Below the pieces are notes generated by a model. It was given only the letters and a program-made list of their open reading frames with translations, made no database searches and was not told the origin of the DNA. The position numbers were made by a program, and so were the translations under genes. From positions 2,356,001 to 2,420,000 of the forward strand of contig NC_019964.1 in assembly GCF_000328525.1 (NCBI RefSeq): a stretch of 64,000 nucleotides of DNA. Direction: 5' to 3'. Positions 1-64,000 of the stretch are shown piece by piece. The stretch comes from Halovivax ruber XH-70 (lineage in GTDB: Archaea; Halobacteriota; Halobacteria; Halobacteriales; Natrialbaceae). Every line of letters starts with the position of its first letter. Positions within the stretch are counted from its first letter, which is position 1.

Positions 1-261
1 GTGAGTCTCGTACCAGATCACGCGGTAGAGCGTGCTGTCGGCGACCCGATCGAGCGCGATGACGTCGTCGACGTACTCGTGACCGCGCACCTTCCGCTCG
101 AACGCGTCGAAGTCGTCGCCGGTCACCCACAGGAAGGGCATCGCCGAGTCCCCCGTCGGGACGATCCGTTCGAGTTCGACGGACATCGGTGGTGATCCAG
201 CCAGGACGCTGCCGAGCGTGAACGCCGTTTTGGCGATGGTGAACTCGAGAAAGACGCTCAT
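1..261 (-). CDS. HTH-10 (bacterio-opsin activator-like) regulator, N-terminal part
   Basis: The reading frame starts at 261 and runs off the left edge, so only the first 87 residues are present. It begins MSVFLEFTIAKTAFTLGSVL, which lines up closely with the starts of the two other regulators in this window (minus strand from 44977, and plus strand from 62295). The shared pattern is M-S-[VI]-[FL]-x-[EK]-F, then an 'ExxxE/ERI/RV' segment and 'PFLWVTG' or 'PYFWxSG'. In this family the N-terminal part is a sensory or dimerisation module and the HTH lies at the C-terminus, which is outside the window. The function is inferred from that similarity; the target genes are unknown. Confidence 0.75.
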   Translation of the reverse strand, partial: MSVFLEFTIAKTAFTLGSVLAGSPPMSVELERIVPTGDSAMPFLWVTGDDFDAFERKVRGHEYVDDVIALDRVADSTLYRVIWYETH

Positions 262-461
262 GGGGTCCTTCGGCGTTCGGAGACCGTATGCTTTCGCACG
301 CGTCCGATCGCCCGACTATTTTCCGTGCGTTACAGAACTCGATCGCCCTACCTGGGCCCAGGGGTGATACTGCACGACACTGTGTTCGTCTCTCCGCCGA
401 ACAGTACAGTCACTTCACGACGGGGTATGGTATCTGGTTCGACTTCACAGAGATCGGTCGC

Positions 462-1253
462 TCACTCGGATTCTGGCGTCGGTTCGTACGGGACGAACCA
501 CTTGGTGAACCATCCCTCGGACTGATCACGGCCCACCCGAAGAAGGGTGACGTCGACAGCCAGCTTCCCACCGATGGTCAGCGCACCAACGAGCGCTTGC
601 GTGGCCGGAATATTTCCAGTTATGCGCGGGACGATCGTCACCATCGTCCCAACGAACAGAACGACGAACCAGAATACAACGGCACGGTTGGGAAGTTCCG
701 CGACCATCGCCGCCGAGAACTGCTCGTATTGGCGCATTCCAAAGAACTCACGGCTGACAACTGCAGTGTGTGCGATCACCAATGCGATCCCCATTTCGAG
801 AACCCCAGGTGTCGTTACAGGAGCGAATATCTCCTCGAGCGGTATCCCGTCCGGCGACGAGTCGAGGATGAACGATGGACTGGTGTTCTTGAAGAGATGC
901 GTCCAGAAAACGAACCACATGACGATCACAGCCAGGAGATTCGTAGGGACGAACCGGAGATTGTGGAGGTGAATCGGTGGCAACCGGTCAGTCGGACGGA
1001 CTGATCTCCGAGAACGTGGGAACGGTACCTGCTTCATGTGCATCCGGCCGTCTTTGTCCGCAACTCGTGACTCGACCTGTGCGAACGCCAGTAGCCCGAG
1101 ATAGCAGAGGTACGTTCCTCCCGTTGCAATCCAGAAAACCAAGATGACCTCCGTAAGCGACCATCCGAAAAGAAAGCCAGCTGCCGGACAGACGTTCAAT
1201 ACGATAATCGCGACGAGCGTCAGGTGAAAATCGACCTCGCGATCAGTTCCCAT
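462..1253 (-). CDS. DUF6498-like multi-pass membrane protein
   Basis: A 263-residue protein with about six hydrophobic segments. Two lie near the N-terminus (about residues 10-30 and 33-57), a pair sits in the middle (about 103-120 and 150-165), and a pair near the C-terminus. It starts MGTDREVDFHLTLVAIIVLN and resembles the haloarchaeal DUF6498 family of integral membrane proteins of unknown function; I recognise this by general pattern, not by a diagnostic motif. Base composition is somewhat lower in GC than in neighbouring genes. It lies between the truncated HTH-10 regulator and the glycosyltransferase, all on the same strand, with gaps of 200 and 124 bases. No function can be given. Confidence 0.75.
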   Translation of the reverse strand: MGTDREVDFHLTLVAIIVLNVCPAAGFLFGWSLTEVILVFWIATGGTYLCYLGLLAFAQVESRVADKDGRMHMKQVPFPRSRRSVRPTDRLPPIHLHNLRFVPTNLLAVIVMWFVFWTHLFKNTSPSFILDSSPDGIPLEEIFAPVTTPGVLEMGIALVIAHTAVVSREFFGMRQYEQFSAAMVAELPNRAVVFWFVVLFVGTMVTIVPRITGNIPATQALVGALTIGGKLAVDVTLLRVGRDQSEGWFTKWFVPYEPTPESE

Positions 1254-1377
1254 CCCGCGTTAATTCTGTATACGTCCGCAATACCACTTACTATCGTATC
1301 GACGGGAAGTTGGGTTAGTTGGACGCAGTACCGGACGGTTATCTACCGATTCCTCGCTACGGTACCGAGTACAGTAT

Positions 1378-2442
1378 TCACCCAAACAAGCCACTGCGCT
1401 CCTGAACCCGTTCGTAACAGTCCAGATATCGGTCGAGAACGGCCTCCCGGTCGAACTCGGCGAACGAGTCGTCGAAGTCGAGCGATTCCAGCTCCCCGGC
1501 GTCGACGATGGCGTCGGCGAGTTCCGACTCACTCGTGGTTCGAAAGCCGCGTTCGCGACCCTCGACGAGCTCGTGACCGGCTGAGTCGACGTGGTACTCG
1601 ACGACGCCGACGCAGCCGCAGGCAAGCGCCCAGGCCAGTTCGGTGGGGAAGCGACAGTACTCGGCAGTCTGGGCGAAGACGTGGGACGCGCGGTAGATGG
1701 CGATGCGTTCGTCACGGTCGGCCTCGCCGACGAAGCGGATCCGATCGTCGATCCGGAGGTCGCCAGCCATCGACTCGTACTCCTCGCGCCATGGACCGTC
1801 GCCGATCACCGTCGCCGTCCAGTCGCGGTCGCGCAGTTCCGCGAGCGCGAGCATGACGCTCTCCAGATTGGCCCCCTCGTCGAGTCGGCGGGCGTAGACG
1901 ACCTCCGCGGGTTCGCCGGGGTCAACCGCGCGAATTCGGTCGACGTCGATGGGGTTCGGGATCACGGTGACGTCGTCGCCGTCGGCCCCGCGTTCGCGCG
2001 CCCAGGTGCGAACCAGTTGCGAGGGCGTGACGATGGCGTCTGCGGCCCCGAGGGCGCGTTTGTAGTCCTTCTCGGCGCCGTCGCCGATGGAGCCGTCCCA
2101 CTCCAGGACTACGGGTGTGCGCGAGAGTTTCGTCCCGAGACTCGCCGCGCCGACCTGCTTCGGCGGGTTCGCCCCGACGTGGATCACGTCGGCGCCGAGT
2201 TTCCGGATCGCGACCGGCAGTCGGACGAGGAAGGCTCGCCCGGAGTCGCGGTCGGGGGCGACGCCGTGGTAGGTGATTCCCTCCTCGGCGACGATATCGC
2301 GGTCGTCGGGCCACCAGCGGGCACAGAAGACGTGGACGTCGTGGCCGTCGTCCCGGAGGAGTTCGACCAGCGACTGGATCCGTTCGGTCGTCTCGCTACG
2401 GCGATGGTGGACGGTCCGAAACGAGACGACGCCGACGCGCAT
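1378..2442 (-). CDS. GT4 family glycosyltransferase
   Basis: A 354-residue GT-B fold glycosyltransferase. The N-terminal half has the acceptor-domain pattern MRVGVVSFRTVHHRRSETTE, with 'DVIHVGANPPKQ' later. The C-terminal half holds the nucleotide-sugar domain with 'GDGPWREEYESMAGD', 'IRFVGEADRDERIAIYRASHVFAQTAEYCRFPTELAWALACG' split over about residues 240-300, including the E-x7-E type region typical of GT4. The longer upstream frame was rejected because a TATA-like element (TTTATA, minus strand) lies 26-33 bases before the ATG at 2442, as expected for a leaderless transcript. The acceptor and sugar are unknown. No polysaccharide or S-layer glycosylation cluster surrounds it. Confidence 0.85.
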   Translation of the reverse strand: MRVGVVSFRTVHHRRSETTERIQSLVELLRDDGHDVHVFCARWWPDDRDIVAEEGITYHGVAPDRDSGRAFLVRLPVAIRKLGADVIHVGANPPKQVGAASLGTKLSRTPVVLEWDGSIGDGAEKDYKRALGAADAIVTPSQLVRTWARERGADGDDVTVIPNPIDVDRIRAVDPGEPAEVVYARRLDEGANLESVMLALAELRDRDWTATVIGDGPWREEYESMAGDLRIDDRIRFVGEADRDERIAIYRASHVFAQTAEYCRFPTELAWALACGCVGVVEYHVDSAGHELVEGRERGFRTTSESELADAIVDAGELESLDFDDSFAEFDREAVLDRYLDCYERVQERSGLFG

Positions 2443-2467
2443 TATGCCCGGCCACGTAGAGATGGGG

Positions 2468-2475
2468 TATAAATG
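2468..2475 (-). promoter_or_regulatory. TATA-like element for the glycosyltransferase
   Basis: The minus strand reads TTTATACC here, centred about 29 bases before the start at 2442. That spacing would make the transcript leaderless, which supports the chosen start. Confidence 0.5.
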
Positions 2476-2588
2476 ACACGGCATCCACCCGACTCGGGGA
2501 CCGTCGCGAGCGCCCGCCACCGTTCGCGACGATGTTCGCGACCGCCGGAACCCGAAGGCATACGAGTCGTCGCGGTAACGCCACGGTC

Positions 2589-4478
2589 ATGAGCTACGAC
2601 ATCGAACGCTACCTCAACATCCGGTCGGCCGGCGGGGCGTCGTTCGGCCCCGACGGCGAGCGACTCGCCTTCCTGATGGACACGACGGGGACGAGCCAGG
2701 TCTGGACGCTCGACGGGCCAGGCCAGTGGCCCGAGCAGCGAACGTTCTACGACGAGCGGGTCACGTTCGCCTCGTGGTCGCCGGAGCGACCCGAGTTGAT
2801 TTTCGGGATGGACGAGGGTGGCAACGAACGCGCACAGCTCTACCGCCTCGACGCGGAGAGTGGCCGGATCGAGAACCTGACGGCCCGCCCGGACGCCAAA
2901 CACCGCTGGGGCGGCTGGAGCCACGACGGCGAGCGATTTGCCTTCGCCTCCAACCGTCGCGACGAGGCCGTCTTCGACCTCTACGTCCAGGATCGCGCGG
3001 AGACTGGCGACGAGTCGACGATGGTTCACGAAGGTGACGGCTGGCTCTCGCTGGCCGGCTGGAGTCCCGACGACTCCCGGCTGCTCGTCTCCGAGGCCCA
3101 GTCCAGCTACGATCAGGACCTATCCGTGCTCGACCTCGAGACGGGCGAGCTCGATCACCTCACGCCCCACGAAGGCGACGTCCGCTACCAGTCACCCAGC
3201 TGGGCGCCCGACGGCGAGGGGATCTACCTCGTCACCGACCAGGAGACCGACACGCTCTCGCTCGCGTATCTGGATCTCGACGAGGGGATCGCAGCAGCCA
3301 AGGACGAAGCCGAAACGACGCCGCTCACCGTCGTCGACGACGGCGACGGCTGGAACGTCGACGGGATCGCACTCGACGACGAGTCCGGCCGGTTCGTCAC
3401 CTCCCGCAACGTCGACGGCTACACGGAACTCACCGTCGGCGTGGTCGACGAGACGGACCCGACCGCGTTCGAGACGTTCCCGGATCCCGACCTGCCAGGC
3501 GGCATTTCCGGCGGCGTCTCCTTCGACCCCGACGCCGAGCGCTTCGCCATCACGGCGACCGGCGACACCACCAACGCGAACGTCTGGGTCGTCGGCGTCG
3601 AGACCGGCGAAGCGGAACGGTGGACCGACGCCCCGACTGCCGGGATTCCACGCGAGACGTTCGACGAATCCGACCTGGTCCGCGTCGAGAGCTTCGACGA
3701 ACTCGAGGTACCCGGCTTTCTCACCTTGCCGAACGGTGAGGCGACTGCCGACGCGGACGGGACCGCGACCGAGCAGCGTGAGACCGATATGGCGAACGGC
3801 GCGCCGGTCATCGTCGACATCCACGGCGGGCCCGAGGGCCAGCGCCGACCTTCATTCTCCGGCGTCAAGCAGTACTTCCTGGATCGGGGCTACGCCTACT
3901 TCGAGCCGAACGTTCGCGGGTCGTCGGGCTACGGCACCGAGTACGCCAGTCTCGACGACGTCGAGAAGCGCATGGATTCGGTCGACGACGTTGCGGCCTG
4001 TGTCGACTGGTTGGCAGACCATCCCGCGATCGACGCCGATCGAATCGCCTGTATGGGCGGCTCCTACGGCGGATTCATGGTTCTCGCGTCGCTCACCGAG
4101 TATCCCGACCTGTGGGCCACCGGCGTGGACATCGTCGGCATCGCCAGCTTCGTCACCTTCCTCGAGAACACCGGTGACTGGCGACGATCGCTCCGCGAGG
4201 CGGAATACGGCTCGCTCGAAGACGATCGCGAGTTCCTCGAATCGATCTCTCCGCTCAATCACGTCGACGAGATCGAGGCGCCGCTGTTCGTCCTTCACGG
4301 CGAGAACGACCCCCGCGTCCCCGTCGGTGAGGCCGAACAGATCGTCGATGAGGCTCGCGACCACGGCGTGCCCACGCGTAAACTGATCTTCCCCGACGAG
4401 GGCCACGGCTTCAGCAAACTCGAAAATCGCATCGAGGCCTACTCCGAGATCGCCGAGTTCCTCGACGAGCACGTATAG
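2589..4478 (+). CDS. S9 family (prolyl oligopeptidase-like) serine peptidase
   Basis: A 629-residue cytoplasmic peptidase with no signal peptide. The N-terminal ~390 residues form TolB/WD-like beta-propeller repeats ('SPDGERLAF', 'WSPERPELIF', 'WSHDGERFAFASNR', 'WSPDDSRLLVSE'). The C-terminal ~240 residues form the alpha/beta-hydrolase domain. The catalytic residues visible are Ser492 in GGSYGGF, Asp574 in ENDPRVP and His606 in DEGHGF. The oxyanion region is 'DIHGGPEGQ'. This matches the acylaminoacyl-peptidase/S9C type, which releases residues from short peptides. I chose the ATG at 2589 because the propeller begins immediately after it (MSYDIERYLNIRSAGG). It is transcribed away from the glycosyltransferase, sharing a 146-base gap. 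Confidence 0.9.
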   Translation: MSYDIERYLNIRSAGGASFGPDGERLAFLMDTTGTSQVWTLDGPGQWPEQRTFYDERVTFASWSPERPELIFGMDEGGNERAQLYRLDAESGRIENLTARPDAKHRWGGWSHDGERFAFASNRRDEAVFDLYVQDRAETGDESTMVHEGDGWLSLAGWSPDDSRLLVSEAQSSYDQDLSVLDLETGELDHLTPHEGDVRYQSPSWAPDGEGIYLVTDQETDTLSLAYLDLDEGIAAAKDEAETTPLTVVDDGDGWNVDGIALDDESGRFVTSRNVDGYTELTVGVVDETDPTAFETFPDPDLPGGISGGVSFDPDAERFAITATGDTTNANVWVVGVETGEAERWTDAPTAGIPRETFDESDLVRVESFDELEVPGFLTLPNGEATADADGTATEQRETDMANGAPVIVDIHGGPEGQRRPSFSGVKQYFLDRGYAYFEPNVRGSSGYGTEYASLDDVEKRMDSVDDVAACVDWLADHPAIDADRIACMGGSYGGFMVLASLTEYPDLWATGVDIVGIASFVTFLENTGDWRRSLREAEYGSLEDDREFLESISPLNHVDEIEAPLFVLHGENDPRVPVGEAEQIVDEARDHGVPTRKLIFPDEGHGFSKLENRIEAYSEIAEFLDEHV

Positions 4479-4551
4479 TCCACGGCCGGAGTTGCAGTCG
4501 GAGAGCGGCGGGCGGTAATTCCCAAACGTGTAGCTGAACGTAAATGTACAG

Positions 4552-4558
4552 GTTATAA
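4552..4558 (+). promoter_or_regulatory. TATA-like element for the ABC exporter operon
   Basis: GTTATAAG lies about 28 bases before the ATG at 4585, the spacing expected for a leaderless haloarchaeal transcript. Confidence 0.5.
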
Positions 4559-4584
4559 GGATCATCTTCGTCGTACTCACGAGC

Positions 4585-5571
4585 ATGCCAGCGATCGAAA
4601 CGGACGGCCTCACCAAGCGATTCGGTGCGGACGTCCTCGCCGTCGACGACCTCGACCTCACCGTCGAGGAGGGCGAAGTATTCGGCTTTCTGGGTCCGAA
4701 CGGAGCCGGGAAGTCGACGACCATCAACGTCCTGCTGGACTTCGTGCGCCCGACGGCGGGCAACGCACGGGTCCTCGGACTGGACGCACAGGCCGACGCC
4801 GCCGCGATTCGTGAGCGGATCGGCGTCCTCCCCGAAGGTGCGGAGCTGTACGATCGGCTGACCGGCCGAGAGCACCTGGAGTGGATCGCACGAACGAACG
4901 GCCTCCAGGGGACGGTCGACTACGAGGCGACGCTCGATCGGGTTGGGCTCACCGCCGAAGAAGCCGCCCGCCCGGTCGGTGGGTATTCGAAGGGGATGGC
5001 TCAGCGACTCGCGTTCGGGATGGCGATCCTCGGCGAGCCAGACTTACTGCTCCTCGACGAACCATCCTCCGGGCTCGATCCGACCGGTATGCAGGAGATG
5101 CGGACGATCATCCGCGAGGAGGCCGACCGCGGTGCGACCGTCTTTTTCTCGAGTCACATCCTCGGCGAGGTCGAGGCCGTCTGTGACCGGCTCGGAATCA
5201 TGAACGAGGGGCGCCTCGTGGCGACGGGGACGATCGACGCCCTGCGCGACGAACTCGACCTCGACGCCTCGGTCTCGATCGAGGTCGACAGCGTGCCGAC
5301 CGACCGCGGCCTCGAGTCGGTCGACGGCGTCCGCGCGGTCGAGACCGACGGAACGACGCTCACGATCTCGGTGGACGATCCGACCAAGAAAATCGACGCG
5401 ATTCGCCACATCGACGAGCGTGCTACCGTGCTCGACGTCCGCTCGACGGACACCTCACTCGAACAGCTGTTCAACACCTACACCGGAAACGGTGAAAACG
5501 AGCGAGATCCATCGGCGGCCGAAGTCGCTGGCGGCGAGGCCGCCGAGACGGCGGCGGAGGTGGGCCGATGA
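4585..5571 (+). CDS. ABC transporter ATP-binding protein (exporter type)
   Basis: A 328-residue ATPase of the ABC-2/NatA/CcmA-like class. Walker A is GPNGAGKST (residues 37-45), the signature motif is 'YSKGMAQRLAF' and Walker B is 'LLLLDEPSSGLDP', followed by 'FFSSHILGEVEAVCDR'. After the nucleotide-binding domain there is a ~90-residue C-terminal extension ending in 'TSLEQLFNTYTGNGENE', as in drug/antibiotic-type exporters. It overlaps the following permease gene by four bases (ATGA), so the two are translationally coupled and form a two-component exporter. The substrate is not evident. Confidence 0.9.
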   Translation: MPAIETDGLTKRFGADVLAVDDLDLTVEEGEVFGFLGPNGAGKSTTINVLLDFVRPTAGNARVLGLDAQADAAAIRERIGVLPEGAELYDRLTGREHLEWIARTNGLQGTVDYEATLDRVGLTAEEAARPVGGYSKGMAQRLAFGMAILGEPDLLLLDEPSSGLDPTGMQEMRTIIREEADRGATVFFSSHILGEVEAVCDRLGIMNEGRLVATGTIDALRDELDLDASVSIEVDSVPTDRGLESVDGVRAVETDGTTLTISVDDPTKKIDAIRHIDERATVLDVRSTDTSLEQLFNTYTGNGENERDPSAAEVAGGEAAETAAEVGR

Positions 5572-6422
5572 GCGTCGCCGACGTCGTGTCCAAGGACATC
5601 CTCGACGTCCGCCGGGCGAAGATCATCTGGGCGGTCGCCGGCCTCTACACGCTCGTGACCGCGGTCTTCGTCTACTGGGGGACGGAAGCCCGGCCACCTG
5701 AAGGCTGGTCGGGCGTCTACATGGCGCTGTGGAACTTCGCCTTCGTCGGGGCGCTGTTCGTCCCCGCGATCGCCCTCGTCGCCGCCTACCTCGCCATCGC
5801 CGGGGAGCGCGAGTCGGGCAGTATCAAGTATCTCCTCTCGACGCCGATCCGCCGGCGAGACGTCGTCCTCGGGAAGTACGTCTCCCGTGGGGCGGTCGTC
5901 GCCGTCTCGCTGATCGTCGCGTTCGTCGTCGCCGCTGTCCTCTCGCTGCTCTGGTTCGACGAGTTCCCCGCCGGCGTCTTCGTCGGCCTGTCGGTGCTCA
6001 CGATCGTCTTCGCGCTCGCCTACGTCGCGATCGCGATCACCGTCTCCGCGATGACGGCCAGCCGGTCGCGGGCGATGGGCGGTGCCCTGGCCGTCTACTT
6101 CGTGACGAACCTGCTGATCCTGTTCGGCCAGCTCTCGATCCTCGGCGCACTGCAGTACGTGCTGAACGACCTCCTCGGGCTCGGTGTCGGGGACGAGCCG
6201 ATCCAGTTCGTCGGGATGGTGCTCAGTCCGACGCAAGCGTATCTGGCCTCGACCACGCTCGCGTTCCCCAACGACCTCGTCGCTGCCATGCCCACGGCCG
6301 GCGACCCCGCCGACCTGGTGTGGTACCTCCAGCCCGAGACCGCCCTCGCGATCCTGCTGGCCTGGACGGTCCTGCCGCTGGCGCTTGGCATCTGGCGATT
6401 CGAACGGGCGGATCTGGGGTAA
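5568..6422 (+). CDS. ABC-2 type transporter permease
   Basis: A 284-residue membrane protein with about six transmembrane segments (for example around residues 20-40, 50-75, 105-130, 145-165, 170-200 and 255-275). It contains the ABC-2 family feature 'YLAIAGERESGSIKYLLSTPIRRRDVVLGKY' (split here; about residues 70-105), the cytoplasmic coupling segment after TM2. It partners the overlapping ATPase upstream. It ends 28 bases before the convergent egsA stop codon. Confidence 0.9.
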   Translation: MSVADVVSKDILDVRRAKIIWAVAGLYTLVTAVFVYWGTEARPPEGWSGVYMALWNFAFVGALFVPAIALVAAYLAIAGERESGSIKYLLSTPIRRRDVVLGKYVSRGAVVAVSLIVAFVVAAVLSLLWFDEFPAGVFVGLSVLTIVFALAYVAIAITVSAMTASRSRAMGGALAVYFVTNLLILFGQLSILGALQYVLNDLLGLGVGDEPIQFVGMVLSPTQAYLASTTLAFPNDLVAAMPTAGDPADLVWYLQPETALAILLAWTVLPLALGIWRFERADLG

Positions 6423-6450
6423 CGAACTGGCCGATTCTCGATCCGAAACG

Positions 6451-7512
6451 CTACCCGATAACGCCGGTCTCCTTCGCGACCTCGCGCGCCGCACCCTCGT
6501 CCATCCCGTCGCCGAGGATGGTGTAGCGATCGCGGATCTCGTGACACGTCGTGAGCGACTCGATGACCGTCTCGTCGTCGATACCCAGTTCGTCGGCGGT
6601 GGTGGGCGCGTCGATGCTCTCCAGGGCGTTCCGGATGTCGAGCCAGAATCCCTTCTCCCCGCCGTGAAGGTAGGCGGTCATGATCGACCCGACGCCGACC
6701 TGGTGACCGTGCAGCGCCGCGCCGGGCGCCAGGCGGTCGAGCTGATGGGAGAAGAGGTGCTCGGCGCCGCTCGCGGGCCGGGAGGAGTCGGCGATGGACA
6801 TCGCGACGCCGGAGGAGACGAGCGCTTTCGTGACGATCCAGGACGCCTCCTCGAGACCGGGTCGAACGGAGTCGGCGTTTTCGACGAGGATTTCGGCGGT
6901 CATCTCCGAGAGCGCGCCGGCGAAGCCCGAGTACTCGACGTTCTTCAACCGGTGGGCCAGGCGCCAGTCCATCACCGCGGTGTAGTTCGAGATGATGTCG
7001 GCACAGCCGGCGGTCGTGAGTCGCCACGGCGCCTCCGCCAGGATCGCCGTGTCGGCGACGACGGCCAGCGGCGGCTCCGCGGCGACGCTGTGGCGGGTGT
7101 CACCGTCGGGAACCGAGCCGCGATTGGAGACGATCCCGTCGTGACTCGCCGCGGTCGGCACCGACAAAAATCCGATCTCACAGTGGTGGCTCGCCATCTT
7201 CGCGATGTCGATGGCTTTCCCGCCGCCGACGCCGATCAGGTAGTCCGCTTCCTCGGCCTCGACGGTGTCGATCACTCGCTCGACCGCGTCGAACGAGGCC
7301 GTGTCGACGGTTACCATCGCGGGCTCGACACCTGACTCCCGGAAGTCGGCGACGATCGGGTCGGCCGCGACCTCCCGCGGCGTCGGACTCGTAACCAGCA
7401 ACGGCGTCCCGTCGAGGTGGAGATCGGCGACGACGGGGACGACCTCGTCGAGTACACCGTGGCCCACCACGACGTTGCGCGGCAGACGGATCCACGACGA
7501 CTTCTCGAACAT
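6451..7512 (-). CDS. egsA: NAD(P)-dependent glycerol-1-phosphate dehydrogenase
   Basis: A 353-residue enzyme that reduces dihydroxyacetone phosphate to sn-glycerol-1-phosphate, the first committed step of archaeal ether-lipid backbones. Visible features are the N-terminal MFEKSSWIRLPRNVVVGHGV, the nucleotide-binding 'YLIGVGGGKAIDIAKM' and 'SVPTAASHDGIVSNRGSV'. The metal-site region is 'VVADTAILAEAPWRL' with 'GCADIISN', and 'HLFSHQLDRL' and 'HGHQVGVGS' supply the two His ligands. Length and motifs fit the Gro1PDH family of the iron-alcohol-dehydrogenase/glycerol dehydrogenase superfamily. It is monocistronic, convergent with the ABC exporter and divergent from the dpp operon. Confidence 0.95.
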   Translation of the reverse strand: MFEKSSWIRLPRNVVVGHGVLDEVVPVVADLHLDGTPLLVTSPTPREVAADPIVADFRESGVEPAMVTVDTASFDAVERVIDTVEAEEADYLIGVGGGKAIDIAKMASHHCEIGFLSVPTAASHDGIVSNRGSVPDGDTRHSVAAEPPLAVVADTAILAEAPWRLTTAGCADIISNYTAVMDWRLAHRLKNVEYSGFAGALSEMTAEILVENADSVRPGLEEASWIVTKALVSSGVAMSIADSSRPASGAEHLFSHQLDRLAPGAALHGHQVGVGSIMTAYLHGGEKGFWLDIRNALESIDAPTTADELGIDDETVIESLTTCHEIRDRYTILGDGMDEGAAREVAKETGVIG

Positions 7513-8043
7513 ACCGCCACAGAGTAACTGACGGAGTATACGTGTTTCCCGTTCGGACGGGGTGACGGTTCGATGGATCGACGTTTCCGTTCGAACGGGG
7601 CGCCGATTCGACGGGCCAGCGAGCGCCCCAGCACCGACGCGACAGCATCGATCGCCTATTGTATTGAACGATTTTTAGATAGTTATAAAATTTATGCCCA
7701 CAAAACAGGATAGACCGTCGATTCATCGATGCGAACGGGATCAGTGATAAGTTACTCAGTCCCACGGGCGCTAGGCGCCTGTTTCCGACAGTACATTCCC
7801 GTATTAATCGACGTCGGGAACACAGACCTTGTGATCGAATAGATTCGGTCCCGTCTCGTTTCGACATTGTGGAGGGACATGCCAGATTACCACACACCAG
7901 GCAGGATCCGGGAACGTCTCGGTCGGTACTCACCGTGTACGCGCCGAACGCTGACTTGGAAATCTTAACCACACATTATAAAAACAGGGTAACGTTTATG
8001 AAGGGTTGCTCGATACGGACCTTCATCACCAAAGTGATCCCTG
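7513..8043. other. 531-base intergenic region between egsA and dppA
   Basis: I see no convincing gene. It holds a weak TATA-like GTATACG near 7537-7543 on the egsA side and an AT-rich tract near 7660-7705 that includes AGTTATAAAATTTA. On the right is the dppA promoter (7977-7984). A 61-codon open frame at 7869-8054 has poor codon usage and overlaps the dppA start, so I discount it. Confidence 0.6.
7977..7984 (+). promoter_or_regulatory. TATA box of the dpp operon
   Basis: TTATAAAA is preceded by the BRE-like CTTAACC a few bases upstream. Transcription would begin about 25 bases downstream, leaving a leader of about 35 bases before the dppA ATG at 8044. Confidence 0.6.
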
Positions 8044-9579
8044 ATGGCAGGTAACAAACTAAACCGTCGCACTGTGTTGAAGTCGGCTGCAGCCGTCGGC
8101 GCACTGTCGATCGCCGGCTGTGCCGAAAACACGAGCGGGAACAGTTCGGGCGTAACGATCGCTCTCAACACCGATCCGACCGCCGAAGTCTGGAACAGCC
8201 ACGGCGGCATCACGCCCTACTGGACGAACGTCATGGAGCCACTGGTCTGGGTAAACCAGGAGATGGACACCGAGCCGTGGCTCGCGACGGACTGGGAACA
8301 GACGGGCGAGACGACGTGGGAGTTTGACATCCGCGAAGGCGTCTCGTTCCACAATGGCGACGAGTTGACCGCCGACCACGTCGTGTACTCGTTCGAGACG
8401 CTGCTCGAGGAACTCGCCTACGCACCCGGTTGGCTCCGTCTAGAAGGGCCGGAGAGCATCGTCGCCGTCGACGAGTACACGGTCGAGTTCACCACCACCG
8501 AGCCGTTCTCGGTGTTCCCCGGGAACATCGCCCACAACATGGTGTGCATCCAGCATCCGGATCGAAACCCCGACGAAAGCCGGGTTATCGGTACTGGACC
8601 GTACCAGGTCGACGAAGTCGTCGCACAGCAGGAAGTCGTCACGTCGGCGTTCGACGACTACTGGAACGACAGCGGGAAGGTCGACGAACTGGTCTTCGAG
8701 GTCATCGAAGACCCCAACACGCGATCGCTCTCACTCGAGAACGACGAGATCGACATCGGTATGTCACCGCCGCGAAGTCAGATCGAGTCACTCGAGAACA
8801 ACGACGACGTCGAGGTCGCCCGACAGGAGACGGCCGGGTCCTGCTACGGTGGGTTCAACCTCTACGACGCCCCGACCGACGATCCGGTGCTCCGTCAGGC
8901 GTTGAATCACGCCGTCGACCAGCAGCTGATCGTCGACACGATCCTGGAGAACGTCGGCTCTGCCGCCCGCGTTCCGATCTCACCGACGATCTACTGGTCG
9001 GCTCACGACCAGGTCGATCCCTACGAGTACGACGAGGACACGGCGAGTTCGCTCGTCGAGGAATCGGACTACGACGGCGAAACGCTCACCATCGTCGTGC
9101 CCAACGATCTCGTCAACGGCCGGGACATCGCCCAGGTCTTGCTGGATAGCTTCACCAGTGCCGGCGTCGAGGCCGAGATTCAGATGGCCGAACGGGCGCA
9201 GTACTCCGAACTGGTGCGAGATGGTGACGGCCACCTCTTCGTCGACACCAGCGGGTCGAACTCCGGGGCTGCCGACTACGTCATCTACGACTCGTTCCAC
9301 TCCGATGGCGACGTCAACCAGCGCCGATACCGGAACGAGGAGACCGGCGTCCAGAACCTCGGCGGCGAGGTGGACACGCTGATCGAAGACGGCCTGCAAG
9401 CCACGGAAAGCGCGGTAAAGGAAGAGAAGTACGTCCAGGCCCAAGAGCGGATGAAAGAACAGGCCGTGACCGTCCCGGTCTATTACGACGAGTTCGTCGC
9501 CGCGTACCAGTCCGGGCTCGAGGGAGTCTCGTTCTCCCCGATTCCGGAGTTTACGAGCTGGACGTCGCTGGAAAAGTGA
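8044..9579 (+). CDS. dppA: Peptide ABC transporter substrate-binding lipoprotein
   Basis: A 511-residue extracellular family-5 solute-binding protein. The N-terminus carries a twin-arginine signal (NRRTVLKSAAAVGALSIAGC) ending in the lipobox I-A-G-C, so it should be exported folded by Tat and lipid-anchored on Cys23. A Thr/Ser/Asn stretch follows. The family core is seen in 'WNSHGGITPYWTNVMEPLVW', 'EWEFDIREGVSFHNGDELTADHVVYSFE' (split; about residues 92-120) and 'GTGPYQVDE'. It is the first gene of a five-gene importer operon. The exact ligand (dipeptide, oligopeptide or another small molecule) cannot be read from sequence alone. Confidence 0.9.
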   Translation: MAGNKLNRRTVLKSAAAVGALSIAGCAENTSGNSSGVTIALNTDPTAEVWNSHGGITPYWTNVMEPLVWVNQEMDTEPWLATDWEQTGETTWEFDIREGVSFHNGDELTADHVVYSFETLLEELAYAPGWLRLEGPESIVAVDEYTVEFTTTEPFSVFPGNIAHNMVCIQHPDRNPDESRVIGTGPYQVDEVVAQQEVVTSAFDDYWNDSGKVDELVFEVIEDPNTRSLSLENDEIDIGMSPPRSQIESLENNDDVEVARQETAGSCYGGFNLYDAPTDDPVLRQALNHAVDQQLIVDTILENVGSAARVPISPTIYWSAHDQVDPYEYDEDTASSLVEESDYDGETLTIVVPNDLVNGRDIAQVLLDSFTSAGVEAEIQMAERAQYSELVRDGDGHLFVDTSGSNSGAADYVIYDSFHSDGDVNQRRYRNEETGVQNLGGEVDTLIEDGLQATESAVKEEKYVQAQERMKEQAVTVPVYYDEFVAAYQSGLEGVSFSPIPEFTSWTSLEK

Positions 9580-9609
9580 CCACGACCGATTCGACATCGC
9601 ACACAATCT

Positions 9610-10557
9610 ATGTGGAAATACATCGTTCGACGGATTATTTCGGGACTGGCCGTCCTGCTCGGCGTCTCGGTCCTGACGTTTTCGCTGACGTTCTTTACGC
9701 CGGGCGACCCGGCGCGGACGATCCTGCGCAAACAAATGGGCGGCCGATCGCCATCACAGGCGGCGATCGAGCGGTTCAGAGAAACGAACGGACTGAACGA
9801 CCCGATCCCCGTACAGTACGTAAACTGGGTTACCGACGTGATGCAGGGGGATCTCGGCGTGTCGTACCACTCGGAGACGGCCGTGACGACGTTGATCCAG
9901 CAGAACCTCATGCCGACGGTCGAACTCGCCGTCGCGGGGTTGGCCGTCGCGCTCGTCGTGGCGATCCCGACCGGCGTCATCAGCGCCGTCCACAAGGGCG
10001 GTCGCTTAGACTACGGAAGTCAGGTGCTCGCCCTCCTCGGCCTCTCGATGCCGAACTTCTGGCTGGGCTACCTGCTCATGCTCGTCTTCGCGGTCCAGCT
10101 GGGCGTCCTGCCGACCCACGGGTTCGGAACGTTCGGACACCTGGTCCTGCCGGCCGTCACCCTCGGAACGGGGATGGCCGCCGTCATCACCAGACTGCTT
10201 CGGTCGTCGATGCTGGAGGTATTAGACGAGGAGTACATCCAGACGGCGCGATCGAAGGGACTCAAAGAGCGGATCGTCGTCTACAAGCACACGCTCAGAA
10301 ACGCGCTCATCCCGGTCATCACGATCGTCGGGCTCCAGTTCGGCTATCTGCTGAACGGCGCCGTGATCATCGAGATGGTCTTTCAGCGACCGGGGCTGGG
10401 CAGTCTCCTGATCGACGCCATCTTCGCCAGGAACTACCCCGTCGTCCAGGGGCTCGTCCTGATCGTCGCCGTCGTCTTCGTCGTGACGAACCTGCTCGTC
10501 GACATCACCTACCGGTACGTCGATCCGCGCATCTCGCTCGGAGGTGGCAGTGAATGA
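9610..10557 (+). CDS. dppB: Peptide ABC transporter permease, DppB type
   Basis: A 315-residue membrane protein with six predicted transmembrane segments. It begins MWKYIVRRIISGLAVLLGVS as is typical for DppB/OppB, has the 'FFTPGDPA' loop, and carries the EAA coupling motif 'EYIQTARSKGLKERIVVYKHTLRNALIP' (split; about residues 205-240). It starts 31 bases after dppA and overlaps dppC by four bases. Confidence 0.93.
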   Translation: MWKYIVRRIISGLAVLLGVSVLTFSLTFFTPGDPARTILRKQMGGRSPSQAAIERFRETNGLNDPIPVQYVNWVTDVMQGDLGVSYHSETAVTTLIQQNLMPTVELAVAGLAVALVVAIPTGVISAVHKGGRLDYGSQVLALLGLSMPNFWLGYLLMLVFAVQLGVLPTHGFGTFGHLVLPAVTLGTGMAAVITRLLRSSMLEVLDEEYIQTARSKGLKERIVVYKHTLRNALIPVITIVGLQFGYLLNGAVIIEMVFQRPGLGSLLIDAIFARNYPVVQGLVLIVAVVFVVTNLLVDITYRYVDPRISLGGGSE

Positions 10558-11525
10558 CCGACGAGACTTCCGTCGGCGACCGGGTCAAATCGATCGGCGA
10601 CCGGCTCCGATCTGCCGGCGTTCAGGCCAGATCGAAACTCGGAGAGACCAGATCCCGACTCGTCGCCGCCTACCACTCGCGTCCAGTCCGACAGTTCCGG
10701 TCGAACACGCTCAACGTGATCGGCCTGGTGATCGTCCTGACGCTGATCCTGACGGCGATCTTCGCGCCGATGCTCGCCCCACACGATCCCGAGGAACAGA
10801 ACCTCCGAGATCGACTGGAAGGGCCGTCCGCAGAACATCCGCTCGGCACCGACCAGCTCGGGCAGGACGTCCTCTCACGACTCATCTTCGGCGCACGCGT
10901 CTCACTGAAGATCGGCGTGGCCGTCGTTGGGATCTCGCTCGCCATCGGGACGGCTGTCGGGGTAACTGCGGGGTACGCCGGCGGGTACGTTGACGAAGGG
11001 CTCATGCGTCTGGTCGACGTCTTACTGGCGTTTCCCGGCCTCCTCCTCGCGCTTGTCATCGCGGGGATACTGGGGCCGAGTCTGACGAACATCATGATCG
11101 CGCTGGCGATCGTCGGCTGGACGAGTTACGCGCGCGTCGTCCGCGGCAGCGTGTTGTCCGTCAAAGAAGAGGAGTACGTCAAAGCGAGCCAGCTCATGGG
11201 GACGGGCCGACTCCGGATCGTGGGTCGCCACGTCCTCCCGAACGTGATGGGGCCGGTCGTCGTCCTCGCGACGCTGGACATGGCCACGGTCATCCTCTCG
11301 ACTGCCGGCCTCTCGTTCCTGGGACTCGGCGCACAACCGCCGACCCCCGAGTGGGGGACGATGATCTCCGAGGGACGTGACTACCTCCGGTCGGCCTGGT
11401 GGGTCGTCAACTTCCCCGGGCTCGCCATCATGTTCGCCGTCCTCGGGTTCAACCTGCTCGGTGACGGCCTGCGAGACGTACTCGACCCGCGCGAGGAAGA
11501 ATCCGTCCAGAACAAGGGACTCTAA
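10554..11525 (+). CDS. dppC: Peptide ABC transporter permease, DppC type
   Basis: A 323-residue permease. A charged N-terminal extension of about 40 residues precedes the first transmembrane segment ('NVIGLVIVLTLILTAIFAPM'). DppC/OppC hallmarks follow: 'APHDPEEQNLRDRL', 'HPLGTDQLGQDVLSRLIFGAR' (split) and the EAA loop 'EEEYVKASQLMGTGRLRIV'. The C-terminus has 'AQPPTPEWGTMISEGRDYL'. It overlaps dppB (ATGA) and ends two bases before dppD, so the operon is translationally coupled. Confidence 0.93.
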   Translation: MTDETSVGDRVKSIGDRLRSAGVQARSKLGETRSRLVAAYHSRPVRQFRSNTLNVIGLVIVLTLILTAIFAPMLAPHDPEEQNLRDRLEGPSAEHPLGTDQLGQDVLSRLIFGARVSLKIGVAVVGISLAIGTAVGVTAGYAGGYVDEGLMRLVDVLLAFPGLLLALVIAGILGPSLTNIMIALAIVGWTSYARVVRGSVLSVKEEEYVKASQLMGTGRLRIVGRHVLPNVMGPVVVLATLDMATVILSTAGLSFLGLGAQPPTPEWGTMISEGRDYLRSAWWVVNFPGLAIMFAVLGFNLLGDGLRDVLDPREEESVQNKGL

Positions 11526-11527
11526 CC

Positions 11528-12592
11528 ATGACCGAACCACTACTCTCCGTCGAGAACCTGCACACGCACTTCGAGACCCACGACCGAACCGTCCACGCCG
11601 TCAACGGCGTCTCGTTCGACATCGAGCCGGGGGAAGTCGTCGGCATCGTCGGCGAGAGCGGGAGTGGCAAGTCCGTCACTGCCCGTTCGATCATGCGGCT
11701 CGAAGAGCCAGGGAAGATCGCGAACGGCTCGATCCGGTACCGTGGCGAAGAGTTGACCGAAGCGACAGACGAGACGATTCGTCGCCTGCGAGGCCAGGAT
11801 ATGTCCATGGTCTTCCAGGACCCGATGACGACGCTCAACCCGGTCTTTACCGTCAGCGAACAGATCGTCGAGTCGCTGAAGGTCCACGACAATCCCGATC
11901 ATCAGCCACTGCGCGAGTACCTGCGAATCCCGTTTCTCCACGACCGTACCGATTGGGCCGACAAACGCGACCGAGTCGTCGAACTCATGTCAGAGGTGGG
12001 CATCCCGAACCCCGAAGAACGACTCGACGCGTACCCACACGAGTTCTCCGGCGGCATGCGACAGCGAGCCATGCTCGCCATCGCGCTGGCGAGCGAGCCG
12101 GACCTCCTGATCGCCGACGAACCGACGACCGCCCTCGACGTCACGATCCAGGCCCAGATCCTGCAGATTCTGTCCGACCTCCGCGCCAGCCGGGACATGT
12201 CCGTGATGTTGATCACGCACGACATCGGCGTCGTCTCCGAAGTCTGCGACCGCGTCATCGTGATGTACGGCGGGCAGGTGATGGAGACCGGGACGACCGA
12301 CCAGATCCTGACCCAACCCCGCCACCCGTACACGCAGGCGCTGCTCGATTGTATGCCCCAGCAGACGGAACGCAAAGAGCACCTGGCGACGATCGAGGGA
12401 CAGGTGCCGGATCAACTCGGCGATATCGAGGGCTGTCCCTTCGCCTCGCGCTGTGCGTACGCCGACGCTGCGTGCCAGTCGGCTCCGATGCCGGTCTGTG
12501 ACTGCGGCGACGGACAAGAGGCGGCGTGCTGCGCACTCGACCGCGTTCCGGACCCGACCCGGGAGGCGGTCGGCGTGGAGGGATCGCGATGA
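11528..12592 (+). CDS. dppD: Peptide ABC transporter ATPase, DppD type
   Basis: A 354-residue ATPase. Walker A is GESGSGKS (about residues 41-48), the Q-loop is 'MVFQDPMTTLNPVFTV', the signature is 'FSGGMRQRAMLA' and Walker B is 'LLIADEPTTALDV'. The oligopeptide-type C-terminal region has the Cys-rich 'GCPFASRCAYADAACQ' that in this family can bind an iron-sulfur cluster or zinc, followed by further Cys. It overlaps the dppF start by four bases. Confidence 0.93.
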   Translation: MTEPLLSVENLHTHFETHDRTVHAVNGVSFDIEPGEVVGIVGESGSGKSVTARSIMRLEEPGKIANGSIRYRGEELTEATDETIRRLRGQDMSMVFQDPMTTLNPVFTVSEQIVESLKVHDNPDHQPLREYLRIPFLHDRTDWADKRDRVVELMSEVGIPNPEERLDAYPHEFSGGMRQRAMLAIALASEPDLLIADEPTTALDVTIQAQILQILSDLRASRDMSVMLITHDIGVVSEVCDRVIVMYGGQVMETGTTDQILTQPRHPYTQALLDCMPQQTERKEHLATIEGQVPDQLGDIEGCPFASRCAYADAACQSAPMPVCDCGDGQEAACCALDRVPDPTREAVGVEGSR

Positions 12593-13695
12593 GCGTCGAT
12601 CGTCCCGGAAACGCGACGGCAGGTGGCAGTGCCGCTGAAGCTGATGACGCGACCGACGCACGACTGAACGAAGCCGGTTCGACCGCCCGGGAACCCGTCA
12701 TCGAACTCGAGCACGTCTCGAAATCGTTCGCGATGAACGACTCACTGCTCGACCGACTGCTCGGCAACACGACCAGCCTCGCCGCCGTCTCGAACGTCTC
12801 GCTCTCGGTTCATCGCGGTGAGACGCTGGGCGTCGTCGGCGAGAGCGGGAGCGGCAAGTCGACGCTCGCGAACCTCGTCACCGGACTGTACACGCCGACC
12901 GAGGGAGTCATCTCGCTCGACGGGACCCCCGTCGGCGGGGCGACCGACCGCCCAGCAGACCTGCTCGCGGACGTGGGTGTCGTCTTCCAGAACGCGAGTT
13001 CGAGCATCAATCCCCGAATGACGGTCGGCGACGCCATCGCCGAACCCCTCATCACGCAGGGGTGGTCGGCCGACGACTGCGAGGAGCGAATCGCCGAACT
13101 GCTAGAGCTCGTCGAACTCTCCGAGCACCATCTCGATCGATACACGCACGAGCTCTCGGGCGGCCAGGCCCAGCGCGTCTCCATCGCACGGGCGATCGCC
13201 ACCGAGCCGAGCGTCCTCGTCCTCGACGAGCCGGTCTCCGCGCTGGACGTCTCCGTCAAGGGGAGTATCCTCAACCTCCTCATGCGGATCCAGGACGAAC
13301 TCGACCTCACCTACCTCCTCATCAGTCACGACCTGAGCGCCGTCAAGCACGTCGCCGACCGCATCGCCGTCATGTACGTCGGCGAGTTGATGGAGGTCGG
13401 GCCGGCCGAGGAGCTGTTCGAACGACCCGCTCACCCCTACACGGAGGCCTTGCTCGCGGCGATTCCGAACGTGGATCCAGCCTCGACCATCGAGGATACG
13501 TTCGTCCTCGAGGGCGAGGTCCCGAGCCCGGTCGACCCGCCGTCGGGCTGTGTCTTCCACACCCGCTGTCCGATGGCGGAAGAAACGTGTCGGACGACCG
13601 TCCCCGACCAGATCGAAGTCGGGGACGGGTGGTCGCGGTGTCACTTCGCCGAATCGGTCGCTGACGACGAGGAGGTCACCGATGCGTGGCAGTGA
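12589..13695 (+). CDS. dppF: Peptide ABC transporter ATPase, DppF type
   Basis: A 368-residue ATPase paired with DppD. Walker A is GESGSGKST, the signature is 'LSGGQAQRVSIA', Walker B is 'VLVLDEPVSALDVS' and the C-terminal motif is 'PSGCVFHTRCPMAEETC'. The start at 12589 was preferred over an upstream frame because it creates the ATGA overlap with dppD and begins a normal N-terminal extension (MSVDRPGNATAGG). A ~60-residue polar insertion precedes the ATPase core. Confidence 0.92.
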   Translation: MSVDRPGNATAGGSAAEADDATDARLNEAGSTAREPVIELEHVSKSFAMNDSLLDRLLGNTTSLAAVSNVSLSVHRGETLGVVGESGSGKSTLANLVTGLYTPTEGVISLDGTPVGGATDRPADLLADVGVVFQNASSSINPRMTVGDAIAEPLITQGWSADDCEERIAELLELVELSEHHLDRYTHELSGGQAQRVSIARAIATEPSVLVLDEPVSALDVSVKGSILNLLMRIQDELDLTYLLISHDLSAVKHVADRIAVMYVGELMEVGPAEELFERPAHPYTEALLAAIPNVDPASTIEDTFVLEGEVPSPVDPPSGCVFHTRCPMAEETCRTTVPDQIEVGDGWSRCHFAESVADDEEVTDAWQ

Positions 13696-13753
13696 CTCGC
13701 CGATCGAATCCGAAAGGCATCTCCGACCGAGCGGTGACGAGGAGAACCAATGA
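13682..13753 (+). CDS. Possible 23-codon coupling ORF between dppF and the amphi-Trp gene
   Basis: ATG at 13682 lies inside the last codons of dppF in another frame. The 23-residue peptide starts MRGSDSPIES and ends at a TGA overlapping the next ATG (ATGA at 13750-13753). The arrangement would allow translational coupling, but the peptide is unremarkable and may simply be chance. No homologue is recognised. Confidence 0.2.
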   Translation: MRGSDSPIESERHLRPSGDEENQ

Positions 13754-14289
13754 CCGCCGACGAACCGTCAGGTCCTGACCAGTCGACGCCAGATCGGTCC
13801 GCTGTCAGCGACGAACTCGACGTCCCCGACGAGCCGCCGGATCCAGCCGAGATGTCGCACGTTCTCCCCGACGAGAAGCTCGCCTATCCCGACTTCACGT
13901 TCGAGGACGGAGCCGTCGAGGCCGACGGCACCTTCGACCTGGAAACCGCGCTCGACCGCGAGGAGATGCGCGAGTGGCTCACAGAGCTCCGAGGCGGACT
14001 CGCCAGCCACGACGTCGGCGTCTCGGCCCCGGAGGGAACGGCGATCTTCGGCGTCGGAGGCGGCGACGTCTCCGTTTCGTTCGACCCGGACGAGTCCCAC
14101 CGCGGCCGCCTCGAGTTCACTTTCTCCATCGACGCGAAGCTGATGACGTGTTCGGACGATTCCGACGTCCGCGTCGCTGGCTCGCGCGGCGGCGAGGGCT
14201 TCATCCCGCTCGACATGCTGGTCGAGGATCGGGGACCGCAGACCTACCGCTGTTACAACTGGATCGACGAGCCGACCGAGCGCGAATAA
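13750..14289 (+). CDS. Amphi-Trp domain protein
   Basis: A 179-residue acidic protein. About 60 disordered, acidic N-terminal residues precede a domain with 'EEMREWLTELRGGLASHDVG', 'GDVSVSFDPDESHRGRLEFTFSI' (split) and a polar C-terminus. This pattern fits the haloarchaeal amphi-Trp domain family of unknown role. It lies 54 bases after dppF on the same strand and is probably cotranscribed with the importer. Whether it acts in peptide uptake is not known. Confidence 0.7.
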   Translation: MTADEPSGPDQSTPDRSAVSDELDVPDEPPDPAEMSHVLPDEKLAYPDFTFEDGAVEADGTFDLETALDREEMREWLTELRGGLASHDVGVSAPEGTAIFGVGGGDVSVSFDPDESHRGRLEFTFSIDAKLMTCSDDSDVRVAGSRGGEGFIPLDMLVEDRGPQTYRCYNWIDEPTERE

Positions 14290-14348
14290 GCCGTCCTCCT
14301 GGTCGAGCCGGACGACGACCGTCCAACTGACCACGCCCGTGCTCCGAC

Positions 14349-15662
14349 TCAGGCGTACGGCCACTCCCCGACGATCTTCATCCCCTCCGCGCGCCCCTCC
14401 GCCTCGAACGAGGCCGCCACGTCGGCGCGCTCGCGGTGGGGAATGGTCGTCTCAGTCCGAGCCAGGTCGGCGACCAGCTCGGTCAGAAAGATGGCCTGTT
14501 CTCGAAGATTTCGGACGTCGAGCTTGTCGAAGGTGTCGGCCGACGTGTGGCCGTAGCCGCGACCGTTCGAGTCCCGGACGCCGGAGACGAAGTAGCCGGG
14601 GACCCCCTCGCGGACGAGGGGCCACTGGTCGCCGCGGAATCCTTCCTTCGGGATGATGCTAACGGGGTGGTCGTATCGATCGGCCACCCGCGAGACGGCC
14701 GCCTCGAGCTCGTCGAAGGTGTGAGTGAAAAACTGGAGGGTCCGACCACGGACGACGCCGTCGAGGTTGACGACCGCCTTTACAGACCTCGGATCACAAC
14801 CCTCGGCGTGATAGAACGAGCCGCAGAGACCGACCTCTTCCGACCCGAAACCGACGAACTCGACCCGGGTGTCGAGGGGAGTCTCGCGGGTTGCAAGCGC
14901 CCGCGCGATCTCGACCAGCATCGCCGTGCCGGCACCATCGTCCATCGCCCCCTCACCGATGTCGTGACCGTCGAGGTGGGCCGTCACCAGAACGCGTTCG
15001 TCGGTCTCCGGACCGAGTTCGGCGTGGACGTTCTGGCTCGTCGTGTCGTGAATGTCGGCGTCGACGGACAGGCGAAGGACTTCACCGTCGAATCGCCGAC
15101 CGAGCGCGGCGCCCACTTCCATGCTCACGCCGACGGCCGGAATCTCGCCGATCGGGTGGTCAGGTCGCCCGACGGATCCCGTCGGTGGAAGTTGCCCGTC
15201 GACGTGGTTGCGGAAGACGAATCCGTCTGCGCCGGCCTCGACGGCGTAGTAATACTTCTCACGTCGATGGATCAACCGATCGTGGTAACTCGGGACGTTC
15301 GACGCGGCCATGACGATCTTTCCCTCCACGTCGGCGGAGGCGAAGTCCGCCGAAAGCCCATATCCCAGATCGACGAACTCGGCGTCGACCTGTCCGGTGG
15401 AGCTACGGGGTAACGCGATCGAGTCGTACGATGAACCAGAATCGGGGTGGGAAACGCCGCTGTCACCACGGGTCCAGCCCTGCAACTCGAACGTCTCGAG
15501 GCGGGCGTTTCGGGCGCCGACGTCGGATAACACGTTTCGTGTGGCCTCAGCGCCAGCTCGCTCGCCGTCGCTGCCGGCCATTCGGTGATCGAGATCGACC
15601 AACGTCTGGAGGTGCTCCCAGCCGACGGTGCTACAGAATGTCTCACTAATCCAGTCGGTCAT
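14349..15662 (-). CDS. M28 family zinc aminopeptidase
   Basis: A 437-residue metallopeptidase. The metal-binding segment is 'VTAHLDGHDIGEGAMDDGAGTAMLVE' (split; His, Asp), followed by 'VGFGSEEVGLCGSFYHAE' with the Glu-Glu pair, and a C-terminal His in 'GRGYGHTSADTFDKLD'. A PA-like insert lies around residues 110-200. No signal peptide is visible. I chose the ATG at 15662 (MTDWISETFCSTVGWEHL) because homologues typically begin this way; an in-frame ATG at 15689 would add nine residues. The native substrate is unknown. Confidence 0.88.
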   Translation of the reverse strand: MTDWISETFCSTVGWEHLQTLVDLDHRMAGSDGERAGAEATRNVLSDVGARNARLETFELQGWTRGDSGVSHPDSGSSYDSIALPRSSTGQVDAEFVDLGYGLSADFASADVEGKIVMAASNVPSYHDRLIHRREKYYYAVEAGADGFVFRNHVDGQLPPTGSVGRPDHPIGEIPAVGVSMEVGAALGRRFDGEVLRLSVDADIHDTTSQNVHAELGPETDERVLVTAHLDGHDIGEGAMDDGAGTAMLVEIARALATRETPLDTRVEFVGFGSEEVGLCGSFYHAEGCDPRSVKAVVNLDGVVRGRTLQFFTHTFDELEAAVSRVADRYDHPVSIIPKEGFRGDQWPLVREGVPGYFVSGVRDSNGRGYGHTSADTFDKLDVRNLREQAIFLTELVADLARTETTIPHRERADVAASFEAEGRAEGMKIVGEWPYA

Positions 15663-15970
15663 CACCCGAGACAGGGGCGACGGTACCATCAGTCTATGGT
15701 ACCCGGTGACGCGTGCCGGCGGACGATACCTCCGCGAACACGGCCTACCGATCTGTAAGCTGGCTGCATCGGTGAACCGACTATAACGGACACAGCTCCC
15801 GGTTCGGAGTTCGTCGGCGACTCAGGAGGTGTCGACGGTGAACGCGATCCCCCTCGAGCGCCGATAGGCTACGGGCGGAAGATCCGTGATCGCAGTCGTC
15901 GTGATGGTCGTGATCGGAGCCCGTAAGGTGTTCACGTTCCAGTTCGGTTCATATCCTGAAACCCCACGTA

Positions 15971-17257
15971 TCAATCCGCCGCAGAGACACTCGAAGACGG
16001 TTCGACAGGCGACTCCCAGAGCAAGATTGCGAGTGAGCCGACGACGAGCACACCCCCGGCGAGCGAGAGGGTGTAGACGGGCGAAACGCTGTCAGAGAGG
16101 ACGCCGCTGCCGAGCTGGAACGGAATCACCGTGAGCGCGCTGACCATCGCCATCGCGCTCAGGACGGTCGCTCGACCGAGCGTCTCGACGCGGTCGTTGA
16201 CGTACTGCCCGGCGAGGACGCGCGTCGGTTCGACGATTCCCCAGCCGACGAACAGGGCGACGAACGCGAGCGCCGGAACGAACGCCATCGCGACGAGGAG
16301 CACCCCCACCAGCAGCGGGGCCCCGACGAACCAGCGAGACAGGCCGATGCGTTCCCGGAGGAATCCGATCCGGTAGCTCACGGCCGCCGAGGCGAGGTTC
16401 ATCGCGGCGTAGAACCCGCCGAGCAGCGTCTCGACGTTGTCGGGCGCGACGGCGAGTTCGTACGCCCCGAAGCCGGGAATCGGAACCGACAGGACGACGT
16501 CGACGCCGAGGTCGACCATGGTCGATTCGAATGCCGGCTGGAGGAAGATGAACACGAGGTACGTGACGGCCGAGAAGAGCACGTAGTAGTAGATGATGAA
16601 CGAACGCAGTCGGCGTTGTCCAAGCGCCTCGCGAACGACGTCCCAGGCCTCTCGCAACCCGAGCTCGCTCGACCCACTCTCCTCGTAGGTCTCCGGTTCG
16701 TCCAGCGTGAGGATGACGAGCGTGCCGACACCGGTGAACATCGCTGCGGCGAGGAACGGATACGCGAGGTCGATCCCACCGAGATAGCCGCCGACCAGCG
16801 ACGCACCGACGCCGGCGGCCAGTGCGATCGACTGTCCGCGGCCGCGGACGCGCGTGAAGGCGTCTGTGTCGTCGCTATCCGCGAGCGTCTCGTACACCCA
16901 CGCATCCTCCGTCCCCGACCGGAAGTTGTAGCCCGTCGACCAGACGATAAAGAGGACGGCGAAGGCGATGGCCGAACTCGCGAGCGCGATGGCGACCAAC
17001 GTCGCGGTGATCGTGGCGCTCCCGACCAGCAGACTGTTTCGCCGGCCGATCCGATCGCCGACGTACCCCGTCGGGATCTCGCCCACCACCGTCGCCACGT
17101 TGTACAGCGCCTCGAAGATCACGATGTGAGTGAATGAAAGACCCAGCGAGAGGAAGTACAGATACATAATCGGTCGATAGAACTCGACCGCCTCGGTCGC
17201 CTTGTAGAAGTAATATTTCACCACCGCCACGTCACGGACCATGACCATACGCCGCAA
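15971..17257 (-). CDS. MFS transporter
   Basis: A 428-residue protein with about 12 hydrophobic segments. It starts with an amphipathic N-terminus, then 'FYRPIMYLYFLSLGLSFTHI' and the MFS loop motif 'GEIPTGYVGDRIGRRNSL' (D-x-x-G-R-R) between TM2 and TM3. The central loop (about residues 200-215) is acidic. It resembles the haloarchaeal DHA-like group of drug or metabolite exporters; no substrate can be inferred. It is monocistronic. Confidence 0.88.
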   Translation of the reverse strand: MRRMVMVRDVAVVKYYFYKATEAVEFYRPIMYLYFLSLGLSFTHIVIFEALYNVATVVGEIPTGYVGDRIGRRNSLLVGSATITATLVAIALASSAIAFAVLFIVWSTGYNFRSGTEDAWVYETLADSDDTDAFTRVRGRGQSIALAAGVGASLVGGYLGGIDLAYPFLAAAMFTGVGTLVILTLDEPETYEESGSSELGLREAWDVVREALGQRRLRSFIIYYYVLFSAVTYLVFIFLQPAFESTMVDLGVDVVLSVPIPGFGAYELAVAPDNVETLLGGFYAAMNLASAAVSYRIGFLRERIGLSRWFVGAPLLVGVLLVAMAFVPALAFVALFVGWGIVEPTRVLAGQYVNDRVETLGRATVLSAMAMVSALTVIPFQLGSGVLSDSVSPVYTLSLAGGVLVVGSLAILLWESPVEPSSSVSAAD

Positions 17258-17314
17258 CGTCGTGAGAAAAGGGTTCGGGATGCGGAAGCGGTCGCGTCGG
17301 TTCCCCGCCGCCGG

Positions 17315-18025
17315 TCATCCGTCGTCGACGCGGCGCAACGTCCCTCGAACGATCGGCGCGGCTGGATAGAGCCGAACGTCCGTCCGGACGAACTCGGTCA
17401 GTTCGAAGCGGTCGTCGGCGTCGAACCGATCGACGGTGTCACGATCGAGATGACAACCGCCGGCGACGCGTTTCCACACCGGCGTCAGGCCCTCCTGAAG
17501 ACGCCGGTAGTACCCCGTCCCGCCGACGTGTTCCAGAAAGCGGAACTCGCCGTTCGGCCGGAGGACGCGGGCGACCTCGTCGAGCGCCACACCCGGCTCG
17601 GCGATCGAACAGAACACGAGCGACGAGATGACGACGTCCACGCTATCGTCTGCGAAGGGAAGCGTCTCGGCCCTGGCGTCGTGGAACTCGACGGGAAGCC
17701 CCAGCTCCGTAGCGCGCGAGCGAGCGCGGCGGCGCATCGTCCGATCGGGCTCGACCGCGTGATACTCGACCGCATCGGTGGGAGCGTCCGCCCCGACGAC
17801 TGATTCCCGTGCGGGTCCCGCTTGCCCCGCACCGGTCGCTTCGACTACGAAGGGAAACATCGCGCCGTCACCCGCACCGACGTCGACGACCCGGCCCGTG
17901 AGCTCCCGGGCGATTTCCCGACGCTGTGGCCCGAGCGTTCGGCGGTCGATCGGATCGAACACCCGGTAGAGCCGCGAGAAAAGCGGGTGATCCAGCTCGT
18001 CCGTCCCGGAGCGATCACTGGCCAT
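17315..18025 (-). CDS. Class I SAM-dependent methyltransferase
   Basis: A 236-residue methyltransferase. The SAM-binding motif I is 'GRVVDVGAGDGAMFPF', the acidic motif II is 'YHAVEPDRTMRRRA', and post-motif 'AETLPFADDSVDVVISSLVFC' with 'LRPNGEFRFLEHVGG' follows. The C-terminal 'VDRFDADDRFELTEF' resembles UbiE/thiol-methyltransferase-like relatives. The longer upstream frame is arginine-rich and is a shadow, so the ATG at 18025 was used. The methyl acceptor is unknown. Confidence 0.88.
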   Translation of the reverse strand: MASDRSGTDELDHPLFSRLYRVFDPIDRRTLGPQRREIARELTGRVVDVGAGDGAMFPFVVEATGAGQAGPARESVVGADAPTDAVEYHAVEPDRTMRRRARSRATELGLPVEFHDARAETLPFADDSVDVVISSLVFCSIAEPGVALDEVARVLRPNGEFRFLEHVGGTGYYRRLQEGLTPVWKRVAGGCHLDRDTVDRFDADDRFELTEFVRTDVRLYPAAPIVRGTLRRVDDG

Positions 18026-18138
18026 CCCGTGGCTGTACGCGGTCTCGCCCCGAGTTTGTTTGGGTGGCCGATCGTGGCGTGGTTCGTCGACCGACGGGCC
18101 AAGGACCAAGGTGAACGGTGGAGAAGCGTTCCCTAGCC

Positions 18139-18762
18139 ATGTTCGACGATCGAACGGACGCGGGCGAGCGCCTCGCGGCCGAACTCGACCGCCGCGGCGT
18201 CGACGCCGACCTCGTCCTCGGCATCCCCCGCGGAGCGCTTCCCGTCGCTCGACCCGTCGCCGACGCACTCGACGCGGACCTGGACGTCGTCGTCGCCTCG
18301 AAGATCGGGGCACCCGGAAATCCGGAACTGGCCATCGGCGCCGCGGCGAGCGACGGCGCCGTCTGGCGCAACGAGGGGCTCATCGACCGGATCGGCGTCC
18401 CACAGGATCACATCGAGCGCGAGCGCGAGGTCGAGGTCGAGGCGGCCCGCACCAAACTCGAACGCTATCGCGGCACGAGCGAGCTTCCAGAAATCGAGGG
18501 AAAACACGTCGTGGTCGTCGACGACGGCGTCGCGACGGGCGCGACCGCCCGCGCCTGCCTCAGACAGGTCCGCGAGAAAGATCCCGCCTCCCTCACCCTC
18601 GCCGTGCCCATCTCTTCGCCGGATTCCGCCGCCGACCTCCGGGCCGAAGCCGACGAGGTGATCGCCCTGGAGACGCCCGCCACGTTTCGCGCTGTCGGCC
18701 AGTTCTACCGGCAGTTCGGCCAGGTGAGCGACGAAGAGTCGATGACGTATCTGGACCGATGA
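18139..18762 (+). CDS. Phosphoribosyltransferase family protein
   Basis: A 207-residue type I phosphoribosyltransferase fold protein. 'DLVLGIPRGALPVARPVAD' starts the core, 'DLDVVVASKIGAPGNPELAIGA' follows (split), and the PRPP-binding motif is 'VVVVDDGVATGATARA'. Related proteins are often annotated as putative phosphoribosyl transferases acting on erythromycin-esterase-linked or unknown substrates. The substrate is unassigned here. The start at 18139 avoids a seven-codon extension and places the gene divergently from the methyltransferase. Confidence 0.85.
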   Translation: MFDDRTDAGERLAAELDRRGVDADLVLGIPRGALPVARPVADALDADLDVVVASKIGAPGNPELAIGAAASDGAVWRNEGLIDRIGVPQDHIEREREVEVEAARTKLERYRGTSELPEIEGKHVVVVDDGVATGATARACLRQVREKDPASLTLAVPISSPDSAADLRAEADEVIALETPATFRAVGQFYRQFGQVSDEESMTYLDR

Positions 18763-18792
18763 TGGATCGGTAACAGCCTGTTCCAACGAAGC

Positions 18793-19347
18793 TCAAACGT
18801 CGGTTTCGGCGTTTTTCGTTACTCGTTCCTTCACAACAGGGAACTTGTCATTGAGCTCCTGATAGATGTCTTCGTCCCCGATATAGGGTTCAGATTGGTC
18901 GATAAAATACGCCATCTTTTCGAGCAGATTCTGTTGCAGTTCCTCGGAATCTCCCAGACCGTAGTAAGCACTGTTATCCAAAATATCCGCAGCCTTGACT
19001 GCCACCGCGCTTCTCCCCACCGCAAAGCATCTTCGATAAATATCGTAGTGTCTTTCGAGATAGTCGTCGATATTCTCGTCGAAACTCGTTGCTTCCACGA
19101 TATTTGCAACGTCAGTCCCGAACTTCGACTGAATCTCGTCGAACGTCACAGCTGTATCCTCTAACAGGTCGTGAAGGAGACCAGCGATGACGATGTGCGT
19201 TTCATACTCTCTGTCGTAAAGATTCATTCCCACCCGGATACTGTGGAGGACCACCGGTTTTGGGTTATCGCCCGAGGATTCGAACGAATGCACTAGATAG
19301 TGAATTGCTTGCTCGATCTCCTCATCGTTTGCTAGATCCCTCATCAT
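18793..19347 (-). CDS. HD domain phosphohydrolase (RelA/SpoT HD-like)
   Basis: A 184-residue single-domain protein. The HD metal-site residues are His in 'VVLHSIRVGMNL', the His-Asp doublet and ED in 'AGLLHDLLEDTAVTFDEI', and a later Asp in 'AVKAADILDNSAY'. The HDxxED arrangement is that of (p)ppGpp hydrolases and MESH1-like small alarmone hydrolases, so hydrolysis of a nucleotide is plausible but unproven. Base composition is clearly lower in GC (roughly half) and codon use is looser than its neighbours, suggesting recent acquisition. It sits alone between the phosphoribosyltransferase and glutamate dehydrogenase. Confidence 0.8.
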   Translation of the reverse strand: MMRDLANDEEIEQAIHYLVHSFESSGDNPKPVVLHSIRVGMNLYDREYETHIVIAGLLHDLLEDTAVTFDEIQSKFGTDVANIVEATSFDENIDDYLERHYDIYRRCFAVGRSAVAVKAADILDNSAYYGLGDSEELQQNLLEKMAYFIDQSEPYIGDEDIYQELNDKFPVVKERVTKNAETDV

Positions 19348-19587
19348 TATGACTAGAGAACGGACGCGGTATCAAGTTCTTTTTGACACGAACTGCCTGA
19401 GATCCCGGCGCTGACCCTCCTGACGACCTCGGGTTCACTCATTTGTCCACGGAAGAGTCGCAAACCTATCTACCGGCAATTGCAACAGCGAAACATCAAG
19501 TAAATGTGTTTTGGTAGCCAACACTACTTGTTCCCGAGTTCCGCGCCGGACCGTCCGGCCTGTACGGAGACGTAGGTCAAATAGCAT

Positions 19588-19610
19588 CCTCGCGAACGCA
19601 GTGAGCGAGG
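19588..19610. repeat. Inverted repeat CCTCGC / GCGAGG
   Basis: Six-base arms flank an 11-base spacer, within the string GAACGCAGTGAGCGAGG. This string looks like a dispersed haloarchaeal palindromic repeat, judging from familiarity rather than a search. Confidence 0.6.
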
Positions 19611-19614
19611 TTCT

Positions 19615-19633
19615 CCGGCGGCGAAGCCGCCGG
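19615..19633 (+). terminator. GC-rich hairpin followed by T run
   Basis: Perfect 8-base stem CCGGCGGC / GCCGCCGG with a GAA loop, followed by CCTTTT on the plus strand. It could terminate plus-strand transcription or act as an mRNA end structure. Confidence 0.45.
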
Positions 19634-19647
19634 CCTTTTCATCGAAG

Positions 19648-19692
19648 TTTTTGTGCGAGCGGTTCGCCGCAGGCGAACCCGACGCACAAAAA
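19648..19692 (-). terminator. 45-base bipartite palindrome after glutamate dehydrogenase
   Basis: Two nested perfect inverted repeats: outer TTTTTGTGCG / CGCACAAAAA and inner GGTTCGCC / GGCGAACC, with 3-base spacers between them. It starts 11 bases after the gdh stop codon on the minus strand and ends in a T run in that direction, so it is a good candidate terminator or 3' stabiliser for gdh mRNA. Confidence 0.6.
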
Positions 19693-19703
19693 GTTCGTTG
19701 GTC

Positions 19704-20999
19704 CTATGGCCACACGCCGCGGAACTCGTGGGCGGCGGCGATGCGCTTGAGCGCGACGACGTAGGCGGCGTCGCGCCAGGTGAGGTCCTTGTCCTCGACC
19801 TCGTCCTTGACGTCGGCCCAGGCCGAGAGCATCTCGGTTTCGAGTTCTTCGTTGACGCGTTCGAGCGACCAGGCACGGCGGTTGATGTCCTGGAGCCACT
19901 CGAAGTAGCTGACGGTGACGCCGCCGGCGTTGGCGAGGATGTCGGGGATGACGGGGATGTCGCGGTCGTCGAAGATGGCGGCGGCCGCGAAGGTGGTCGG
20001 GCCGTTCGCGCCTTCGACGATCATGTCCGCGCTGACGTCGTCCGCGTTCTCCTCGGTGAGGACGTTGCCGATTGCGGCGGGGATGAGGACGTCGACGTCA
20101 AGTTCGAGCAGTTCCTCGTTCGGGATCTTCTCGCCGACGCCGGTCGCGGCGGTGACGGCCTCGGGCTCTTCGTCGTGAGAGGGGATCTTGTCGACGTCGA
20201 TGCCGTCGGCGTCGTATCGGGCGCCGTTGACGTCGCTGACGGCGACGATGTTGGCGTCCCACTCGTAGAGCAGGCGGGCGGCGTTCGCGCCGACGCTGCC
20301 GAAGCCTTGCACGGCGACGGTCGTCTCGGAGAGGTCGTAGTCGTAGTACTCGCAGGCCTCGCGAGTGACGATGGCGACGCTGCGGCCGGGTGCTTCCTCG
20401 CGGCCCTCGCTGCCGCCGATCGCGGGCGGCTTGCCGGTGACGACGCCCGGGATGGTCTCGTCTTCCTGCATGCTGTAGGCGTCCATCAGCCAGGCCATCG
20501 TCTGCGGGTCGGTGCCCATGTCGGGCGCCGGGATGTCCTTCGTCGGACCGATCGCCGAGCGGATCTCCTGGGTGAACCGGCGGGTCAGCCGTTCCTTCTC
20601 CTTGCTACTCAGGTCCTTGGGATCGACGACGACGCCACCTTTGGCGCCACCGAAGGGCAGGTCCATGACGGCGCACTTCCAGGTCATCCACATCGCGAGG
20701 CCGGCACACTCGTCGCGGCTGACCTCCGGGTGGTAGCGCAGGCCGCCCTTGTACGGCCCGCGAACGCTGTCGTGCTGGGCGCGGAAGCCGGTCAGGACTT
20801 CGACACTGCCGTCGTCGCGCCGGAGCGGGAGCGAGACCTCGTGGATCTTGCGCGGCCGCTTGAGGCGCTCGACGACGTTCGGGTCGATGTCGACGTGTTC
20901 CGTCGCGCGAGCGAGCTGGTGTTTCGCGTTCTCGAGAGCCGATTCCGGCTCGTCTGCGTCGGAAGCGTCGCCCGCTTCCTCGGCAACATTTGCGGACAT
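19704..20999 (-). CDS. gdhB: Glutamate dehydrogenase (Glu/Leu/Phe/Val dehydrogenase family)
   Basis: A 431-residue enzyme interconverting glutamate and 2-oxoglutarate plus ammonia. The catalytic segment is '[18 protein letters not shown]' with the active-site Lys, preceded by '[24 protein letters not shown]' (split). The Rossmann motif is '[17 protein letters not shown]'. 'GANGPTT' marks the family. The start at 20999 gives a typical acidic haloarchaeal N-terminus ([14 protein letters not shown]); the 93-codon upstream extension is antisense to the next gene. Cofactor preference (NAD or NADP) is not settled from the sequence, and the symbol is tentative. It is divergent from the DUF5789-like gene. 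Confidence 0.92.
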
Positions 21000-21144
21000 T
21001 GCATTGCCGTTTCGTCTCCGAGGGTTTCGTAGTTCCGATCCGATCGTCAGCGAGCGTCGTGGTACCACGACCCACTCGACGGGCAGCGGCGACCCCGGCC
21101 GATGCAAGCCCACGCCCTTCCCGTCGGACCGGCGGAGTCGGGCC

Positions 21145-21528
21145 ATGGCACACGAAGAGCCCGACGTCGACCGTGCACAGGACCGGATCAGCGAACGGAA
21201 AGCGGAGCGGGCCGAAGCGACGGAGTCGATCCTCGCGGACGTCGAACGACGGCTGGGTGAACTCGAGTACCCGGTCACGGGTGAAGAACTCTCACAGGAG
21301 TACGCGCTAGGCGAGATGGATCTGCCGAACGAGACCGAATCGCTCGGGAGCGCGCTCGACAGGCTGGTGAACGAGGAGTTCTCGTCCGCCGACGAAGCCC
21401 GCGAAGCGATCTACGGGGAGATAACGGGCGAGGCGGGAAATCGCGACGAGGCGAACGCCGGACGTGATCTCGAGCGACTCGACGAACAGGCAGACAGGTC
21501 GATCACCGAGGGGACCGATCAGCGCTGA
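21145..21528 (+). CDS. DUF5789-like small acidic protein
   Basis: A 127-residue protein, very acidic. It begins [20 protein letters not shown], then has '[20 protein letters not shown]', '[15 protein letters not shown]' and '[16 protein letters not shown]', followed by a disordered tail. The L-x-x-L-x-Y-P-[VA]-x-x-x-E-L pattern is seen in the haloarchaeal DUF5789/DUF2795-like family of small proteins of unknown function. It is divergent from gdh with a 145-base gap. Confidence 0.7.
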
Positions 21529-21539
21529 GTCGCGGCCGG

Positions 21540-22295
21540 TCAGAGACTTACGAGGATAGCGCCGTATATCCCGGCGCCGACGGCGAACGCCCAGAACCGG
21601 CTGTCTCGCGTCCGCGGCAGTTCGTTCTTGATCGCGTTGAAGACGATTCCGCCCGTCAGCAGCGAGAGCGCGACCGTATAGACGCCGGGATCGAAGACGA
21701 CCACGGCCCCGATCAGCGCGCCCAGCGCGACGGCGGCCGCCAGCACGAATCGGCCGTAACGAGCGTACAGGTGCGGGTGATGTTCGTGCATGGCCTGGTC
21801 GTTGCCGAAGAGGTGCAACGCCATCGCGATCGTAAAGAGGAACACACTCTCCGCACCGGTTTCCCCGCGGACGATGGCGTAGCCGATGACCGCGTTGTAG
21901 ATCGAGAAGCCGCCGACGTGAGCGGCGAAGACGGTCGCCCCTGGCGGTGAATCGCCACGGTCACGCGAGGTGGTTCCGGCCGTCGACGCGAGTCGTTCCA
22001 GCCCGTAGAACAGCGAGAGGCCGACGAAGGCGACCAGATAGATGTGCTCCGAGACGAGCGTGACCCCCAGCAGATCCAGGCCCTCGATCGTCTCCCGTCG
22101 GTGATCGATCTCGGGAAAGAGGTGAACGAACGCGTAGACGATCGAGACGCCGCCAGCCAGCGAGAGGAGGCCGTGTCGCCGTCGCTCGATCGCCTCGGGG
22201 AACTGATGGGGAAGCAGATGTGCTAGCGCGACGGTCAGCACGAACAGTCCGGCGAGGACTGACCCGGGGTCGGCCGAGGGGACGACCACGACCAT
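21540..22295 (-). CDS. ZIP-like multi-pass membrane protein
   Basis: A 251-residue protein with about eight hydrophobic segments. Histidines lie within or next to membrane segments ('LTVALAHLLPHQFPEAIERR', 'YAFVHLFPEI', 'ALHLFGNDQAMHEHHPHL'). H-x-x-P-E-like motifs and overall topology recall ZIP metal transporters, but the canonical HNxxDG and full HxxPEG motifs are not both present. I describe it as ZIP-like only. It faces the DUF5789-like gene (convergent, 11-base gap). Confidence 0.6.
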   Translation of the reverse strand: MVVVVPSADPGSVLAGLFVLTVALAHLLPHQFPEAIERRRHGLLSLAGGVSIVYAFVHLFPEIDHRRETIEGLDLLGVTLVSEHIYLVAFVGLSLFYGLERLASTAGTTSRDRGDSPPGATVFAAHVGGFSIYNAVIGYAIVRGETGAESVFLFTIAMALHLFGNDQAMHEHHPHLYARYGRFVLAAAVALGALIGAVVVFDPGVYTVALSLLTGGIVFNAIKNELPRTRDSRFWAFAVGAGIYGAILVSL

Positions 22296-22365
22296 ACACG
22301 GAGTACGACTGCCTCCCTGTTGTCACTTCGCCCGGTGCCTGCGCTCTCCGTCGGAGGCCAGTTCG

Positions 22366-22818
22366 TCAGACCACGCCCCTGACGAGTGCGCCGAACGTGG
22401 GCAGACCGAGCGCCGCACCGATCGTAAGGAAGATCGGCGGCGTCATCGCGAGTGTCTGGCCGAGCGACCCGGCGACCGTCACGGCGAAGACGGCGAGGAC
22501 GACGACACCGAAACCGAGGCCCGCGAGGAGGGCCCGACGGAACGTTCGAGCGACGAATCCGACCAGCATTCCGCCGAAAAGCAAGCCGAGCCAGTGGAAC
22601 CAGGCCAGGCCGAGACCGACGACGACCGCGACGACGATCGCGACGCGATGTGGGCCGGGCTGGGTCCGGACGCGAAAGACGGCGCCACGGACCCGGTCGA
22701 CAGCGCCACGCTGGTCATCGGACGGTTCGCCACCCGCTCGAGACTCGACGTCGTCGCCCGGGCGTCGATCACCGTCGTCTCCCGACGAACTGGTGGCATC
22801 GAGTTCCTCGCTCGTCAT
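22366..22818 (-). CDS. Small membrane protein of unknown function
   Basis: A 150-residue protein. The first ~45 residues are acidic and disordered; about four hydrophobic segments follow ('RVAIVVAVVVGLGLAWFHWL', 'LLFGGMLVGFVA', 'LLAGLGFGVVVLAVFAVTVA', 'PPIFLTIGAALGLPTFGAL'). The ATG overlaps the stop of the penicillin-acylase gene by four bases, so it is coupled to it. I do not recognise a family with certainty. Confidence 0.7.
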   Translation of the reverse strand: MTSEELDATSSSGDDGDRRPGDDVESRAGGEPSDDQRGAVDRVRGAVFRVRTQPGPHRVAIVVAVVVGLGLAWFHWLGLLFGGMLVGFVARTFRRALLAGLGFGVVVLAVFAVTVAGSLGQTLAMTPPIFLTIGAALGLPTFGALVRGVV

Positions 22819-25373
22819 CGGGAATCACCCTCGAAGGTCACCTTCGTCTCACCCACGGGTTCGAGCGTGAGCGGCCGGTACTCGCCGGCGATCCACTCCT
22901 CGAACTGGTCGTCGTAGTGGTCGGAGGAGTAATCGCCCGAATTGCCGCCAGGCAAGATCGTCCGGGCCTCGCCGCCGGGGTGTGCCAGGAGACGCGTACT
23001 CGATCCGACGGCAGAGTCCACTCGATAGTTGTTGATCGTCGCGCGCGAGCCGCCGATCGGGTGCTCGTCGTAGTTCAGGAACGCCGCCTGGCCGCCGAAC
23101 GGGTGTTCGATCGCGGCCGTGGTGTTGTAGTCGCCGTAGGTCTCCCACTCGGCCCCGTCGAGTTCCGAGAGCGTCGCCTCCAGCGCCCCGATCAGTGTGG
23201 CCGTCCGCGACATCGACTCGAACAGTGGGCTGTCGGCCGGGAGCGTGGCGACGGCCCAGTCCGACGGGTAGTCGGAGTCGTCGAGTCCGGCGTCTTCGAA
23301 GCGCGGTTCGCAGACGGTCTCGACGAGGTTGTCCATCCACCGGGCGAAGACGAGCGCCGCCTCCGAGTCCGGGACCATCTCGTGGTCCCAGTCGGCAAGC
23401 AGGTCACTCGCCTCGACGATACGTCGATCGCCCTCCTGCGCGACCCGGTCGACGGCGGCGACGAGTTCTGGAACCAGCTGGGCGGCCCGGGGATCGACAC
23501 GATCGGTCTGGACGGCCGCGTGATCGTCGAGCGTCGTCGTGCCGTCCGCCGTTAGCTCGTCGAGTCGGTCGTAGATACGACCGCCGCGGTAGGGTGCGGC
23601 GTAGGCCGTGCCGACGTAGTGGGTCGGATCGTCGGCGACGCGCTGATTCGCCGTGGCGAGGCGGTCAGGGTCGATCGCGTGTGGCTTCTCGTCGAACGGG
23701 ACGAACCCTTCCCAGGTGGCCTCGCCGTACGGTTCGTAGCCCGCCCACTCCGCCTCGCCCGCCGAGCCGTCGAAGACCCGGTCGCCGCGGACGGGATCGC
23801 CATCGATCGTCCGTCGGGGAAGTTGCCCCGTCGTGTAGTAGCAGGTCCGCCCGTCGGCGTCCGCGTAGACGAAGTTCTGCGTCGGCTCGTCGAACTTCTC
23901 GAGGGAGTCGAGGACGTCGTCGAAACCCTCGCTCCGGCCGATCTCGTAGATCGACTGGGAGGTGCGGGTGGCGGTGAGGCCGGTCCAGGCGACGCCGACG
24001 TGTTCGCCCTCGCGTTCGAGGAAGGGGCCGTGGACGGTCTTGCGAACGGTGACGGTGCGGTCCTCGCCGTCCGCGACGGCGATCTCGTGTTCTTCGGTAT
24101 CGAACTCGCGCCACTCGCCCTGATAGCGGTAGCGACTGCCGTCCTCGTCGAGTTCGTACCGGTAACAGTCGAGGACGTCCGCACCGACGTTGGTGAAGCC
24201 CCAGGCACCGTCCTCGTTCGCGCCGATGATCACGAACGGGACGCCCGGGAACGTCACGCCGCGGACGTTCGTCTCCGACGTGACGACGTGCTGTTCGTAC
24301 CAGATCGGCGGCGTCATCAGCGAGAGGTGCGGGTCGTTGGCGACGATGGGTGTTCCGGAGTCGGTGTACTCGCCGGAGACGACCCAACTGTTCGATCCCA
24401 CGCCCGGCGGGGATTCGAACTGTGCGAGCCAGTCGACGAGTTCGTCCGACCCGCTCGCCGGTTCGTCGCTGGTTGAAAAGTTCGTCTCGCTCGTCGAACC
24501 GGTACCATCAGACTGGCCCGGCTCGCTCGTCGAACTGTCGCCACCCGACGGGCCCGTTCCGCTCGTCTGATCGGCGTTCGGCTGGGCCGCAGACCCCGTC
24601 CGGAGCCGACGCGAAGCCGGTTCGGACGGTCTCGCAGTGTTGCCATCAACCCCGCCGACGTCACCGAGGGCGTCGTCTCCGGGACGGAGCACGGGGACGT
24701 CGTGGTCGTACGTGGTCGGGTAGAGGTCGGTCACGATCTCCGCACCGAGGGCGTCGGTGAGGCGCTCGCGTCGGAGCGCGTCGAAGTTCCCCGTCAGGGT
24801 CCAGGCGATCTGCTTCTCCAGGAGAATCGTGTCCACCGGCGTCCAGGGGGCCGGCTCGTGGCCGAGTATCTGAAACTCGATCGGGAGTTCCTCGTTCTCG
24901 ATTGCGGCGTTCACCCCGTCGGCGAACGCCCGGACGAGTGGCGCGTGGCTCGTCTCCGCCAGGCTATCCCAGGTCGCCTCCGCCGCACCGACGAAGTCCA
25001 TCTTGACATGGAACTCGTCGCTCTCGACGGTCGCCTCGCCGGCGATTTCGGAGAGCTGGCCGCGCATCTGGCGGCGCTGGATGTCGAGCTGAAAGAGTCG
25101 GTCGAACCCCTGGACGTAGCCGACCGCGAAGTAGGCCGCCCGTTCGTCTTCGGCCTCGACGTGTGGGATCCCCACGTCGTCCCGTTTGATCGTCGCCGAT
25201 CCGTACGGGTTCGTGGCCTCGCCCGAGACGTCGCGATCGACGCCGTCCCAGGTGTCGCCCGACAGTGGGGCAAACTTCTCGAGTAGTGACCCCACGTCCG
25301 AGGCTGCCAGTCCCACCGTGCCAGCACCGAGCACGGTCGCGAGCAGCGCCCGTCGTGTGGTGTTTTCGCTCAC
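22815..25373 (-). CDS. Penicillin acylase family protein (Ntn-hydrolase)
   Basis: An 852-residue protein of the penicillin G acylase/acyl-homoserine lactone acylase superfamily. A Tat-like N-terminus is visible (TTRRALLATVLGAGTVGLAA). The alpha-chain region contains 'RDDVGIPHVEAEDERAAYFA' and 'GYVQGFDRLFQLDIQRRQMRG'. Autocatalytic cleavage is expected before Ser327 in 'GVGSNSWVVSGEYTDSG', which becomes the nucleophile of the beta chain. A Ser/Thr/Gly-rich stretch of about 65 residues (245-310) precedes the cleavage site and may be the released spacer. Other family motifs are 'ANDPHLSLMTPPIWYEQH' and, near the C-terminus, 'GGNSGDYSSDHYDDQFEEW'. The natural acyl substrate is unknown. Confidence 0.88.
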   Translation of the reverse strand: MSENTTRRALLATVLGAGTVGLAASDVGSLLEKFAPLSGDTWDGVDRDVSGEATNPYGSATIKRDDVGIPHVEAEDERAAYFAVGYVQGFDRLFQLDIQRRQMRGQLSEIAGEATVESDEFHVKMDFVGAAEATWDSLAETSHAPLVRAFADGVNAAIENEELPIEFQILGHEPAPWTPVDTILLEKQIAWTLTGNFDALRRERLTDALGAEIVTDLYPTTYDHDVPVLRPGDDALGDVGGVDGNTARPSEPASRRLRTGSAAQPNADQTSGTGPSGGDSSTSEPGQSDGTGSTSETNFSTSDEPASGSDELVDWLAQFESPPGVGSNSWVVSGEYTDSGTPIVANDPHLSLMTPPIWYEQHVVTSETNVRGVTFPGVPFVIIGANEDGAWGFTNVGADVLDCYRYELDEDGSRYRYQGEWREFDTEEHEIAVADGEDRTVTVRKTVHGPFLEREGEHVGVAWTGLTATRTSQSIYEIGRSEGFDDVLDSLEKFDEPTQNFVYADADGRTCYYTTGQLPRRTIDGDPVRGDRVFDGSAGEAEWAGYEPYGEATWEGFVPFDEKPHAIDPDRLATANQRVADDPTHYVGTAYAAPYRGGRIYDRLDELTADGTTTLDDHAAVQTDRVDPRAAQLVPELVAAVDRVAQEGDRRIVEASDLLADWDHEMVPDSEAALVFARWMDNLVETVCEPRFEDAGLDDSDYPSDWAVATLPADSPLFESMSRTATLIGALEATLSELDGAEWETYGDYNTTAAIEHPFGGQAAFLNYDEHPIGGSRATINNYRVDSAVGSSTRLLAHPGGEARTILPGGNSGDYSSDHYDDQFEEWIAGEYRPLTLEPVGETKVTFEGDSR

Positions 25374-25548
25374 ACCTCACACTCGAACGGAGTCCCCTTA
25401 AGTGTCAGCGTCGGAGGCGACCACGGCCGGTGCCGTCGAAGAGGTCTGTTCGATCGACGATGGGGCTATCGGCGCGGACGGCCGAGACTCCGGAACCGGC
25501 AGGAGTGATAGCAGAACGGCTTTACGTCGCGGTCTACTCGTTTCGCCC

Positions 25549-26160
25549 ATGGATTACGAATCGAGTCTCGACCGCGCGATGGAGAACGTTCCCGACATCG
25601 GCGGCGACGACGAACGTCTCGACATTCCGGACGCCGAGCCCCAGAAGGACGGTGCCTTCACGCGGTTTACGAACATGAGCGAGATCGCCGACGTGCTCGG
25701 CCGAGAGCCGGAACATCTCCACCGGTTCATCCAGCGCGAACTCGGGACCAGCGGCAAGTTCGAAGACGGCCGCGGCCGATACAACGGCAACTTCTCCCAG
25801 ACGGATCTGGACGCGGTCGTCGACGCCTACGTCGACGAGTACGTCCTCTGTTCGGAGTGTGGCCTGCCCGACACCCGCCTGGTTCGCGAGGATCGCACAC
25901 CCATGCTTCGCTGTGACGCCTGCGGAGCCTTCCGACCGGTCACCAAGCGCTCGCAGAGCCAGTCCCAGCAGCAAGACCGAGACGAGGTCGAGGAGGGCCA
26001 GACCTACACCGTCGAGATCACCGGCACCGGCCGCAAGGGCGACGGTGTGGCCGAGAAGGGCAACTACACGATCTTCGTCCCCGGCGCCGACGAGGGCGAC
26101 GTCGTCGAGATCTACATCGAGAACATCTCCGGCAACCTCGCCTTCTCCCGGAAAGCCTGA
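25549..26160 (+). CDS. Translation initiation factor aIF2 subunit beta with TRAM domain
   Basis: A 203-residue protein. The aIF2-beta part has the N-terminal helix region, the alpha/beta domain 'DGAFTRFTNMSEIADVLGRE', and the zinc ribbon 'CSECGLPDTRLVREDRTPMLRCDACGA' (split; four Cys). A C-terminal TRAM domain follows ('EVEEGQTYTVEITGTGRKGD' to the end), about 65 residues, which is a haloarchaeal fusion making it longer than the usual ~140 residues. It forms part of the initiator-tRNA-binding heterotrimer. A TTTACG element about 27 bases upstream of the ATG at 25549 supports that start over the longer frame. Confidence 0.93.
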   Translation: MDYESSLDRAMENVPDIGGDDERLDIPDAEPQKDGAFTRFTNMSEIADVLGREPEHLHRFIQRELGTSGKFEDGRGRYNGNFSQTDLDAVVDAYVDEYVLCSECGLPDTRLVREDRTPMLRCDACGAFRPVTKRSQSQSQQQDRDEVEEGQTYTVEITGTGRKGDGVAEKGNYTIFVPGADEGDVVEIYIENISGNLAFSRKA

Positions 26161-26278
26161 ACGCGCGTCCAGCTTCGCGGATAGCGGATGTACATTTTTC
26201 GACGGACGGTATCCAGTTCCGACCGTCCGGGTTTCCTGAATCAGCACTATCAAGGGCACCTCCCGCGTTGGATAGCTC

Positions 26279-27451
26279 ATGGACGAGACAGTGCACAAGG
26301 GCCTCGACGGCGTGGTCGCAGACGAGACGCGACTGAGCGCGATCGACGGCGACGCTGGCGTGTTGACGATCGGCGGCTTCGCTCTCGACGAACTCGCAGG
26401 CAACGCCACGTTCGAGGAGACCCTCTTTGTGCTGTACGAGGATCGACTCCCGACGACGGACGAACTCGCAGATTTCAGGGCCGAACTCGCCGAGTATCGG
26501 GCGCTCGCCCCGGCGACGAGATCGGTCGTCGAGGCGGCTGCCGAGCGCGGCCAGTCAGCCATGGACGCCGCCCGGATGGGCCTCGCGAGCGCGTCGCTCG
26601 CCCGGCCAGCGTCAGAGGCAGGCGACGTGAACGGCGAAACAGCGGCGGAAGACCCGGAGCGAGACGCGCTGATCGCCGTCGCCCAGCTGCCGACGATCGT
26701 CGCTACCTACTGGCGCGCACGCGAGGGCGAGGAACTCGTCGAGCCCAGAACCGACCTCTCGCACGCGGGTAACTACCTCTACATGCTCACGGGCGAGGAG
26801 CCGACCGACAGCGAGGTCCGGGGACTGGAAACCTACCTCAACGCGGTCGTCGACCACGGGTTCAACGCCTCGACGTTCACGGGCCGGGTCATCGCCTCGA
26901 CGGAATCGGACGTGCTCTCGGCGGTCACCGGTGCCGTCGGCGCGCTGAAGGGGCCGCTCCACGGCGGCGCGCCCGGCCCAGTCCTCGACATGCTGGAGGA
27001 GACCCACGCCGCGGACGACGTCCGCTCGGTGCTGGCAGCCAAACTCGACGCCGGCGAACGGCTGATGGGCTTCGGTCACCGGGTGTACAACGTCCGCGAT
27101 CCGCGGGCGGCGGTCCTCTCGGAGGGCGCCGAAGCGTTCTACCGGGCCGAGGACGGGGGTGACGAGGCGTTCTACGAGTCGGCCGTCGAGACCGAAACCG
27201 TCGCGCGGGACCTGCTCTCCGACCGGCGGCCCGACCTCGATCTGGAGACCAACGTCGAGTTCTACACCGCGATCATCCTGCGTGGCGTCGGCATCCCGCA
27301 ACCGCTCTTTAGCGCGACGTTCGCCGTCGCCCGCGTCGGCGGCTGGACCGCCCACGCGCTCGAACAGCTGGCCGACAACCGTATCGTCCGCCCCCGCTCG
27401 GCCTACGTCGGCGAATACGACCGAACGTGGACGCCGATCGACGAGCGCTGA
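26279..27451 (+). CDS. gltA: Citrate synthase
   Basis: A 390-residue enzyme condensing acetyl-CoA with oxaloacetate for the TCA cycle. Visible catalytic elements are the His region 'GPLHGGAPGPVLDMLEE', the signature 'LMGFGHRVYNVRDPRAAVL' and the C-terminal Arg-containing part 'PQPLFSATFAVARVGGWTAH'. A short acidic insert (about residues 113-130, including 'ASEAGDVNGETAAEDPERD') is haloarchaea-like. Length matches the archaeal/small bacterial type. It follows aIF2-beta on the same strand with a 118-base gap. Confidence 0.94.
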   Translation: MDETVHKGLDGVVADETRLSAIDGDAGVLTIGGFALDELAGNATFEETLFVLYEDRLPTTDELADFRAELAEYRALAPATRSVVEAAAERGQSAMDAARMGLASASLARPASEAGDVNGETAAEDPERDALIAVAQLPTIVATYWRAREGEELVEPRTDLSHAGNYLYMLTGEEPTDSEVRGLETYLNAVVDHGFNASTFTGRVIASTESDVLSAVTGAVGALKGPLHGGAPGPVLDMLEETHAADDVRSVLAAKLDAGERLMGFGHRVYNVRDPRAAVLSEGAEAFYRAEDGGDEAFYESAVETETVARDLLSDRRPDLDLETNVEFYTAIILRGVGIPQPLFSATFAVARVGGWTAHALEQLADNRIVRPRSAYVGEYDRTWTPIDER

Positions 27452-27602
27452 ACGGGTCGACCGAATGCGAGTGCGGTGCCACGTCGTCACGTTCGGAGCC
27501 CGGTGCCGGTGTTGCCACGTACACGGGCCGAAGCCGCTGTTGCCAGGCTCGCAGGTCGCCGCCTCCTGAACCCTTTTGCCCGTCTACGCTATCTGGTCAC
27601 AC

Positions 27603-28808
27603 ATGGCAACACGTCTCCCGGACGGCGAGTACGACGATCGGCTCGCACAGGTTCGCGATCGGATTAGGGCGTCCGACGCCGACGCTGGCGTCTGGTTCGG
27701 CGCGACGAGCATCGAGTACCTGACCGGCTTCGATCACATCCAGACGGAGCGCCCCGTCTGTCTCGTCGTCACGCCCGAGACCGCGGAGATCACCGTCCCG
27801 CGCCTGGAGGTCGAACGCGTCGAACCCAACCCCCGGATCGACGCCGTCCACCACTACCACGACTACCCGGGTGGGCGCCCGATCGCCGTCGCGGCGGAGA
27901 TGCTCGCCGGACTCGGGGTCGAGACCGTCGTGGCCGACACCGACGGCGCACCCGGGACGATGGGCTACGAGGGGCCCGCCCTCTCAGAGTTCGTCGCGGT
28001 CGACGACCAGGCGTGGGTGTCCCGCATGCGCTGGGAGAAGTCCGACGCCGAACTCGATCTGATTCGCGAGTCGGCCCGCTGGGGGAACCTGGCCCACCGC
28101 TACCTCGCCGACTACACGGCGGTCGGCGCCCACCCGATCACTGTGAGCCAGCGCGCCTCGATGGAGGCCTCGCGAGCGATGCTCGACACTCTCGGCGAGG
28201 AGTACGTCGCCCGGACGCGCGGCTCCGGCCCGGCCTTCGCGGGCTACATCACCGGCCCGCAGACCCGATTGCCCCACGGCCACACCGCCAACCGTCGACT
28301 GCAGGCGGGCGACGTGCTCGTCACCGGCGCGGCGGCGAACGTCGACGGCTATCACTCCGAACTCGAGCGGACGATGTTCCTCGGTGAACCCACCGACGAG
28401 CAGCGCCACTACTTCGAACTCATGGTCGAGATGCAAGACGTCGCGATCGACGCGCTCGGTCCGGGCGTCCCCATCGCCGACGTTGACGAGGCGGTCCGCG
28501 ACTACGTCGACGAACAGGGTGTCACCGACCTGTACCAGCACCACGTCGGTCACAACATCGGCATGGGCGGACACGAACCGCCGTACGTCGATCAGGGATG
28601 GGGTGATCACTGCGAGGACGACGCCACGAGTTACGACGACGAAGACGCCATCATGCAGCCCGGCCACGTCTGGACGATCGAACCCGGCCTCTACACCGAC
28701 GAGTACGGCTACCGCCACTCCGACACCATCGCCATCACCGAAGACGGCGTCGAGTGGCTCACCTACTTCCCCCGCGACCTCGAGGGGAACGTCGTTCCGA
28801 TCTCGTGA
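27603..28808 (+). CDS. M24 family metallopeptidase (Xaa-Pro dipeptidase-like)
   Basis: A 401-residue cytosolic pita-bread fold enzyme. An N-terminal creatinase-like domain covers residues 1-140. The catalytic domain shows the metal-ligand regions: Asp in 'ANVDGYHSELERTMFLG', His in 'HHVGHNIGMGGHEPPYV', Glu in 'WTIEPGLYTDEYGYRHSDTI' and a last Glu in 'IAITEDGVEWL'. It fits Xaa-Pro dipeptidase/aminopeptidase P relatives. The ATG at 27603 was chosen over a nine-codon extension. Confidence 0.9.
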   Translation: MATRLPDGEYDDRLAQVRDRIRASDADAGVWFGATSIEYLTGFDHIQTERPVCLVVTPETAEITVPRLEVERVEPNPRIDAVHHYHDYPGGRPIAVAAEMLAGLGVETVVADTDGAPGTMGYEGPALSEFVAVDDQAWVSRMRWEKSDAELDLIRESARWGNLAHRYLADYTAVGAHPITVSQRASMEASRAMLDTLGEEYVARTRGSGPAFAGYITGPQTRLPHGHTANRRLQAGDVLVTGAAANVDGYHSELERTMFLGEPTDEQRHYFELMVEMQDVAIDALGPGVPIADVDEAVRDYVDEQGVTDLYQHHVGHNIGMGGHEPPYVDQGWGDHCEDDATSYDDEDAIMQPGHVWTIEPGLYTDEYGYRHSDTIAITEDGVEWLTYFPRDLEGNVVPIS

Positions 28809-28951
28809 GGCCGACTTCTCGTCACCGACCGACAACTCGCTGACGGTGAACACCGGACGTCGCCGACGACGAAGTGCGCCGACCGGCAACGCTCCGACGG
28901 CTACCACCGGGCATTCCCGACGGCGGTTCCCGGCAGCCGGACCGATCGATT

Positions 28952-28963
28952 CAAGTGAACTTG
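28952..28963. repeat. Short inverted repeat before the cobamide operon
   Basis: CAAGTGAACTTG has perfect 5-base arms with a 2-base centre and lies about 17-28 bases before the first start codon (28980). It may be an operator or part of the promoter. No cobalamin riboswitch-like structure is apparent. Confidence 0.3.
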
Positions 28964-28979
28964 GATTACCCACACTGAC

Positions 28980-29606
28980 ATGGCAGTCTCTTTCGACTGC
29001 TTCGGCACACTCGTGACCGCCGACCGGCCGACCGACCCGGCCGCAGCCGTCGCGACCGAACTCGCGGCGAGAGGGGTGGCCGTTCCGACCGACTGGGCGG
29101 AGGCCTACCGCGAGCGCCACGTTCCAGCACCCGAACACGCAGAAGTCCCCCTCCCGGCCCACGTCGGGGCCGCACTGGCGAGTCGCGACGTCGAGTGGGA
29201 CGGAAACGCCGTCAGGCGAGCCGTCGTCGCGGCGTTCGACCCCGTTGTCGAGACGCGACGCGGCGCGGTCGAAGCGGTCGACGCTGCCGGCGAGCGCGGC
29301 CCGGTCGCGATCTGTTCGAACTGCGCCGTCCCGGAACTCGTCTCGAAGACGCTGCTGCGCTCCGAGATCGATCGATCGGCCTTCGACGCGATCGTGACCA
29401 GCACCGGCTGTGGCTTTCGCAAGCCGGCGCCGCAGATATTCACGGCGACGGCCGACGCGCTGGCCGTCGACGCGGCCACGCTGGTCCACGTGGGCGACGA
29501 CCCGACGACCGACGGTGGCGTCACCGACGTCGGTGGCACGGCAATCCTGCTGGCGGAGACGCCGCTCCCGGCCGTTCCGGATCGACTCGACGAGGTGGAC
29601 GCGTGA
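28980..29606 (+). CDS. HAD family hydrolase, first gene of the cobamide operon
   Basis: A 208-residue HAD phosphatase-like protein. Motif I is the nucleophile region 'SFDCFGTLVTADRP', motif II is 'ICSNCAVPEL', motif III Lys lies in 'CGFRKPAPQIF' and motif IV is 'VHVGDDPTTDGGVTDVGG'. The fold is that of haloacid dehalogenase/phosphoglycolate phosphatase-like enzymes. It ends 34 bases before cbiB and is on the same strand as the whole salvage cluster. Context suggests a phosphatase in cobamide assembly, perhaps for alpha-ribazole phosphate or adenosylcobamide phosphate, but this is inference. Confidence 0.85.
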   Translation: MAVSFDCFGTLVTADRPTDPAAAVATELAARGVAVPTDWAEAYRERHVPAPEHAEVPLPAHVGAALASRDVEWDGNAVRRAVVAAFDPVVETRRGAVEAVDAAGERGPVAICSNCAVPELVSKTLLRSEIDRSAFDAIVTSTGCGFRKPAPQIFTATADALAVDAATLVHVGDDPTTDGGVTDVGGTAILLAETPLPAVPDRLDEVDA

Positions 29607-29640
29607 GTACTCGTCTGCAGCCGCTGCACCGGTGGTGTCC

Positions 29641-30663
29641 GTGACCACGACTCCCATCGCCCTCGTCGCCTTCGCCGTCAGCCTCGATCTGCTCGTCGGC
29701 GAGCCACGCACGCGCTGGCATCCCGTCGCCTGGTTCGGGACGGTCGTCGGCTTCGTCGATCGGGACTGGGAGCTCGACACGAGCGACGAGCGCTGGCTCG
29801 GAGTGGGGGTCGCCCTCGTGTTCCCGGCGGCCGTTGCGGGGCTCGTCGGTGGACTGGTCGTCCTCGCCGGCTTCGTTCACCCCACCGTCGGGGCGCTGCT
29901 CGCCGGCGTCGTCCTCTACCTGACGACGAGTCTTCGGTCCCTGCTGGAACTGACCGAAGTCGTCGTCGAGGAGAGCGAGTCGGACCCGGAAACGGCTCGG
30001 CGGACCGTCCGCGGGCTCGCCGGCCGCGACGCGAGTACGCTCTCGCCGGCACAGCTTCGCAGCGCCGCGATCGAGAGCGCCGCCGAGAACCTGGCTGACG
30101 GGTTCGTCGCGACGCTCGCCCCGTTCGTCCTCCTGGCCCCGGTCTCGCTCCCGGCCGCGGCCGCCGCCGCGACCTGGGTCAAGGCCGTGAACACGCTCGA
30201 CTCGATGCTCGGCTATCCCGACAAGCCCATCGGCACCGCGAGCGCCAGACTCGACGACGTCGTCATGTGGCTCCCGGCACGCCTGACAGCCGGCTCCCTC
30301 GCACTCGCCGCCGGACGACCGCGAGCGCTCGCCACTGCCCGTCAGTGGGTTCGAACGCCGCCGTCGCCGAACTCGGGCTGGCCGATGGCCGTGGCGGCCG
30401 TCGTCCTGTCCGTTCGCCTCGAAAAGCCGGACGTGTACGCGCTGAACCCGGACGGACGGGAACCGACAGGCGCCGACGGCGACCGAGCTGTTAGGCTGGT
30501 CGGCGTCGGAGCAGTCGTCGCGCTCTTGGTGCTCGTCGTCGCGACGATCGCGCTCGACGCGGGCGTCGTCGGTGCCACGGGCGTCTCGAGCGTCCCGGGT
30601 GTCGCAGACGTCGCGGCGATCACGGACCAGCATCATTCGCCCGCCGCGGAGGGATCACCGTGA
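29641..30663 (+). CDS. cbiB: Adenosylcobinamide-phosphate synthase
   Basis: A 340-residue integral membrane protein that attaches (R)-1-aminopropan-2-ol phosphate (or its equivalent) to adenosylcobyric acid. The family start 'DLLVGEPRTRWHPVAWFG' is clear, with 'ESAAENLADGFVATLAPF' and 'KAVNTLDSMLGYPDKPIGTASARLDD' (split) in the middle, and 'NPDGREPTGADGDRAVRL' near the end. I chose a GTG start at 29641 because the conserved sequence begins there; no suitable ATG is nearby. It overlaps cobS by four bases. Confidence 0.92.
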   Translation: MTTTPIALVAFAVSLDLLVGEPRTRWHPVAWFGTVVGFVDRDWELDTSDERWLGVGVALVFPAAVAGLVGGLVVLAGFVHPTVGALLAGVVLYLTTSLRSLLELTEVVVEESESDPETARRTVRGLAGRDASTLSPAQLRSAAIESAAENLADGFVATLAPFVLLAPVSLPAAAAAATWVKAVNTLDSMLGYPDKPIGTASARLDDVVMWLPARLTAGSLALAAGRPRALATARQWVRTPPSPNSGWPMAVAAVVLSVRLEKPDVYALNPDGREPTGADGDRAVRLVGVGAVVALLVLVVATIALDAGVVGATGVSSVPGVADVAAITDQHHSPAAEGSP

Positions 30664-31496
30664 GCTGGACGTGGGTTCGTGCGCTGCGGGCCGGGGTCGC
30701 CTTCCTGACGCGGATTCCGACCGGCGGAAGCACGGCTTCGGACTGGGATGCGTTCGCGCGAACGCCCGCCGCGTTTCCGGTCGTCGGCGTCTGCATCGGC
30801 GTGCTCGCCGCGCTCCCCCTGCTCGCCATCGACCGCGCCCCGGCGCCGACCGTCGCCCTGGGCTACCTCCTCGTGATCTACCTGGTGACGGGGATCAACC
30901 ATCTCGACGGCGTCGCCGACCTCGGTGACGCCGCGGTCGTCCACGGCGATCGAGGGCACCGCCGCGAGGTCCTGAAAGATACGACGACGGGTGTCGGAGC
31001 CATCCTCGCCGTCTGTCTCGTCGTCGCCGGACTCGCCCTCGGCGGACTCGCACTGACGACACTCCCGATCGGGCTCGCCGTCACAGTCGCGATCACGGCC
31101 GAACTCGGCGCCAAACTCGGCATGGCCACCGTCGCCGGCCTCGGGACGGCGAGCCACGACGGGTTCGGATCCAAGTTCACGCGGAACGCCACGCCCCGCT
31201 CGCTCGGTGGCCCGTTTGTTCTCGCGGTTCTGGCCGTGGGTGCCATCACGGTCGCCGTCGACGCGGCACTACCGGCCATCGACGAGCCACTCGCGATCGG
31301 GACCATTCAGTTCGTCGGCGCCCCCCTGCTCGTCGGCACCGGCACCATCTGTGGCGCGCTCGCGGGGACGGCGATCCCCTGGCTGTGGGCACGGCGAAAC
31401 CTGGGCGGTGTGAGTGGCGACGTCTTCGGGGCGGCGAACGAGGTCGGCCGCGTCGTCGGGGTTCACGCGGGGGTGATCGCGTGGACGCTCTGGTGA
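30660..31496 (+). CDS. cobS: Adenosylcobinamide-GDP ribazoletransferase (cobalamin synthase)
   Basis: A 278-residue membrane enzyme that joins adenosylcobinamide-GDP and alpha-ribazole (or its phosphate). The family pattern is visible in 'ALRAGVAFLTRIPTGGS', 'TGINHLDGVADLGDAAVVHGDR' (split; acidic metal-binding DGxAD) and 'VLKDTTTGVGAILAV'. About seven hydrophobic segments follow. It uses GTG at 30660, giving a GTGA overlap with cbiB, and overlaps cobY by 16 bases. Confidence 0.92.
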   Translation: MSWTWVRALRAGVAFLTRIPTGGSTASDWDAFARTPAAFPVVGVCIGVLAALPLLAIDRAPAPTVALGYLLVIYLVTGINHLDGVADLGDAAVVHGDRGHRREVLKDTTTGVGAILAVCLVVAGLALGGLALTTLPIGLAVTVAITAELGAKLGMATVAGLGTASHDGFGSKFTRNATPRSLGGPFVLAVLAVGAITVAVDAALPAIDEPLAIGTIQFVGAPLLVGTGTICGALAGTAIPWLWARRNLGGVSGDVFGAANEVGRVVGVHAGVIAWTLW

Positions 31497-32152
31497 TGTG
31501 CGGCGGGGAGGGGAGTCGCCTCGATACCGACGCGGAAAAACCGCTGTCCCCGATCGCCGGTGAGTCGATGGTCGATCGCGTCCGTCAGGCGCTCGCCGCC
31601 AGCCGGATCGAGACGACCTACGCCGTCGTCTCGCCGAACGCCCCGGAGACGCGCTCGCACCTCGCCGAAGCCGGAACGGCACTGATCGAGACGCCCGGAG
31701 CGGGCTACGTCCCGGACCTCGCCACCGCACTCGACGACTCGCGGGTCGAGCCGCCGATCCTGACGGTGACTGCAGATCTGGCGCTGCTAACCGCCGAGCT
31801 CGTCGACGACGTGTGTCGAGCCTACCGCGCCCGTGTTCGAACACGAGCGGGCGATGCAGCCGACTCGTCGCCGGACGACGCATCCTGCTACCCCTCGATG
31901 ACGGTCTGTGTCCCCCGAGCGCTGAAACGGCACCTCGGCGTGTCCGCAGAGGAGGCCGCCGTCGTCGACGGCTTCGTCCCGACCGGCCTCAACGTCGTTG
32001 GCGCCGAATCTGCAACCGACGACGGTCGAACAGGGACTACCGGGCCACCGAGACCGCTCGTCCACGTCCTCCGGAGCGCCGGGGCGGCGATCAACGTGAA
32101 CCGGCTCGACGACGTCCGAATCGCACACCGACACCGAGGAGACCACCGATGA
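31481..32152 (+). CDS. cobY: GTP:adenosylcobinamide-phosphate guanylyltransferase
   Basis: A 223-residue nucleotidyltransferase, the archaeal replacement for bacterial CobU. It begins VDALVMCGGEGSRLDTDAEK, with the G-G-E-G-S-R nucleotide-binding loop and downstream Lys, then 'ILTVTADLALLTAELVDDV' and a C-terminal acceptor region. The GTG start at 31481 lies inside the end of cobS; longer upstream frames are arginine-rich shadows. A ~20-residue acidic insert (around residues 120-135, 'GDAADSSPDDAS') is unusual for this short family. Confidence 0.88.
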   Translation: MDALVMCGGEGSRLDTDAEKPLSPIAGESMVDRVRQALAASRIETTYAVVSPNAPETRSHLAEAGTALIETPGAGYVPDLATALDDSRVEPPILTVTADLALLTAELVDDVCRAYRARVRTRAGDAADSSPDDASCYPSMTVCVPRALKRHLGVSAEEAAVVDGFVPTGLNVVGAESATDDGRTGTTGPPRPLVHVLRSAGAAINVNRLDDVRIAHRHRGDHR

Positions 32153-32271
32153 CAGGACCAATCTGGCGAATCCACACGATCGACGAAGCGAACGGGCAAA
32201 CAGTGCAGGAAGCACGGGTGAACGAAGATGCGAGGCGCCGGACCGACTCCGAGGTGGGTCGATGCGACTGA
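32149..32271 (+). CDS. 40-codon ORF overlapping cobY and cobT
   Basis: ATG at 32149 overlaps the cobY stop (ATGA) and the stop at 32269-32271 lies inside cobT, whose ATG is at 32262. The peptide starts MTGPIWRIHTIDEANGQTVQ and ends in RRRTDSEVGRCD. Overlaps at both ends are what a translated, coupled ORF would show. Otherwise there would be a 109-base untranslated gap in an operon where every other junction overlaps or nearly so. No family is recognised. Confidence 0.35.
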   Translation: MTGPIWRIHTIDEANGQTVQEARVNEDARRRTDSEVGRCD

Positions 32272-33308
32272 TTCTCGCGGCTGGAACGACCGAGACGGCG
32301 CTCGTCGATGGCATCAGCGCAGCCGGAGCGACGCCGGAACTCATGGCACACACGCCGCCTGGAGACGCCGAGCTCCTCGTCTACGGCGAACCGGTTCGCT
32401 CGCCGGTCACGCCGATCTCGCCGACCGGCTGTGTGACCCCGGCGGCCGTCACCCGCGCCGTCCGCGAAGTCAGGGCGTTTCCCGTGACCACCATCGACGC
32501 CGGATTGGCGGCCCCGACGGCCGCCCCGACGGTCACGCTCGACGCGAAACCGGGAGCGGACATCAGGGCCGAACGGGCCGTCCCGGACGCCGACGGGCTC
32601 TTCGAACGCGCCCGCTCGTTCGGTGCGTCGCTCCCGGACGACGCGATCACGATCGGCGAGACGATCCCCGGCGGCACCACGACCGCACTCGGGGTGCTGA
32701 CCGCCCTCGGCGAGCGAGTTGGGGTCTCGTCCTCGCTGCCGGCGAACCCGATGGAGCGAAAACGATCGATCGTCCGCGACGGCCTCCAAGCCAGCGGGAT
32801 CGAGGCCGGCGAGTGCGAGAACGCGCCGCTCGCGGCGATCGAGGCCGTCGGCGACCCGGTACAGGCGACGGTTGCTGGCGTCGCCGCCGGCGCACTCGAG
32901 ACGGGGATCGACGTCACACTGGCCGGCGGCACGCAACAGCTCGCGATCGCGGCCGTCCTCCGCCACGCCGGTGTGACTGACCCGCTCACGGTGGCCACGA
33001 CGTCCTTCATCGCCGCCGATCGCGGCGAGGATATAGAACGCGCGGCCGATCGATTCGACTGCGAACTCACCGTCACCGATCCCGGGTTCGACGAACGCGA
33101 CCACGTGACGATGAACCGCTACTGCGCCGGTGAAGTGAAGGAAGGCGTCGCGATGGGTGGGGCACTCTCACTCGTTCCGGCCGGCGAACTGGCCGCCGTT
33201 CGCGACCGATTCGCCACCATCTGTGACAGACTCGGCGTCGACGAGTTTCTGGACGAGGCAGGACCGGAATCGCCACCGGATCCAGGCGTCTCGTCGGAGG
33301 GGCGATAA
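32262..33308 (+). CDS. cobT: Nicotinate-nucleotide-dependent phosphoribosyltransferase, archaeal CobT
   Basis: A 348-residue enzyme that activates the lower-ligand base by transferring phosphoribose from nicotinate mononucleotide. It has the archaeal CobT pattern: 'LILAAGTTETALVDGISAAG', 'AIDAGLAAPT'-like 'TTIDAGLAAPTAAPTV', 'GETIPGGTTTALGVLTALG' and 'VTLAGGTQQLAIAAVLRHAG'. The C-terminal 'AGEVKEGVAMGGALSL' is also typical. It follows the 40-codon ORF with a 10-base overlap and ends two bases before cobD. Confidence 0.9.
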   Translation: MRLILAAGTTETALVDGISAAGATPELMAHTPPGDAELLVYGEPVRSPVTPISPTGCVTPAAVTRAVREVRAFPVTTIDAGLAAPTAAPTVTLDAKPGADIRAERAVPDADGLFERARSFGASLPDDAITIGETIPGGTTTALGVLTALGERVGVSSSLPANPMERKRSIVRDGLQASGIEAGECENAPLAAIEAVGDPVQATVAGVAAGALETGIDVTLAGGTQQLAIAAVLRHAGVTDPLTVATTSFIAADRGEDIERAADRFDCELTVTDPGFDERDHVTMNRYCAGEVKEGVAMGGALSLVPAGELAAVRDRFATICDRLGVDEFLDEAGPESPPDPGVSSEGR

Positions 33309-33310
33309 CG

Positions 33311-34330
33311 GTGGACGCAGAAGCCGTCCGCGACACCGATCGCGTCCCCCACGGCGGCGAATCGGATTCGTCCGTGCTCGACTGTAGCGCGAACGTCGTT
33401 CCCGAGCCGCCCGAGGGCGTCGAGGCCGTCTATCGGGACGCGCTGGCGGCGGCCGGCCGGTATCCAGACGACGCGTATCCGACCTTCCGCGAAGCTGCCG
33501 GCGCGTCCGTCGGCTGCGATCCAGCGCACGTCGTCCCGACGGCCGGCGGGCTGGCCGCGATTCGACTCGCAATCGGGCTCACCGTCGATCCCGGTGACGA
33601 GGTACTGGTTCCGTTCCCGAGCTTCGGCGAGTACGCCCGCGAGGTACGCCTGCAGGGAGGGGACCCGCGATTCGTGCCACACGACGAATTGCTGGCAGTC
33701 GACCCCAGCGGCTGTGCGCTCGCGATCGTCTGTACTCCCAACAATCCGACCGGAGAGCTCACGGATCCAGACGCATTGGCCGCGTTCGCCGATCGCTGCG
33801 AGGCAACCGGAACGACGCTGCTCGTCGACGAGGCGTTTCTCGGGTTCACGGAAGCCACATCGATGGCGGTCCGGGAACGCGAGAACGTGATCGTCGCCCG
33901 TTCGTTGACCAAGCTGTTCGGGCTCCCGGGTCTGCGCGCCGGCTTCGCCGTCGCTTCCGGCCCACTCGGCGAGGCGCTCGAACGGGCACGACCGGCCTGG
34001 AGCCTCGGGACGCCGGCCGCGCGAGTCGGCGCCCACTGCCTGCGAGACGAGGAATTCGTCCGAGAGACGCGGTCGCGCGTCCGGCGGGAACGAATGCGCC
34101 TCCGGGACGGCCTCGCTGCCGCCGGCTTCGCGGTGGCGCCCTCGGACGCACCATTCGTCCTCGTCGACTGCGCAGGTCGCGACGTCGACGCCGTCCTCGA
34201 ACGCGCTCGCGACGCGGGGATCGCCCTCCGCGACGCGCGGACGTTCCGGGGACTCGACTCGCACGTCCGCATCGCCGTCCGCGATCGAGGGACGACCGAC
34301 CGGGTGCTCGAGGTGCTCGGCGATGGATGA
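33311..34330 (+). CDS. cobD: Threonine-phosphate decarboxylase-like PLP enzyme
   Basis: A 339-residue fold-type I PLP enzyme of the histidinol-phosphate aminotransferase group. The pyridoxal Lys lies in 'ARSLTKLFGLPGLRAGFAVA', with 'SANVVPEPPEGVEAVYRDAL' and 'CTPNNPTGELTDPDAL' upstream. In a cobamide operon it is best read as CobD, decarboxylating threonine phosphate to aminopropanol phosphate for CbiB. Sequence alone does not exclude an aminotransferase. It starts with GTG at 33311 and overlaps cbiZ by eight bases. Confidence 0.86.
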   Translation: MDAEAVRDTDRVPHGGESDSSVLDCSANVVPEPPEGVEAVYRDALAAAGRYPDDAYPTFREAAGASVGCDPAHVVPTAGGLAAIRLAIGLTVDPGDEVLVPFPSFGEYAREVRLQGGDPRFVPHDELLAVDPSGCALAIVCTPNNPTGELTDPDALAAFADRCEATGTTLLVDEAFLGFTEATSMAVRERENVIVARSLTKLFGLPGLRAGFAVASGPLGEALERARPAWSLGTPAARVGAHCLRDEEFVRETRSRVRRERMRLRDGLAAAGFAVAPSDAPFVLVDCAGRDVDAVLERARDAGIALRDARTFRGLDSHVRIAVRDRGTTDRVLEVLGDG

Positions 34331-35105
34331 GTCGGTCGCCGCGGACGACGCACCGTCCGGGAAGCGATCCATCGCGGCTGCGACTCGTGCGGACGGCGTC
34401 CTCCAGGTTCGTCGACCCGGAACCGAGTGGCTCCACACCGGCTGGCACGGCGGCCTGACGGTCGCCGACGCGGCCTACAACGTCACCGTTCCCGAGGGCT
34501 GGGCTCCGTCCGACATCGGGACGGACGTCGACGAGCGACTCGCCACGGCGTCGTTCACCGACGAGGGGCCCGTCCTGCTGACCGGCGTCGAGATGAGTCA
34601 CGTGCGCGGAGCGAACTGTGGGCCGGTCACCGCCTACGCCACAGTCGGCATCTCGAATCCGGCCGTCCTGCCAGCCGACCCGGCGGGCGGATCGCTCCCA
34701 TCAGCCTCGGTCGGTGATGACGAGGAATCGACGACGACCGGGACGGCCAACCTCGTCGTTGTGACCGACCGATCGCTCGCGGCCGGCGCACTCGCGAACC
34801 TCGTCGCCGTCGCCGCAGAGGCCAAAACTGCCACGTTGCTCGCCGAAACCGGCTTCCCCGGCACGACGAGCGACGCGATCACCGTCGGTCACGATCCGAC
34901 CGGGGAGACCGCCAGATACTCCGGCAGTGCGACCCGCGTCGGGGCAGCGACTCGCGCGTGTGTCCGCGAGGCCGTGACGGCGTCGCTGCACAGCCGGTAC
35001 GAGGACGGGGACGCCGACCGTCCCCAGTGCCTCGCCGACGCGGCGTACGGCGTCTCGACCGACGTTCGGGCCGACGTCTTCGCCGTTCCGTCCGATCGGC
35101 GGTAA
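34323..35105 (+). CDS. cbiZ: Adenosylcobinamide amidohydrolase
   Basis: A 260-residue enzyme that removes the aminopropanol side chain from salvaged cobinamide to give cobyric acid, which CbiB then rebuilds. Family features are 'TGVEMSHVRGANCGPVTAYA' and 'TANLVVVTDRSLAAGALANL', followed by a C-terminal 'TGTSSDAITVG'-like part seen here as 'FPGTTSDAITVGHDPTGET'. It is the last gene of the operon; 76 bases separate it from the next gene. Its presence marks this cluster as corrinoid salvage. Confidence 0.92.
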   Translation: MDESVAADDAPSGKRSIAAATRADGVLQVRRPGTEWLHTGWHGGLTVADAAYNVTVPEGWAPSDIGTDVDERLATASFTDEGPVLLTGVEMSHVRGANCGPVTAYATVGISNPAVLPADPAGGSLPSASVGDDEESTTTGTANLVVVTDRSLAAGALANLVAVAAEAKTATLLAETGFPGTTSDAITVGHDPTGETARYSGSATRVGAATRACVREAVTASLHSRYEDGDADRPQCLADAAYGVSTDVRADVFAVPSDRR

Positions 35106-35181
35106 CCCGCCCGCAGGCAGGTACTTTCACTTTCACTCCGCTCGGGTCGCTTTGACGTACTGTCCGCACATCCTACAGAAT

Positions 35182-35412
35182 ATGAGCACGAACGCAGTCC
35201 TGATCGACGAGGAATCGACCGGCCACCCGGCGCCCCAGCACGACCCCACCGTCGACGCGCTCGAAGAGCGGATCGCCCGGACCGAGCGCAGACGAGTCGA
35301 CGTTACCGAGCTCGACGTCACGAGCCTCGAGACGTTCGTCGAGGAGAACGTCGGCACCCACCTCGTCTCGCTCGAACACCGCGGGGGCCGCACCTACCTC
35401 GTTCTCGAGTAA
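35182..35412 (+). CDS. Small haloarchaeal protein of unknown function
   Basis: A 76-residue acidic protein starting MSTNAVLIDEESTGHPAPQH. A charged central helix ('ALEERIARTERRRVDVTELD') leads into a short alpha/beta part ('VTSLETFVEENVGTHLVSL', ending LVLE). Good third-position bias supports coding. The ATG at 35182 was preferred over an upstream frame because the upstream part lacks this bias. No family can be named. Confidence 0.7.
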   Translation: MSTNAVLIDEESTGHPAPQHDPTVDALEERIARTERRRVDVTELDVTSLETFVEENVGTHLVSLEHRGGRTYLVLE

Positions 35413-35501
35413 CGTCACAGGGTCCGAGTCGGTCGTTATCCCGTCGATGCACCGTAACGTCGGGGCCAACAGCTTTGACGGTCGACCCGAAATCGGGCCA
35501 C

Positions 35502-36095
35502 ATGCCGGGACCACCGTTCTGCTCGGGTGAGCAGGTGACACTGCACCCGATCCAGCGAGAAGACAGTCGGTTCTGCCAGGAGTTGTTGAACGAGCCGCGG
35601 GTTCGCCGACGAATCGCGAGTACTGACCCGATCACGGCGGCGGCCGAACGCGACTGGATCGAGAGCCAGGACGAGCAGGACGGATTCAATTTTCTGATCT
35701 GTCGTGACGACGCGCCGACCGACGGCGACGATCCGCTCGGGCTGGACAGTGTCGACGAACCCGAACCCGTCGGGACGATCGGGCTGACCCCGGCCCACGA
35801 AGTCTGGGGAACGGCGGAGATCGGCTACGCGATCGCGCCCGAATACTGGGGAAACGGCTACGCCACCGAAGCCCTCTCACTCGTCTGCCAGTACGCGTTC
35901 GACGAGCGCCGCATCGCCAAGCTCCACGCCGAGACGTTCGCGACGAACCCGGCCTCGGCGCGCGTCCTGACGAAGGTGGGGTTCGAGAAGGAGGGGTCGT
36001 TCAGAAACGAGGCGTTCGTCGACGGCGCGCGCGTGAACGTGATCCGATACGGCCTCCTGGCCGAGGAGTGGGACGAAAACGGGGCCACTCGGTAG
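35502..36095 (+). CDS. GNAT family N-acetyltransferase (RimJ/RimL type)
   Basis: A 197-residue acetyltransferase. 'GEQVTLHPIQREDSRFCQEL' is the typical RimJ/RimL start, and the acetyl-CoA-binding region is 'AEIGYAIAPEYWGNGYATEA'. 'FATNPASARVLTKVGFEKEG' follows, with a C-terminal 'GARVNVIRYGLLAEEW'. These enzymes acetylate N-termini of ribosomal proteins or small amines; the substrate is unknown. ATG at 35502 was chosen over TTG at 35475. Confidence 0.88.
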   Translation: MPGPPFCSGEQVTLHPIQREDSRFCQELLNEPRVRRRIASTDPITAAAERDWIESQDEQDGFNFLICRDDAPTDGDDPLGLDSVDEPEPVGTIGLTPAHEVWGTAEIGYAIAPEYWGNGYATEALSLVCQYAFDERRIAKLHAETFATNPASARVLTKVGFEKEGSFRNEAFVDGARVNVIRYGLLAEEWDENGATR

Positions 36096-36197
36096 CCCCG
36101 GAAGCCGTGATCAGGGCAGTCTTCGTGACCGACGCGTACCGACTCGGACCGATACCCGGTAGAAAGACACTTCTCCGTCGGTCCGCTTCGTCGGATC

Positions 36198-36779
36198 GTG
36201 ACCGAACAGGGCGAAGCGCCGCCTGCAGGCCAGGGGTCGCCCCCCGGCGAGAACGACGTGGCGACCGGTGACGAGAGCCCGCGGATCGAGGTGTACCCCG
36301 GCAAGGAGGTCGTGGTCGACTTCGATCCGGGGCTCACGTTCGAGTGCGTTTCCGAGTGCACCTGGTGCTGTCAGCACGGCGTCTTGCTCTACGGGAAAGA
36401 CCTGATCGAACTGGCCAGTCGAGCGAACCTCTCCGAGACGACGACGGACTTCCGCGGCGAGAAGTTCGTCACCCGCGAGCCCAAAGACCGCGAGGAGCAC
36501 GTCGCCGACGACGGCCAGGCATGTGCCTTCCTCGGGGACGATGGGCTCTGTCAGCTCCACCTGGAAGACGAACACGACTGGAAACCGACGCGGTGTTCGG
36601 TCTTCCCGCTCGCAGTCAGTCGGGAGGCAGACGGCCTCCACGTCGGGATTCGCGAGTCGGCCCACGACCACTGCGAGGGGCTCGGCGTCTCCGACCGCCG
36701 CGTGATCGACGAACTCCAGGCCTTCCTCCCCGAGTTGCTCTGGGAGCTGGAGAACCCCGACTCCGAGCGCGTCCTGTAG
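36198..36779 (+). CDS. YkgJ family cysteine cluster protein
   Basis: A 193-residue protein with the conserved Cys spacing of the YkgJ/CxxCxxCC group: 'FECVSECTWCCQHGVLLYGK', 'GQACAFLGDDGLCQLHLED', then 'PTRCSVFPLAVSREADG' and 'HDHCEG'. The cysteines probably bind zinc or an iron-sulfur cluster. It starts with GTG at 36198, followed by an acidic tail of ~45 residues. The physiological role of the family is not established. Confidence 0.82.
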   Translation: MTEQGEAPPAGQGSPPGENDVATGDESPRIEVYPGKEVVVDFDPGLTFECVSECTWCCQHGVLLYGKDLIELASRANLSETTTDFRGEKFVTREPKDREEHVADDGQACAFLGDDGLCQLHLEDEHDWKPTRCSVFPLAVSREADGLHVGIRESAHDHCEGLGVSDRRVIDELQAFLPELLWELENPDSERVL

Positions 36780-36906
36780 GCGGTGACGATCGGACGAGCG
36801 GGCGGTTCTCGCGTGGCGACTACCACGACGGATCGTGTGTTTCGCCGATGAACAGTCGCTGCAACCGTGGATAACACCTTAGACCGCCCGTGGTATACCG
36901 GCTCAC

Positions 36907-37077
36907 ATGGGCCAGACACAGGCACCACCGAAGCGGTCGCGCTGTCTGAACTGTGGGTTCAGCGCCCCGGATGGAGACGACGCGTGGGAGCGAGTCGACG
37001 TCCCCGGTCTCGGACGGATGAGTCAGTGTCCGGAGTGTACGAGTACGAACCTCATCACCGGCATCTCGATCAACTAG
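36907..37077 (+). CDS. 56-residue zinc-ribbon microprotein
   Basis: The peptide begins MGQTQAPPKRSRCLNCGFSA and has two C-x-x-C knuckles, 'CLNCG' (13-16) and 'CPECT' (41-44), with 'GDDAWERVDVPGLGRMSQ' between. It ends TNLITGISIN. Four zinc-ligand cysteines in 56 residues and clean codon bias support a real gene of the haloarchaeal small zinc-finger class. Several such proteins have been found by proteomics in Haloferax and Halobacterium; I cannot link this one to a named member. Confidence 0.75.
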   Translation: MGQTQAPPKRSRCLNCGFSAPDGDDAWERVDVPGLGRMSQCPECTSTNLITGISIN

Positions 37078-37210
37078 GCGCCTCTCCGAGACGAGAGATT
37101 GACTCCCGACGAGTGAGGGAAAATCGGCTCCCGGCGAGTGAAGTCAGAAAGGGGCTCCCAGGGAGTGACTCGGGAGACAGACTCTTTGGCGTCCCGGCCC
37201 AAGCCACGGT

Positions 37211-37615
37211 ATGAGCCAGGACGTAACGGACCTCCCCGAAACTGACGAGGAGTGGCGCGAACAGCTCTCCGACGAGGAGTACGAGATCCTCCGCGAGGCC
37301 GGAACCGAGGCGCCGTTCAGCGGCGAGTACGTCGACCACGACGGTGACGGCACGTTCGCCTGCGCCGGCTGCGGCGAGACGCTCTTCGACGCGACGACGA
37401 AGTTCGATCACGGCTGTGGCTGGCCGAGTTTCTACGACGCACCCGAGGACAAGATCGAGACGCGCCTCGACACCAGCCACGGCATGCGCCGCACGGAGGT
37501 GCTGTGTGCGAACTGCGGCGGCCACCTCGGACACGTGTTCGAAGACGGCCCGGAGCCGACGGGACAGCGCTTCTGTATCAACTCGGTCGCGCTGGACTAC
37601 GAAGACGAAGACTGA
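37211..37615 (+). CDS. msrB: Peptide-methionine (R)-S-oxide reductase
   Basis: A 134-residue enzyme repairing methionine-R-sulfoxide in proteins. Zinc knuckles are '[12 protein letters not shown]' and '[18 protein letters not shown]', and the active-site Cys lies in '[15 protein letters not shown]'. '[17 protein letters not shown]' is the family hallmark. A resolving Cys in the usual central position is hard to assign because Cys64 in 'HGCGWPS' is the conserved one. Length is standard for a single-domain MsrB. Confidence 0.94.
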
Positions 37616-37724
37616 CCGATCGACAGGAGTTTTCGCGTCACCGCCGGCATTCGACAGCGCCAGCAGTCGGTTTGAACCGGGCTGCGAGTCGCCGTCGTCA
37701 CCACGGCAGCCAATCGCCGACCAT

Positions 37725-38780
37725 TTATCGATCGGCCAGGGTCCGGTAGCGCGGGACGCCCGACATGTCGGGACGATCCTGCGCCGGCATCGTCGAGTAC
37801 GTCGCGCGACCGAGCCCGCTCACCGACTGGCGGGTCCGGCCCGACGCTCCGCCACCGATCGACCGATCGCCGAGCGAACGTCCGTCGTCACCCATCCCGA
37901 GGAGACCCTCGTCTTCGTCGGTGTCGTCCGCAGTGGTACCGCCTTCGTCGCCCTCGCCATCGTGGTCCGCACCGTTCTCGTCACCGGCGCCCATCGACAC
38001 GTCGCTCAGGCGGGACCCAGCTTCGTCGACGAGACTCGCCGCCGTGTCCGCGAGTCCGCCGTCACCGCCCGACTCATCCACGTCACTCGCCTCGTCGCCT
38101 GACTCGCCGGCGTCACCCGTCTCGTCGTCGCTCTCCTCGGTATCGCTCCCCTCGCCGCTTGGCTCTCCGCCACCACCGATGCCGAGCACGTCGTCGAGAT
38201 CGGTTCGCACGTCGTCGAGCGCCTCCCTGAGGACGGCGGAAATCTCGTCGCCGTCAGCATCGTCCCCGGCGTCCGGCGTGGTCGGCGATTCCGTCGGATC
38301 CGATGGGGTTTCTGCGTCGGTGCGGTCTTCGTCTGTCGCCGTTTCGTCGGTCGTCGTTTCGCTGGCCGATTCGTCCAGCAGAAGGGGTGCCAGTGTCGTC
38401 ATCGCGTCTCGTTCCCCCTCGTCGAACGAGGGCTCGGCGTCTTCGTCGCCGGCCAGTCGTGAAAGCGTCAGTATCGCCCGGAGCGATGCCACGTCGTCCG
38501 GATCGCCGGCGAGGATCGCCGCCGGGATCGAGTCGGCGCCGTCCGGGCGATCGATATCGAGCGCCGCCAGGAGCACCGCCGGCTCGGTGTCTTCGAGCAG
38601 GGCGACCGCGTCCGATCCGAGCGCTCGAAGCGTGGTCCGCCCGGAGGCGGACATGACATCGGCCGGGTCGGGCTCGTCGCTTTCCCTGACCTCGTCCGGA
38701 AGCGCGGCCCTCGCCTCGTCGAGGAGCTTTCGTACCCGTTCGGCGACGTCGTCGATCGTGGACTGTGATGCGGTCGACAT
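37725..38780 (-). CDS. Acidic cluster protein D: helical N-domain, acidic linker, conserved-looking C-tail
   Basis: About 351 residues (358 if the in-frame ATG at 38801 is used). The N-terminal ~115 residues look alpha-helical and folded ('STIDDVAERVRKLLDEARAA', 'GRTTLRALGSDAVALLEDTE', 'AILTLSRLAGDEDAE'). Then come ~190 residues of Asp/Glu/Ser/Gly low complexity. The last ~35 residues turn basic and aromatic, with 'GLGRATYSTMPAQDRPDMSG' and 'VPRYRTLADR'. This tail could bind the partners or the product. It is the last gene of a four-gene minus-strand cluster and starts 18 bases after gene C's stop codon if the ATG at 38780 is used. Function unknown. Confidence 0.75.
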   Translation of the reverse strand: MSTASQSTIDDVAERVRKLLDEARAALPDEVRESDEPDPADVMSASGRTTLRALGSDAVALLEDTEPAVLLAALDIDRPDGADSIPAAILAGDPDDVASLRAILTLSRLAGDEDAEPSFDEGERDAMTTLAPLLLDESASETTTDETATDEDRTDAETPSDPTESPTTPDAGDDADGDEISAVLREALDDVRTDLDDVLGIGGGGEPSGEGSDTEESDDETGDAGESGDEASDVDESGGDGGLADTAASLVDEAGSRLSDVSMGAGDENGADHDGEGDEGGTTADDTDEDEGLLGMGDDGRSLGDRSIGGGASGRTRQSVSGLGRATYSTMPAQDRPDMSGVPRYRTLADR

Positions 38781-38797
38781 TGTCGCGTTCTGGTTCG

Positions 38798-39502
38798 TCA
38801 CTCCGATTCGTCGCCGTCGGTGACGGCGTCGACGATTCGACCGACCATCTCCTCGTGCGTGATGTTCGCGGTCACGCCGACGTCCTTCGCGATCGACTGG
38901 AGATCGCGGTAGGAGATAGACTGGAGGTAGGCTTCGAGGGTCTCTGTCTTGAGCGAGTCGAGGTCGTCGGCGTCGATCGACTCGGCGTCGGGTACCGACA
39001 CCTCGGACGCGTCGGCATCCTCCCCCGGCGCCGATTCGGATTCCGCGTCGTCCCCTGACGCCGGTTCGTCGTCCACGTCCTCGGGTTCGTCGCCGTCGGC
39101 CACATCGGCGTCCCCGCTCTCGCCACCGATGGCGTCGGTGATGGTCGAGCCGAGCCCGGCATCCCGCGCGGCGTCGACGACCGTGGCGAGTGCCGACCCG
39201 CGGTCTCGCGACTCGGAGAGGGCGTCCGACAGGCCGTCGCGGACCGCCGTCGCGAGATCGGCGAGAATGTCCCGCGGATCGGCCGACTCGTCGATGGTGT
39301 CGAGCGCCTCCTGGACGCGCCGGCCGATGGCCGCGCCGACCCGTCTACCGGCCGCCTCGCCGAGCCGGGCGCCGACCGCTCGCCCCACCTCCGCGGAGTC
39401 GACCTGCTCGCCCAGCGACTCGCCGCCGACGAGTCCGTCGATGTCGAGCTGGTTCGTCGCCTCCTCGACCACGACCTCCGTCATGGAATCGGTGTCACTC
39501 AT
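38798..39502 (-). CDS. Acidic cluster protein C: glycine-zipper-like domain plus SAP/Rho-N-like C-terminus
   Basis: A 234-residue acidic protein. Residues ~20-70 contain 'QLDIDGLVGGESLGEQVDSA' and 'VGARLGEAAGRRVGAAIGRR', a G-x3-G type zipper shared with protein B. Residues ~70-125 are helical ('DPRDILADLATAVRDGLSDA'). A ~45-residue acidic linker follows. The C-terminal ~50 residues ('SLKTETLEAYLQSISYRDLQ', then 'SIAKDVGVTANITHEEMVGR') resemble the helix-extended-helix pattern of SAP or Rho-N domains. Its ATG at 39502 is 24 bases after the B stop. Function unknown. Confidence 0.75.
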   Translation of the reverse strand: MSDTDSMTEVVVEEATNQLDIDGLVGGESLGEQVDSAEVGRAVGARLGEAAGRRVGAAIGRRVQEALDTIDESADPRDILADLATAVRDGLSDALSESRDRGSALATVVDAARDAGLGSTITDAIGGESGDADVADGDEPEDVDDEPASGDDAESESAPGEDADASEVSVPDAESIDADDLDSLKTETLEAYLQSISYRDLQSIAKDVGVTANITHEEMVGRIVDAVTDGDESE

Positions 39503-39526
39503 TGGAACCAGCGCTCGTTGCGACCG

Positions 39527-40006
39527 TCACGATTCGGCACTCGCGGCCTCCTCGGTCGATTCGTCGGAATCGGCTGCGGACTCCGACGCGGCGTCGTCGG
39601 TACTGTCCGAGTCGTCGGCAGCGTCCGCCGGTTCGTCGTCCGCCGAGTCGGTATCGCTCTCGTCCGCCGATTCGGAGTCGGCCTCGTCCGAGTCAGCTTC
39701 GCCGTCGCTTGCCTCCTCGGTGCTGTCCTCATCTCCGGCCGAGTCGGTGTCGTCCTCACCCTCGGCTTCCGTCCCGTCGCCGCCTGTGAGGAGGTCGTCG
39801 ACGACGAACGAGCCGATCGTCTGGCCAAGTATCGCCCCGATCCTGCGACCGGCCATCGCCCCGATCGCTCCGCCGAGGGCCTGTCCAAGAGGTTCGTCTC
39901 CGTCCAGCGAATCCTCCCACTGCGTGCCCTCGAGTAACTCCTCGATGTCGATGCTCCCCGTGATCTCGCCGTAATCGACCCGGTCGGTCAGGCTTCCGTC
40001 GCTCAT
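39527..40006 (-). CDS. Acidic cluster protein B: short glycine-zipper-like domain with acidic tail
   Basis: A 159-residue protein. The N-terminal ~75 residues are ordered: 'EITGSIDIEELLEGTQWEDS' and then 'LGQALGGAIGAMAGRRIGAI' with continued G-x3-G spacing to 'LGQTIGSFVVDDLLTGG'. The rest (~85 residues) is almost pure Asp/Glu/Ser/Ala/Thr. The zipper could pack against membrane or self-assemble; it is not long enough for certainty. The ATG overlaps the gene A stop by four bases. Paralogous to protein C in residues 15-70. Function unknown. Confidence 0.75.
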   Translation of the reverse strand: MSDGSLTDRVDYGEITGSIDIEELLEGTQWEDSLDGDEPLGQALGGAIGAMAGRRIGAILGQTIGSFVVDDLLTGGDGTEAEGEDDTDSAGDEDSTEEASDGEADSDEADSESADESDTDSADDEPADAADDSDSTDDAASESAADSDESTEEAASAES

Positions 40007-41331
40007 TGGGTTCCTCCGAAGTCGTCCGTTTCGTCGTCTTGTTGTCGTGCAGGCGATTGCAGCGTGGTCGGTCGTCCGTGGGCGGTCGTCTCAGCCTCAT
40101 CGATCGTCGCATCGCCGTCAGTCGTCCCACCACCGTCGGTCGGTGCATCACCCTCTGCCGTCCCGTTCGCCTCGGGAACCCAGCCGCCGTCGGCGGCCGC
40201 GGGTTCCGCTTCCTCGCCCTCGCTACCAGAGTCGCCGCCCCCGTCGCCCGTTCGCTGATCGACAGCTGCGACGAGGCGCTTCAGTCCGGTCTTGAGTGCC
40301 CACGAGAGTGCCTTCTCGACAGGGATCGAGGGCAGCAGACTCCCCACGGCAGACCGCAGTCGCGAGCCGATCGACCGAAGGAATCCGCCCTCGGACTCGT
40401 TTCCGTCCCCCTCGGCTTCCCCGGACTCCTCCCCGTCTCCCTCGGATTCGTCACCCGCATCTTCGGATTCTTGCTCGTCAGACGATTGCTCCGCGGAATC
40501 GTCTTCCGAGTCCGAGTCGGGTGCCGATTCACTCTCCTCGGACTCGTCGCCCTCGTCGTCTCCGGACCCGTCCTGACCGCCGACGAACGGAATCAGACCG
40601 ACGAGGCGTTTCTTCAGGCCGCCCAGTATCGAACTCGGCCTCAGTTTCCCCAGGGCGCTGCGAATCCCGGACAGCAGTCCGCCACCACCGCCGACCCCGT
40701 CCAGGAGACCGGCGACCTGCGAGAGGAGGTTGCCGAGCAGTCGCTGTTCACCTGGAACGGCGGAGATGTCGAGGTCGAGCTCGGGCAGGTGAATCTCGAG
40801 TCCGAGCAGGTTGACGTGGAGTCCTTCGAGCAGGACGTGGAGAACCGTCGCCGACCCCTCGGGTTCGTCACCCGCTTCCCTGATCGTGACCTCCTCGGCC
40901 GATTCGATCTCGACCGCCTCCATCTCGCCCGACTCGTCGCCCGCCCCAGACGACTCGGATTCCTCGTCCGTCGTCGACGACTCGGCGTTCTCACCGGTTG
41001 CTTCGGACTCGCTGTCCGCCGATGACTCGTCCGATCCCGCTTCGTCGGTCTCGGACTCCTGTTCACCCTCGCTCGATTCCTGCTCGCCGCTCCCTTCCTG
41101 CTCCTCGGCACTCCCCTCCGGTCCCTCGCCGCGCTCTTCTTGCTCCGCGCCGCCCGCCTGCTCGTCGTTCGCTTCCTCCTCGCTGGTGCTGTCTCCCTGC
41201 TCGCGTGCTGCGCTCGACGCGACGGCAAGCGCCGAGCGTTTCTCGCCGGACTCCGCCGCTCCGGCTTCGGCGGATTCCGTGTCCTGTGTTGCACCGGTCG
41301 ACTCCTGTTTCGCGTCAGATGACGGGGGCAT
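40003..41331 (-). CDS. Acidic cluster protein A: two hydrophobic segments in acidic low-complexity
   Basis: A 442-residue protein. Residues 1-160 are acidic and disordered (Glu, Ser, Asp, Gly, Ala). Residues ~163-213 hold a compact hydrophobic domain, 'LHVNLLGLEIHLPELDLDIS' and 'AVPGEQRLLGNLLSQVAGLL', of a kind I have seen in many haloarchaeal and bacterial proteins of unknown function. A basic amphipathic stretch to ~251 follows ('RPSSILGGLKKRLVGLIPFV'), then acidic sequence. A second amphipathic block has 'FLRSIGSRLRSAVGSLLPSI' and 'KALSWALKTGLKRLVAAVDQ'. The ATG at 41331 was chosen because upstream codon bias in this frame is poor. First gene of the four-gene cluster. Function unknown. Confidence 0.72.
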   Translation of the reverse strand: MPPSSDAKQESTGATQDTESAEAGAAESGEKRSALAVASSAAREQGDSTSEEEANDEQAGGAEQEERGEGPEGSAEEQEGSGEQESSEGEQESETDEAGSDESSADSESEATGENAESSTTDEESESSGAGDESGEMEAVEIESAEEVTIREAGDEPEGSATVLHVLLEGLHVNLLGLEIHLPELDLDISAVPGEQRLLGNLLSQVAGLLDGVGGGGGLLSGIRSALGKLRPSSILGGLKKRLVGLIPFVGGQDGSGDDEGDESEESESAPDSDSEDDSAEQSSDEQESEDAGDESEGDGEESGEAEGDGNESEGGFLRSIGSRLRSAVGSLLPSIPVEKALSWALKTGLKRLVAAVDQRTGDGGGDSGSEGEEAEPAAADGGWVPEANGTAEGDAPTDGGGTTDGDATIDEAETTAHGRPTTLQSPARQQDDETDDFGGTQ

Positions 41332-41506
41332 GCTCGAACCAGTAACAGTAAGACCAGCAGGTGGCCAGGTTCTTGGCCTTGCACGTGCTACTTTCGGGGT
41401 CCTGCCCGATTGCGAGACCGGCGATCGTGGCGACATCGATCGTTGGGGAAGTCGGGACCCTGTGGCGTTGACAGCCACCTGGGTTGGGAATAGAAAAACG
41501 GAACAC
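41315..41506 (-). CDS. Cys-containing small ORF before the acidic cluster
   Basis: A possible 63-residue protein starting with GTG at 41506 and ending 17 bases inside the gene A start. The last ~43 residues ('TIDVATIAGLAIGQDPES', then 'STCKAKNLATCWSYCYWF' and EHAPVI) show good third-position G/C bias, better than the competing frame that extends gene A. The Cys pattern is C-x7-C-x3-C with several aromatic residues. A TATA element at 41529-41535 would place transcription start close to 41506. Shorter starts are possible. No family is recognised. Confidence 0.4.
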   Translation of the reverse strand: MFRFSIPNPGGCQRHRVPTSPTIDVATIAGLAIGQDPESSTCKAKNLATCWSYCYWFEHAPVI

Positions 41507-41528
41507 GGCATCCGATCATAGATTCGAG

Positions 41529-41535
41529 TATATTT
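41529..41535 (-). promoter_or_regulatory. TATA-like element of the acidic cluster
   Basis: The minus strand reads AAATATA in an AT-rich context. A start about 25 bases downstream would fall near 41506, at the small Cys ORF and about 175 bases before gene A. Confidence 0.45.
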
Positions 41536-41596
41536 CCCACCAATAGTTTTAGAAATCCTCGATAAGGTATGTTCGTCCCCGGGACCGAGCGATCAC

Positions 41597-42655
41597 ATGA
41601 GCCGTCGCGCACTGTTGATCCTCGTCGTCACGTCGGTCGTCCTCCTCGGCGGCTGCCTCGAAGCACTCCCCAGCGAATATTCCGCCGACGGCTCAGCCGA
41701 ACCGTCCGTCGTCGACGAACTCGAGGGTGACGACGTCCTCGAAATCCACCACCTCGATGTCGGGCAGGGCGACGCGACGGTCGTCCTCGCGCCGAACGGC
41801 GAGACGATGGTGATCGACTCCGGCGACTGGCACGACGATGGCGAGCAGGTGCTCTCGTTCCTCGAGGATCGCGGAATCGACCGAGTCGACCACCTGGTCT
41901 CGACGCACGGCCACTCGGATCACATCGGCGGCCACGCCACCATCATCGAGCACGTCGAGACCAAGGGCGACGGCGTCGGCGCCGTCTACGACTCGGGCGT
42001 CGCCCACACGTCGGAAACCTACGACGGCTACCTCGACGCGATCGAAACACACGACGTGTCGCTCAAACAGGTACAATCGGGCGATACGTTCGACCTCGGT
42101 GCCGTCGAGGCTCGCATCCTGAATCCGCCCGCGGACTCGACGTCCGACGACATCGACGCGAACGGCGTCGTCCTGCGACTCGACCACGGCGACGTCTCCT
42201 ACCTGACGACCGGCGACGCCGGCGCCGACGCCGAATCGCGACTCGCCGAAACCCAGGGGAACGCACTCGACGTGGACATCTACCAGGCGGGCCACCACGG
42301 CTCGTCGACGAGTTCGACCCCGGCCTTCCTCGACGCCGTCGATCCGTCGATGACGGTGATCTCGAGCGCACAGGACAGTCAGTACGGGCACCCACACGAC
42401 GAGGTGCTTCAGTCGTTCGCGGATCGTGACGTCGAGACCTACTGGACGGGCGTCCACGATGACGTCCTCGTTGCGACCGACGGCGAGTCGATCGCCGTCG
42501 ACACGGCGAGCGATGGACCGACGGAGGCCACAGCGCTCCGCGACGAGAAGCCAGCCGACAGCGAGTCGCGCCTCCCACCGCCTGCGACCGTTTCGCCGGG
42601 CGCGCTCGTGGTGGGGATTCTTCCCCTCACAGCACGGACAGTGAGGTACCCATGA
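41597..42655 (+). CDS. MBL-fold hydrolase lipoprotein (ComEC C-terminal-like)
   Basis: A 352-residue exported protein. A Sec-type signal with lipobox (LVVTSVVLLGGC) anchors it at Cys20. The metallo-beta-lactamase core begins 'LEIHHLDVGQGDATVVLAPN', with the metal motif T-H-G-H-S-D-H in 'LVSTHGHSDHIGGHATI' and 'YQAGHHGSSTSSTPAFLDAV'. This is the ComEC/Rec2 C-terminal nuclease-like type. A C-terminal hydrophobic stretch ('GALVVGILPL') follows a Ser/Pro linker. It overlaps the DUF3006 gene by four bases. Its substrate, possibly extracellular nucleic acid, is not shown. Confidence 0.85.
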   Translation: MSRRALLILVVTSVVLLGGCLEALPSEYSADGSAEPSVVDELEGDDVLEIHHLDVGQGDATVVLAPNGETMVIDSGDWHDDGEQVLSFLEDRGIDRVDHLVSTHGHSDHIGGHATIIEHVETKGDGVGAVYDSGVAHTSETYDGYLDAIETHDVSLKQVQSGDTFDLGAVEARILNPPADSTSDDIDANGVVLRLDHGDVSYLTTGDAGADAESRLAETQGNALDVDIYQAGHHGSSTSSTPAFLDAVDPSMTVISSAQDSQYGHPHDEVLQSFADRDVETYWTGVHDDVLVATDGESIAVDTASDGPTEATALRDEKPADSESRLPPPATVSPGALVVGILPLTARTVRYP

Positions 42656-42924
42656 GCGGCGACGAAACCGCCGTCCTCGATCGCATCGTCGACGACGAGA
42701 CGGCCGTCCTCCTGCTCGAAGACGACGGCGAGGTCGTCGACCAGGTGACGCTCCCGGTCGATCGACTTCCGGCGGACGGTCGGACTGACGGGGCCGTGTA
42801 CGACCTCGAAATGGACGACGGCGACGTCGTCAGCCTCTCGTATCGGGCCGACGAAACTGCATCGCGACGGGAATCCGCCCAGAATCGGTTCGATCGCCTC
42901 GCGGAACGCCTCGACGACAAGTGA
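42652..42924 (+). CDS. DUF3006 family protein
   Basis: A 90-residue acidic protein with 'AVLDRIVDDETAVLLLEDDG', 'VTLPVDRLPADGRTDGAVYD' and a charged C-terminal helix, matching DUF3006. Such small proteins are commonly found next to ComEC-like MBL hydrolases in bacteria and archaea, as here (ATGA overlap). Their role is unknown; they may assist or inhibit the partner. Confidence 0.82.
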   Translation: MSGDETAVLDRIVDDETAVLLLEDDGEVVDQVTLPVDRLPADGRTDGAVYDLEMDDGDVVSLSYRADETASRRESAQNRFDRLAERLDDK

Positions 42925-42941
42925 GGGGTCCGGCGGATGGC

Positions 42942-43640
42942 TCACTCCGAGTCCTTCCACTCGCCGTGCTCACCCTCACGAAACTCCTCTTTGGCCTCGC
43001 GTTCTAGCGGCCAGACCGTCAACGCCACCACCACGAGGACGTAGGCGGCCACGATCACGACGACGACGGAACCGGGGACGGTGCCGATCTCGGCGTCGTC
43101 GATACTCGCCCGCGTCGGCGCGAATGCCGTCACGCGGAACACCCAGGCGAAGAGCAACACCCCGAGGAGCGCAGCGTAGATTCGTTTGAGTCTGTTCGCG
43201 ATCGCCTCTCGCAGCGAAATCTTGACCGTCGGACGGCGGTAATCCTCGCTGAGTTCGGCGCGCCAGTCCTGGTGCTCGAGCCCGCGGTCAGGATCGAGCG
43301 CAGGGGCGAACAGATTCTGCTGGAACAGTCGAATTCGCGAGCGATAGACGTCGTAATCGCGATATCTTCGGGCCTCGATGAGGAGGAAGACCGTCGCGAC
43401 GGTGACGCCGACAAGGACGATGTAGTGTGGGTTGTCCGGGCTCGAGAACGCCCACGTGAGGATCGCGGCCATGACCGTCACCGTCCACGTCGTCGTCTGA
43501 TCCAGACGTGATCGCCAGGTCGTCTCCCGGTCGAGTTCGCCCCGGTAGGCGTGTCCCAGAATCGCAGACAGGTACGAGGGATCGTCGTCGATGGCTTTGC
43601 CGACGTGGGCCTCGTCCGGATCGTTTTGGTCGCCACTCAC
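42942..43640 (-). CDS. DUF2270 membrane protein
   Basis: A 232-residue protein. 'YLSAILGHAYRGELDRETTW' and 'RSRLDQTTTWTVTVMAAILT' are the DUF2270 hallmark, and two membrane segments follow ('YIVLVGVTVATVFLLIEARR'). 'SRIRLFQQNLFAPALDP' and a second pair of hydrophobic segments near residues 165-180 and 200-215 complete it. The family is widespread in haloarchaea with no known function. It converges on the DUF3006 gene. Confidence 0.85.
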   Translation of the reverse strand: MSGDQNDPDEAHVGKAIDDDPSYLSAILGHAYRGELDRETTWRSRLDQTTTWTVTVMAAILTWAFSSPDNPHYIVLVGVTVATVFLLIEARRYRDYDVYRSRIRLFQQNLFAPALDPDRGLEHQDWRAELSEDYRRPTVKISLREAIANRLKRIYAALLGVLLFAWVFRVTAFAPTRASIDDAEIGTVPGSVVVVIVAAYVLVVVALTVWPLEREAKEEFREGEHGEWKDSE

Positions 43641-43894
43641 GGGACGTCACCCGCGTTCGATCGTCGCGGCGGGACACGGGGACCTGGCTCGCCCGGGAGA
43701 TCGATACGACACTGGATTCGTGTACGTGATTGTTGCCGCATAGATCGCTCTCGCGTACTACGCGACCGAAACCGAAGAACATCAGCCCAGCGTCTTCCAC
43801 TCACCCGTCACCGATCGAGTCGGCGGAAAGTCGCGTGAGCGACCCGGAACCAACGGCGTTCGGTCAGTTCACTTCGTTCCACTCCCAGCCTCGA

Positions 43895-44230
43895 TCACGC
43901 CCCGGCGACGTGAGAACCGTAGACCACGGTGACGAGATCGGCATCGTCAGCTTCAAACGTGACCTGATCCGTGATCGAGACGAACTCATCGCCTGGCTCG
44001 TAGTCGACGATACCGCGATCGCGAAGCCGCGGAAGGTGATTGTGACGGAGCGCGATGCGCGCCGACGTCGGATCGTCGAACGTGCTACCGCCGGCCCGAT
44101 CGACCAGTCTTTCAGCCAACACCGATATCGGCAGCGGCCCGCTCGCAGCCAGAATCGAACAGAGCTGACGGCGATCGCCGTGGGTGAGCAGTTCCGAACT
44201 GTCGACGGCCGGCCAGCGAGGTGAACTCAT
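43895..44230 (-). CDS. DUF7344-like winged-helix regulator
   Basis: A 111-residue protein with a winged-helix pattern: 'LLTHGDRRQLCSILAASGPL', 'PISVLAERLVDRAGG', 'ALRHNHLPRLRDRGIVDYEP'. This matches the haloarchaeal DUF7344 family of small HTH proteins near signalling genes. It lies 57 bases downstream of the HTH-10 regulator, on the same strand, so the two may be cotranscribed. Confidence 0.78.
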   Translation of the reverse strand: MSSPRWPAVDSSELLTHGDRRQLCSILAASGPLPISVLAERLVDRAGGSTFDDPTSARIALRHNHLPRLRDRGIVDYEPGDEFVSITDQVTFEADDADLVTVVYGSHVAGA

Positions 44231-44287
44231 TGTAGTGCCTCTACTTCACCAACGGGACCGACGCCCCTGTGCAACCGGACTGTACTA

Positions 44288-44977
44288 TCAGTGTTTCAAG
44301 TCGGGGTCGGGAGCATCGGGCGCCGCGTACTCCGCGGAGACGACCAGCGTATTTCCGATCAACGCCTGGTTCGCCCGCTGAAGGCGCTTCGAGAGCGACT
44401 GTTGCGTAATTCCGAGTTCGTCCGCGACGTCCGTGAGCGCCGCTTCCTTTGGTGTCTCGAAGTAGCCGGCCTCCCATGCTGCGACCAGCGCCTCCTGCTG
44501 TTTCGGTGTCAACCCATACTGACCACCGGTTTTCGGCTGCGATAGCTGGGTGAGTTGCTGCAGACTGAACGCGATCCGGTGTCTCTCACAGTAGTCCTGA
44601 AAGGCACCGAGCTGGTCGCGGTCGTCGAAGCGAATGCGAAGCTCCCACCGCTGGTCGGTCCCCGTTGCCTCCAGGATCACGGCCTCGATTTCGGTGTACG
44701 CGTACAGGACCGACTGGACCTGCGCCGTCCACTCCGCACGGTAGAGTGCCGAGTCGGCGAACTCGTCCAACTTCTTGATTTGCTGGATCGTTTGATCGTC
44801 ACGCGCTGCCGTCTCGAACGCACTGGGTGAGACGCCCGAAATCCAAAAGTACGGCGTCAGCACCTCGTCCGTGACCACGACGCGTTCGATCTCGATCGCC
44901 ATTTCCGGCACCGCCGTGAGCGTTTCGTGGAGGGCGAACGCCGATGACGGAACGTGGAATTTGCCGAAGATACTCAC
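44288..44977 (-). CDS. HTH-10 (bacterio-opsin activator-like) regulator
   Basis: A 229-residue transcriptional regulator. The N-terminal ~150 residues ('MSIFGKFHVPSSAFALHETL', 'VLTPYFWISGVSPSAFETAA') form the sensory module. The C-terminal HTH-10 begins 'YGLTPKQQEALVAAWEAGYF' and continues 'ETPKEAALTDVADELGITQQ', with the recognition-helix 'SLSKRLQRANQALIGNTL'. Full-length for the family. GC content is moderately lower than surrounding housekeeping genes. Targets are unknown; it may control itself and the downstream DUF7344-like gene. Confidence 0.88.
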   Translation of the reverse strand: MSIFGKFHVPSSAFALHETLTAVPEMAIEIERVVVTDEVLTPYFWISGVSPSAFETAARDDQTIQQIKKLDEFADSALYRAEWTAQVQSVLYAYTEIEAVILEATGTDQRWELRIRFDDRDQLGAFQDYCERHRIAFSLQQLTQLSQPKTGGQYGLTPKQQEALVAAWEAGYFETPKEAALTDVADELGITQQSLSKRLQRANQALIGNTLVVSAEYAAPDAPDPDLKH

Positions 44978-45093
44978 AACACACGTAGGTAACCAACCGA
45001 TAAAAATGGTGAGATCGGACAGAAATCGGGATGTTCCAGGAGAGATCGAGTATACGCCGGCCGACCATTCGTCGGTCGGTTACTCGCTGGCGA

Positions 45094-45669
45094 TTACTCG
45101 CCGTTGTTCGACGGGCGAACCTTCTCGGTGCCCTTGCCGCGGTTCTGGAGACCACGGTTCGACTTGCCGGCGTTGGTCAGGCCACGGAACGCACGGTTCG
45201 TGTGCTCGTCCGCGCAGATCCAGTTCAGGTCGTCGTCGTTCTCGATCGCCGGGTGCTCCGGATCCACGAGGATCACTTCGAACCACTTCTGGGAGCCGTC
45301 CTCACCGACCCAGTAACTGGCCAGCACCCGCAGGTTGGGGTACTTGCGGGAGACGCGCTCCTCGCCGATGCGCTGGATGTTCTTGCGCCGGCCGATGCGG
45401 TTGACGCCCTGGCGCTTGGACCGCCGACCGGCGGTGAAGCGCTCCTTCCGGGCGGTCCCCTTGCGGACGGAGACACGCGTGAGGACGATGCCCTGTTTGG
45501 CCTTGTAGCCGAGTTCACGGGCCTTGTCGAGTCGCGTCGGTCGCTCGATGCGCTCGATGGCGCCCTGTTTGCGCCACTCCTGTTTGCGTTGCCACTGCAG
45601 TTCCCCGAGTTTACCGTCGCCGGGGTTCTTCCATGCCTCCTTGATGTGGGAGTAGAAGCTTCGTGCCAT
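45094..45669 (-). CDS. rpl15e: Large ribosomal subunit protein eL15 (L15e)
   Basis: A 191-residue basic protein. It starts MARSFYSHIKEAWKNPGDGK and contains 'RKQGAIERIERPTRLDKARE', 'LGYKAKQGIVLTRVSVRKGT' and the C-terminal 'FRGLTNAGKSNRGLQNRGKG', all diagnostic. Length is standard. The 44-codon upstream extension was rejected. A possible TATA-like element (reading CCTTATGAAA on the minus strand) lies near 45800, implying a leader of over 100 bases. Confidence 0.97.
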   Translation of the reverse strand: MARSFYSHIKEAWKNPGDGKLGELQWQRKQEWRKQGAIERIERPTRLDKARELGYKAKQGIVLTRVSVRKGTARKERFTAGRRSKRQGVNRIGRRKNIQRIGEERVSRKYPNLRVLASYWVGEDGSQKWFEVILVDPEHPAIENDDDLNWICADEHTNRAFRGLTNAGKSNRGLQNRGKGTEKVRPSNNGE

Positions 45670-45885
45670 GTGTATCACCGCGGGCGTTCCTGGTTCAGAC
45701 CGGTCAGCCGGCCCACATTCCAACCCGTGGGTAACCCGTACGGGTGCCCGCTGGTGCCCGCCGCCCAGCGTAGCTACCCATACTACCGAACGTCGTTTCA
45801 TAAGGGCTTCGAAGCGCTGTCGTCCGCAGTGTGGCGGTTCCAGACGGTATCGAGACGAAAGCTCACCACCACAGTTCGTTCCTGC

Positions 45886-46419
45886 TTAGTCGAGCACGGC
45901 GAACCGCTCGAAACGACCGGCAGGGGTGAGCCCGTTGATCGTCGCGAACGTCACCCCGAGAACGAGCCCGTACACCAGATGCCCGATGGCGAAGATAACC
46001 GCGGCGACGAGTTCGCCCGCAGCGCCCGGTAGCGGCAGGAATGGCAGGGGCAACGTCGCCACGTCCGCACGCGTCATGGCAACCGGGAACACGACACCGC
46101 CGGCCACTACACCGATAAACGCTCCGTACGCGACCCCGGCGAGGGCCAGGTCGGTAAAGTCACGAACCTGCTGGCAGATCGGCGCTCGCGAGACACAGAC
46201 GGCGAAAGCGAGCCCGAACGCGACGCTGATGAGCAGATGAATCGTCCACCCCCAGACGACCGATTCCCCCGGGACGGGCGCCAGCCCACCGAGTAGTTCG
46301 ATCAGGCCGGCCCCGAAGTGCATCACGAGCCCCATCGCGAGCCCGGCGACGATCGCCGCAACGGCGCCGCCTCCCCAGATGCCACCGCGCGTGTACTGTG
46401 GAACGGTATCAGTCGACAT
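45886..46419 (-). CDS. Membrane protein of unknown function
   Basis: A 177-residue protein with four or five hydrophobic segments, for example 'GGAVAAIVAGLAMGLVMHFG', 'WTIHLLISVAFGLAFAVCVS', 'AGVAYGAFIGVVAGGVVFPV' and 'GELVAAVIFAIGHLVYGLVL'. The start at 46419 (MSTDTVPQYTRGGIW) was chosen because the longer frame adds Cys/Ser-rich sequence with poor codon bias. The pattern suggests a small uncharacterised transmembrane protein; I cannot name a family. Confidence 0.72.
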   Translation of the reverse strand: MSTDTVPQYTRGGIWGGGAVAAIVAGLAMGLVMHFGAGLIELLGGLAPVPGESVVWGWTIHLLISVAFGLAFAVCVSRAPICQQVRDFTDLALAGVAYGAFIGVVAGGVVFPVAMTRADVATLPLPFLPLPGAAGELVAAVIFAIGHLVYGLVLGVTFATINGLTPAGRFERFAVLD

Positions 46420-46718
46420 AGTGAACGGACGGGAGGCGGTGGCAAAAAGTCGACACCCATCGCACGCCACGTTCCCACTATCGACAGGGTGGATGAGCGA
46501 ACACCGGAGCACCACACCCACCGAGACGACACGAATCACCCCCACGAAACGCCCCTACCCCGCTATACAGCCGTTATACTGTCAAAATCTACGAGTTGAG
46601 CGACGACACCGCGACCGAGATTCTGTATAGCGCTATAGAGTGTATTCGCCAAATATAGGCCACCCTATTTAAAGAGTGGCACGAATCGAGGCGGGCGTCA
46701 GAAAACGTCGCGAGCGGG
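46420..46718. other. AT-rich intergenic region with inverted repeats
   Basis: Between the membrane protein start and the rio2 stop. It contains CTATACAG (46563-46570) and its reverse complement CTGTATAG (46623-46630). An overlapping perfect 12-base palindrome, TATAGCGCTATA, lies at 46626-46637. Further TATA-like tracts follow (AAATATAGG, CTATTTAAAG). No gene is seen. Confidence 0.55.
46626..46637. repeat. Palindrome TATAGCGCTATA
   Basis: Perfect 12-base palindrome overlapping an inverted-repeat arm (CTATACAG/CTGTATAG). It lies about 210 bases upstream of the membrane protein start and may be an operator. Confidence 0.4.
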
Positions 46719-47624
46719 CTACTGACTGGTCTGCACGGAGTCGAACGTCCCAGATCGGACGGCGGCCGCGATGGACGGCACGTCCCACTCCGGAAGCTGG
46801 TTCGGATACTTTCGATCGAAGTATCCAACGAGGTTGGTCACGTCGCGTTCTAAAAACTCGTCGGCGTTCGGATGATCCGTCGGAACAGCCTGAGGCCAGT
46901 CGAAGATCGTCACACCGCCCTCGTCGACGAAGATGTTGTATTCGCTCATGTCCGCGTGGATGTACCCCAGTTCGTACCCGCGCGTGAGTTCGACCAGTAG
47001 CATGTCGAGAACGCCGACGACCTGGTCGTCGTCGAGTTTCGCCCGCGAGAGCTCCACACCATCCATCTTTTCCATCACGATCGCGTGGCGATTCTGTTCG
47101 ATCGGACGCGGCACCGAGACGTCGGGGTAGAGCGCCTCCAGAATCTCGAACTCTCGCTCGGCCGCCTTGCGCGCAGTGTACAGCCAGGAGACGTGCTCGC
47201 GATCGGACGTGTAATCGCGCTCTTTGGCCACCTTCCGGAAGTTCGTGTACCCCTCACGGTGGTACTTGAGCGCGAGCGGTTTGTACGAGCGGACCTCGTA
47301 GACGTCGCTCTCTTTCCCGACACCGAGAGGTGAGCCGAACTCACCGATGACGTCTCGCTCGACGAGTGCTCGTAACGCGAGCGTGTCGTAGCCCTCGAAC
47401 TGCAGGGTGTAGCCCTCGTACTGGATCGTCTTCTTCTCGACGAGGCCGCGTTTGAGACACCGTTCGAGTCGGTACTCGACCTCCTCGGGAGTGAGACTGC
47501 TGAACTCGGGGAGCTTCTCCCGTTTGACCCACTCCGAAAACCGCATCCCCTGTTCGACGCCGGAGAGGAGATAGAAGTCCTCGGCGTCGAGATCGGGAAG
47601 TTCCGGAGCGACGTTTCGAACCAT
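46719..47624 (-). CDS. rio2: Atypical serine/threonine kinase Rio2
   Basis: A 301-residue kinase needed in archaea and eukaryotes for small ribosomal subunit maturation. The N-terminal winged helix ('PDLDAEDFYLLSGVEQGMRF', 'LTPEEVEYRLERCLKRGLVE') precedes the kinase. The P-loop is 'LGVGKESDVYEVRSYKPLAL' (with catalytic Lys), and the catalytic loop is 'YIHADMSEYNIFVDEGGV'. The metal-binding loop is 'IFDWPQAVPTDHP'. Length and order match archaeal Rio2. It is monocistronic, with a TATA-like TTTTTACC about 25-32 bases upstream. Confidence 0.95.
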   Translation of the reverse strand: MVRNVAPELPDLDAEDFYLLSGVEQGMRFSEWVKREKLPEFSSLTPEEVEYRLERCLKRGLVEKKTIQYEGYTLQFEGYDTLALRALVERDVIGEFGSPLGVGKESDVYEVRSYKPLALKYHREGYTNFRKVAKERDYTSDREHVSWLYTARKAAEREFEILEALYPDVSVPRPIEQNRHAIVMEKMDGVELSRAKLDDDQVVGVLDMLLVELTRGYELGYIHADMSEYNIFVDEGGVTIFDWPQAVPTDHPNADEFLERDVTNLVGYFDRKYPNQLPEWDVPSIAAAVRSGTFDSVQTSQ

Positions 47625-48260
47625 GCCCCCGCCTAGACGGTGCGGCGGTAAAAAGCGCGCGACAGTCGAATCGACCTGCTCACCACGGCCCGCCAGCGGC
47701 TGTGGGCCAACCTGTACCGTGATCGAACGAAGTGCCGGCCGAACGGCGCGATCGCATCGGATCGTCCATCCGATGTCCCGGCAGTCATGTTCGCTATCGA
47801 ACGGTCGGTTCGATCAACCGGGTGCCCGATGCGGTCCACAGCTCGAAGCAGTGGCAACCGCCCGGTTGCGAACCCAAAATACGCAGGCATCAGTTGGTTA
47901 CCGGCCCACCGGAGTTCGATCGAGTTCCAGAACACGGCCCGAGAGATCCGATATCGGACCGGTGGTTCTCCCAGGAGAGCGATGACCGCGCCAATCAACT
48001 CGGAAACGTAGCCCGTTCCGCGATCGCGACAGCAATCCCACAAACAGATACCCGCTATTTCACGCAGTACAGCCACCCTGAACCCACATTTGTCGATTTA
48101 TAAACTATATAACGCAATATAAAATGGCCCTCGGCCAGTTCAGCTCTCCGAGCGGGGTTCTTCTGCAAAACCGTCGCCAGCAGTCGCGAACGGCTCGTTT
48201 CGACGTGAGGTGGATCGCACGAATCGGAAGCGGTTTGCCGATCCCGGTCGATGGGCCCGT
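47625..48260. other. 636-base gap between rio2 and the lipoate ligase
   Basis: It contains the rio2 promoter near 47650 and an AT-rich tract ATTTATAAACTATATAACGC near 48098-48117 that could promote the plus-strand gene. An antisense open frame at 47633-48076 has no acidic bias or recognisable motif, so I do not call it. The region has mixed GC and no clear repeats. Confidence 0.55.
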
Positions 48261-49103
48261 ATGAGCGAACTCGCCGACCGGGAGTGGCGGCTGATCCGTG
48301 ACGAGCCCCGGGACGGGGCGACCCAGATGGCGCTCGAAGAAGTCGCCGTCAAGACGGCCCACGAGGACGGCGTTCGGACCGTCAGAACGTACGCGTGGGA
48401 GCCGAGCACGCTCTCGCTTGGCTACCGACAGAAGGCAGAAAGCGTCGACTGGGACTACTGCGAGCGCGAGGGGATCGACGTCACCCGTCGCCAGACCGGC
48501 GGTGGCGGGATCTACCACGACCGATACGGGGACATCTCCTACACCATCGTCGCGCCTGCCGAGGAGGTTCCAGGGGACCTGATGGAGTGTTACGCGTTGT
48601 TCTGCGAGCCGATCCTCGACGCGCTCGATCGGATGGGCATCGACGCCGACTTCGCCGAACGACCGAAGGCGTCGATCCACCAGCCCTCCTGTTACCTCCG
48701 AGACGTCAACCCGGCGCACGATATCGTCGTCCACACCGACGACGGCGCCTCGCTGAAGGTCAGCGGCAACGCCCAGTACCGCCGGCGTGACGCCGTCATC
48801 CAGCACGGCTCGATCAGCTACGATCGGACGCCGACACACCACCTCGGCGTCTTCGCCGACCACGAGGTGACGGCGGACCGATTCACCGATCGTGTCGGGA
48901 GTATCGCGGCCGAGACCGACCTCGACCGCGAGGCGTGTGTCGATCACCTCGCGAGCGCCCTCGGAGCGTGGTGCGATGCCGACGATGGCGAGTGGTCGAG
49001 CGACGAACTGTGGGCGGCGCGCGATCTGGCCGACCGGAAGTACGACGCCGACGAGTGGGTCCGAAACCGGGAGACGAAAGCGGTCACCGACGGCGGCGAG
49101 TGA
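48261..49103 (+). CDS. Lipoate-protein ligase family protein
   Basis: A 280-residue BPL/LPL fold enzyme. 'PRDGATQMALEEVAVKTAHE' starts the catalytic domain; 'TLSLGYRQKAESVDWDYCER' and the lipoyl/biotinyl-binding motif 'VTRRQTGGGGIYHDRYGDIS' follow. 'SLKVSGNAQYRRRDAVIQHG' carries the catalytic Lys. Haloarchaea use lipoylated E2 and glycine cleavage H proteins, so ligation of lipoate (LplA-like) or octanoyl transfer is likely. The ATG at 48261 is well placed; upstream codons look non-coding. Confidence 0.88.
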   Translation: MSELADREWRLIRDEPRDGATQMALEEVAVKTAHEDGVRTVRTYAWEPSTLSLGYRQKAESVDWDYCEREGIDVTRRQTGGGGIYHDRYGDISYTIVAPAEEVPGDLMECYALFCEPILDALDRMGIDADFAERPKASIHQPSCYLRDVNPAHDIVVHTDDGASLKVSGNAQYRRRDAVIQHGSISYDRTPTHHLGVFADHEVTADRFTDRVGSIAAETDLDREACVDHLASALGAWCDADDGEWSSDELWAARDLADRKYDADEWVRNRETKAVTDGGE

Positions 49104-49202
49104 CCATCGACTGGCCAACCCGCTATCGGCACATCGAACGACTCACCCGATCACGTTTCTGGCTTCGATACCCCTATCAGGGTCCCGTACCGACACGAAT
49201 CC

Positions 49203-50072
49203 ATGAAGGTAGGCGCACACGTCTCCATCTCCGGATCGCGCGTCTCCTCCGACGAGGAGACCCCACCGTACGACGACATCCGCAACGCCGTCCCGCGCCA
49301 GCTGGCGTTCGGCGGCAACTGCGGCCAGATCTTCACCACGTCGCCACAGGTCTGGGCCGAACCCGAGATCGACGACGAGGCAGCCGAGGGCTTTCGGGCG
49401 AAATCCGACGCTGAACTCGACGGACCGTGGGTGATTCACTCGGCGTACCTCGTCAACCTCTGTACGCCCAAAGACGACCTTCGCGAGAAGTCACTCTCGT
49501 CGCTGCAAGCCGAACTCGACGCGGCCGAAAAACTCGGCGTTCCGTACGTAAACACGCATCTCGGCGCCCACACGGGCGCTGGTGTCGAGGGTGGGCTGGA
49601 CAACGCCGCGAGTGCGATCGACGAACTCGACGTGCCCGACGGCGTCACGCTCCTCGTCGAATCCGACGCCGGCAGCGGCACCAAGCTCGGCGGCGAGTTC
49701 TCCCACCTCGCGGGGATCATCGACCGGACCGACACCGACATCGGCATCTGCATCGACACGGCCCACACGCTCGTCGCCGGCAACGACCTCACGACGCCCG
49801 AAGCCGTCGACGAGACGGTCGAGCGCTTCGACGACGAAGTCGGCCTCGAGTACCTGGAGTACATCCACCTGAACGACTCGAAACACGACGTCGGCACGCA
49901 CAAGGACGAACACGCCCTCATCGGCGAGGGCTACATCGGCGAGGACGGGATCAGCGCCATCGTCAACCACCCCGAACTACGCGATCTACCGTTCGCCCTC
50001 GAGACGCCGACCGAAGACGGCCGCGGCTTCTCGTGGAACATCGCGAAGACGAAAGAACTGCGCGAGAACTGA
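49203..50072 (+). CDS. nfo: Endonuclease IV (AP endonuclease)
   Basis: A 289-residue TIM-barrel DNA repair enzyme. It starts [20 protein letters not shown], with metal-ligand regions '[14 protein letters not shown]', '[20 protein letters not shown]', '[20 protein letters not shown]', '[16 protein letters not shown]', '[20 protein letters not shown]' and '[16 protein letters not shown]'. It cuts 5' to abasic sites. Length is close to the family's ~280. It lies 99 bases after the lipoate ligase and 44 before the methyltransferase on the same strand. Confidence 0.94.
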
Positions 50073-50116
50073 TCTGAGACCAGCCCACTTTTGCTCGACC
50101 CGTTCGAAACCCACCC

Positions 50117-50923
50117 GTGCGCGAGTTCTCCGCCGAGTACCTTCGCCGGACGCGCGAAGGGATGTGGGACGATTCGCGGGAGGCACTGCGGGGCCTCTCG
50201 CTCGACGACCGCGAACGCGTGCTGGACGTGGGGTGCGGGACGGGTGAACTGAGCCGCGTCCTCGACTCCGAGAGTCCGGACGACTGTGAGGTGATCGGCT
50301 GCGACGTCGACGTCGGACTCCTCTCCAGAGCGAGTGGCCACGTCCCCGTCGTCGCTGGCGACGCCACGCGACTCCCGTTTGCGGACGATTCGTTCGATCT
50401 CGTGGTCTGTCAGGCGCTGCTGATCAACCTTCCCGATCCGGCCGCCGCCGTCTCCGAGTTCGCCCGCGTCTCGTCGGACCTCGTCGCGGCGATCGAACCC
50501 GACAACGGCGCCGTCACGATCGAGTCGAGCGTCGACGACGAATCGGGGCTCGCAACCCGCGCTCGGGAAGCCTATCTCGACGGCGTGCCGACCGACGTCA
50601 CCCTCGGTGCGGAAGCCAGCGACGCGTTCGCTACCGCGGACCTCGACGTCGTGCGGACGGCCCGATACGACCACGATCGTTCGATCGAACCGCCGTACGA
50701 CGAGTCCGCGGTGCGATCGGCGAAGCGAAAGGCCTCCGGCGAGGGACTGGCCGACGACCGAGAGACCCTGCTCGCCGGCGCGTTGACACCGGACGAGTAC
50801 GACGACCTCCGGGCGGCGTGGCGCGAGATGGGGCGAACCGTCGTCCACCAGATGGTCGATCGATCCTATCGGCGGACCGAGACGGTCCCGTTTCACGTGA
50901 CGGTTGGACGCGTTCGAGCGTGA
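50117..50923 (+). CDS. Class I SAM-dependent methyltransferase
   Basis: A 268-residue methyltransferase with motif I 'RVLDVGCGTGELSRVLD', motif II acidic residues near 'VIGCDVDVGLLSRASG', and 'ATRLPFADDSFDLVVCQALL'. It starts with GTG at 50117 (VREFSAEYLRRTREGMWDDS), with a TTTT-rich element about 27 bases upstream. The C-terminal half is helical and acceptor-specific. The methyl acceptor is unknown. Confidence 0.88.
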   Translation: MREFSAEYLRRTREGMWDDSREALRGLSLDDRERVLDVGCGTGELSRVLDSESPDDCEVIGCDVDVGLLSRASGHVPVVAGDATRLPFADDSFDLVVCQALLINLPDPAAAVSEFARVSSDLVAAIEPDNGAVTIESSVDDESGLATRAREAYLDGVPTDVTLGAEASDAFATADLDVVRTARYDHDRSIEPPYDESAVRSAKRKASGEGLADDRETLLAGALTPDEYDDLRAAWREMGRTVVHQMVDRSYRRTETVPFHVTVGRVRA

Positions 50924-51030
50924 CGGCGTCGCGCCGCCACCTGACGAGTGACCTGTGTCGGTAGTCCGACCGGACCCAGTCTGGATCCGCTTTGGGAACG
51001 TTTACAGCGAGGCCGTCAGACGAACTGTGT

Positions 51031-52113
51031 ATGGATTCCAGAGTCGAGGATCACGCACGCATCATCGCTGACCACTCCGTGGATATCCAACCCGGGGACG
51101 AAGTACTCATCCAGGCACCGGCCGCCGCCGACGAGCTGGTCGTCGCGCTCCACGAGGAAATCGGGGCACGTGGAGCCTTTCCTCTCGTGATGGGAACCAA
51201 CAGCAGCGCAACTCGCGCCTTTATGCGAGCGATGGACCCGGACGCGTACGACGACCCACCGCAGGCCATGCTCGCGATGTGGGACGAACTCGACGCGATC
51301 ATCAACATCGGGGGACACGAGAACACCTACGAGCGTAGCGACATCGATCCGGAGACGAACACCGCGTTTGCGACGCTCATGCAGCCGCTGTCCGAGAAGA
51401 TGACCGAAAAGCGGTGGGTGACCACCCAGTACCCCGCTCCGGCTGACGCACAGGCCGCCGAAATGAGCACTGAAGCCTACGAAGACTTCGTCTGGGACGC
51501 CGTCAACAAGGACTGGGAGGCCGTTCGCGAGTACCAAGCACAGCTCGTCGACATTCTCGAGTCGGGAAGCGAGGTGCGCATCGTCAGCGGGGACAGTACC
51601 GACGTGACGATGCGCATCGACGACATGATCGTCCAGAACGACTACGCCGAGAAGAACCTGCCTGGCGGCGAGGTGTACACGGCGCCCATCCCCGACAGCG
51701 TCGAAGGCGAGGTCCTGTTCGACAAGCCGCTCATGGCCCAGGGCCGAGAGGTTAGTGACGTCCGACTCCGATTCGAAGGGGGCGAGATCGTCGATCACGA
51801 CGCTGGCAAGAACGAAGACGCGTTAGCAGCGATCCTCGACACCGACCCCGGCGCGCGGCGGCTGGGCGAACTCGGCATCGGGATGAATCGCGACATCGAC
51901 CGGTTCACCACGAACATGCTGTTCGACGAGAAGATGGGCGACACCGTCCACATGGCCATCGGGCGCGCCTACGAGGAGACGGTTCCCGACGATCACGAGC
52001 GCAACGACTCCGCGATCCACCTCGACATGATCGTCGACATGAGCGAGGACTCACACATCGAGGTCGACGGAGAGCGCATCCAGGAGAACGGAACCTTCGA
52101 ATTCGAGGAGTGA
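51031..52113 (+). CDS. M29 family aminopeptidase
   Basis: A 360-residue metallopeptidase. The N-terminal Rossmann-like half has 'ILIQAPAAADELVVALHEE'-like sequence ('VLIQAPAAADELVVALHEEI'). The C-terminal half has 'LPGGEVYTAPIPDSVEGEVL', 'RLGELGIGMNRDIDRFTTNM' and 'HMAIGRAYEETVPDDHERND' with the dimetal ligands (Glu, His, His, Asp). It matches the AmpS/thermophilic aminopeptidase group. The ATG at 51031 was chosen over a 13-codon extension. Confidence 0.9.
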   Translation: MDSRVEDHARIIADHSVDIQPGDEVLIQAPAAADELVVALHEEIGARGAFPLVMGTNSSATRAFMRAMDPDAYDDPPQAMLAMWDELDAIINIGGHENTYERSDIDPETNTAFATLMQPLSEKMTEKRWVTTQYPAPADAQAAEMSTEAYEDFVWDAVNKDWEAVREYQAQLVDILESGSEVRIVSGDSTDVTMRIDDMIVQNDYAEKNLPGGEVYTAPIPDSVEGEVLFDKPLMAQGREVSDVRLRFEGGEIVDHDAGKNEDALAAILDTDPGARRLGELGIGMNRDIDRFTTNMLFDEKMGDTVHMAIGRAYEETVPDDHERNDSAIHLDMIVDMSEDSHIEVDGERIQENGTFEFEE

Positions 52114-52149
52114 CGACCAGGGCCGCCGGTACCGGCCACGTCTCCCGGC

Positions 52150-52800
52150 CTAAACCACGTCGCCGCGAACCGTCACGCCGTCCTGATCCTCACGCCAGGC
52201 GTGGACCGCCGCCGCGGCCTCGTTCGCTGCCGACTCGTCCATGCCGAGCATCTCGAGTGACGCCGACAGCGTCGGCATCGCGAACGCGCTCTCTCTGAGC
52301 TTCTCGAACGCCTCCGACGACCACGTCCCGTCGACCCAGAGGCAGACCCCGCGGGGGTCGAGTAACTGCGTGTAGTCCTCGCGAAGTCGAGCACCGCGCA
52401 GGCGCTGGGTGACGTTGTCCTCGAAGGAGGTATTACAGACCTCCAGGTGGATCGGCTCGTCGTCGTCCAGCAAGTGTGCCGCCAGACACCGTTCCGGCGC
52501 GACGTGGCCGTGGTCGTTCGCCCGGACGGCGTCTGGGAACTCGTCGGCCCAGTCGGCGTCCACGGCGGTTCCGACGCCACGAACGCCGTGTTTGTCGTAA
52601 TACGCCTGGTCGCGCGCTTCGTCGTTCTCGAGGAGGATGTCCTTCGTGAGGTAGACGTCGAGTCGATCGATCGGGTCCATCCCGAGCGCGAGGTCGCCGT
52701 AGACCCACACCTCGCGGACTGGCACCGGCATCGGCCCACTGTCGACCGTCTCGATCAGCGTCTCGAGGCGATCGACCGCCGCCTCACGTTCGAGACTCAT
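52150..52800 (-). CDS. DUF7095-like haloarchaeal protein
   Basis: A 216-residue protein found across haloarchaea by its appearance: 'EREAAVDRLETLIETVDSGP', 'VREVWVYGDLALGMDPIDRL', 'DVYLTKDILLENDEARDQ' and 'LEVCNTSFEDNVTQRLRGAR'. The D-x-L-A-L-G-M-D-P-I-D-R-L-D-V motif resembles a nucleotidyltransferase-like beta strand pattern (G-D-L-A ... D-V), but a full catalytic triad is not obvious. The family name is from general resemblance. Start at 52800 (MSLEREAAV). Confidence 0.65.
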   Translation of the reverse strand: MSLEREAAVDRLETLIETVDSGPMPVPVREVWVYGDLALGMDPIDRLDVYLTKDILLENDEARDQAYYDKHGVRGVGTAVDADWADEFPDAVRANDHGHVAPERCLAAHLLDDDEPIHLEVCNTSFEDNVTQRLRGARLREDYTQLLDPRGVCLWVDGTWSSEAFEKLRESAFAMPTLSASLEMLGMDESAANEAAAAVHAWREDQDGVTVRGDVV

Positions 52801-52918
52801 CGGCGGGAGTAGACGACGGAGGCGCAAAACGGTTTCCGGTCGAGGCCGTCCATGCCAGGGAGCGGAATCGGCCCACCCGAGTGTACGCTTTTAGAGGCGG
52901 CGCGGTGAAGACGCCCGT

Positions 52919-53644
52919 ATGCGTCACCGAATCTTCAACGAGGACGGGGAGACGGACCTCGTCTTCTGCATGGGGTGGGGAAACCGATTCACGCACGAGA
53001 ACGTCAGCTGGCTGGTCGGGACGCTCGGCAACGCGGGCTACCGGGTCCACGCGTTCGAGCTCCCGACGGACATCACGGACGTCATGGCAGACTGGGTCGA
53101 GCCGGTCGCCGAGTACGTCCGCGACATGGACGGCTACCAGCTCCTCGCACACAGCGCCGGTGGGCTGGTCGGCCAGGCCATCGACGGGGCCGACAACCAC
53201 GTCTATCTGGCCCCGTTCTGGGGATACGGCTCGCTGTGGCCCGACCGACTCCTCGATACGGTCGCGGCGGTGCCGATCGAAACGCCCGTCCTTCCCGTCA
53301 CCCGCTTCGATCGCGAGCTCCTCGGACCGAGAGCGACCGACCATCAGCTCGCGACGCAACCGCGGTGGATCTCGCCGGCGTTCGTCGACACGACGTTGCA
53401 CGCCCAGCGCGAGCTGCTCGAGATCGATCACGACGCCGTCGTCTTCTGCTCGCTTCGAGACCGCATCGTCGACCTCGCGGCGATCGGCGAGCGAGTGCCA
53501 CCCGAACGCGTCGTGCTCTACGACGGTGGCCACGAACTGTTCTCGTCGGACGCACGCGACCAGTACGTCGATCCACTCCTCTCGGCGCTCGACGGTGGGG
53601 CCGACGCCGTCAAATCGAGTTCGATCGTGGAGCAGTCAGCGTAA
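52919..53644 (+). CDS. Alpha/beta hydrolase-like protein
   Basis: A 241-residue protein. 'DLVFCMGWGNRFTHENVSWL' is the oxyanion-like N-terminus, the nucleophile elbow is 'QLLAHSAGGLVGQAI' (AHSAGG rather than the classic G-x-S-x-G), and a C-terminal His lies in 'VVLYDGGHELFSSD'. An Asp in 'VFCSLRDRIVDLAA' could complete the triad. A CTTTTAGA element lies 25-30 bases upstream of the ATG. Substrate unknown. Confidence 0.75.
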   Translation: MRHRIFNEDGETDLVFCMGWGNRFTHENVSWLVGTLGNAGYRVHAFELPTDITDVMADWVEPVAEYVRDMDGYQLLAHSAGGLVGQAIDGADNHVYLAPFWGYGSLWPDRLLDTVAAVPIETPVLPVTRFDRELLGPRATDHQLATQPRWISPAFVDTTLHAQRELLEIDHDAVVFCSLRDRIVDLAAIGERVPPERVVLYDGGHELFSSDARDQYVDPLLSALDGGADAVKSSSIVEQSA

Positions 53645-53732
53645 GTCCTGAGCCGTGACGGGTACCCGCCCCACCAGCTCGCCAATCGGGACAGCGAAAC
53701 GGACTTCCCCGCCCGCAGTCAACGCGTCGGTA

Positions 53733-54698
53733 ATGGATTGCGATCGATGTGGCGCGGACGCGGTCATGCACGCCGCGTACTCGGGGGCACACCTCTGTGG
53801 CGATCACCTCAGCGCGTCGATCGAGAAACGCGTCAGACGACGCGTGCGCCGGGACGAACTGATTCCACGCGAAGCCAGCCCTGAAAACCCGCAAACGTGG
53901 GTCATCGGCCTCTCCGGCGGGAAGGACAGCGTCGTCCTCACACAAATCCTCCACGACACGTTCGCCGACGACCCGCGGATCGAGCTGGTCGGTCTGACGA
54001 TTCACGAAGGGATCGAAGGCTACCGCGACAAGAGCGTCGACGCCTGTGTCGAACTGACAGCCGACCTCGACATCCGACACGAGCTGGTGAGCTACGAGGA
54101 CGAGTTCGGCGTCCGGATGGACGACGTCGTCGAGGACGATCCCGAAAACATGGCCGCCTGCGCCTACTGCGGTGTCTTCCGGCGTGACCTCCTCTCGCGG
54201 TACGCCGAGGAACTCGGCGCCGACCTCCTGTTTACGGGACACAACCTGGACGACGAGGCCCAGACCGCCCTCATGAACTTCCTCGAGGGCGACGTCGGCC
54301 AGATCGCGAAGCACTTCGACGCGAGTCTCGGGCCACTTCCAGATCGCGAAGACCAGGACGACTTCGTCGCCCGGGCGAAACCCCTGCGCGACGTCCCCGA
54401 GAAGGAAGTCGCCCTCTACGCCCACCTGAACGATCTGCCCGCCCACATCACGGAGTGTCCCCACGCGAGCGAAGCCTACCGCGGCGAGATCCAGGGACTC
54501 CTGTACGATCTGGAAGAACGCCATCCCGGGACCCGCCACTCGATCATGGCCGGGTACGAGGAACTGGCCGACGTGGCCGCGACGGAGTACGGCGAAGACG
54601 GCGATGTCGAACTCACCGACTGTCCGCAGTGTGGCTCGACGACCTCCGTCACCGGCGACCGCTGTCGCAAGTGTACGCTGCTGGACGCGCTCGCGTAA
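53733..54698 (+). CDS. ncsA: tRNA 2-thiolation enzyme NcsA/TtuA family
   Basis: A 321-residue PP-loop sulfurtransferase. An N-terminal zinc finger ('DCDRCGADAVMHAAYSGAHL' to 'CGDHL') precedes the ATP pyrophosphatase motif 'WVIGLSGGKDSVVLTQIL'. The catalytic/iron-sulfur Cys are in 'ACAYCGVFRRDLL', followed by 'LLFTGHNLDDEAQTALMNFL'. A C-terminal zinc knuckle is 'DCPQCGSTTSVTGDRCRKCT'. It thiolates tRNA uridines with SAMP-type sulfur donors. In Haloferax volcanii ncsA also lies next to ftsZ2, and the same neighbourhood appears here with one gene between. ATG at 53733 begins at the zinc finger. Confidence 0.93.
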   Translation: MDCDRCGADAVMHAAYSGAHLCGDHLSASIEKRVRRRVRRDELIPREASPENPQTWVIGLSGGKDSVVLTQILHDTFADDPRIELVGLTIHEGIEGYRDKSVDACVELTADLDIRHELVSYEDEFGVRMDDVVEDDPENMAACAYCGVFRRDLLSRYAEELGADLLFTGHNLDDEAQTALMNFLEGDVGQIAKHFDASLGPLPDREDQDDFVARAKPLRDVPEKEVALYAHLNDLPAHITECPHASEAYRGEIQGLLYDLEERHPGTRHSIMAGYEELADVAATEYGEDGDVELTDCPQCGSTTSVTGDRCRKCTLLDALA

Positions 54699-54794
54699 TC
54701 ACTGTCCGACGGTGTCAGACATCGTCGAGAGGCGAGGACGACTGACGGCCCAATAACGGCGTGGCTGACCGACGGCGTCTCGGCGAGTTTCGGC

Positions 54795-55328
54795 TCAGAG
54801 CCCGATGAAGAGCCGACTGATTCCGAGTACCCCGTAGGCTGCCCCTAGCAGCAGTAGCATGTACACCAGATTCCCCGCGCCGTCGGCGATCACGTAGCCG
54901 CGTTCGGGCTGCGCACCGACACCCGCGATGATCGGCACGACCGTTCGCACGCCAGGGATCGCGGTGCAGACGGCGATCCCGTACGCACCGAATCGGTCGA
55001 TCTGGCGCTCGACGAGGGACACCCATCGTTTGCCAGCCCATCTACGGAGGACGCCCGGAAGCCGTTCGAGTCGTTCCGGTGACCAGTACCTGGCCCCAGG
55101 CGGCGGTCTCGTCGGCGTAAACGTCCGGTAGAGTAACCATTGCCCGATCGTTGCCCCCAGTGCAGCTGCACACGTCACGACCGCCAGGGCGACGGTCGAG
55201 GGATCCACAAACGTTACGTAGGCCACGTAGAACACAGCAGGCTGGAGCAACTTGCCTAGCACGAGCCCCTCGATCACGAAGAACAGACAGAAACCGAACG
55301 CGATCAGCACGGAGAGCAACGGATCCAT
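54795..55328 (-). CDS. DedA/SNARE-associated family membrane protein
   Basis: A 177-residue protein with about four hydrophobic segments. 'ALGATIGQWLLYRTFTP' and the sequence 'IDRFGAYGIAVCTAIPGVRT' with 'VVPIIAGVGAQPERGYVIAD' give the DedA-like F/R-x3-P-x-x-R-x-x-x-x-I/V-P-x-x-A-G pattern. These proteins act in membrane homeostasis or lipid movement. It lies between ncsA and ftsZ2; the ATG at 55328 is followed directly by the first membrane segment. Confidence 0.75.
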   Translation of the reverse strand: MDPLLSVLIAFGFCLFFVIEGLVLGKLLQPAVFYVAYVTFVDPSTVALAVVTCAAALGATIGQWLLYRTFTPTRPPPGARYWSPERLERLPGVLRRWAGKRWVSLVERQIDRFGAYGIAVCTAIPGVRTVVPIIAGVGAQPERGYVIADGAGNLVYMLLLLGAAYGVLGISRLFIGL

Positions 55329-55467
55329 TGTGTGTCGACGGGCGTCTGGCAAACGATGGTGAAGCCAGGTACTAAAAGGACTGGTTCGACAACACCGTCG
55401 CCGCTATGTTCTTTCGCAAGTGAGAAAATCCGTCGTCAAACTGATCGTCGAATTCGATCCGGAGACG

Positions 55468-56658
55468 TTACCGGATGACGTCGACGCCGTTGTTCCGTTC
55501 GACCTGTTCGCGGCCACCGTCGCTGTGGGCGCCGTAGTTGGCCTCGCTTTTGGCTTCGACGTTGTTGCTCGCGTCGAAGTCTGCGTCGTTGACGCCTTCG
55601 ATGCTCCGACGGGACTTGTCGGCCTGCTTCTGGGTCGTCGGACCGAGGACCTGTGCGGACTGGACGCCGGTCATGATCGCCATGACGCGGACCTTGCCCT
55701 TGTAGTTCTCCTGAATCCGGGCACCCCAGATGACGTTTGCGCTGGCCTCGAGGCGCTCGGTGATGTTGTCCGCGATGCCCTCGGCCTCTTTCAGCGTGAG
55801 GTCGGGACCGCCGGTGATGTGGACGAGTCCACCGGAGGCGCCGCGGTAGTCGACGTCTAACAGCGGGTGGTTCATCGCGTCCTTGACCACCTCTTCGGTC
55901 TTGTTCTTGTCCTGTGTCTCGCCGACGAGCATCACCGCGACGCCACCCTGATTCATGATCGTGGACATGTCCGCGTAGTCCAGGTTGATCAGGCTCGGCT
56001 GGGTGATCGTCTCGGAGATCCCCTTGACCGTCTCGGCGATGATCTGGTCCATCACCGAGAACGCCTTGCCGATCGGCAGGTTCGGGACGTAGTCGAGCAG
56101 TCGGTTGTTGTCGAGGACGATGATCGAGTCGGCCTGTTCGCGCAGCTTCTCCAGGCCCTCCTCGGCCTTGACCGTGCGGGCACGTTCGACGTTGAACGGC
56201 GTCGAGACCATCCCGACGACGATTGCGCCCTGCTCTTTGGCGATCTTCGCGGCGACGGGCGCCGCACCGGTGCCCGTCCCACCGCCCATCCCGGCGGTGA
56301 CGAAGACGAGGTCGGCGTCACCGAGGACGTCCTTGATGGTACTCTGGGCCATCTCGGTCGCTCGTTCACCCATCGAGGGGTCGCCACCGGCACCGAGGCC
56401 GTTCGTCAGCGACTTGCCGACGAGGATCTTCGTGTCGGCCTCGATCATCTTCAGGTGCTGTTTGTCCGTGTTGATCGCGATCGTGTCGGCCCCTTCGACG
56501 CCGATGTTGTACAGCCGGTTGATGGTGTTGTTACCGGCACCGCCGGCCCCGATGATGACGATCCGCGGGTCACCGAACTCGTCGTCGTCCATCGAGACGT
56601 CCATGTCCCGGGCTTCCGCTTCGGCGTTTTCGAGGGCGTCCTGAACGATGTCCTGCAT
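55468..56658 (-). CDS. ftsZ2: Cell division protein FtsZ2
   Basis: A 396-residue tubulin-like GTPase that assembles in the archaeal division ring. It begins [20 protein letters not shown], with the GTP-binding signature GGGTGTG (125-131), '[20 protein letters not shown]' (36-55) and the T7 loop NLDYAD (225-230) that activates GTP hydrolysis. The C-terminal ~60 residues are polar. N-terminal sequence and the cdrS-cdrL neighbourhood identify it as FtsZ2 rather than FtsZ1. It starts two bases after the cdrS stop, so the two are cotranscribed. In Haloferax FtsZ2 is required for constriction. Confidence 0.96.
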
Positions 56659-56660
56659 CG

Positions 56661-56840
56661 TTACACCTTCGCCCAGGTTCGTTTTCCGGCGCGCTCGGGG
56701 CGGCCGTCGTTCTGTTCGTTGATCATTTCGCGGACGGCCGACCGGATCGCCTCGCTCCGGTTCGGAAACTCGCCCGTTTCGACCAGCTGTTCGACCTCGT
56801 CGATTTGCTGCTTCGGAATTCGCAGTGTCACACGCTCCAT
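56661..56840 (-). CDS. cdrS: Ribbon-helix-helix regulator CdrS
   Basis: A 59-residue protein too short for many gene finders. It reads [20 protein letters not shown], then '[20 protein letters not shown]', a typical RHH fold (beta strand, two helices), and a basic C-terminus ending RTWAKV. In Halobacterium salinarum and Haloferax volcanii the equivalent protein, CdrS, is cotranscribed with ftsZ2 and controls division genes (Darnell et al. work on CdrS/CdrL). The gene is immediately upstream of ftsZ2 with a two-base gap. Confidence 0.93.
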
Positions 56841-56865
56841 TGTTGTATTCCCCGTTTGGTTTCGA

Positions 56866-56873
56866 GTAAGACG
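56866..56873. promoter_or_regulatory. Repeated element GTAAGACG, copy 1
   Basis: Plus strand GTAAGACG, 26 bases before the cdrS start. It pairs in inverted orientation with the copy at 56899. Confidence 0.55.
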
Positions 56874-56898
56874 TGGTGCGCCCCTGTCAGACGCGCTT

Positions 56899-56906
56899 CG
56901 TCTTAC
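56899..56906. promoter_or_regulatory. Repeated element CGTCTTAC, copy 2
   Basis: Reverse complement of copy 1, 25 bases downstream of it, in the predicted cdrS leader. Confidence 0.55.
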
Positions 56907-56952
56907 ACCGCGCGTGGGTTCAGTCGGGCGGTTTCGCCCGTCCCAGCGCTGT

Positions 56953-56970
56953 GTAAGACGACCGTCTTAC
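56953..56970. promoter_or_regulatory. Palindromic operator GTAAGACG-AC-CGTCTTAC (copies 3 and 4)
   Basis: Perfect 8-base inverted arms with a 2-base centre. It lies just downstream of the predicted cdrS transcription start (TATA box at 56996-57003, minus strand), an ideal place to block transcription. The RHH proteins CdrS and CdrL encoded alongside bind DNA as dimers, so one of them is the likely ligand. Confidence 0.65.
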
Positions 56971-56995
56971 GTAGCTGCTACAAACAGTCCCCCAG

Positions 56996-57003
56996 TATAT
57001 AAA
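56996..57003 (-). promoter_or_regulatory. TATA box of cdrS-ftsZ2
   Basis: TTTATATA on the minus strand, the strongest AT-rich element upstream of cdrS. Initiation would fall near 56972, giving a leader of about 130 bases. Confidence 0.6.
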
Positions 57004-57026
57004 TGTAATGGCGCCGTGTATTTCGT

Positions 57027-57034
57027 CGTCTTAC
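57027..57034. promoter_or_regulatory. Repeated element CGTCTTAC, copy 5
   Basis: A fifth copy, upstream of the cdrS TATA box. It sits within CGTCGTCTTACGAC, which is itself nearly palindromic. Confidence 0.5.
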
Positions 57035-57176
57035 GACAGTCATTCGAGTGTGACAATCGGCGATCGAGGCGCGCTATGCTGGCAGGCGAGGGACACCCAC
57101 GATCGGCTGATCGAGCACTATCGAGTTCGACAAGCAGTCCCGATACGATCGACAATGCGGAAGGAGAGACGGCAGG

Positions 57177-57761
57177 TCAGACCGAGTCGAGAACGTCCGC
57201 AGCCGGCGTTCGACGACCGCACGAGGGACAGAACGCCCAGTCGGATCGAACCTCCGAGCCACACTCACAGAACACCCGGCCAGTCAGTTGCTCGCCACAG
57301 TTGGGACAGTACACGTGCGCTGCTTCGACTGCCATTCCACACTGCGAACAGTCTCGTTCCTGGTGCGTCCCGGCGTCGTCGGGATCGTCGAAGCTCCCGA
57401 TGGTGTCCGACGACGTCTCCGACTCGGTGTACAGCCGCTCGGTCGACGCAGCCGTCGATTCCACCTCGCGCTCGGAATCGACCAGAATCCGAAGTGTGAC
57501 GTCGGTCGAATCGGATCGCCCGAGGCGGTCGGCGACGGCGTCGTCGATACGCGATTCCAGCATCGCATCCAGAGACGACGGGTCGTTGCCACCGGTCTCG
57601 GCGACATCCGCGTTCGGGGACGACCCCGACCGCGGCCCCGGTGGCGGTGACCGGCCCAGGTAGGATCGCAACGCCTCGCGCATGACCTCGCTCTTCGAGG
57701 TGTCGAACGACTCGAGCTCGTCGACGAGGTCGTCGTCCGCGCGAAACGTTATTTTCCCCAT
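57177..57761 (-). CDS. cdrL: Ribbon-helix-helix/zinc-ribbon regulator CdrL
   Basis: A 194-residue DNA-binding protein. Residues 1-37 are an RHH domain (MGKITFRADDDLVDELESFD, 'TSKSEVMREALRSYLG'). An acidic linker covers 38-136. The C-terminus has a double zinc ribbon with Cys138/141, 152/155, 165/167 and 178/181 ('CSQCG', 'CPNCG', 'CECG', 'CPSCG'). The architecture and position match CdrL, which in Halobacterium salinarum regulates the adjacent cdrS-ftsZ2 operon. The ATG at 57761 lies 27-36 bases after a strong TATA box, consistent with a leaderless message; the longer frame was rejected. Confidence 0.92.
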   Translation of the reverse strand: MGKITFRADDDLVDELESFDTSKSEVMREALRSYLGRSPPPGPRSGSSPNADVAETGGNDPSSLDAMLESRIDDAVADRLGRSDSTDVTLRILVDSEREVESTAASTERLYTESETSSDTIGSFDDPDDAGTHQERDCSQCGMAVEAAHVYCPNCGEQLTGRVFCECGSEVRSDWAFCPSCGRRTPAADVLDSV

Positions 57762-57787
57762 CGCTATGACAGCCATCCACATTCTCG

Positions 57788-57797
57788 TATATATAAC
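57788..57797 (-). promoter_or_regulatory. TATA box of cdrL
   Basis: An ATATATA tract, read on the minus strand as TTATATATAC, about 27-36 bases before the cdrL ATG. Confidence 0.6.
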
Positions 57798-57867
57798 ATT
57801 CCCCACCTCCGACGCACGCAGACGAATAATAACCCTTATTTGGGGCTCGTCTGCTATCTTCACCTGC

Positions 57868-57941
57868 CCGCCCTTAGCTCAGACTGGTAGAGCAGTCGAC
57901 TGTAGATCGACTTGTCCCCCGTTCAAATCGGGGAGGGCGGA
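57868..57941 (+). tRNA. tRNA-Tyr (GTA)
   Basis: A 74-base cloverleaf. The acceptor stem is CCGCCCT/AGGGCGG with discriminator A at 57941. The D-stem is GCTC/GAGC, the anticodon stem GTCGA/TCGAC with loop CTGTAGA (anticodon GTA at 57902-57904), and the T-stem CCCCG/CGGGG with loop TTCAAAT. No intron is seen and CCA is not encoded. Its 3' end borders a segment with mobile-element remains, as often happens at haloarchaeal tRNA genes. Confidence 0.97.
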
Positions 57942-58117
57942 TGCAGTTTCTCGCCGAAGTGTAGCAGACACCAATTCTCCAGTATACGCCACCCTCATAA
58001 CCTATACTTCCATCCCCGCGTTCGAGAAATCGGGCCAAAATCCGGATTGGAACGGGGGACCAATTGGGGGTCGCCACCGTCCGGCGAATCGCGTAGTCGA
58101 AACGTGAGGTGGTCGGC

Positions 58118-58330
58118 GTGAGCACGGACTTTTCCGATATCGACCTCAGTGATTTCCGAAAACTGGTCTTCACTGCGCCCACGCCCACGACCGACCGGGA
58201 GTTTCGCTGTCCGGTGTGTGGCGCCCGATGTACACGGCTTCTCGACGGGAAATCAGAGGCGGGCCATCGGCGCAGCTGCTCGCGACGGCTGCGACGGACG
58301 GGTTCGTATCGCACAAACACCCGGTCGTGA
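58118..58330 (+). CDS. Small zinc-finger-like ORF in the island remnant
   Basis: A 70-residue possible protein starting with GTG (VSTDFSDIDLSDFRKLVFTA). It has 'FRCPVCGARCTRLLDG' and a later 'GHRRSCSRR', so a C-x-x-C...H/C zinc site is possible. It lies 20 bases before the pseudogene on the same strand and has the look of a plasmid or virus accessory gene. No family named. Confidence 0.45.
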   Translation: MSTDFSDIDLSDFRKLVFTAPTPTTDREFRCPVCGARCTRLLDGKSEAGHRRSCSRRLRRTGSYRTNTRS

Positions 58331-58349
58331 CTGACGGGAGTGAGCGACG

Positions 58350-59113
58350 GTGACCGACGCGTTCGTTCCCGCGTCAGCGCTGTACGATGTCGAGACGCGC
58401 TCGACGTTCGTCCACCCGGCGAAACAGGCGAGCGAGATCGAGAGTCCAAAAACAAGCGGTGATGCGATCGAGGCCGACGTGATCCAGGCGGTCGACGCGT
58501 TGGGCTACGTGGGCGACGCGACGGTCACCTGGCACGACGCGGAGACGACCGGCCTCCTCAAACCGTCGACGGCGCTGCCGTTCTACGGGATCGTGGTCGT
58601 CATGCCGGAGACGCCGATCGAGATCGAGGCCTGCCAGGTCCGGACGAGCAACGGATCGCGATCGACGCGCGGCCGGTTCTACGTCAAGCGTCGCACACGA
58701 GTAGCTGCTCAGCGCAGCCGGGATCAAATACGAGGTCGTCGACAATCGCGACGGACGGGCCGACAAAGCGCGACCCACCGAGTACGGAACGATTCTGGGC
58801 CGCGTACTCGCCTGCATGGGAACGCCCGTCGGTCGTAAGGGAGAACAGCGGTTAGCACTCCCGGTGTATCTCGACGACACACCGGGGAGCGTACGGGAGA
58901 CGCTCGTCGCGTGCTATCTGGAGTATCGGGCGAGTGAGCACAACGACCTGCTGAAATTCCGCGAGGAACACGGTGATGCATATCTTCGCGAGCTGGCCGC
59001 GCTGATAGAGTCGGTGACCGGCGCTTCCGTTACGGTTTCCGAAAAGAACGTACAAGAACGTGATTCTCTCGCGCGACGCGACAGATGCGATCGGGCACTG
59101 ACCTTCTATCGCG
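58350..59113 (+). pseudogene. Frameshifted remnant of a plasmid/provirus-type gene
   Basis: The first part starts with GTG at 58350 (VTDAFVPASALYDVETRSTF) and has 'GDAIEADVIQAVDALGYVGD', ending coherent near 'STRGRFYVKRR' at about 58690. Coherent sequence resumes in the +1 frame: 'HE' then a TAG at 58702-58704, then 'LLSAAGIKYEVVDNRDGRAD' and 'LALPVYLDDTPGSVRETLVA', to 'ESVTGASVTVSEKN' near 59045. So at least one frameshift and one stop break it. The right boundary is approximate, since the second frame stays open antisense to hicA. No function can be assigned; the family looks mobile-element-associated. Confidence 0.6.
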
Positions 59114-59359
59114 TCACCGATGTTCGTCGATCCACCGGCACCACTCGTAAAAGTCGTCGGCACCGCATTGCTCGGCGATCGATCGGAGCGTTCCGATTGC
59201 GATCTCGTCGTGCTGGGGCACGTCGACGAGGCGTACTTCGTCCGTTTCAGGATGTTCGTACCGGAGACGGACGTGACTCCCGCGGCGTGAGACGGGCTGA
59301 TATTCGAACGATCGCAGGACTGTAACGACCTCTCGACCGGAAAACGTTGTTCTGACCAT
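59114..59359 (-). CDS. hicA: HicA family toxin
   Basis: An 81-residue protein with the HicA dsRBD-like fold: 'VVTVLRSFEYQPVSRRGSHV' with the catalytic His29 in R-G-S-H, then 'RLRYEHPETDEVRLVDVPQH' and 'IGTLRSIAEQCGADDFYEW'. HicA toxins cleave mRNA. It starts three bases after the antitoxin gene stop and is cotranscribed with it. The GSH site is intact, so the toxin is probably functional. Confidence 0.85.
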   Translation of the reverse strand: MVRTTFSGREVVTVLRSFEYQPVSRRGSHVRLRYEHPETDEVRLVDVPQHDEIAIGTLRSIAEQCGADDFYEWCRWIDEHR

Positions 59360-59362
59360 CCC

Positions 59363-59638
59363 TCACTGCATGAACGCGGGGTAGTCTTCGCGACTGACCT
59401 CCTCGAGGTCGTCGGGATCGATATTGAGTTCGTCGCGGAGGAACTCGTCGGGGTCGTCGATTGGCTCACCCTCTCCCTCGTGAAGTTTGATCACTTCGGC
59501 GAGCTGCGCGAGTGCGTCGGCGCGTGTGTCACCACCGCGGGCCAGGCCGGTTTCGAGATCCTTGGCGGTGACCGTGCCGTCGGACTCGTAGTAGAATTCG
59601 ACGCCTTCGGCGCCGTTCGGCCGGGTTGTGCTCGACAT
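59363..59638 (-). CDS. hicB: HicB family antitoxin
   Basis: A 91-residue acidic protein. 'VEFYYESDGTVTAKDLETGL' and 'ARGGDTRADALAQLAEVIKL' match the HicB partial-RNase-H-like fold ('G-x-[ST]-x-x-E-A' region). An acidic C-terminus ('DDPDEFLRDELNIDPDDLEE') follows; no DNA-binding RHH or HTH extension is visible, so autoregulation may work through the core. It precedes hicA. The ATG at 59638 was chosen over an upstream Arg-rich frame. Confidence 0.82.
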   Translation of the reverse strand: MSSTTRPNGAEGVEFYYESDGTVTAKDLETGLARGGDTRADALAQLAEVIKLHEGEGEPIDDPDEFLRDELNIDPDDLEEVSREDYPAFMQ

Positions 59639-59778
59639 GGTCGGTGATACGGGCAGGTGGCGGTTAAGCGTTCTTGTCACCCGTCGCCAGTTTCGCGATC
59701 GTCGGCAACGTCGTTCGTCCACGGCGACCAGAGGCGCATACAACCGGATTCGAAAGACGCCGACCTAAGCAAGCAGCC

Positions 59779-60021
59779 TTACTCGCCACCCCGCTCTGCA
59801 CGCGCTTTCAACCGTTCCGAAAACTCGGACAGATTCATCGCGGCGGCACAATCCGGACAGCAGTACCGGACGGAGTGTCTGTACTCCGCCGCAAGCGGCT
59901 CTGGTGGTTCGATGTCCACCCGAAAGAGCCGCGACGGTGCCACGCCCCGATCACATCGGTAGCACCCCCGGGAGCGAGGCGCATCGCCGGTCCCGTCGCG
60001 CTCTCGCTCGACGGATTTCAT
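59779..60021 (-). CDS. Small Cys-rich DUF7576-like protein
   Basis: An 80-residue protein with 'RGCYRCDRGVAPSRLFRVDI' and 'HSVRYCCPDCAAAMNLSEF', giving C-x-x-C and C-C-x-x-C pairs that suit a single zinc site. A charged C-terminal helix follows. The layout is that of the small haloarchaeal zinc-finger proteins grouped as DUF7576, although the identity is tentative. It lies between hicB and the HTTM gene, on the minus strand. Confidence 0.6.
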   Translation of the reverse strand: MKSVERERDGTGDAPRSRGCYRCDRGVAPSRLFRVDIEPPEPLAAEYRHSVRYCCPDCAAAMNLSEFSERLKARAERGGE

Positions 60022-60133
60022 CCGAGCACCTCGCGATTCGAGCGTTCGAACCGACTGAAGGTACTCGGCCCCCCATCCCCGAAAACGAAGACTTGCGACG
60101 GGTAGCGATACGACTCTCTAGGCAACGAGCGTG

Positions 60134-60151
60134 CGAGACCTTTTTGTCTCG
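60134..60151. repeat. Inverted repeat CGAGAC / GTCTCG
   Basis: Perfect 6-base arms around a CTTTTT loop; it could be a small hairpin or a protein-binding site. Confidence 0.45.
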
Positions 60152-60179
60152 ATGGTGTCTTTCGGAACATGGCGACTGA

Positions 60180-60197
60180 AAACCCTCCAGAGGGTTT
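60180..60197. repeat. Inverted repeat AAACCCTC / GAGGGTTT
   Basis: Perfect 8-base arms with a 2-base centre; too tight for an RNA hairpin, so a dimeric regulator site is more plausible. Confidence 0.45.
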
Positions 60198-60502
60198 CGG
60201 AAGCCACGTCTCGGGTGTTGGCGCACCCGGGGCATTTCTGCCCCCAGCGGAGCGCGTCGCTTCCGTCTGGATGATTGACGTAATGGATAATATAGTTACT
60301 GGTCAGGCCGTGGAATCAACAGTTCGTCGCGGCAGAAGGCGGCGTGCCGACCGGTCATCGGCCGATGCCGCCAATCCGACCGACGGCGCGAACGTATCCA
60401 GAGGTGTGACCACAATCCCCAAGGTAAAATGCAGACTTTAGCGTACAGAAAGCTTTTGATAGTCTGGTAGGAAGGCAGACAGAACGACGTGTCTCCGAAC
60501 CA

Positions 60503-62095
60503 ATGAATCGAGCGAACACCTCCAGACCGTTTCGTCGCCGGCTTTCCGGCGCCCTCGACGCCTTTGGTGGGGCGGTCGCGACCCGATTCGCGATCGATCT
60601 CCGGGGGCTCGCCGCCTTTCGGATGGCCCTCGGCGCACTGCTCCTCCTCGATCTGGCACTGCGATCACGACACCTCCGCGCGTTCTACACCGACGACGGC
60701 GTGCTTCCACGCCGGGCGCTCTTTTCGGACTACACGGACGTGTACTCCGTACACGCCCTCTCGGGCGAGCCGTGGGCGATCACGCTCCTGTTCCTGGTCG
60801 CCGGCGCGTTCGCCCTCGCGCTGCTCGTCGGCTACCGGACGCGACTGGCGACGGTCGCGTCGTGGCTCCTGTTGCTCTCGCTGCACAACCGTAACCCGAT
60901 GGTCCTGAACGGCGGGGACAGCCTCTTCGCGCTGTTGCTCTTCTGGTCGATCTTCCTGCCGCTGGGTGCCCGGTGGTCGGTCGACGCGATCAGGAAGGGA
61001 TCGGCGAGGGCCGACGACGACACGTCGATTTCGTCGATCGCGACGATGGCGCTGCTGTTGCAGGTCGTGTTGATGTACGTGACGAACGCGATCCACAAGA
61101 CGCGAAGTGAACTGTGGATGGACGGCGAGGCGGTTGCGTACATCATGCAGGCCGACCAGTTCAGTGCGTTTTTGGGGAACCACCTCGCCGACTTCACGGG
61201 ACTCCTGCAGGCGATGACCGTCGTCTGGGTGGGGCTCCTGCTCGCGGCACCACTGCTGCTCGTACTCACCGGATGGCCGAGGGCACTGCTCGCGACGCTG
61301 TTCGTCGGGATGCACCTCGGAATGGCCGCGTCCATGCAACTGGGCATCTTCCCCGTCGTGGTGGTCACGGCGTTGCTCCCGTTCTACCAGTCGGTCGTCT
61401 GGGACCGGGTGAGCACCGTCGCCACATGGACGGGCGTGGCTCCAACCCTCGAACGCTGGGGTGACCGCTTCCACCGGGCGACGCCGACACTGCCCTCCCT
61501 CCCCGGCGACGCTCACCTCAACGCTTCGTCGATCGACACCCACCTCCCAGACAGAGCCGACCTGCAGGCGGGGCTCACCCACGGACGGACACTGTTTTCG
61601 ACGATCCTGCCGTGGTTCTTCCTCGTCCTCGTCGTCCTCTCGAACGCCCAGGCTGTCGACTACACGGAGGTTCCCGATCCGGCCGAAGAGATTCTCGACA
61701 CGGCGGAGCTCGACCAATCCTGGCAGATGTTCGCCCCGGACCCGCTGTACACGACCAGCTGGTACGCGGTCCCGGGCGAACTCGAAGACGGGACGGCCGT
61801 CGACGTGATGTACGACAGGGCAGTCTCGCTCGACCGGCCGCCGAACGTCGACGAGACGTATCCGAGCGCACGCTGGCGAAAGTACCTCGGGAACGTCTAC
61901 GGAGCCACCAACGAGAACCACCGGTCGTACCTCGCGAATCACCTGTGCGAGTCGTGGAACCGTTCACACGAGACGGACGTCGAGACCATCACGATCGAGC
62001 GGTTATACGAACGGACGAACCCGTTTACCGGCCCGGAGGCGTCCGGTGACATCACGCTCATCGAGTACGACTGCGGTGGCGAGTTTATCCAGTGA
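60503..62095 (+). CDS. HTTM domain membrane protein
   Basis: A 530-residue protein. The HTTM (horizontally transferred transmembrane) domain, related to vitamin K-dependent gamma-carboxylase, spans residues ~25-300. It has 'IDLRGLAAFRMALGALLLLD', 'LRAFYTDDGVLPRRALFSDY', 'LHNRNPMVLNGGDSLFALLL' and 'SELWMDGEAVAYIMQADQFS'. A second membrane segment group and a C-terminal soluble part ('SWQMFAPDPLYTTSWYAVPG') follow. Related proteins have no fixed role. A carboxylase activity should not be assumed: the gamma-carboxylase catalytic residues cannot be confirmed here. Confidence 0.87.
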   Translation: MNRANTSRPFRRRLSGALDAFGGAVATRFAIDLRGLAAFRMALGALLLLDLALRSRHLRAFYTDDGVLPRRALFSDYTDVYSVHALSGEPWAITLLFLVAGAFALALLVGYRTRLATVASWLLLLSLHNRNPMVLNGGDSLFALLLFWSIFLPLGARWSVDAIRKGSARADDDTSISSIATMALLLQVVLMYVTNAIHKTRSELWMDGEAVAYIMQADQFSAFLGNHLADFTGLLQAMTVVWVGLLLAAPLLLVLTGWPRALLATLFVGMHLGMAASMQLGIFPVVVVTALLPFYQSVVWDRVSTVATWTGVAPTLERWGDRFHRATPTLPSLPGDAHLNASSIDTHLPDRADLQAGLTHGRTLFSTILPWFFLVLVVLSNAQAVDYTEVPDPAEEILDTAELDQSWQMFAPDPLYTTSWYAVPGELEDGTAVDVMYDRAVSLDRPPNVDETYPSARWRKYLGNVYGATNENHRSYLANHLCESWNRSHETDVETITIERLYERTNPFTGPEASGDITLIEYDCGGEFIQ

Positions 62096-62294
62096 GCCGG
62101 CGACCCGGCCAGGGTCCGAACCGACAGCTTCGGACCAGACCCTCGAAGACACTCTGCAAAACCTCCGGTAGGCCGGAAGAGTGAGCTGTGGCCAACGCGT
62201 TTGTATCGGAGACGACGAGCGAGCGGGGTACCGAGGGCCCAACCGGCACTCTCGCAGTCGATACTTACAGTGGGTGAGCACGACGACCGAAGGG

Positions 62295-62987
62295 ATGAGT
62301 GTCCTCGCCGAGTTTACGGTGCCAGCGGACGACTTCGTGCTGGCGGAGACGCTGGCGGCGGCGCCGGAGATGACCATCGAGATCAAGCGAGTCGCAGCCG
62401 GAAAGACGCACGTAACGCCGTACTTCTGGGCCTCTGGCGGCAACTTTCGCGTGTTCGACGACGCGCTTCGCGACGACGAGATGGTGCTCGAAGTGTTGAC
62501 GCTCGAAGAACACGACGACACGGACCAGCTGGCTCAGGACGTCGAAGAGCGCTTCTACCGCGTCGTCTGGGAGGCCGACGTGCCGAACCTCATTCAGGGT
62601 GTCGCAGCCGTCAAAGCGACGGTGCTAGACGCCGTGACGAGCGAAACCGGTCGCGAGTGGGAGGTGAAGGTGCTGTTTCCCGACGAGTCGGCGCTCTCGA
62701 CGTTCAACGAGTACAGTCTCGAACACGATCTCACGTACGAGGCGCGGCGGCTCTACCGACCGGAGAAGCCGGCCGATACGGCCGAGTTCGACGTGACCGA
62801 TGCACAGCAGGAAGCGCTGGAGGCTGCCTATCACGGCGGGTACTTCGCTATTCCGCGCGATCAGACGCTGACGGAGCTGGCGGACTCGCTCAATATCTCC
62901 CGGAACGCACTCTCGGCGCGGCTCCGTCGGGGCCACCGGAACCTCCTCGAACAAACGATCATCCACGACGGATCGGGGGACACATAA
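62295..62987 (+). CDS. HTH-10 (bacterio-opsin activator-like) regulator
   Basis: A 230-residue regulator of the same family as the one starting at 44977. 'MSVLAEFTVPADDFVLAETL' and 'VTPYFWASGGNFRVFDDALR' begin it. The C-terminal HTH is 'EFDVTDAQQEALEAAYHGGY', 'FAIPRDQTLTELADSLNISR' and 'NALSARLRRGHRNLLEQTI'. The ATG at 62295 was chosen because it aligns exactly with both relatives; an in-frame GTG at 62274 would add seven residues. Effectors and targets are unknown. Confidence 0.88.
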   Translation: MSVLAEFTVPADDFVLAETLAAAPEMTIEIKRVAAGKTHVTPYFWASGGNFRVFDDALRDDEMVLEVLTLEEHDDTDQLAQDVEERFYRVVWEADVPNLIQGVAAVKATVLDAVTSETGREWEVKVLFPDESALSTFNEYSLEHDLTYEARRLYRPEKPADTAEFDVTDAQQEALEAAYHGGYFAIPRDQTLTELADSLNISRNALSARLRRGHRNLLEQTIIHDGSGDT

Positions 62988-63165
62988 AGCGTGTTCGTAC
63001 GACCACACCACGTTTGTCCGGACAGGGCGATAACCGGAAGGCAGCGACTCGGTGGTACGATGGCAAACGAAACATGGCCCACAGCTATTCGCGAGCGACT
63101 GCACAGAGTCGGCGTACAACGATCGAGCACAATAACCGCCCCAGACCGACACCGGAGTGGTCTCC

Positions 63166-63540
63166 GTGAGTGGTGAGCGGTCCGATACGCCGCCTGCAGA
63201 TCGGAGTGTGACGACCGGCACGACGACAGCGACAGTGGCGAGTGCAAGCCGACCGACGAGCCTGCGTGTCGTCGACGCAGTCGCCGACGAGCGAGGGGTC
63301 GAACCGATGGGTCTCGATCCGCTCTACGAGGCGATCGATCCGGACAGCCTCGATTCCCTGTTCCCGCCAGCGCCCGAGCGACCGGAAGCGACCAGCCGCT
63401 CCATCGCGTTCACCTTCGCCGGCTATCAGGTTACCATCGACGGAGCCGGCGCGATCGACGTGACGGAACTCGACGACCGAGAGCGAGTTGCTGACCCGGA
63501 CATCGACAGCGTCGACGAGACGACCCATTCGACCGACTGA
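63166..63540 (+). CDS. HalOD1 output domain protein
   Basis: A 124-residue acidic protein (127 if the GTG at 63157 is used). The HalOD1 domain reads 'SLRVVDAVADERGVEPMGLD', 'PLYEAIDPDSLDSLFPPAPE' and 'SIAFTFAGYQVTIDGAGAID'. HalOD1 is a haloarchaeal output module, often free-standing and linked to two-component or light signalling. It follows the HTH-10 gene by 178 bases on the same strand. Confidence 0.86.
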   Translation: MSGERSDTPPADRSVTTGTTTATVASASRPTSLRVVDAVADERGVEPMGLDPLYEAIDPDSLDSLFPPAPERPEATSRSIAFTFAGYQVTIDGAGAIDVTELDDRERVADPDIDSVDETTHSTD

Positions 63541-64000
63541 CCGCAGTCGAGCGGAGCGCCTGGAAGCCGGATGGATGGGCAGTGAAACGGTCGACAGAAT
63601 TGTGCACGTGCGGGATTCCGTGATCGTGTTACGCCCTCGATACAGGTCGTACGACGTCGTTTCTCGCAAAGGGGGTCGATCCCGGCGACCGGAATACAGC
63701 ACTGTCCGGGCGACGTGGGAGGGGACGATGCACTGGCCGTACGAGAACACGATGGCACCCGCATCGCGTGTGATCGAGCGATTACGGGCGACGTACTGGC
63801 ACTGGCCGCTGACGCTCGACGGACGCGATCGCCACATTCGGCAGTCTGTCATCCAGAAGGGACGTATTCGGCAGAGAGACGTACCGTGGAGGGAGATTGG
63901 GAGCTGTGTCGCCAGCGAGAGCAAGGTAGGTGTGGGGAAACAATGGGCCGGTCCGTGCTCGGTCGAAGCTAGCTTCGGAGGTGAGTTCGATCAACCGTAC
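63541..64000. other. Right-edge region without a confident gene
   Basis: Lower coding signal than the rest. It contains the open frame starting at 63575 described separately and several short minus-strand frames that look accidental. No repeats or RNA genes were seen. Confidence 0.5.
63575..64000 (+). CDS. Unrecognised open frame running off the right edge
   Basis: ATG at 63575 opens a frame with no stop for 142 codons to the window end. It starts MGSETVDRIVHVRDSVIVLR and is basic and Trp/Arg-rich, with 'MHWPYENTMAPASRVIERLR' and 'ATYWHWPLTLDG' inside. Such composition is unlike a typical haloarchaeal protein, and codon bias is weak. It may be a mobile-element fragment or a chance frame. Confidence 0.2.
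   Translation, partial: MGSETVDRIVHVRDSVIVLRPRYRSYDVVSRKGGRSRRPEYSTVRATWEGTMHWPYENTMAPASRVIERLRATYWHWPLTLDGRDRHIRQSVIQKGRIRQRDVPWREIGSCVASESKVGVGKQWAGPCSVEASFGGEFDQPY

Follow-up and report, generated by a model that had tools for sequence, protein, structure and literature searches.

Reviews count 14 gvp genes in haloarchaea, and GvpC-less gvp clusters that occur without vesicles in many of these organisms are left unexplained there (PMC4390858). For Halopiger, Haladaptatus, Natrinema, Natrialba and Natronobacterium, vac regions lacking gvpC and gvpDE were described and vesicles were not visible (PMC4390858), while a later table enters gvpC for the same species (PMC9501494, Table 1). GvpI is an accessory, non-essential protein, the loss of which leads to longer vesicles (PMC9501494). 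It is small and basic and is encoded between gvpH and gvpJ, whereas the haloarchaeal GvpC, the acidic outer coat protein, is the product of a single gene and carries PF05465 repeats. In bacterial gvp clusters, small glycine-zipper proteins of the YtxH/GvpP type accompany the gas-vesicle genes. Here we describe four genes of Halovivax ruber, A to D, which we propose, with a probability of about 0.62, to form an accessory operon, not recognised before, for the gas vesicles of haloarchaea in lineages with GvpC-less gvp clusters.

The four genes run on the minus strand from position 41331 to 37725 of the window, the 64,000-nt stretch of the 3.22-Mb genome that was analysed (G000:C1:2356001-2420000). 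Gene A (40003-41331, minus strand) encodes 442 AA, with long acidic arms and amphipathic segments around a 53-residue core that consists of a hairpin and then a helix and contains an LLGNLL motif (40696-40854, minus strand; G000:C1:2396696-2396851). Its start at 41331 (MPPSSD...) is retained among Halovivax relatives, and 41331-41535 is upstream sequence. The 159-AA product of gene B (39527-40006, minus strand) has an N-terminal glycine-zipper domain and an acidic tail. Gene C (38798-39502, minus strand; 234 AA) combines a glycine-zipper helix (residues 36-69), an acidic linker and a C-terminal three-helix domain (residues 178-232; 38807-38971, minus strand), predicted at high confidence and possibly Rho-N/SAP-like. 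Gene D (37725-38780, minus strand; 351 AA), for which an alternative GTG start is possible at 38801, has a helical N-terminal domain, an acidic middle and a basic, STMP-type tail (37728-37838, minus strand) that is conserved among relatives. The intergenic gaps A/B, B/C and C/D are -4, 24 and 17 bases; an earlier note, made from the sequence alone, had given the first two correctly and the third as 18. Its description of the proteins as extremely acidic was borne out, as the four highest Asp+Glu fractions (0.34, 0.27, 0.27 and 0.26; median 0.18) among the 52 genes in the window that encode 150 AA or more are those of this cluster. The glycine-zipper repeats and the basic tail of D that it had pointed out are also real. 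In C, none of the glycines G44, G48, G52, G56 and G60 varies across 33 relatives, and profile comparison identified the N-terminal zipper domains of B and C as paralogous (Prob 97.5, E 6e-12).

None of the four proteins matched a Pfam or NCBIfam family above the cut-off, in agreement with the earlier view of the cluster as unrecognised. B and C, which as glycine-zipper proteins accompanying gas-vesicle genes may be comparable to the YtxH/GvpP type, did not reach the cut-off of any Pfam glycine-zipper or YtxH family either. PDB sequence searches with A-D returned nothing usable; in plasmid records A was unmatched and D matched only entries titled 'hypothetical protein'. We found no description of A-D in the literature, most subscription papers being outside the search, and an earlier description is possible. 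AlphaFold2 modelled the zipper of C as one long helix and predicted its C-terminal domain well. This tail partly overlays the Rho N-terminal domain (5jjl) over 46 residues with a Z score of 5.8, a value common in helical folds, and Pfam Rho_N matched it weakly in one of 33 relatives (E 0.022). These two weak resemblances lend slight support to the possible SAP/Rho-N-like domain that the earlier note had read in the tail of C. For A the AlphaFold2 model was of low confidence (mean pLDDT 57), and fold searches with it gave nothing reliable. A resemblance between the hairpin of A (LLGLE) and that of GvpA (LVGIE) was considered but found no support in profile comparison (Prob 0.2).

The 53-residue core of A also occurs in unnamed LLGNLLC proteins of bacteria and haloarchaea, in which it belongs to no Pfam family (L131:4013-4561, L134:4587-5156, L127:1071-1787 and L128:205-861). 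These have signal-like N-termini and a Cys pair, whereas A has Ser in place of Cys, long acidic arms and no signal. A may therefore be an intracellular form of these proteins that has lost the cysteines.

Within Natrialbaceae, C is present in 109 of 125 genomes and in 26 of 29 genera. Neighbourhoods of up to 16 kb were taken from 29 C-positive genomes, and C was recovered by the gene finder in 28 of them (25 genera). In all 28 the acidic gene with the A core, B, C and D have the same order and strand, with varying flanking genes, so that the four same-strand genes are a conserved operon and the families do occur together, which the earlier note had proposed to check. In one genome (G065, L177:8932-9198) B, C and D are intact; A there looks broken or mis-sequenced, as its called reading frame has only 88 AA.

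We surveyed 292 genomes of the class, counting a PF00741 match as gvp-positive and a match to the A core as A-positive. PF00741 was found in 119/292 genomes and the A core in 95/292, and every A-positive genome (95/95) was also PF00741-positive; the genomes surveyed are kin, so the counts are not independent and Fisher values overstate the significance. Outside Natrialbaceae the same was true of 31/31 A-positive genomes, against a base rate of 52/218; the A match of one genome, G311, is weak and may be a secreted form. A control gene that is a frequent neighbour of A-D (presumably DUF3209-like) revealed no such link, as 17 of the 93 genomes carrying it outside Natrialbaceae were gvp-positive vs. 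the base rate of 52/218. Among Natrialbaceae, all 65 genomes examined with C carry gvp genes, these are absent from seven of nine sampled genomes without C, and C and gvp genes have been lost jointly in several genera. In Halovivax ruber some 440 kb separates the operon from the gvp cluster, which lies outside the window and whose gvpA, O, F, G, J, K, L and M were confirmed by Pfam.

Scanning with the A core led to loci of other haloarchaeal families in which A stands among genes bearing gas-vesicle motifs. In 16 of the 31 A-positive genomes outside Natrialbaceae, A is at most about 6 kb away from a PF00741 gene, and A-D or A-B are part of the gvp cluster or adjoin it. Two Natrialbaceae, Natronosalvus hydrolyticus and a related MAG, have the arrangement gvpA-gvpO-A-B-C-D, all co-directional and divergent from gvpF onwards. 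Some of the Haladaptatus copies are plasmid-borne. As the sets outside Natrialbaceae often comprise just A and zipper proteins, the core may not include C and D. At L150:10243-11091, a divergent gene on the opposite strand with the D-type paired STMP motif adjoins an unlinked A-zipper pair, an arrangement indicating that D can be separated and inverted.

A protein of 230-380 AA, here called X, is encoded between gvpG or gvpH and gvpJ in GvpC-less clusters. X, which in the Halovivax ruber gvp cluster is at L142:10475-11317 (outside the window), has no Pfam match and is a long GvpI homologue with an extra N-terminal domain. Profile comparison of X with GvpI of GvpC-type clusters gave Prob 99.1 and E 6e-19, and D aligned with X over its full length with Prob 99.4 and E 2.4e-21, both E values being those of single comparisons. 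Column-shuffled D vs. X gave nothing; nor was any match obtained when A, B and C were compared with the GvpA, J, K, L, N and O profiles. The direct comparison of GvpI with D was weak (Prob 49). The paired tail motif (...STMP... / ...RTL...) is common to the three, being found in 26/28 D, 36/53 X and 4/4 GvpI proteins and in 15 of 1925 others, most of which look like further D/X relatives. By these profile alignments D is homologous to X and, through X, probably to GvpI. It differs from GvpI in being long and acidic overall, and it is X, not D, that occupies the gvpI position, D being encoded outside the gvp cluster in Natrialbaceae.

The promoter regions point in the same direction, more weakly. 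The pattern CTTGC-N4-GC, of which one copy (CTTGCACGTGC) lies upstream of A at 41378-41388 with no strand assigned, is present in 27/29 promoters of A and 18/21 promoters of gvpA in Natrialbaceae vs. 3.9% of 1402 other upstream regions; its distance to the start is mostly 40-48 bases for A and 52-60 bases for gvpA. It was first chosen by eye; when all conserved patterns were compared among 16 groups of promoters, in 120 pairs and with gvpA represented twice, it was the sole pattern common to A and gvpA. Outside Natrialbaceae, neither conservation nor concerted change of the element was clear. The shared element suggests, with less support than the gene-content data, that A-D and gvpA may be co-regulated.

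A-D resemble GvpC in being acidic accessory proteins tied to gvpA, and in two genomes, where they follow gvpA-gvpO in the same direction, they stand near the usual place of gvpC(-gvpN). They differ in that they are four genes, mostly unlinked from gvp in Natrialbaceae, and in that PF05465 repeats are found neither in A-D nor elsewhere in the Halovivax ruber genome. By phyletic distribution the two are mutually exclusive: GvpC of the repeat type (multi-repeat PF05465) occurs in 11 genomes, all of which are gvp-positive (11/11) and none A-positive (0/11). In 21 Natrialbaceae clusters GvpC was found in 0/21; what comes after gvpA is gvpN, gvpO or nothing that was recognised as a gene. These cluster sequences side with the 2015 text (PMC4390858) where it conflicts with PMC9501494 on gvpC in the Natrialba, Halopiger and Natrinema vac regions. 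GvpN was considered as the gene replaced by A-D and rejected, as most A-positive Natrialbaceae retain it. An unrooted GvpF tree unites the four GvpC-type clusters whose gvpF was readable in a single clade (support 99/83) among the A-D-type clusters. In G013, a further Natrialbaceae genome, gvpA precedes a GvpC-like gene and A-D are absent. Its GvpC-type gvp cluster (L162:10184-11434) falls in the GvpC clade, and this grouping together with the absence of A-D suggests that the cluster was replaced by transfer. Roughly twelve gvp-positive genomes lack both A and PF05465, G065 with its shortened A among them, so A-D would be dispensable for some GvpC-less clusters.

The 95/95 co-occurrence, the gvp linkage outside Natrialbaceae, the homology of D and the shared promoter element together tie A-D to gas vesicles. 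As for their role, we infer a part in coating, shaping or assembling the GvpA shell, and the location, amounts and effect of the proteins are inferred likewise. The products of A-D would sit on the GvpA shell or help to build it, and would do the work done elsewhere by GvpC in stiffness, shape and length. D could be a GvpI-type factor for assembly or length, B and C may oligomerise by their glycine-zipper helices, and A might dock by means of its hairpin core together with its amphipathic helices. The acidic arms would keep the coat soluble in molar salt. Against the accessory-operon reading stand the gvp-positive genomes with neither A nor PF05465 and the sets outside Natrialbaceae that are reduced to A and zipper proteins. 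In addition, D is the only one of the four with detectable homology to a Gvp protein, and species with GvpC-less vac regions were reported as vesicle-negative (PMC4390858), so that the vesicle role is a predicted one. If A-D are the missing parts, a cloned gvp cluster from a GvpC-less species is short of four genes, and the puzzle of GvpC-less clusters without vesicles becomes directly testable by co-expression. The gas vesicle is a known organelle, to which A-D, if the tie is true, would add a new set of shell-associated proteins. It is possible, but in our opinion doubtful, that A-D go further and form a complete GvpC-independent coat and assembly system, commoner in haloarchaea than GvpC, the vesicle type having been overlooked because of wrong conditions or small particles.

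A-D could also be linked to gas vesicles through biogenesis, regulation or inheritance and not through the coat. D and X would then be GvpI-type factors, and the Rho-N/SAP-like domain of C would bind nucleic acid, in control of gvp expression or in positioning of vesicles. The relation of D to X and GvpI fits this, since GvpI is accessory and its loss lengthens vesicles (PMC9501494), as does the resemblance of the C tail to the Rho N-terminal domain. That resemblance, however, is weak and of a kind common among helical folds, and the exclusion with the coat protein GvpC points to a role in coat or shape. We therefore consider this alternative unlikely, although it survives better than those that follow. 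It is improbable that the Gvp proteins and A-D build a structure for a purpose other than buoyancy in species that are mostly vesicle-negative, such as very small or non-gas-filled shells. GvpC-less species without visible vesicles (PMC4390858) in which both loci are retained across 25 genera would speak for it, yet the essential gvp genes are all intact in the clusters examined, which fits ordinary vesicles made under untried conditions.

The earlier note had read the cluster as parts of a scaffold, condensate or membrane-associated assembly that could be a new structure, and a third alternative is accordingly a stand-alone scaffold or condensate with no tie to known systems. The note's view that the genes belong to a structure and not to a pathway agrees with a conserved, structural multi-protein set, and the want of a family match and the acidic low-complexity arms would suit a stand-alone structure as well. 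A stand-alone structure is nevertheless disfavoured by the linkage of A-D to gvp genes, with which they strictly co-occur, and by the homology of D to a gvp-encoded protein, and we regard it as very improbable. The note had named membership of one gene in a known, unrelated system as counting against it; the known system that was found, gas vesicles, belongs to the operon as a whole. Passive joint transfer of A-D and gvp genes on mobile regions, with no common function, is hardly credible. Both are patchy and some Haladaptatus copies are on plasmids, which would favour it, but the loci are far apart in Halovivax ruber and nevertheless lost jointly in several lineages, the control neighbour gene has no gvp link, and D has a common ancestry with a gvp-encoded protein.

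Two further observations were made along the way. In three clusters that have neither A nor GvpC, a different small acidic, glycine-zipper-like protein is encoded directly after gvpM (L165:6632-7042, L167:12246-12659 and L168:6877-7287). In the window itself, the genes at 44288-44902, 62295-62987 and 1-261 belong to one family and have, by eye, the look of bat/HTH_10-type regulators.
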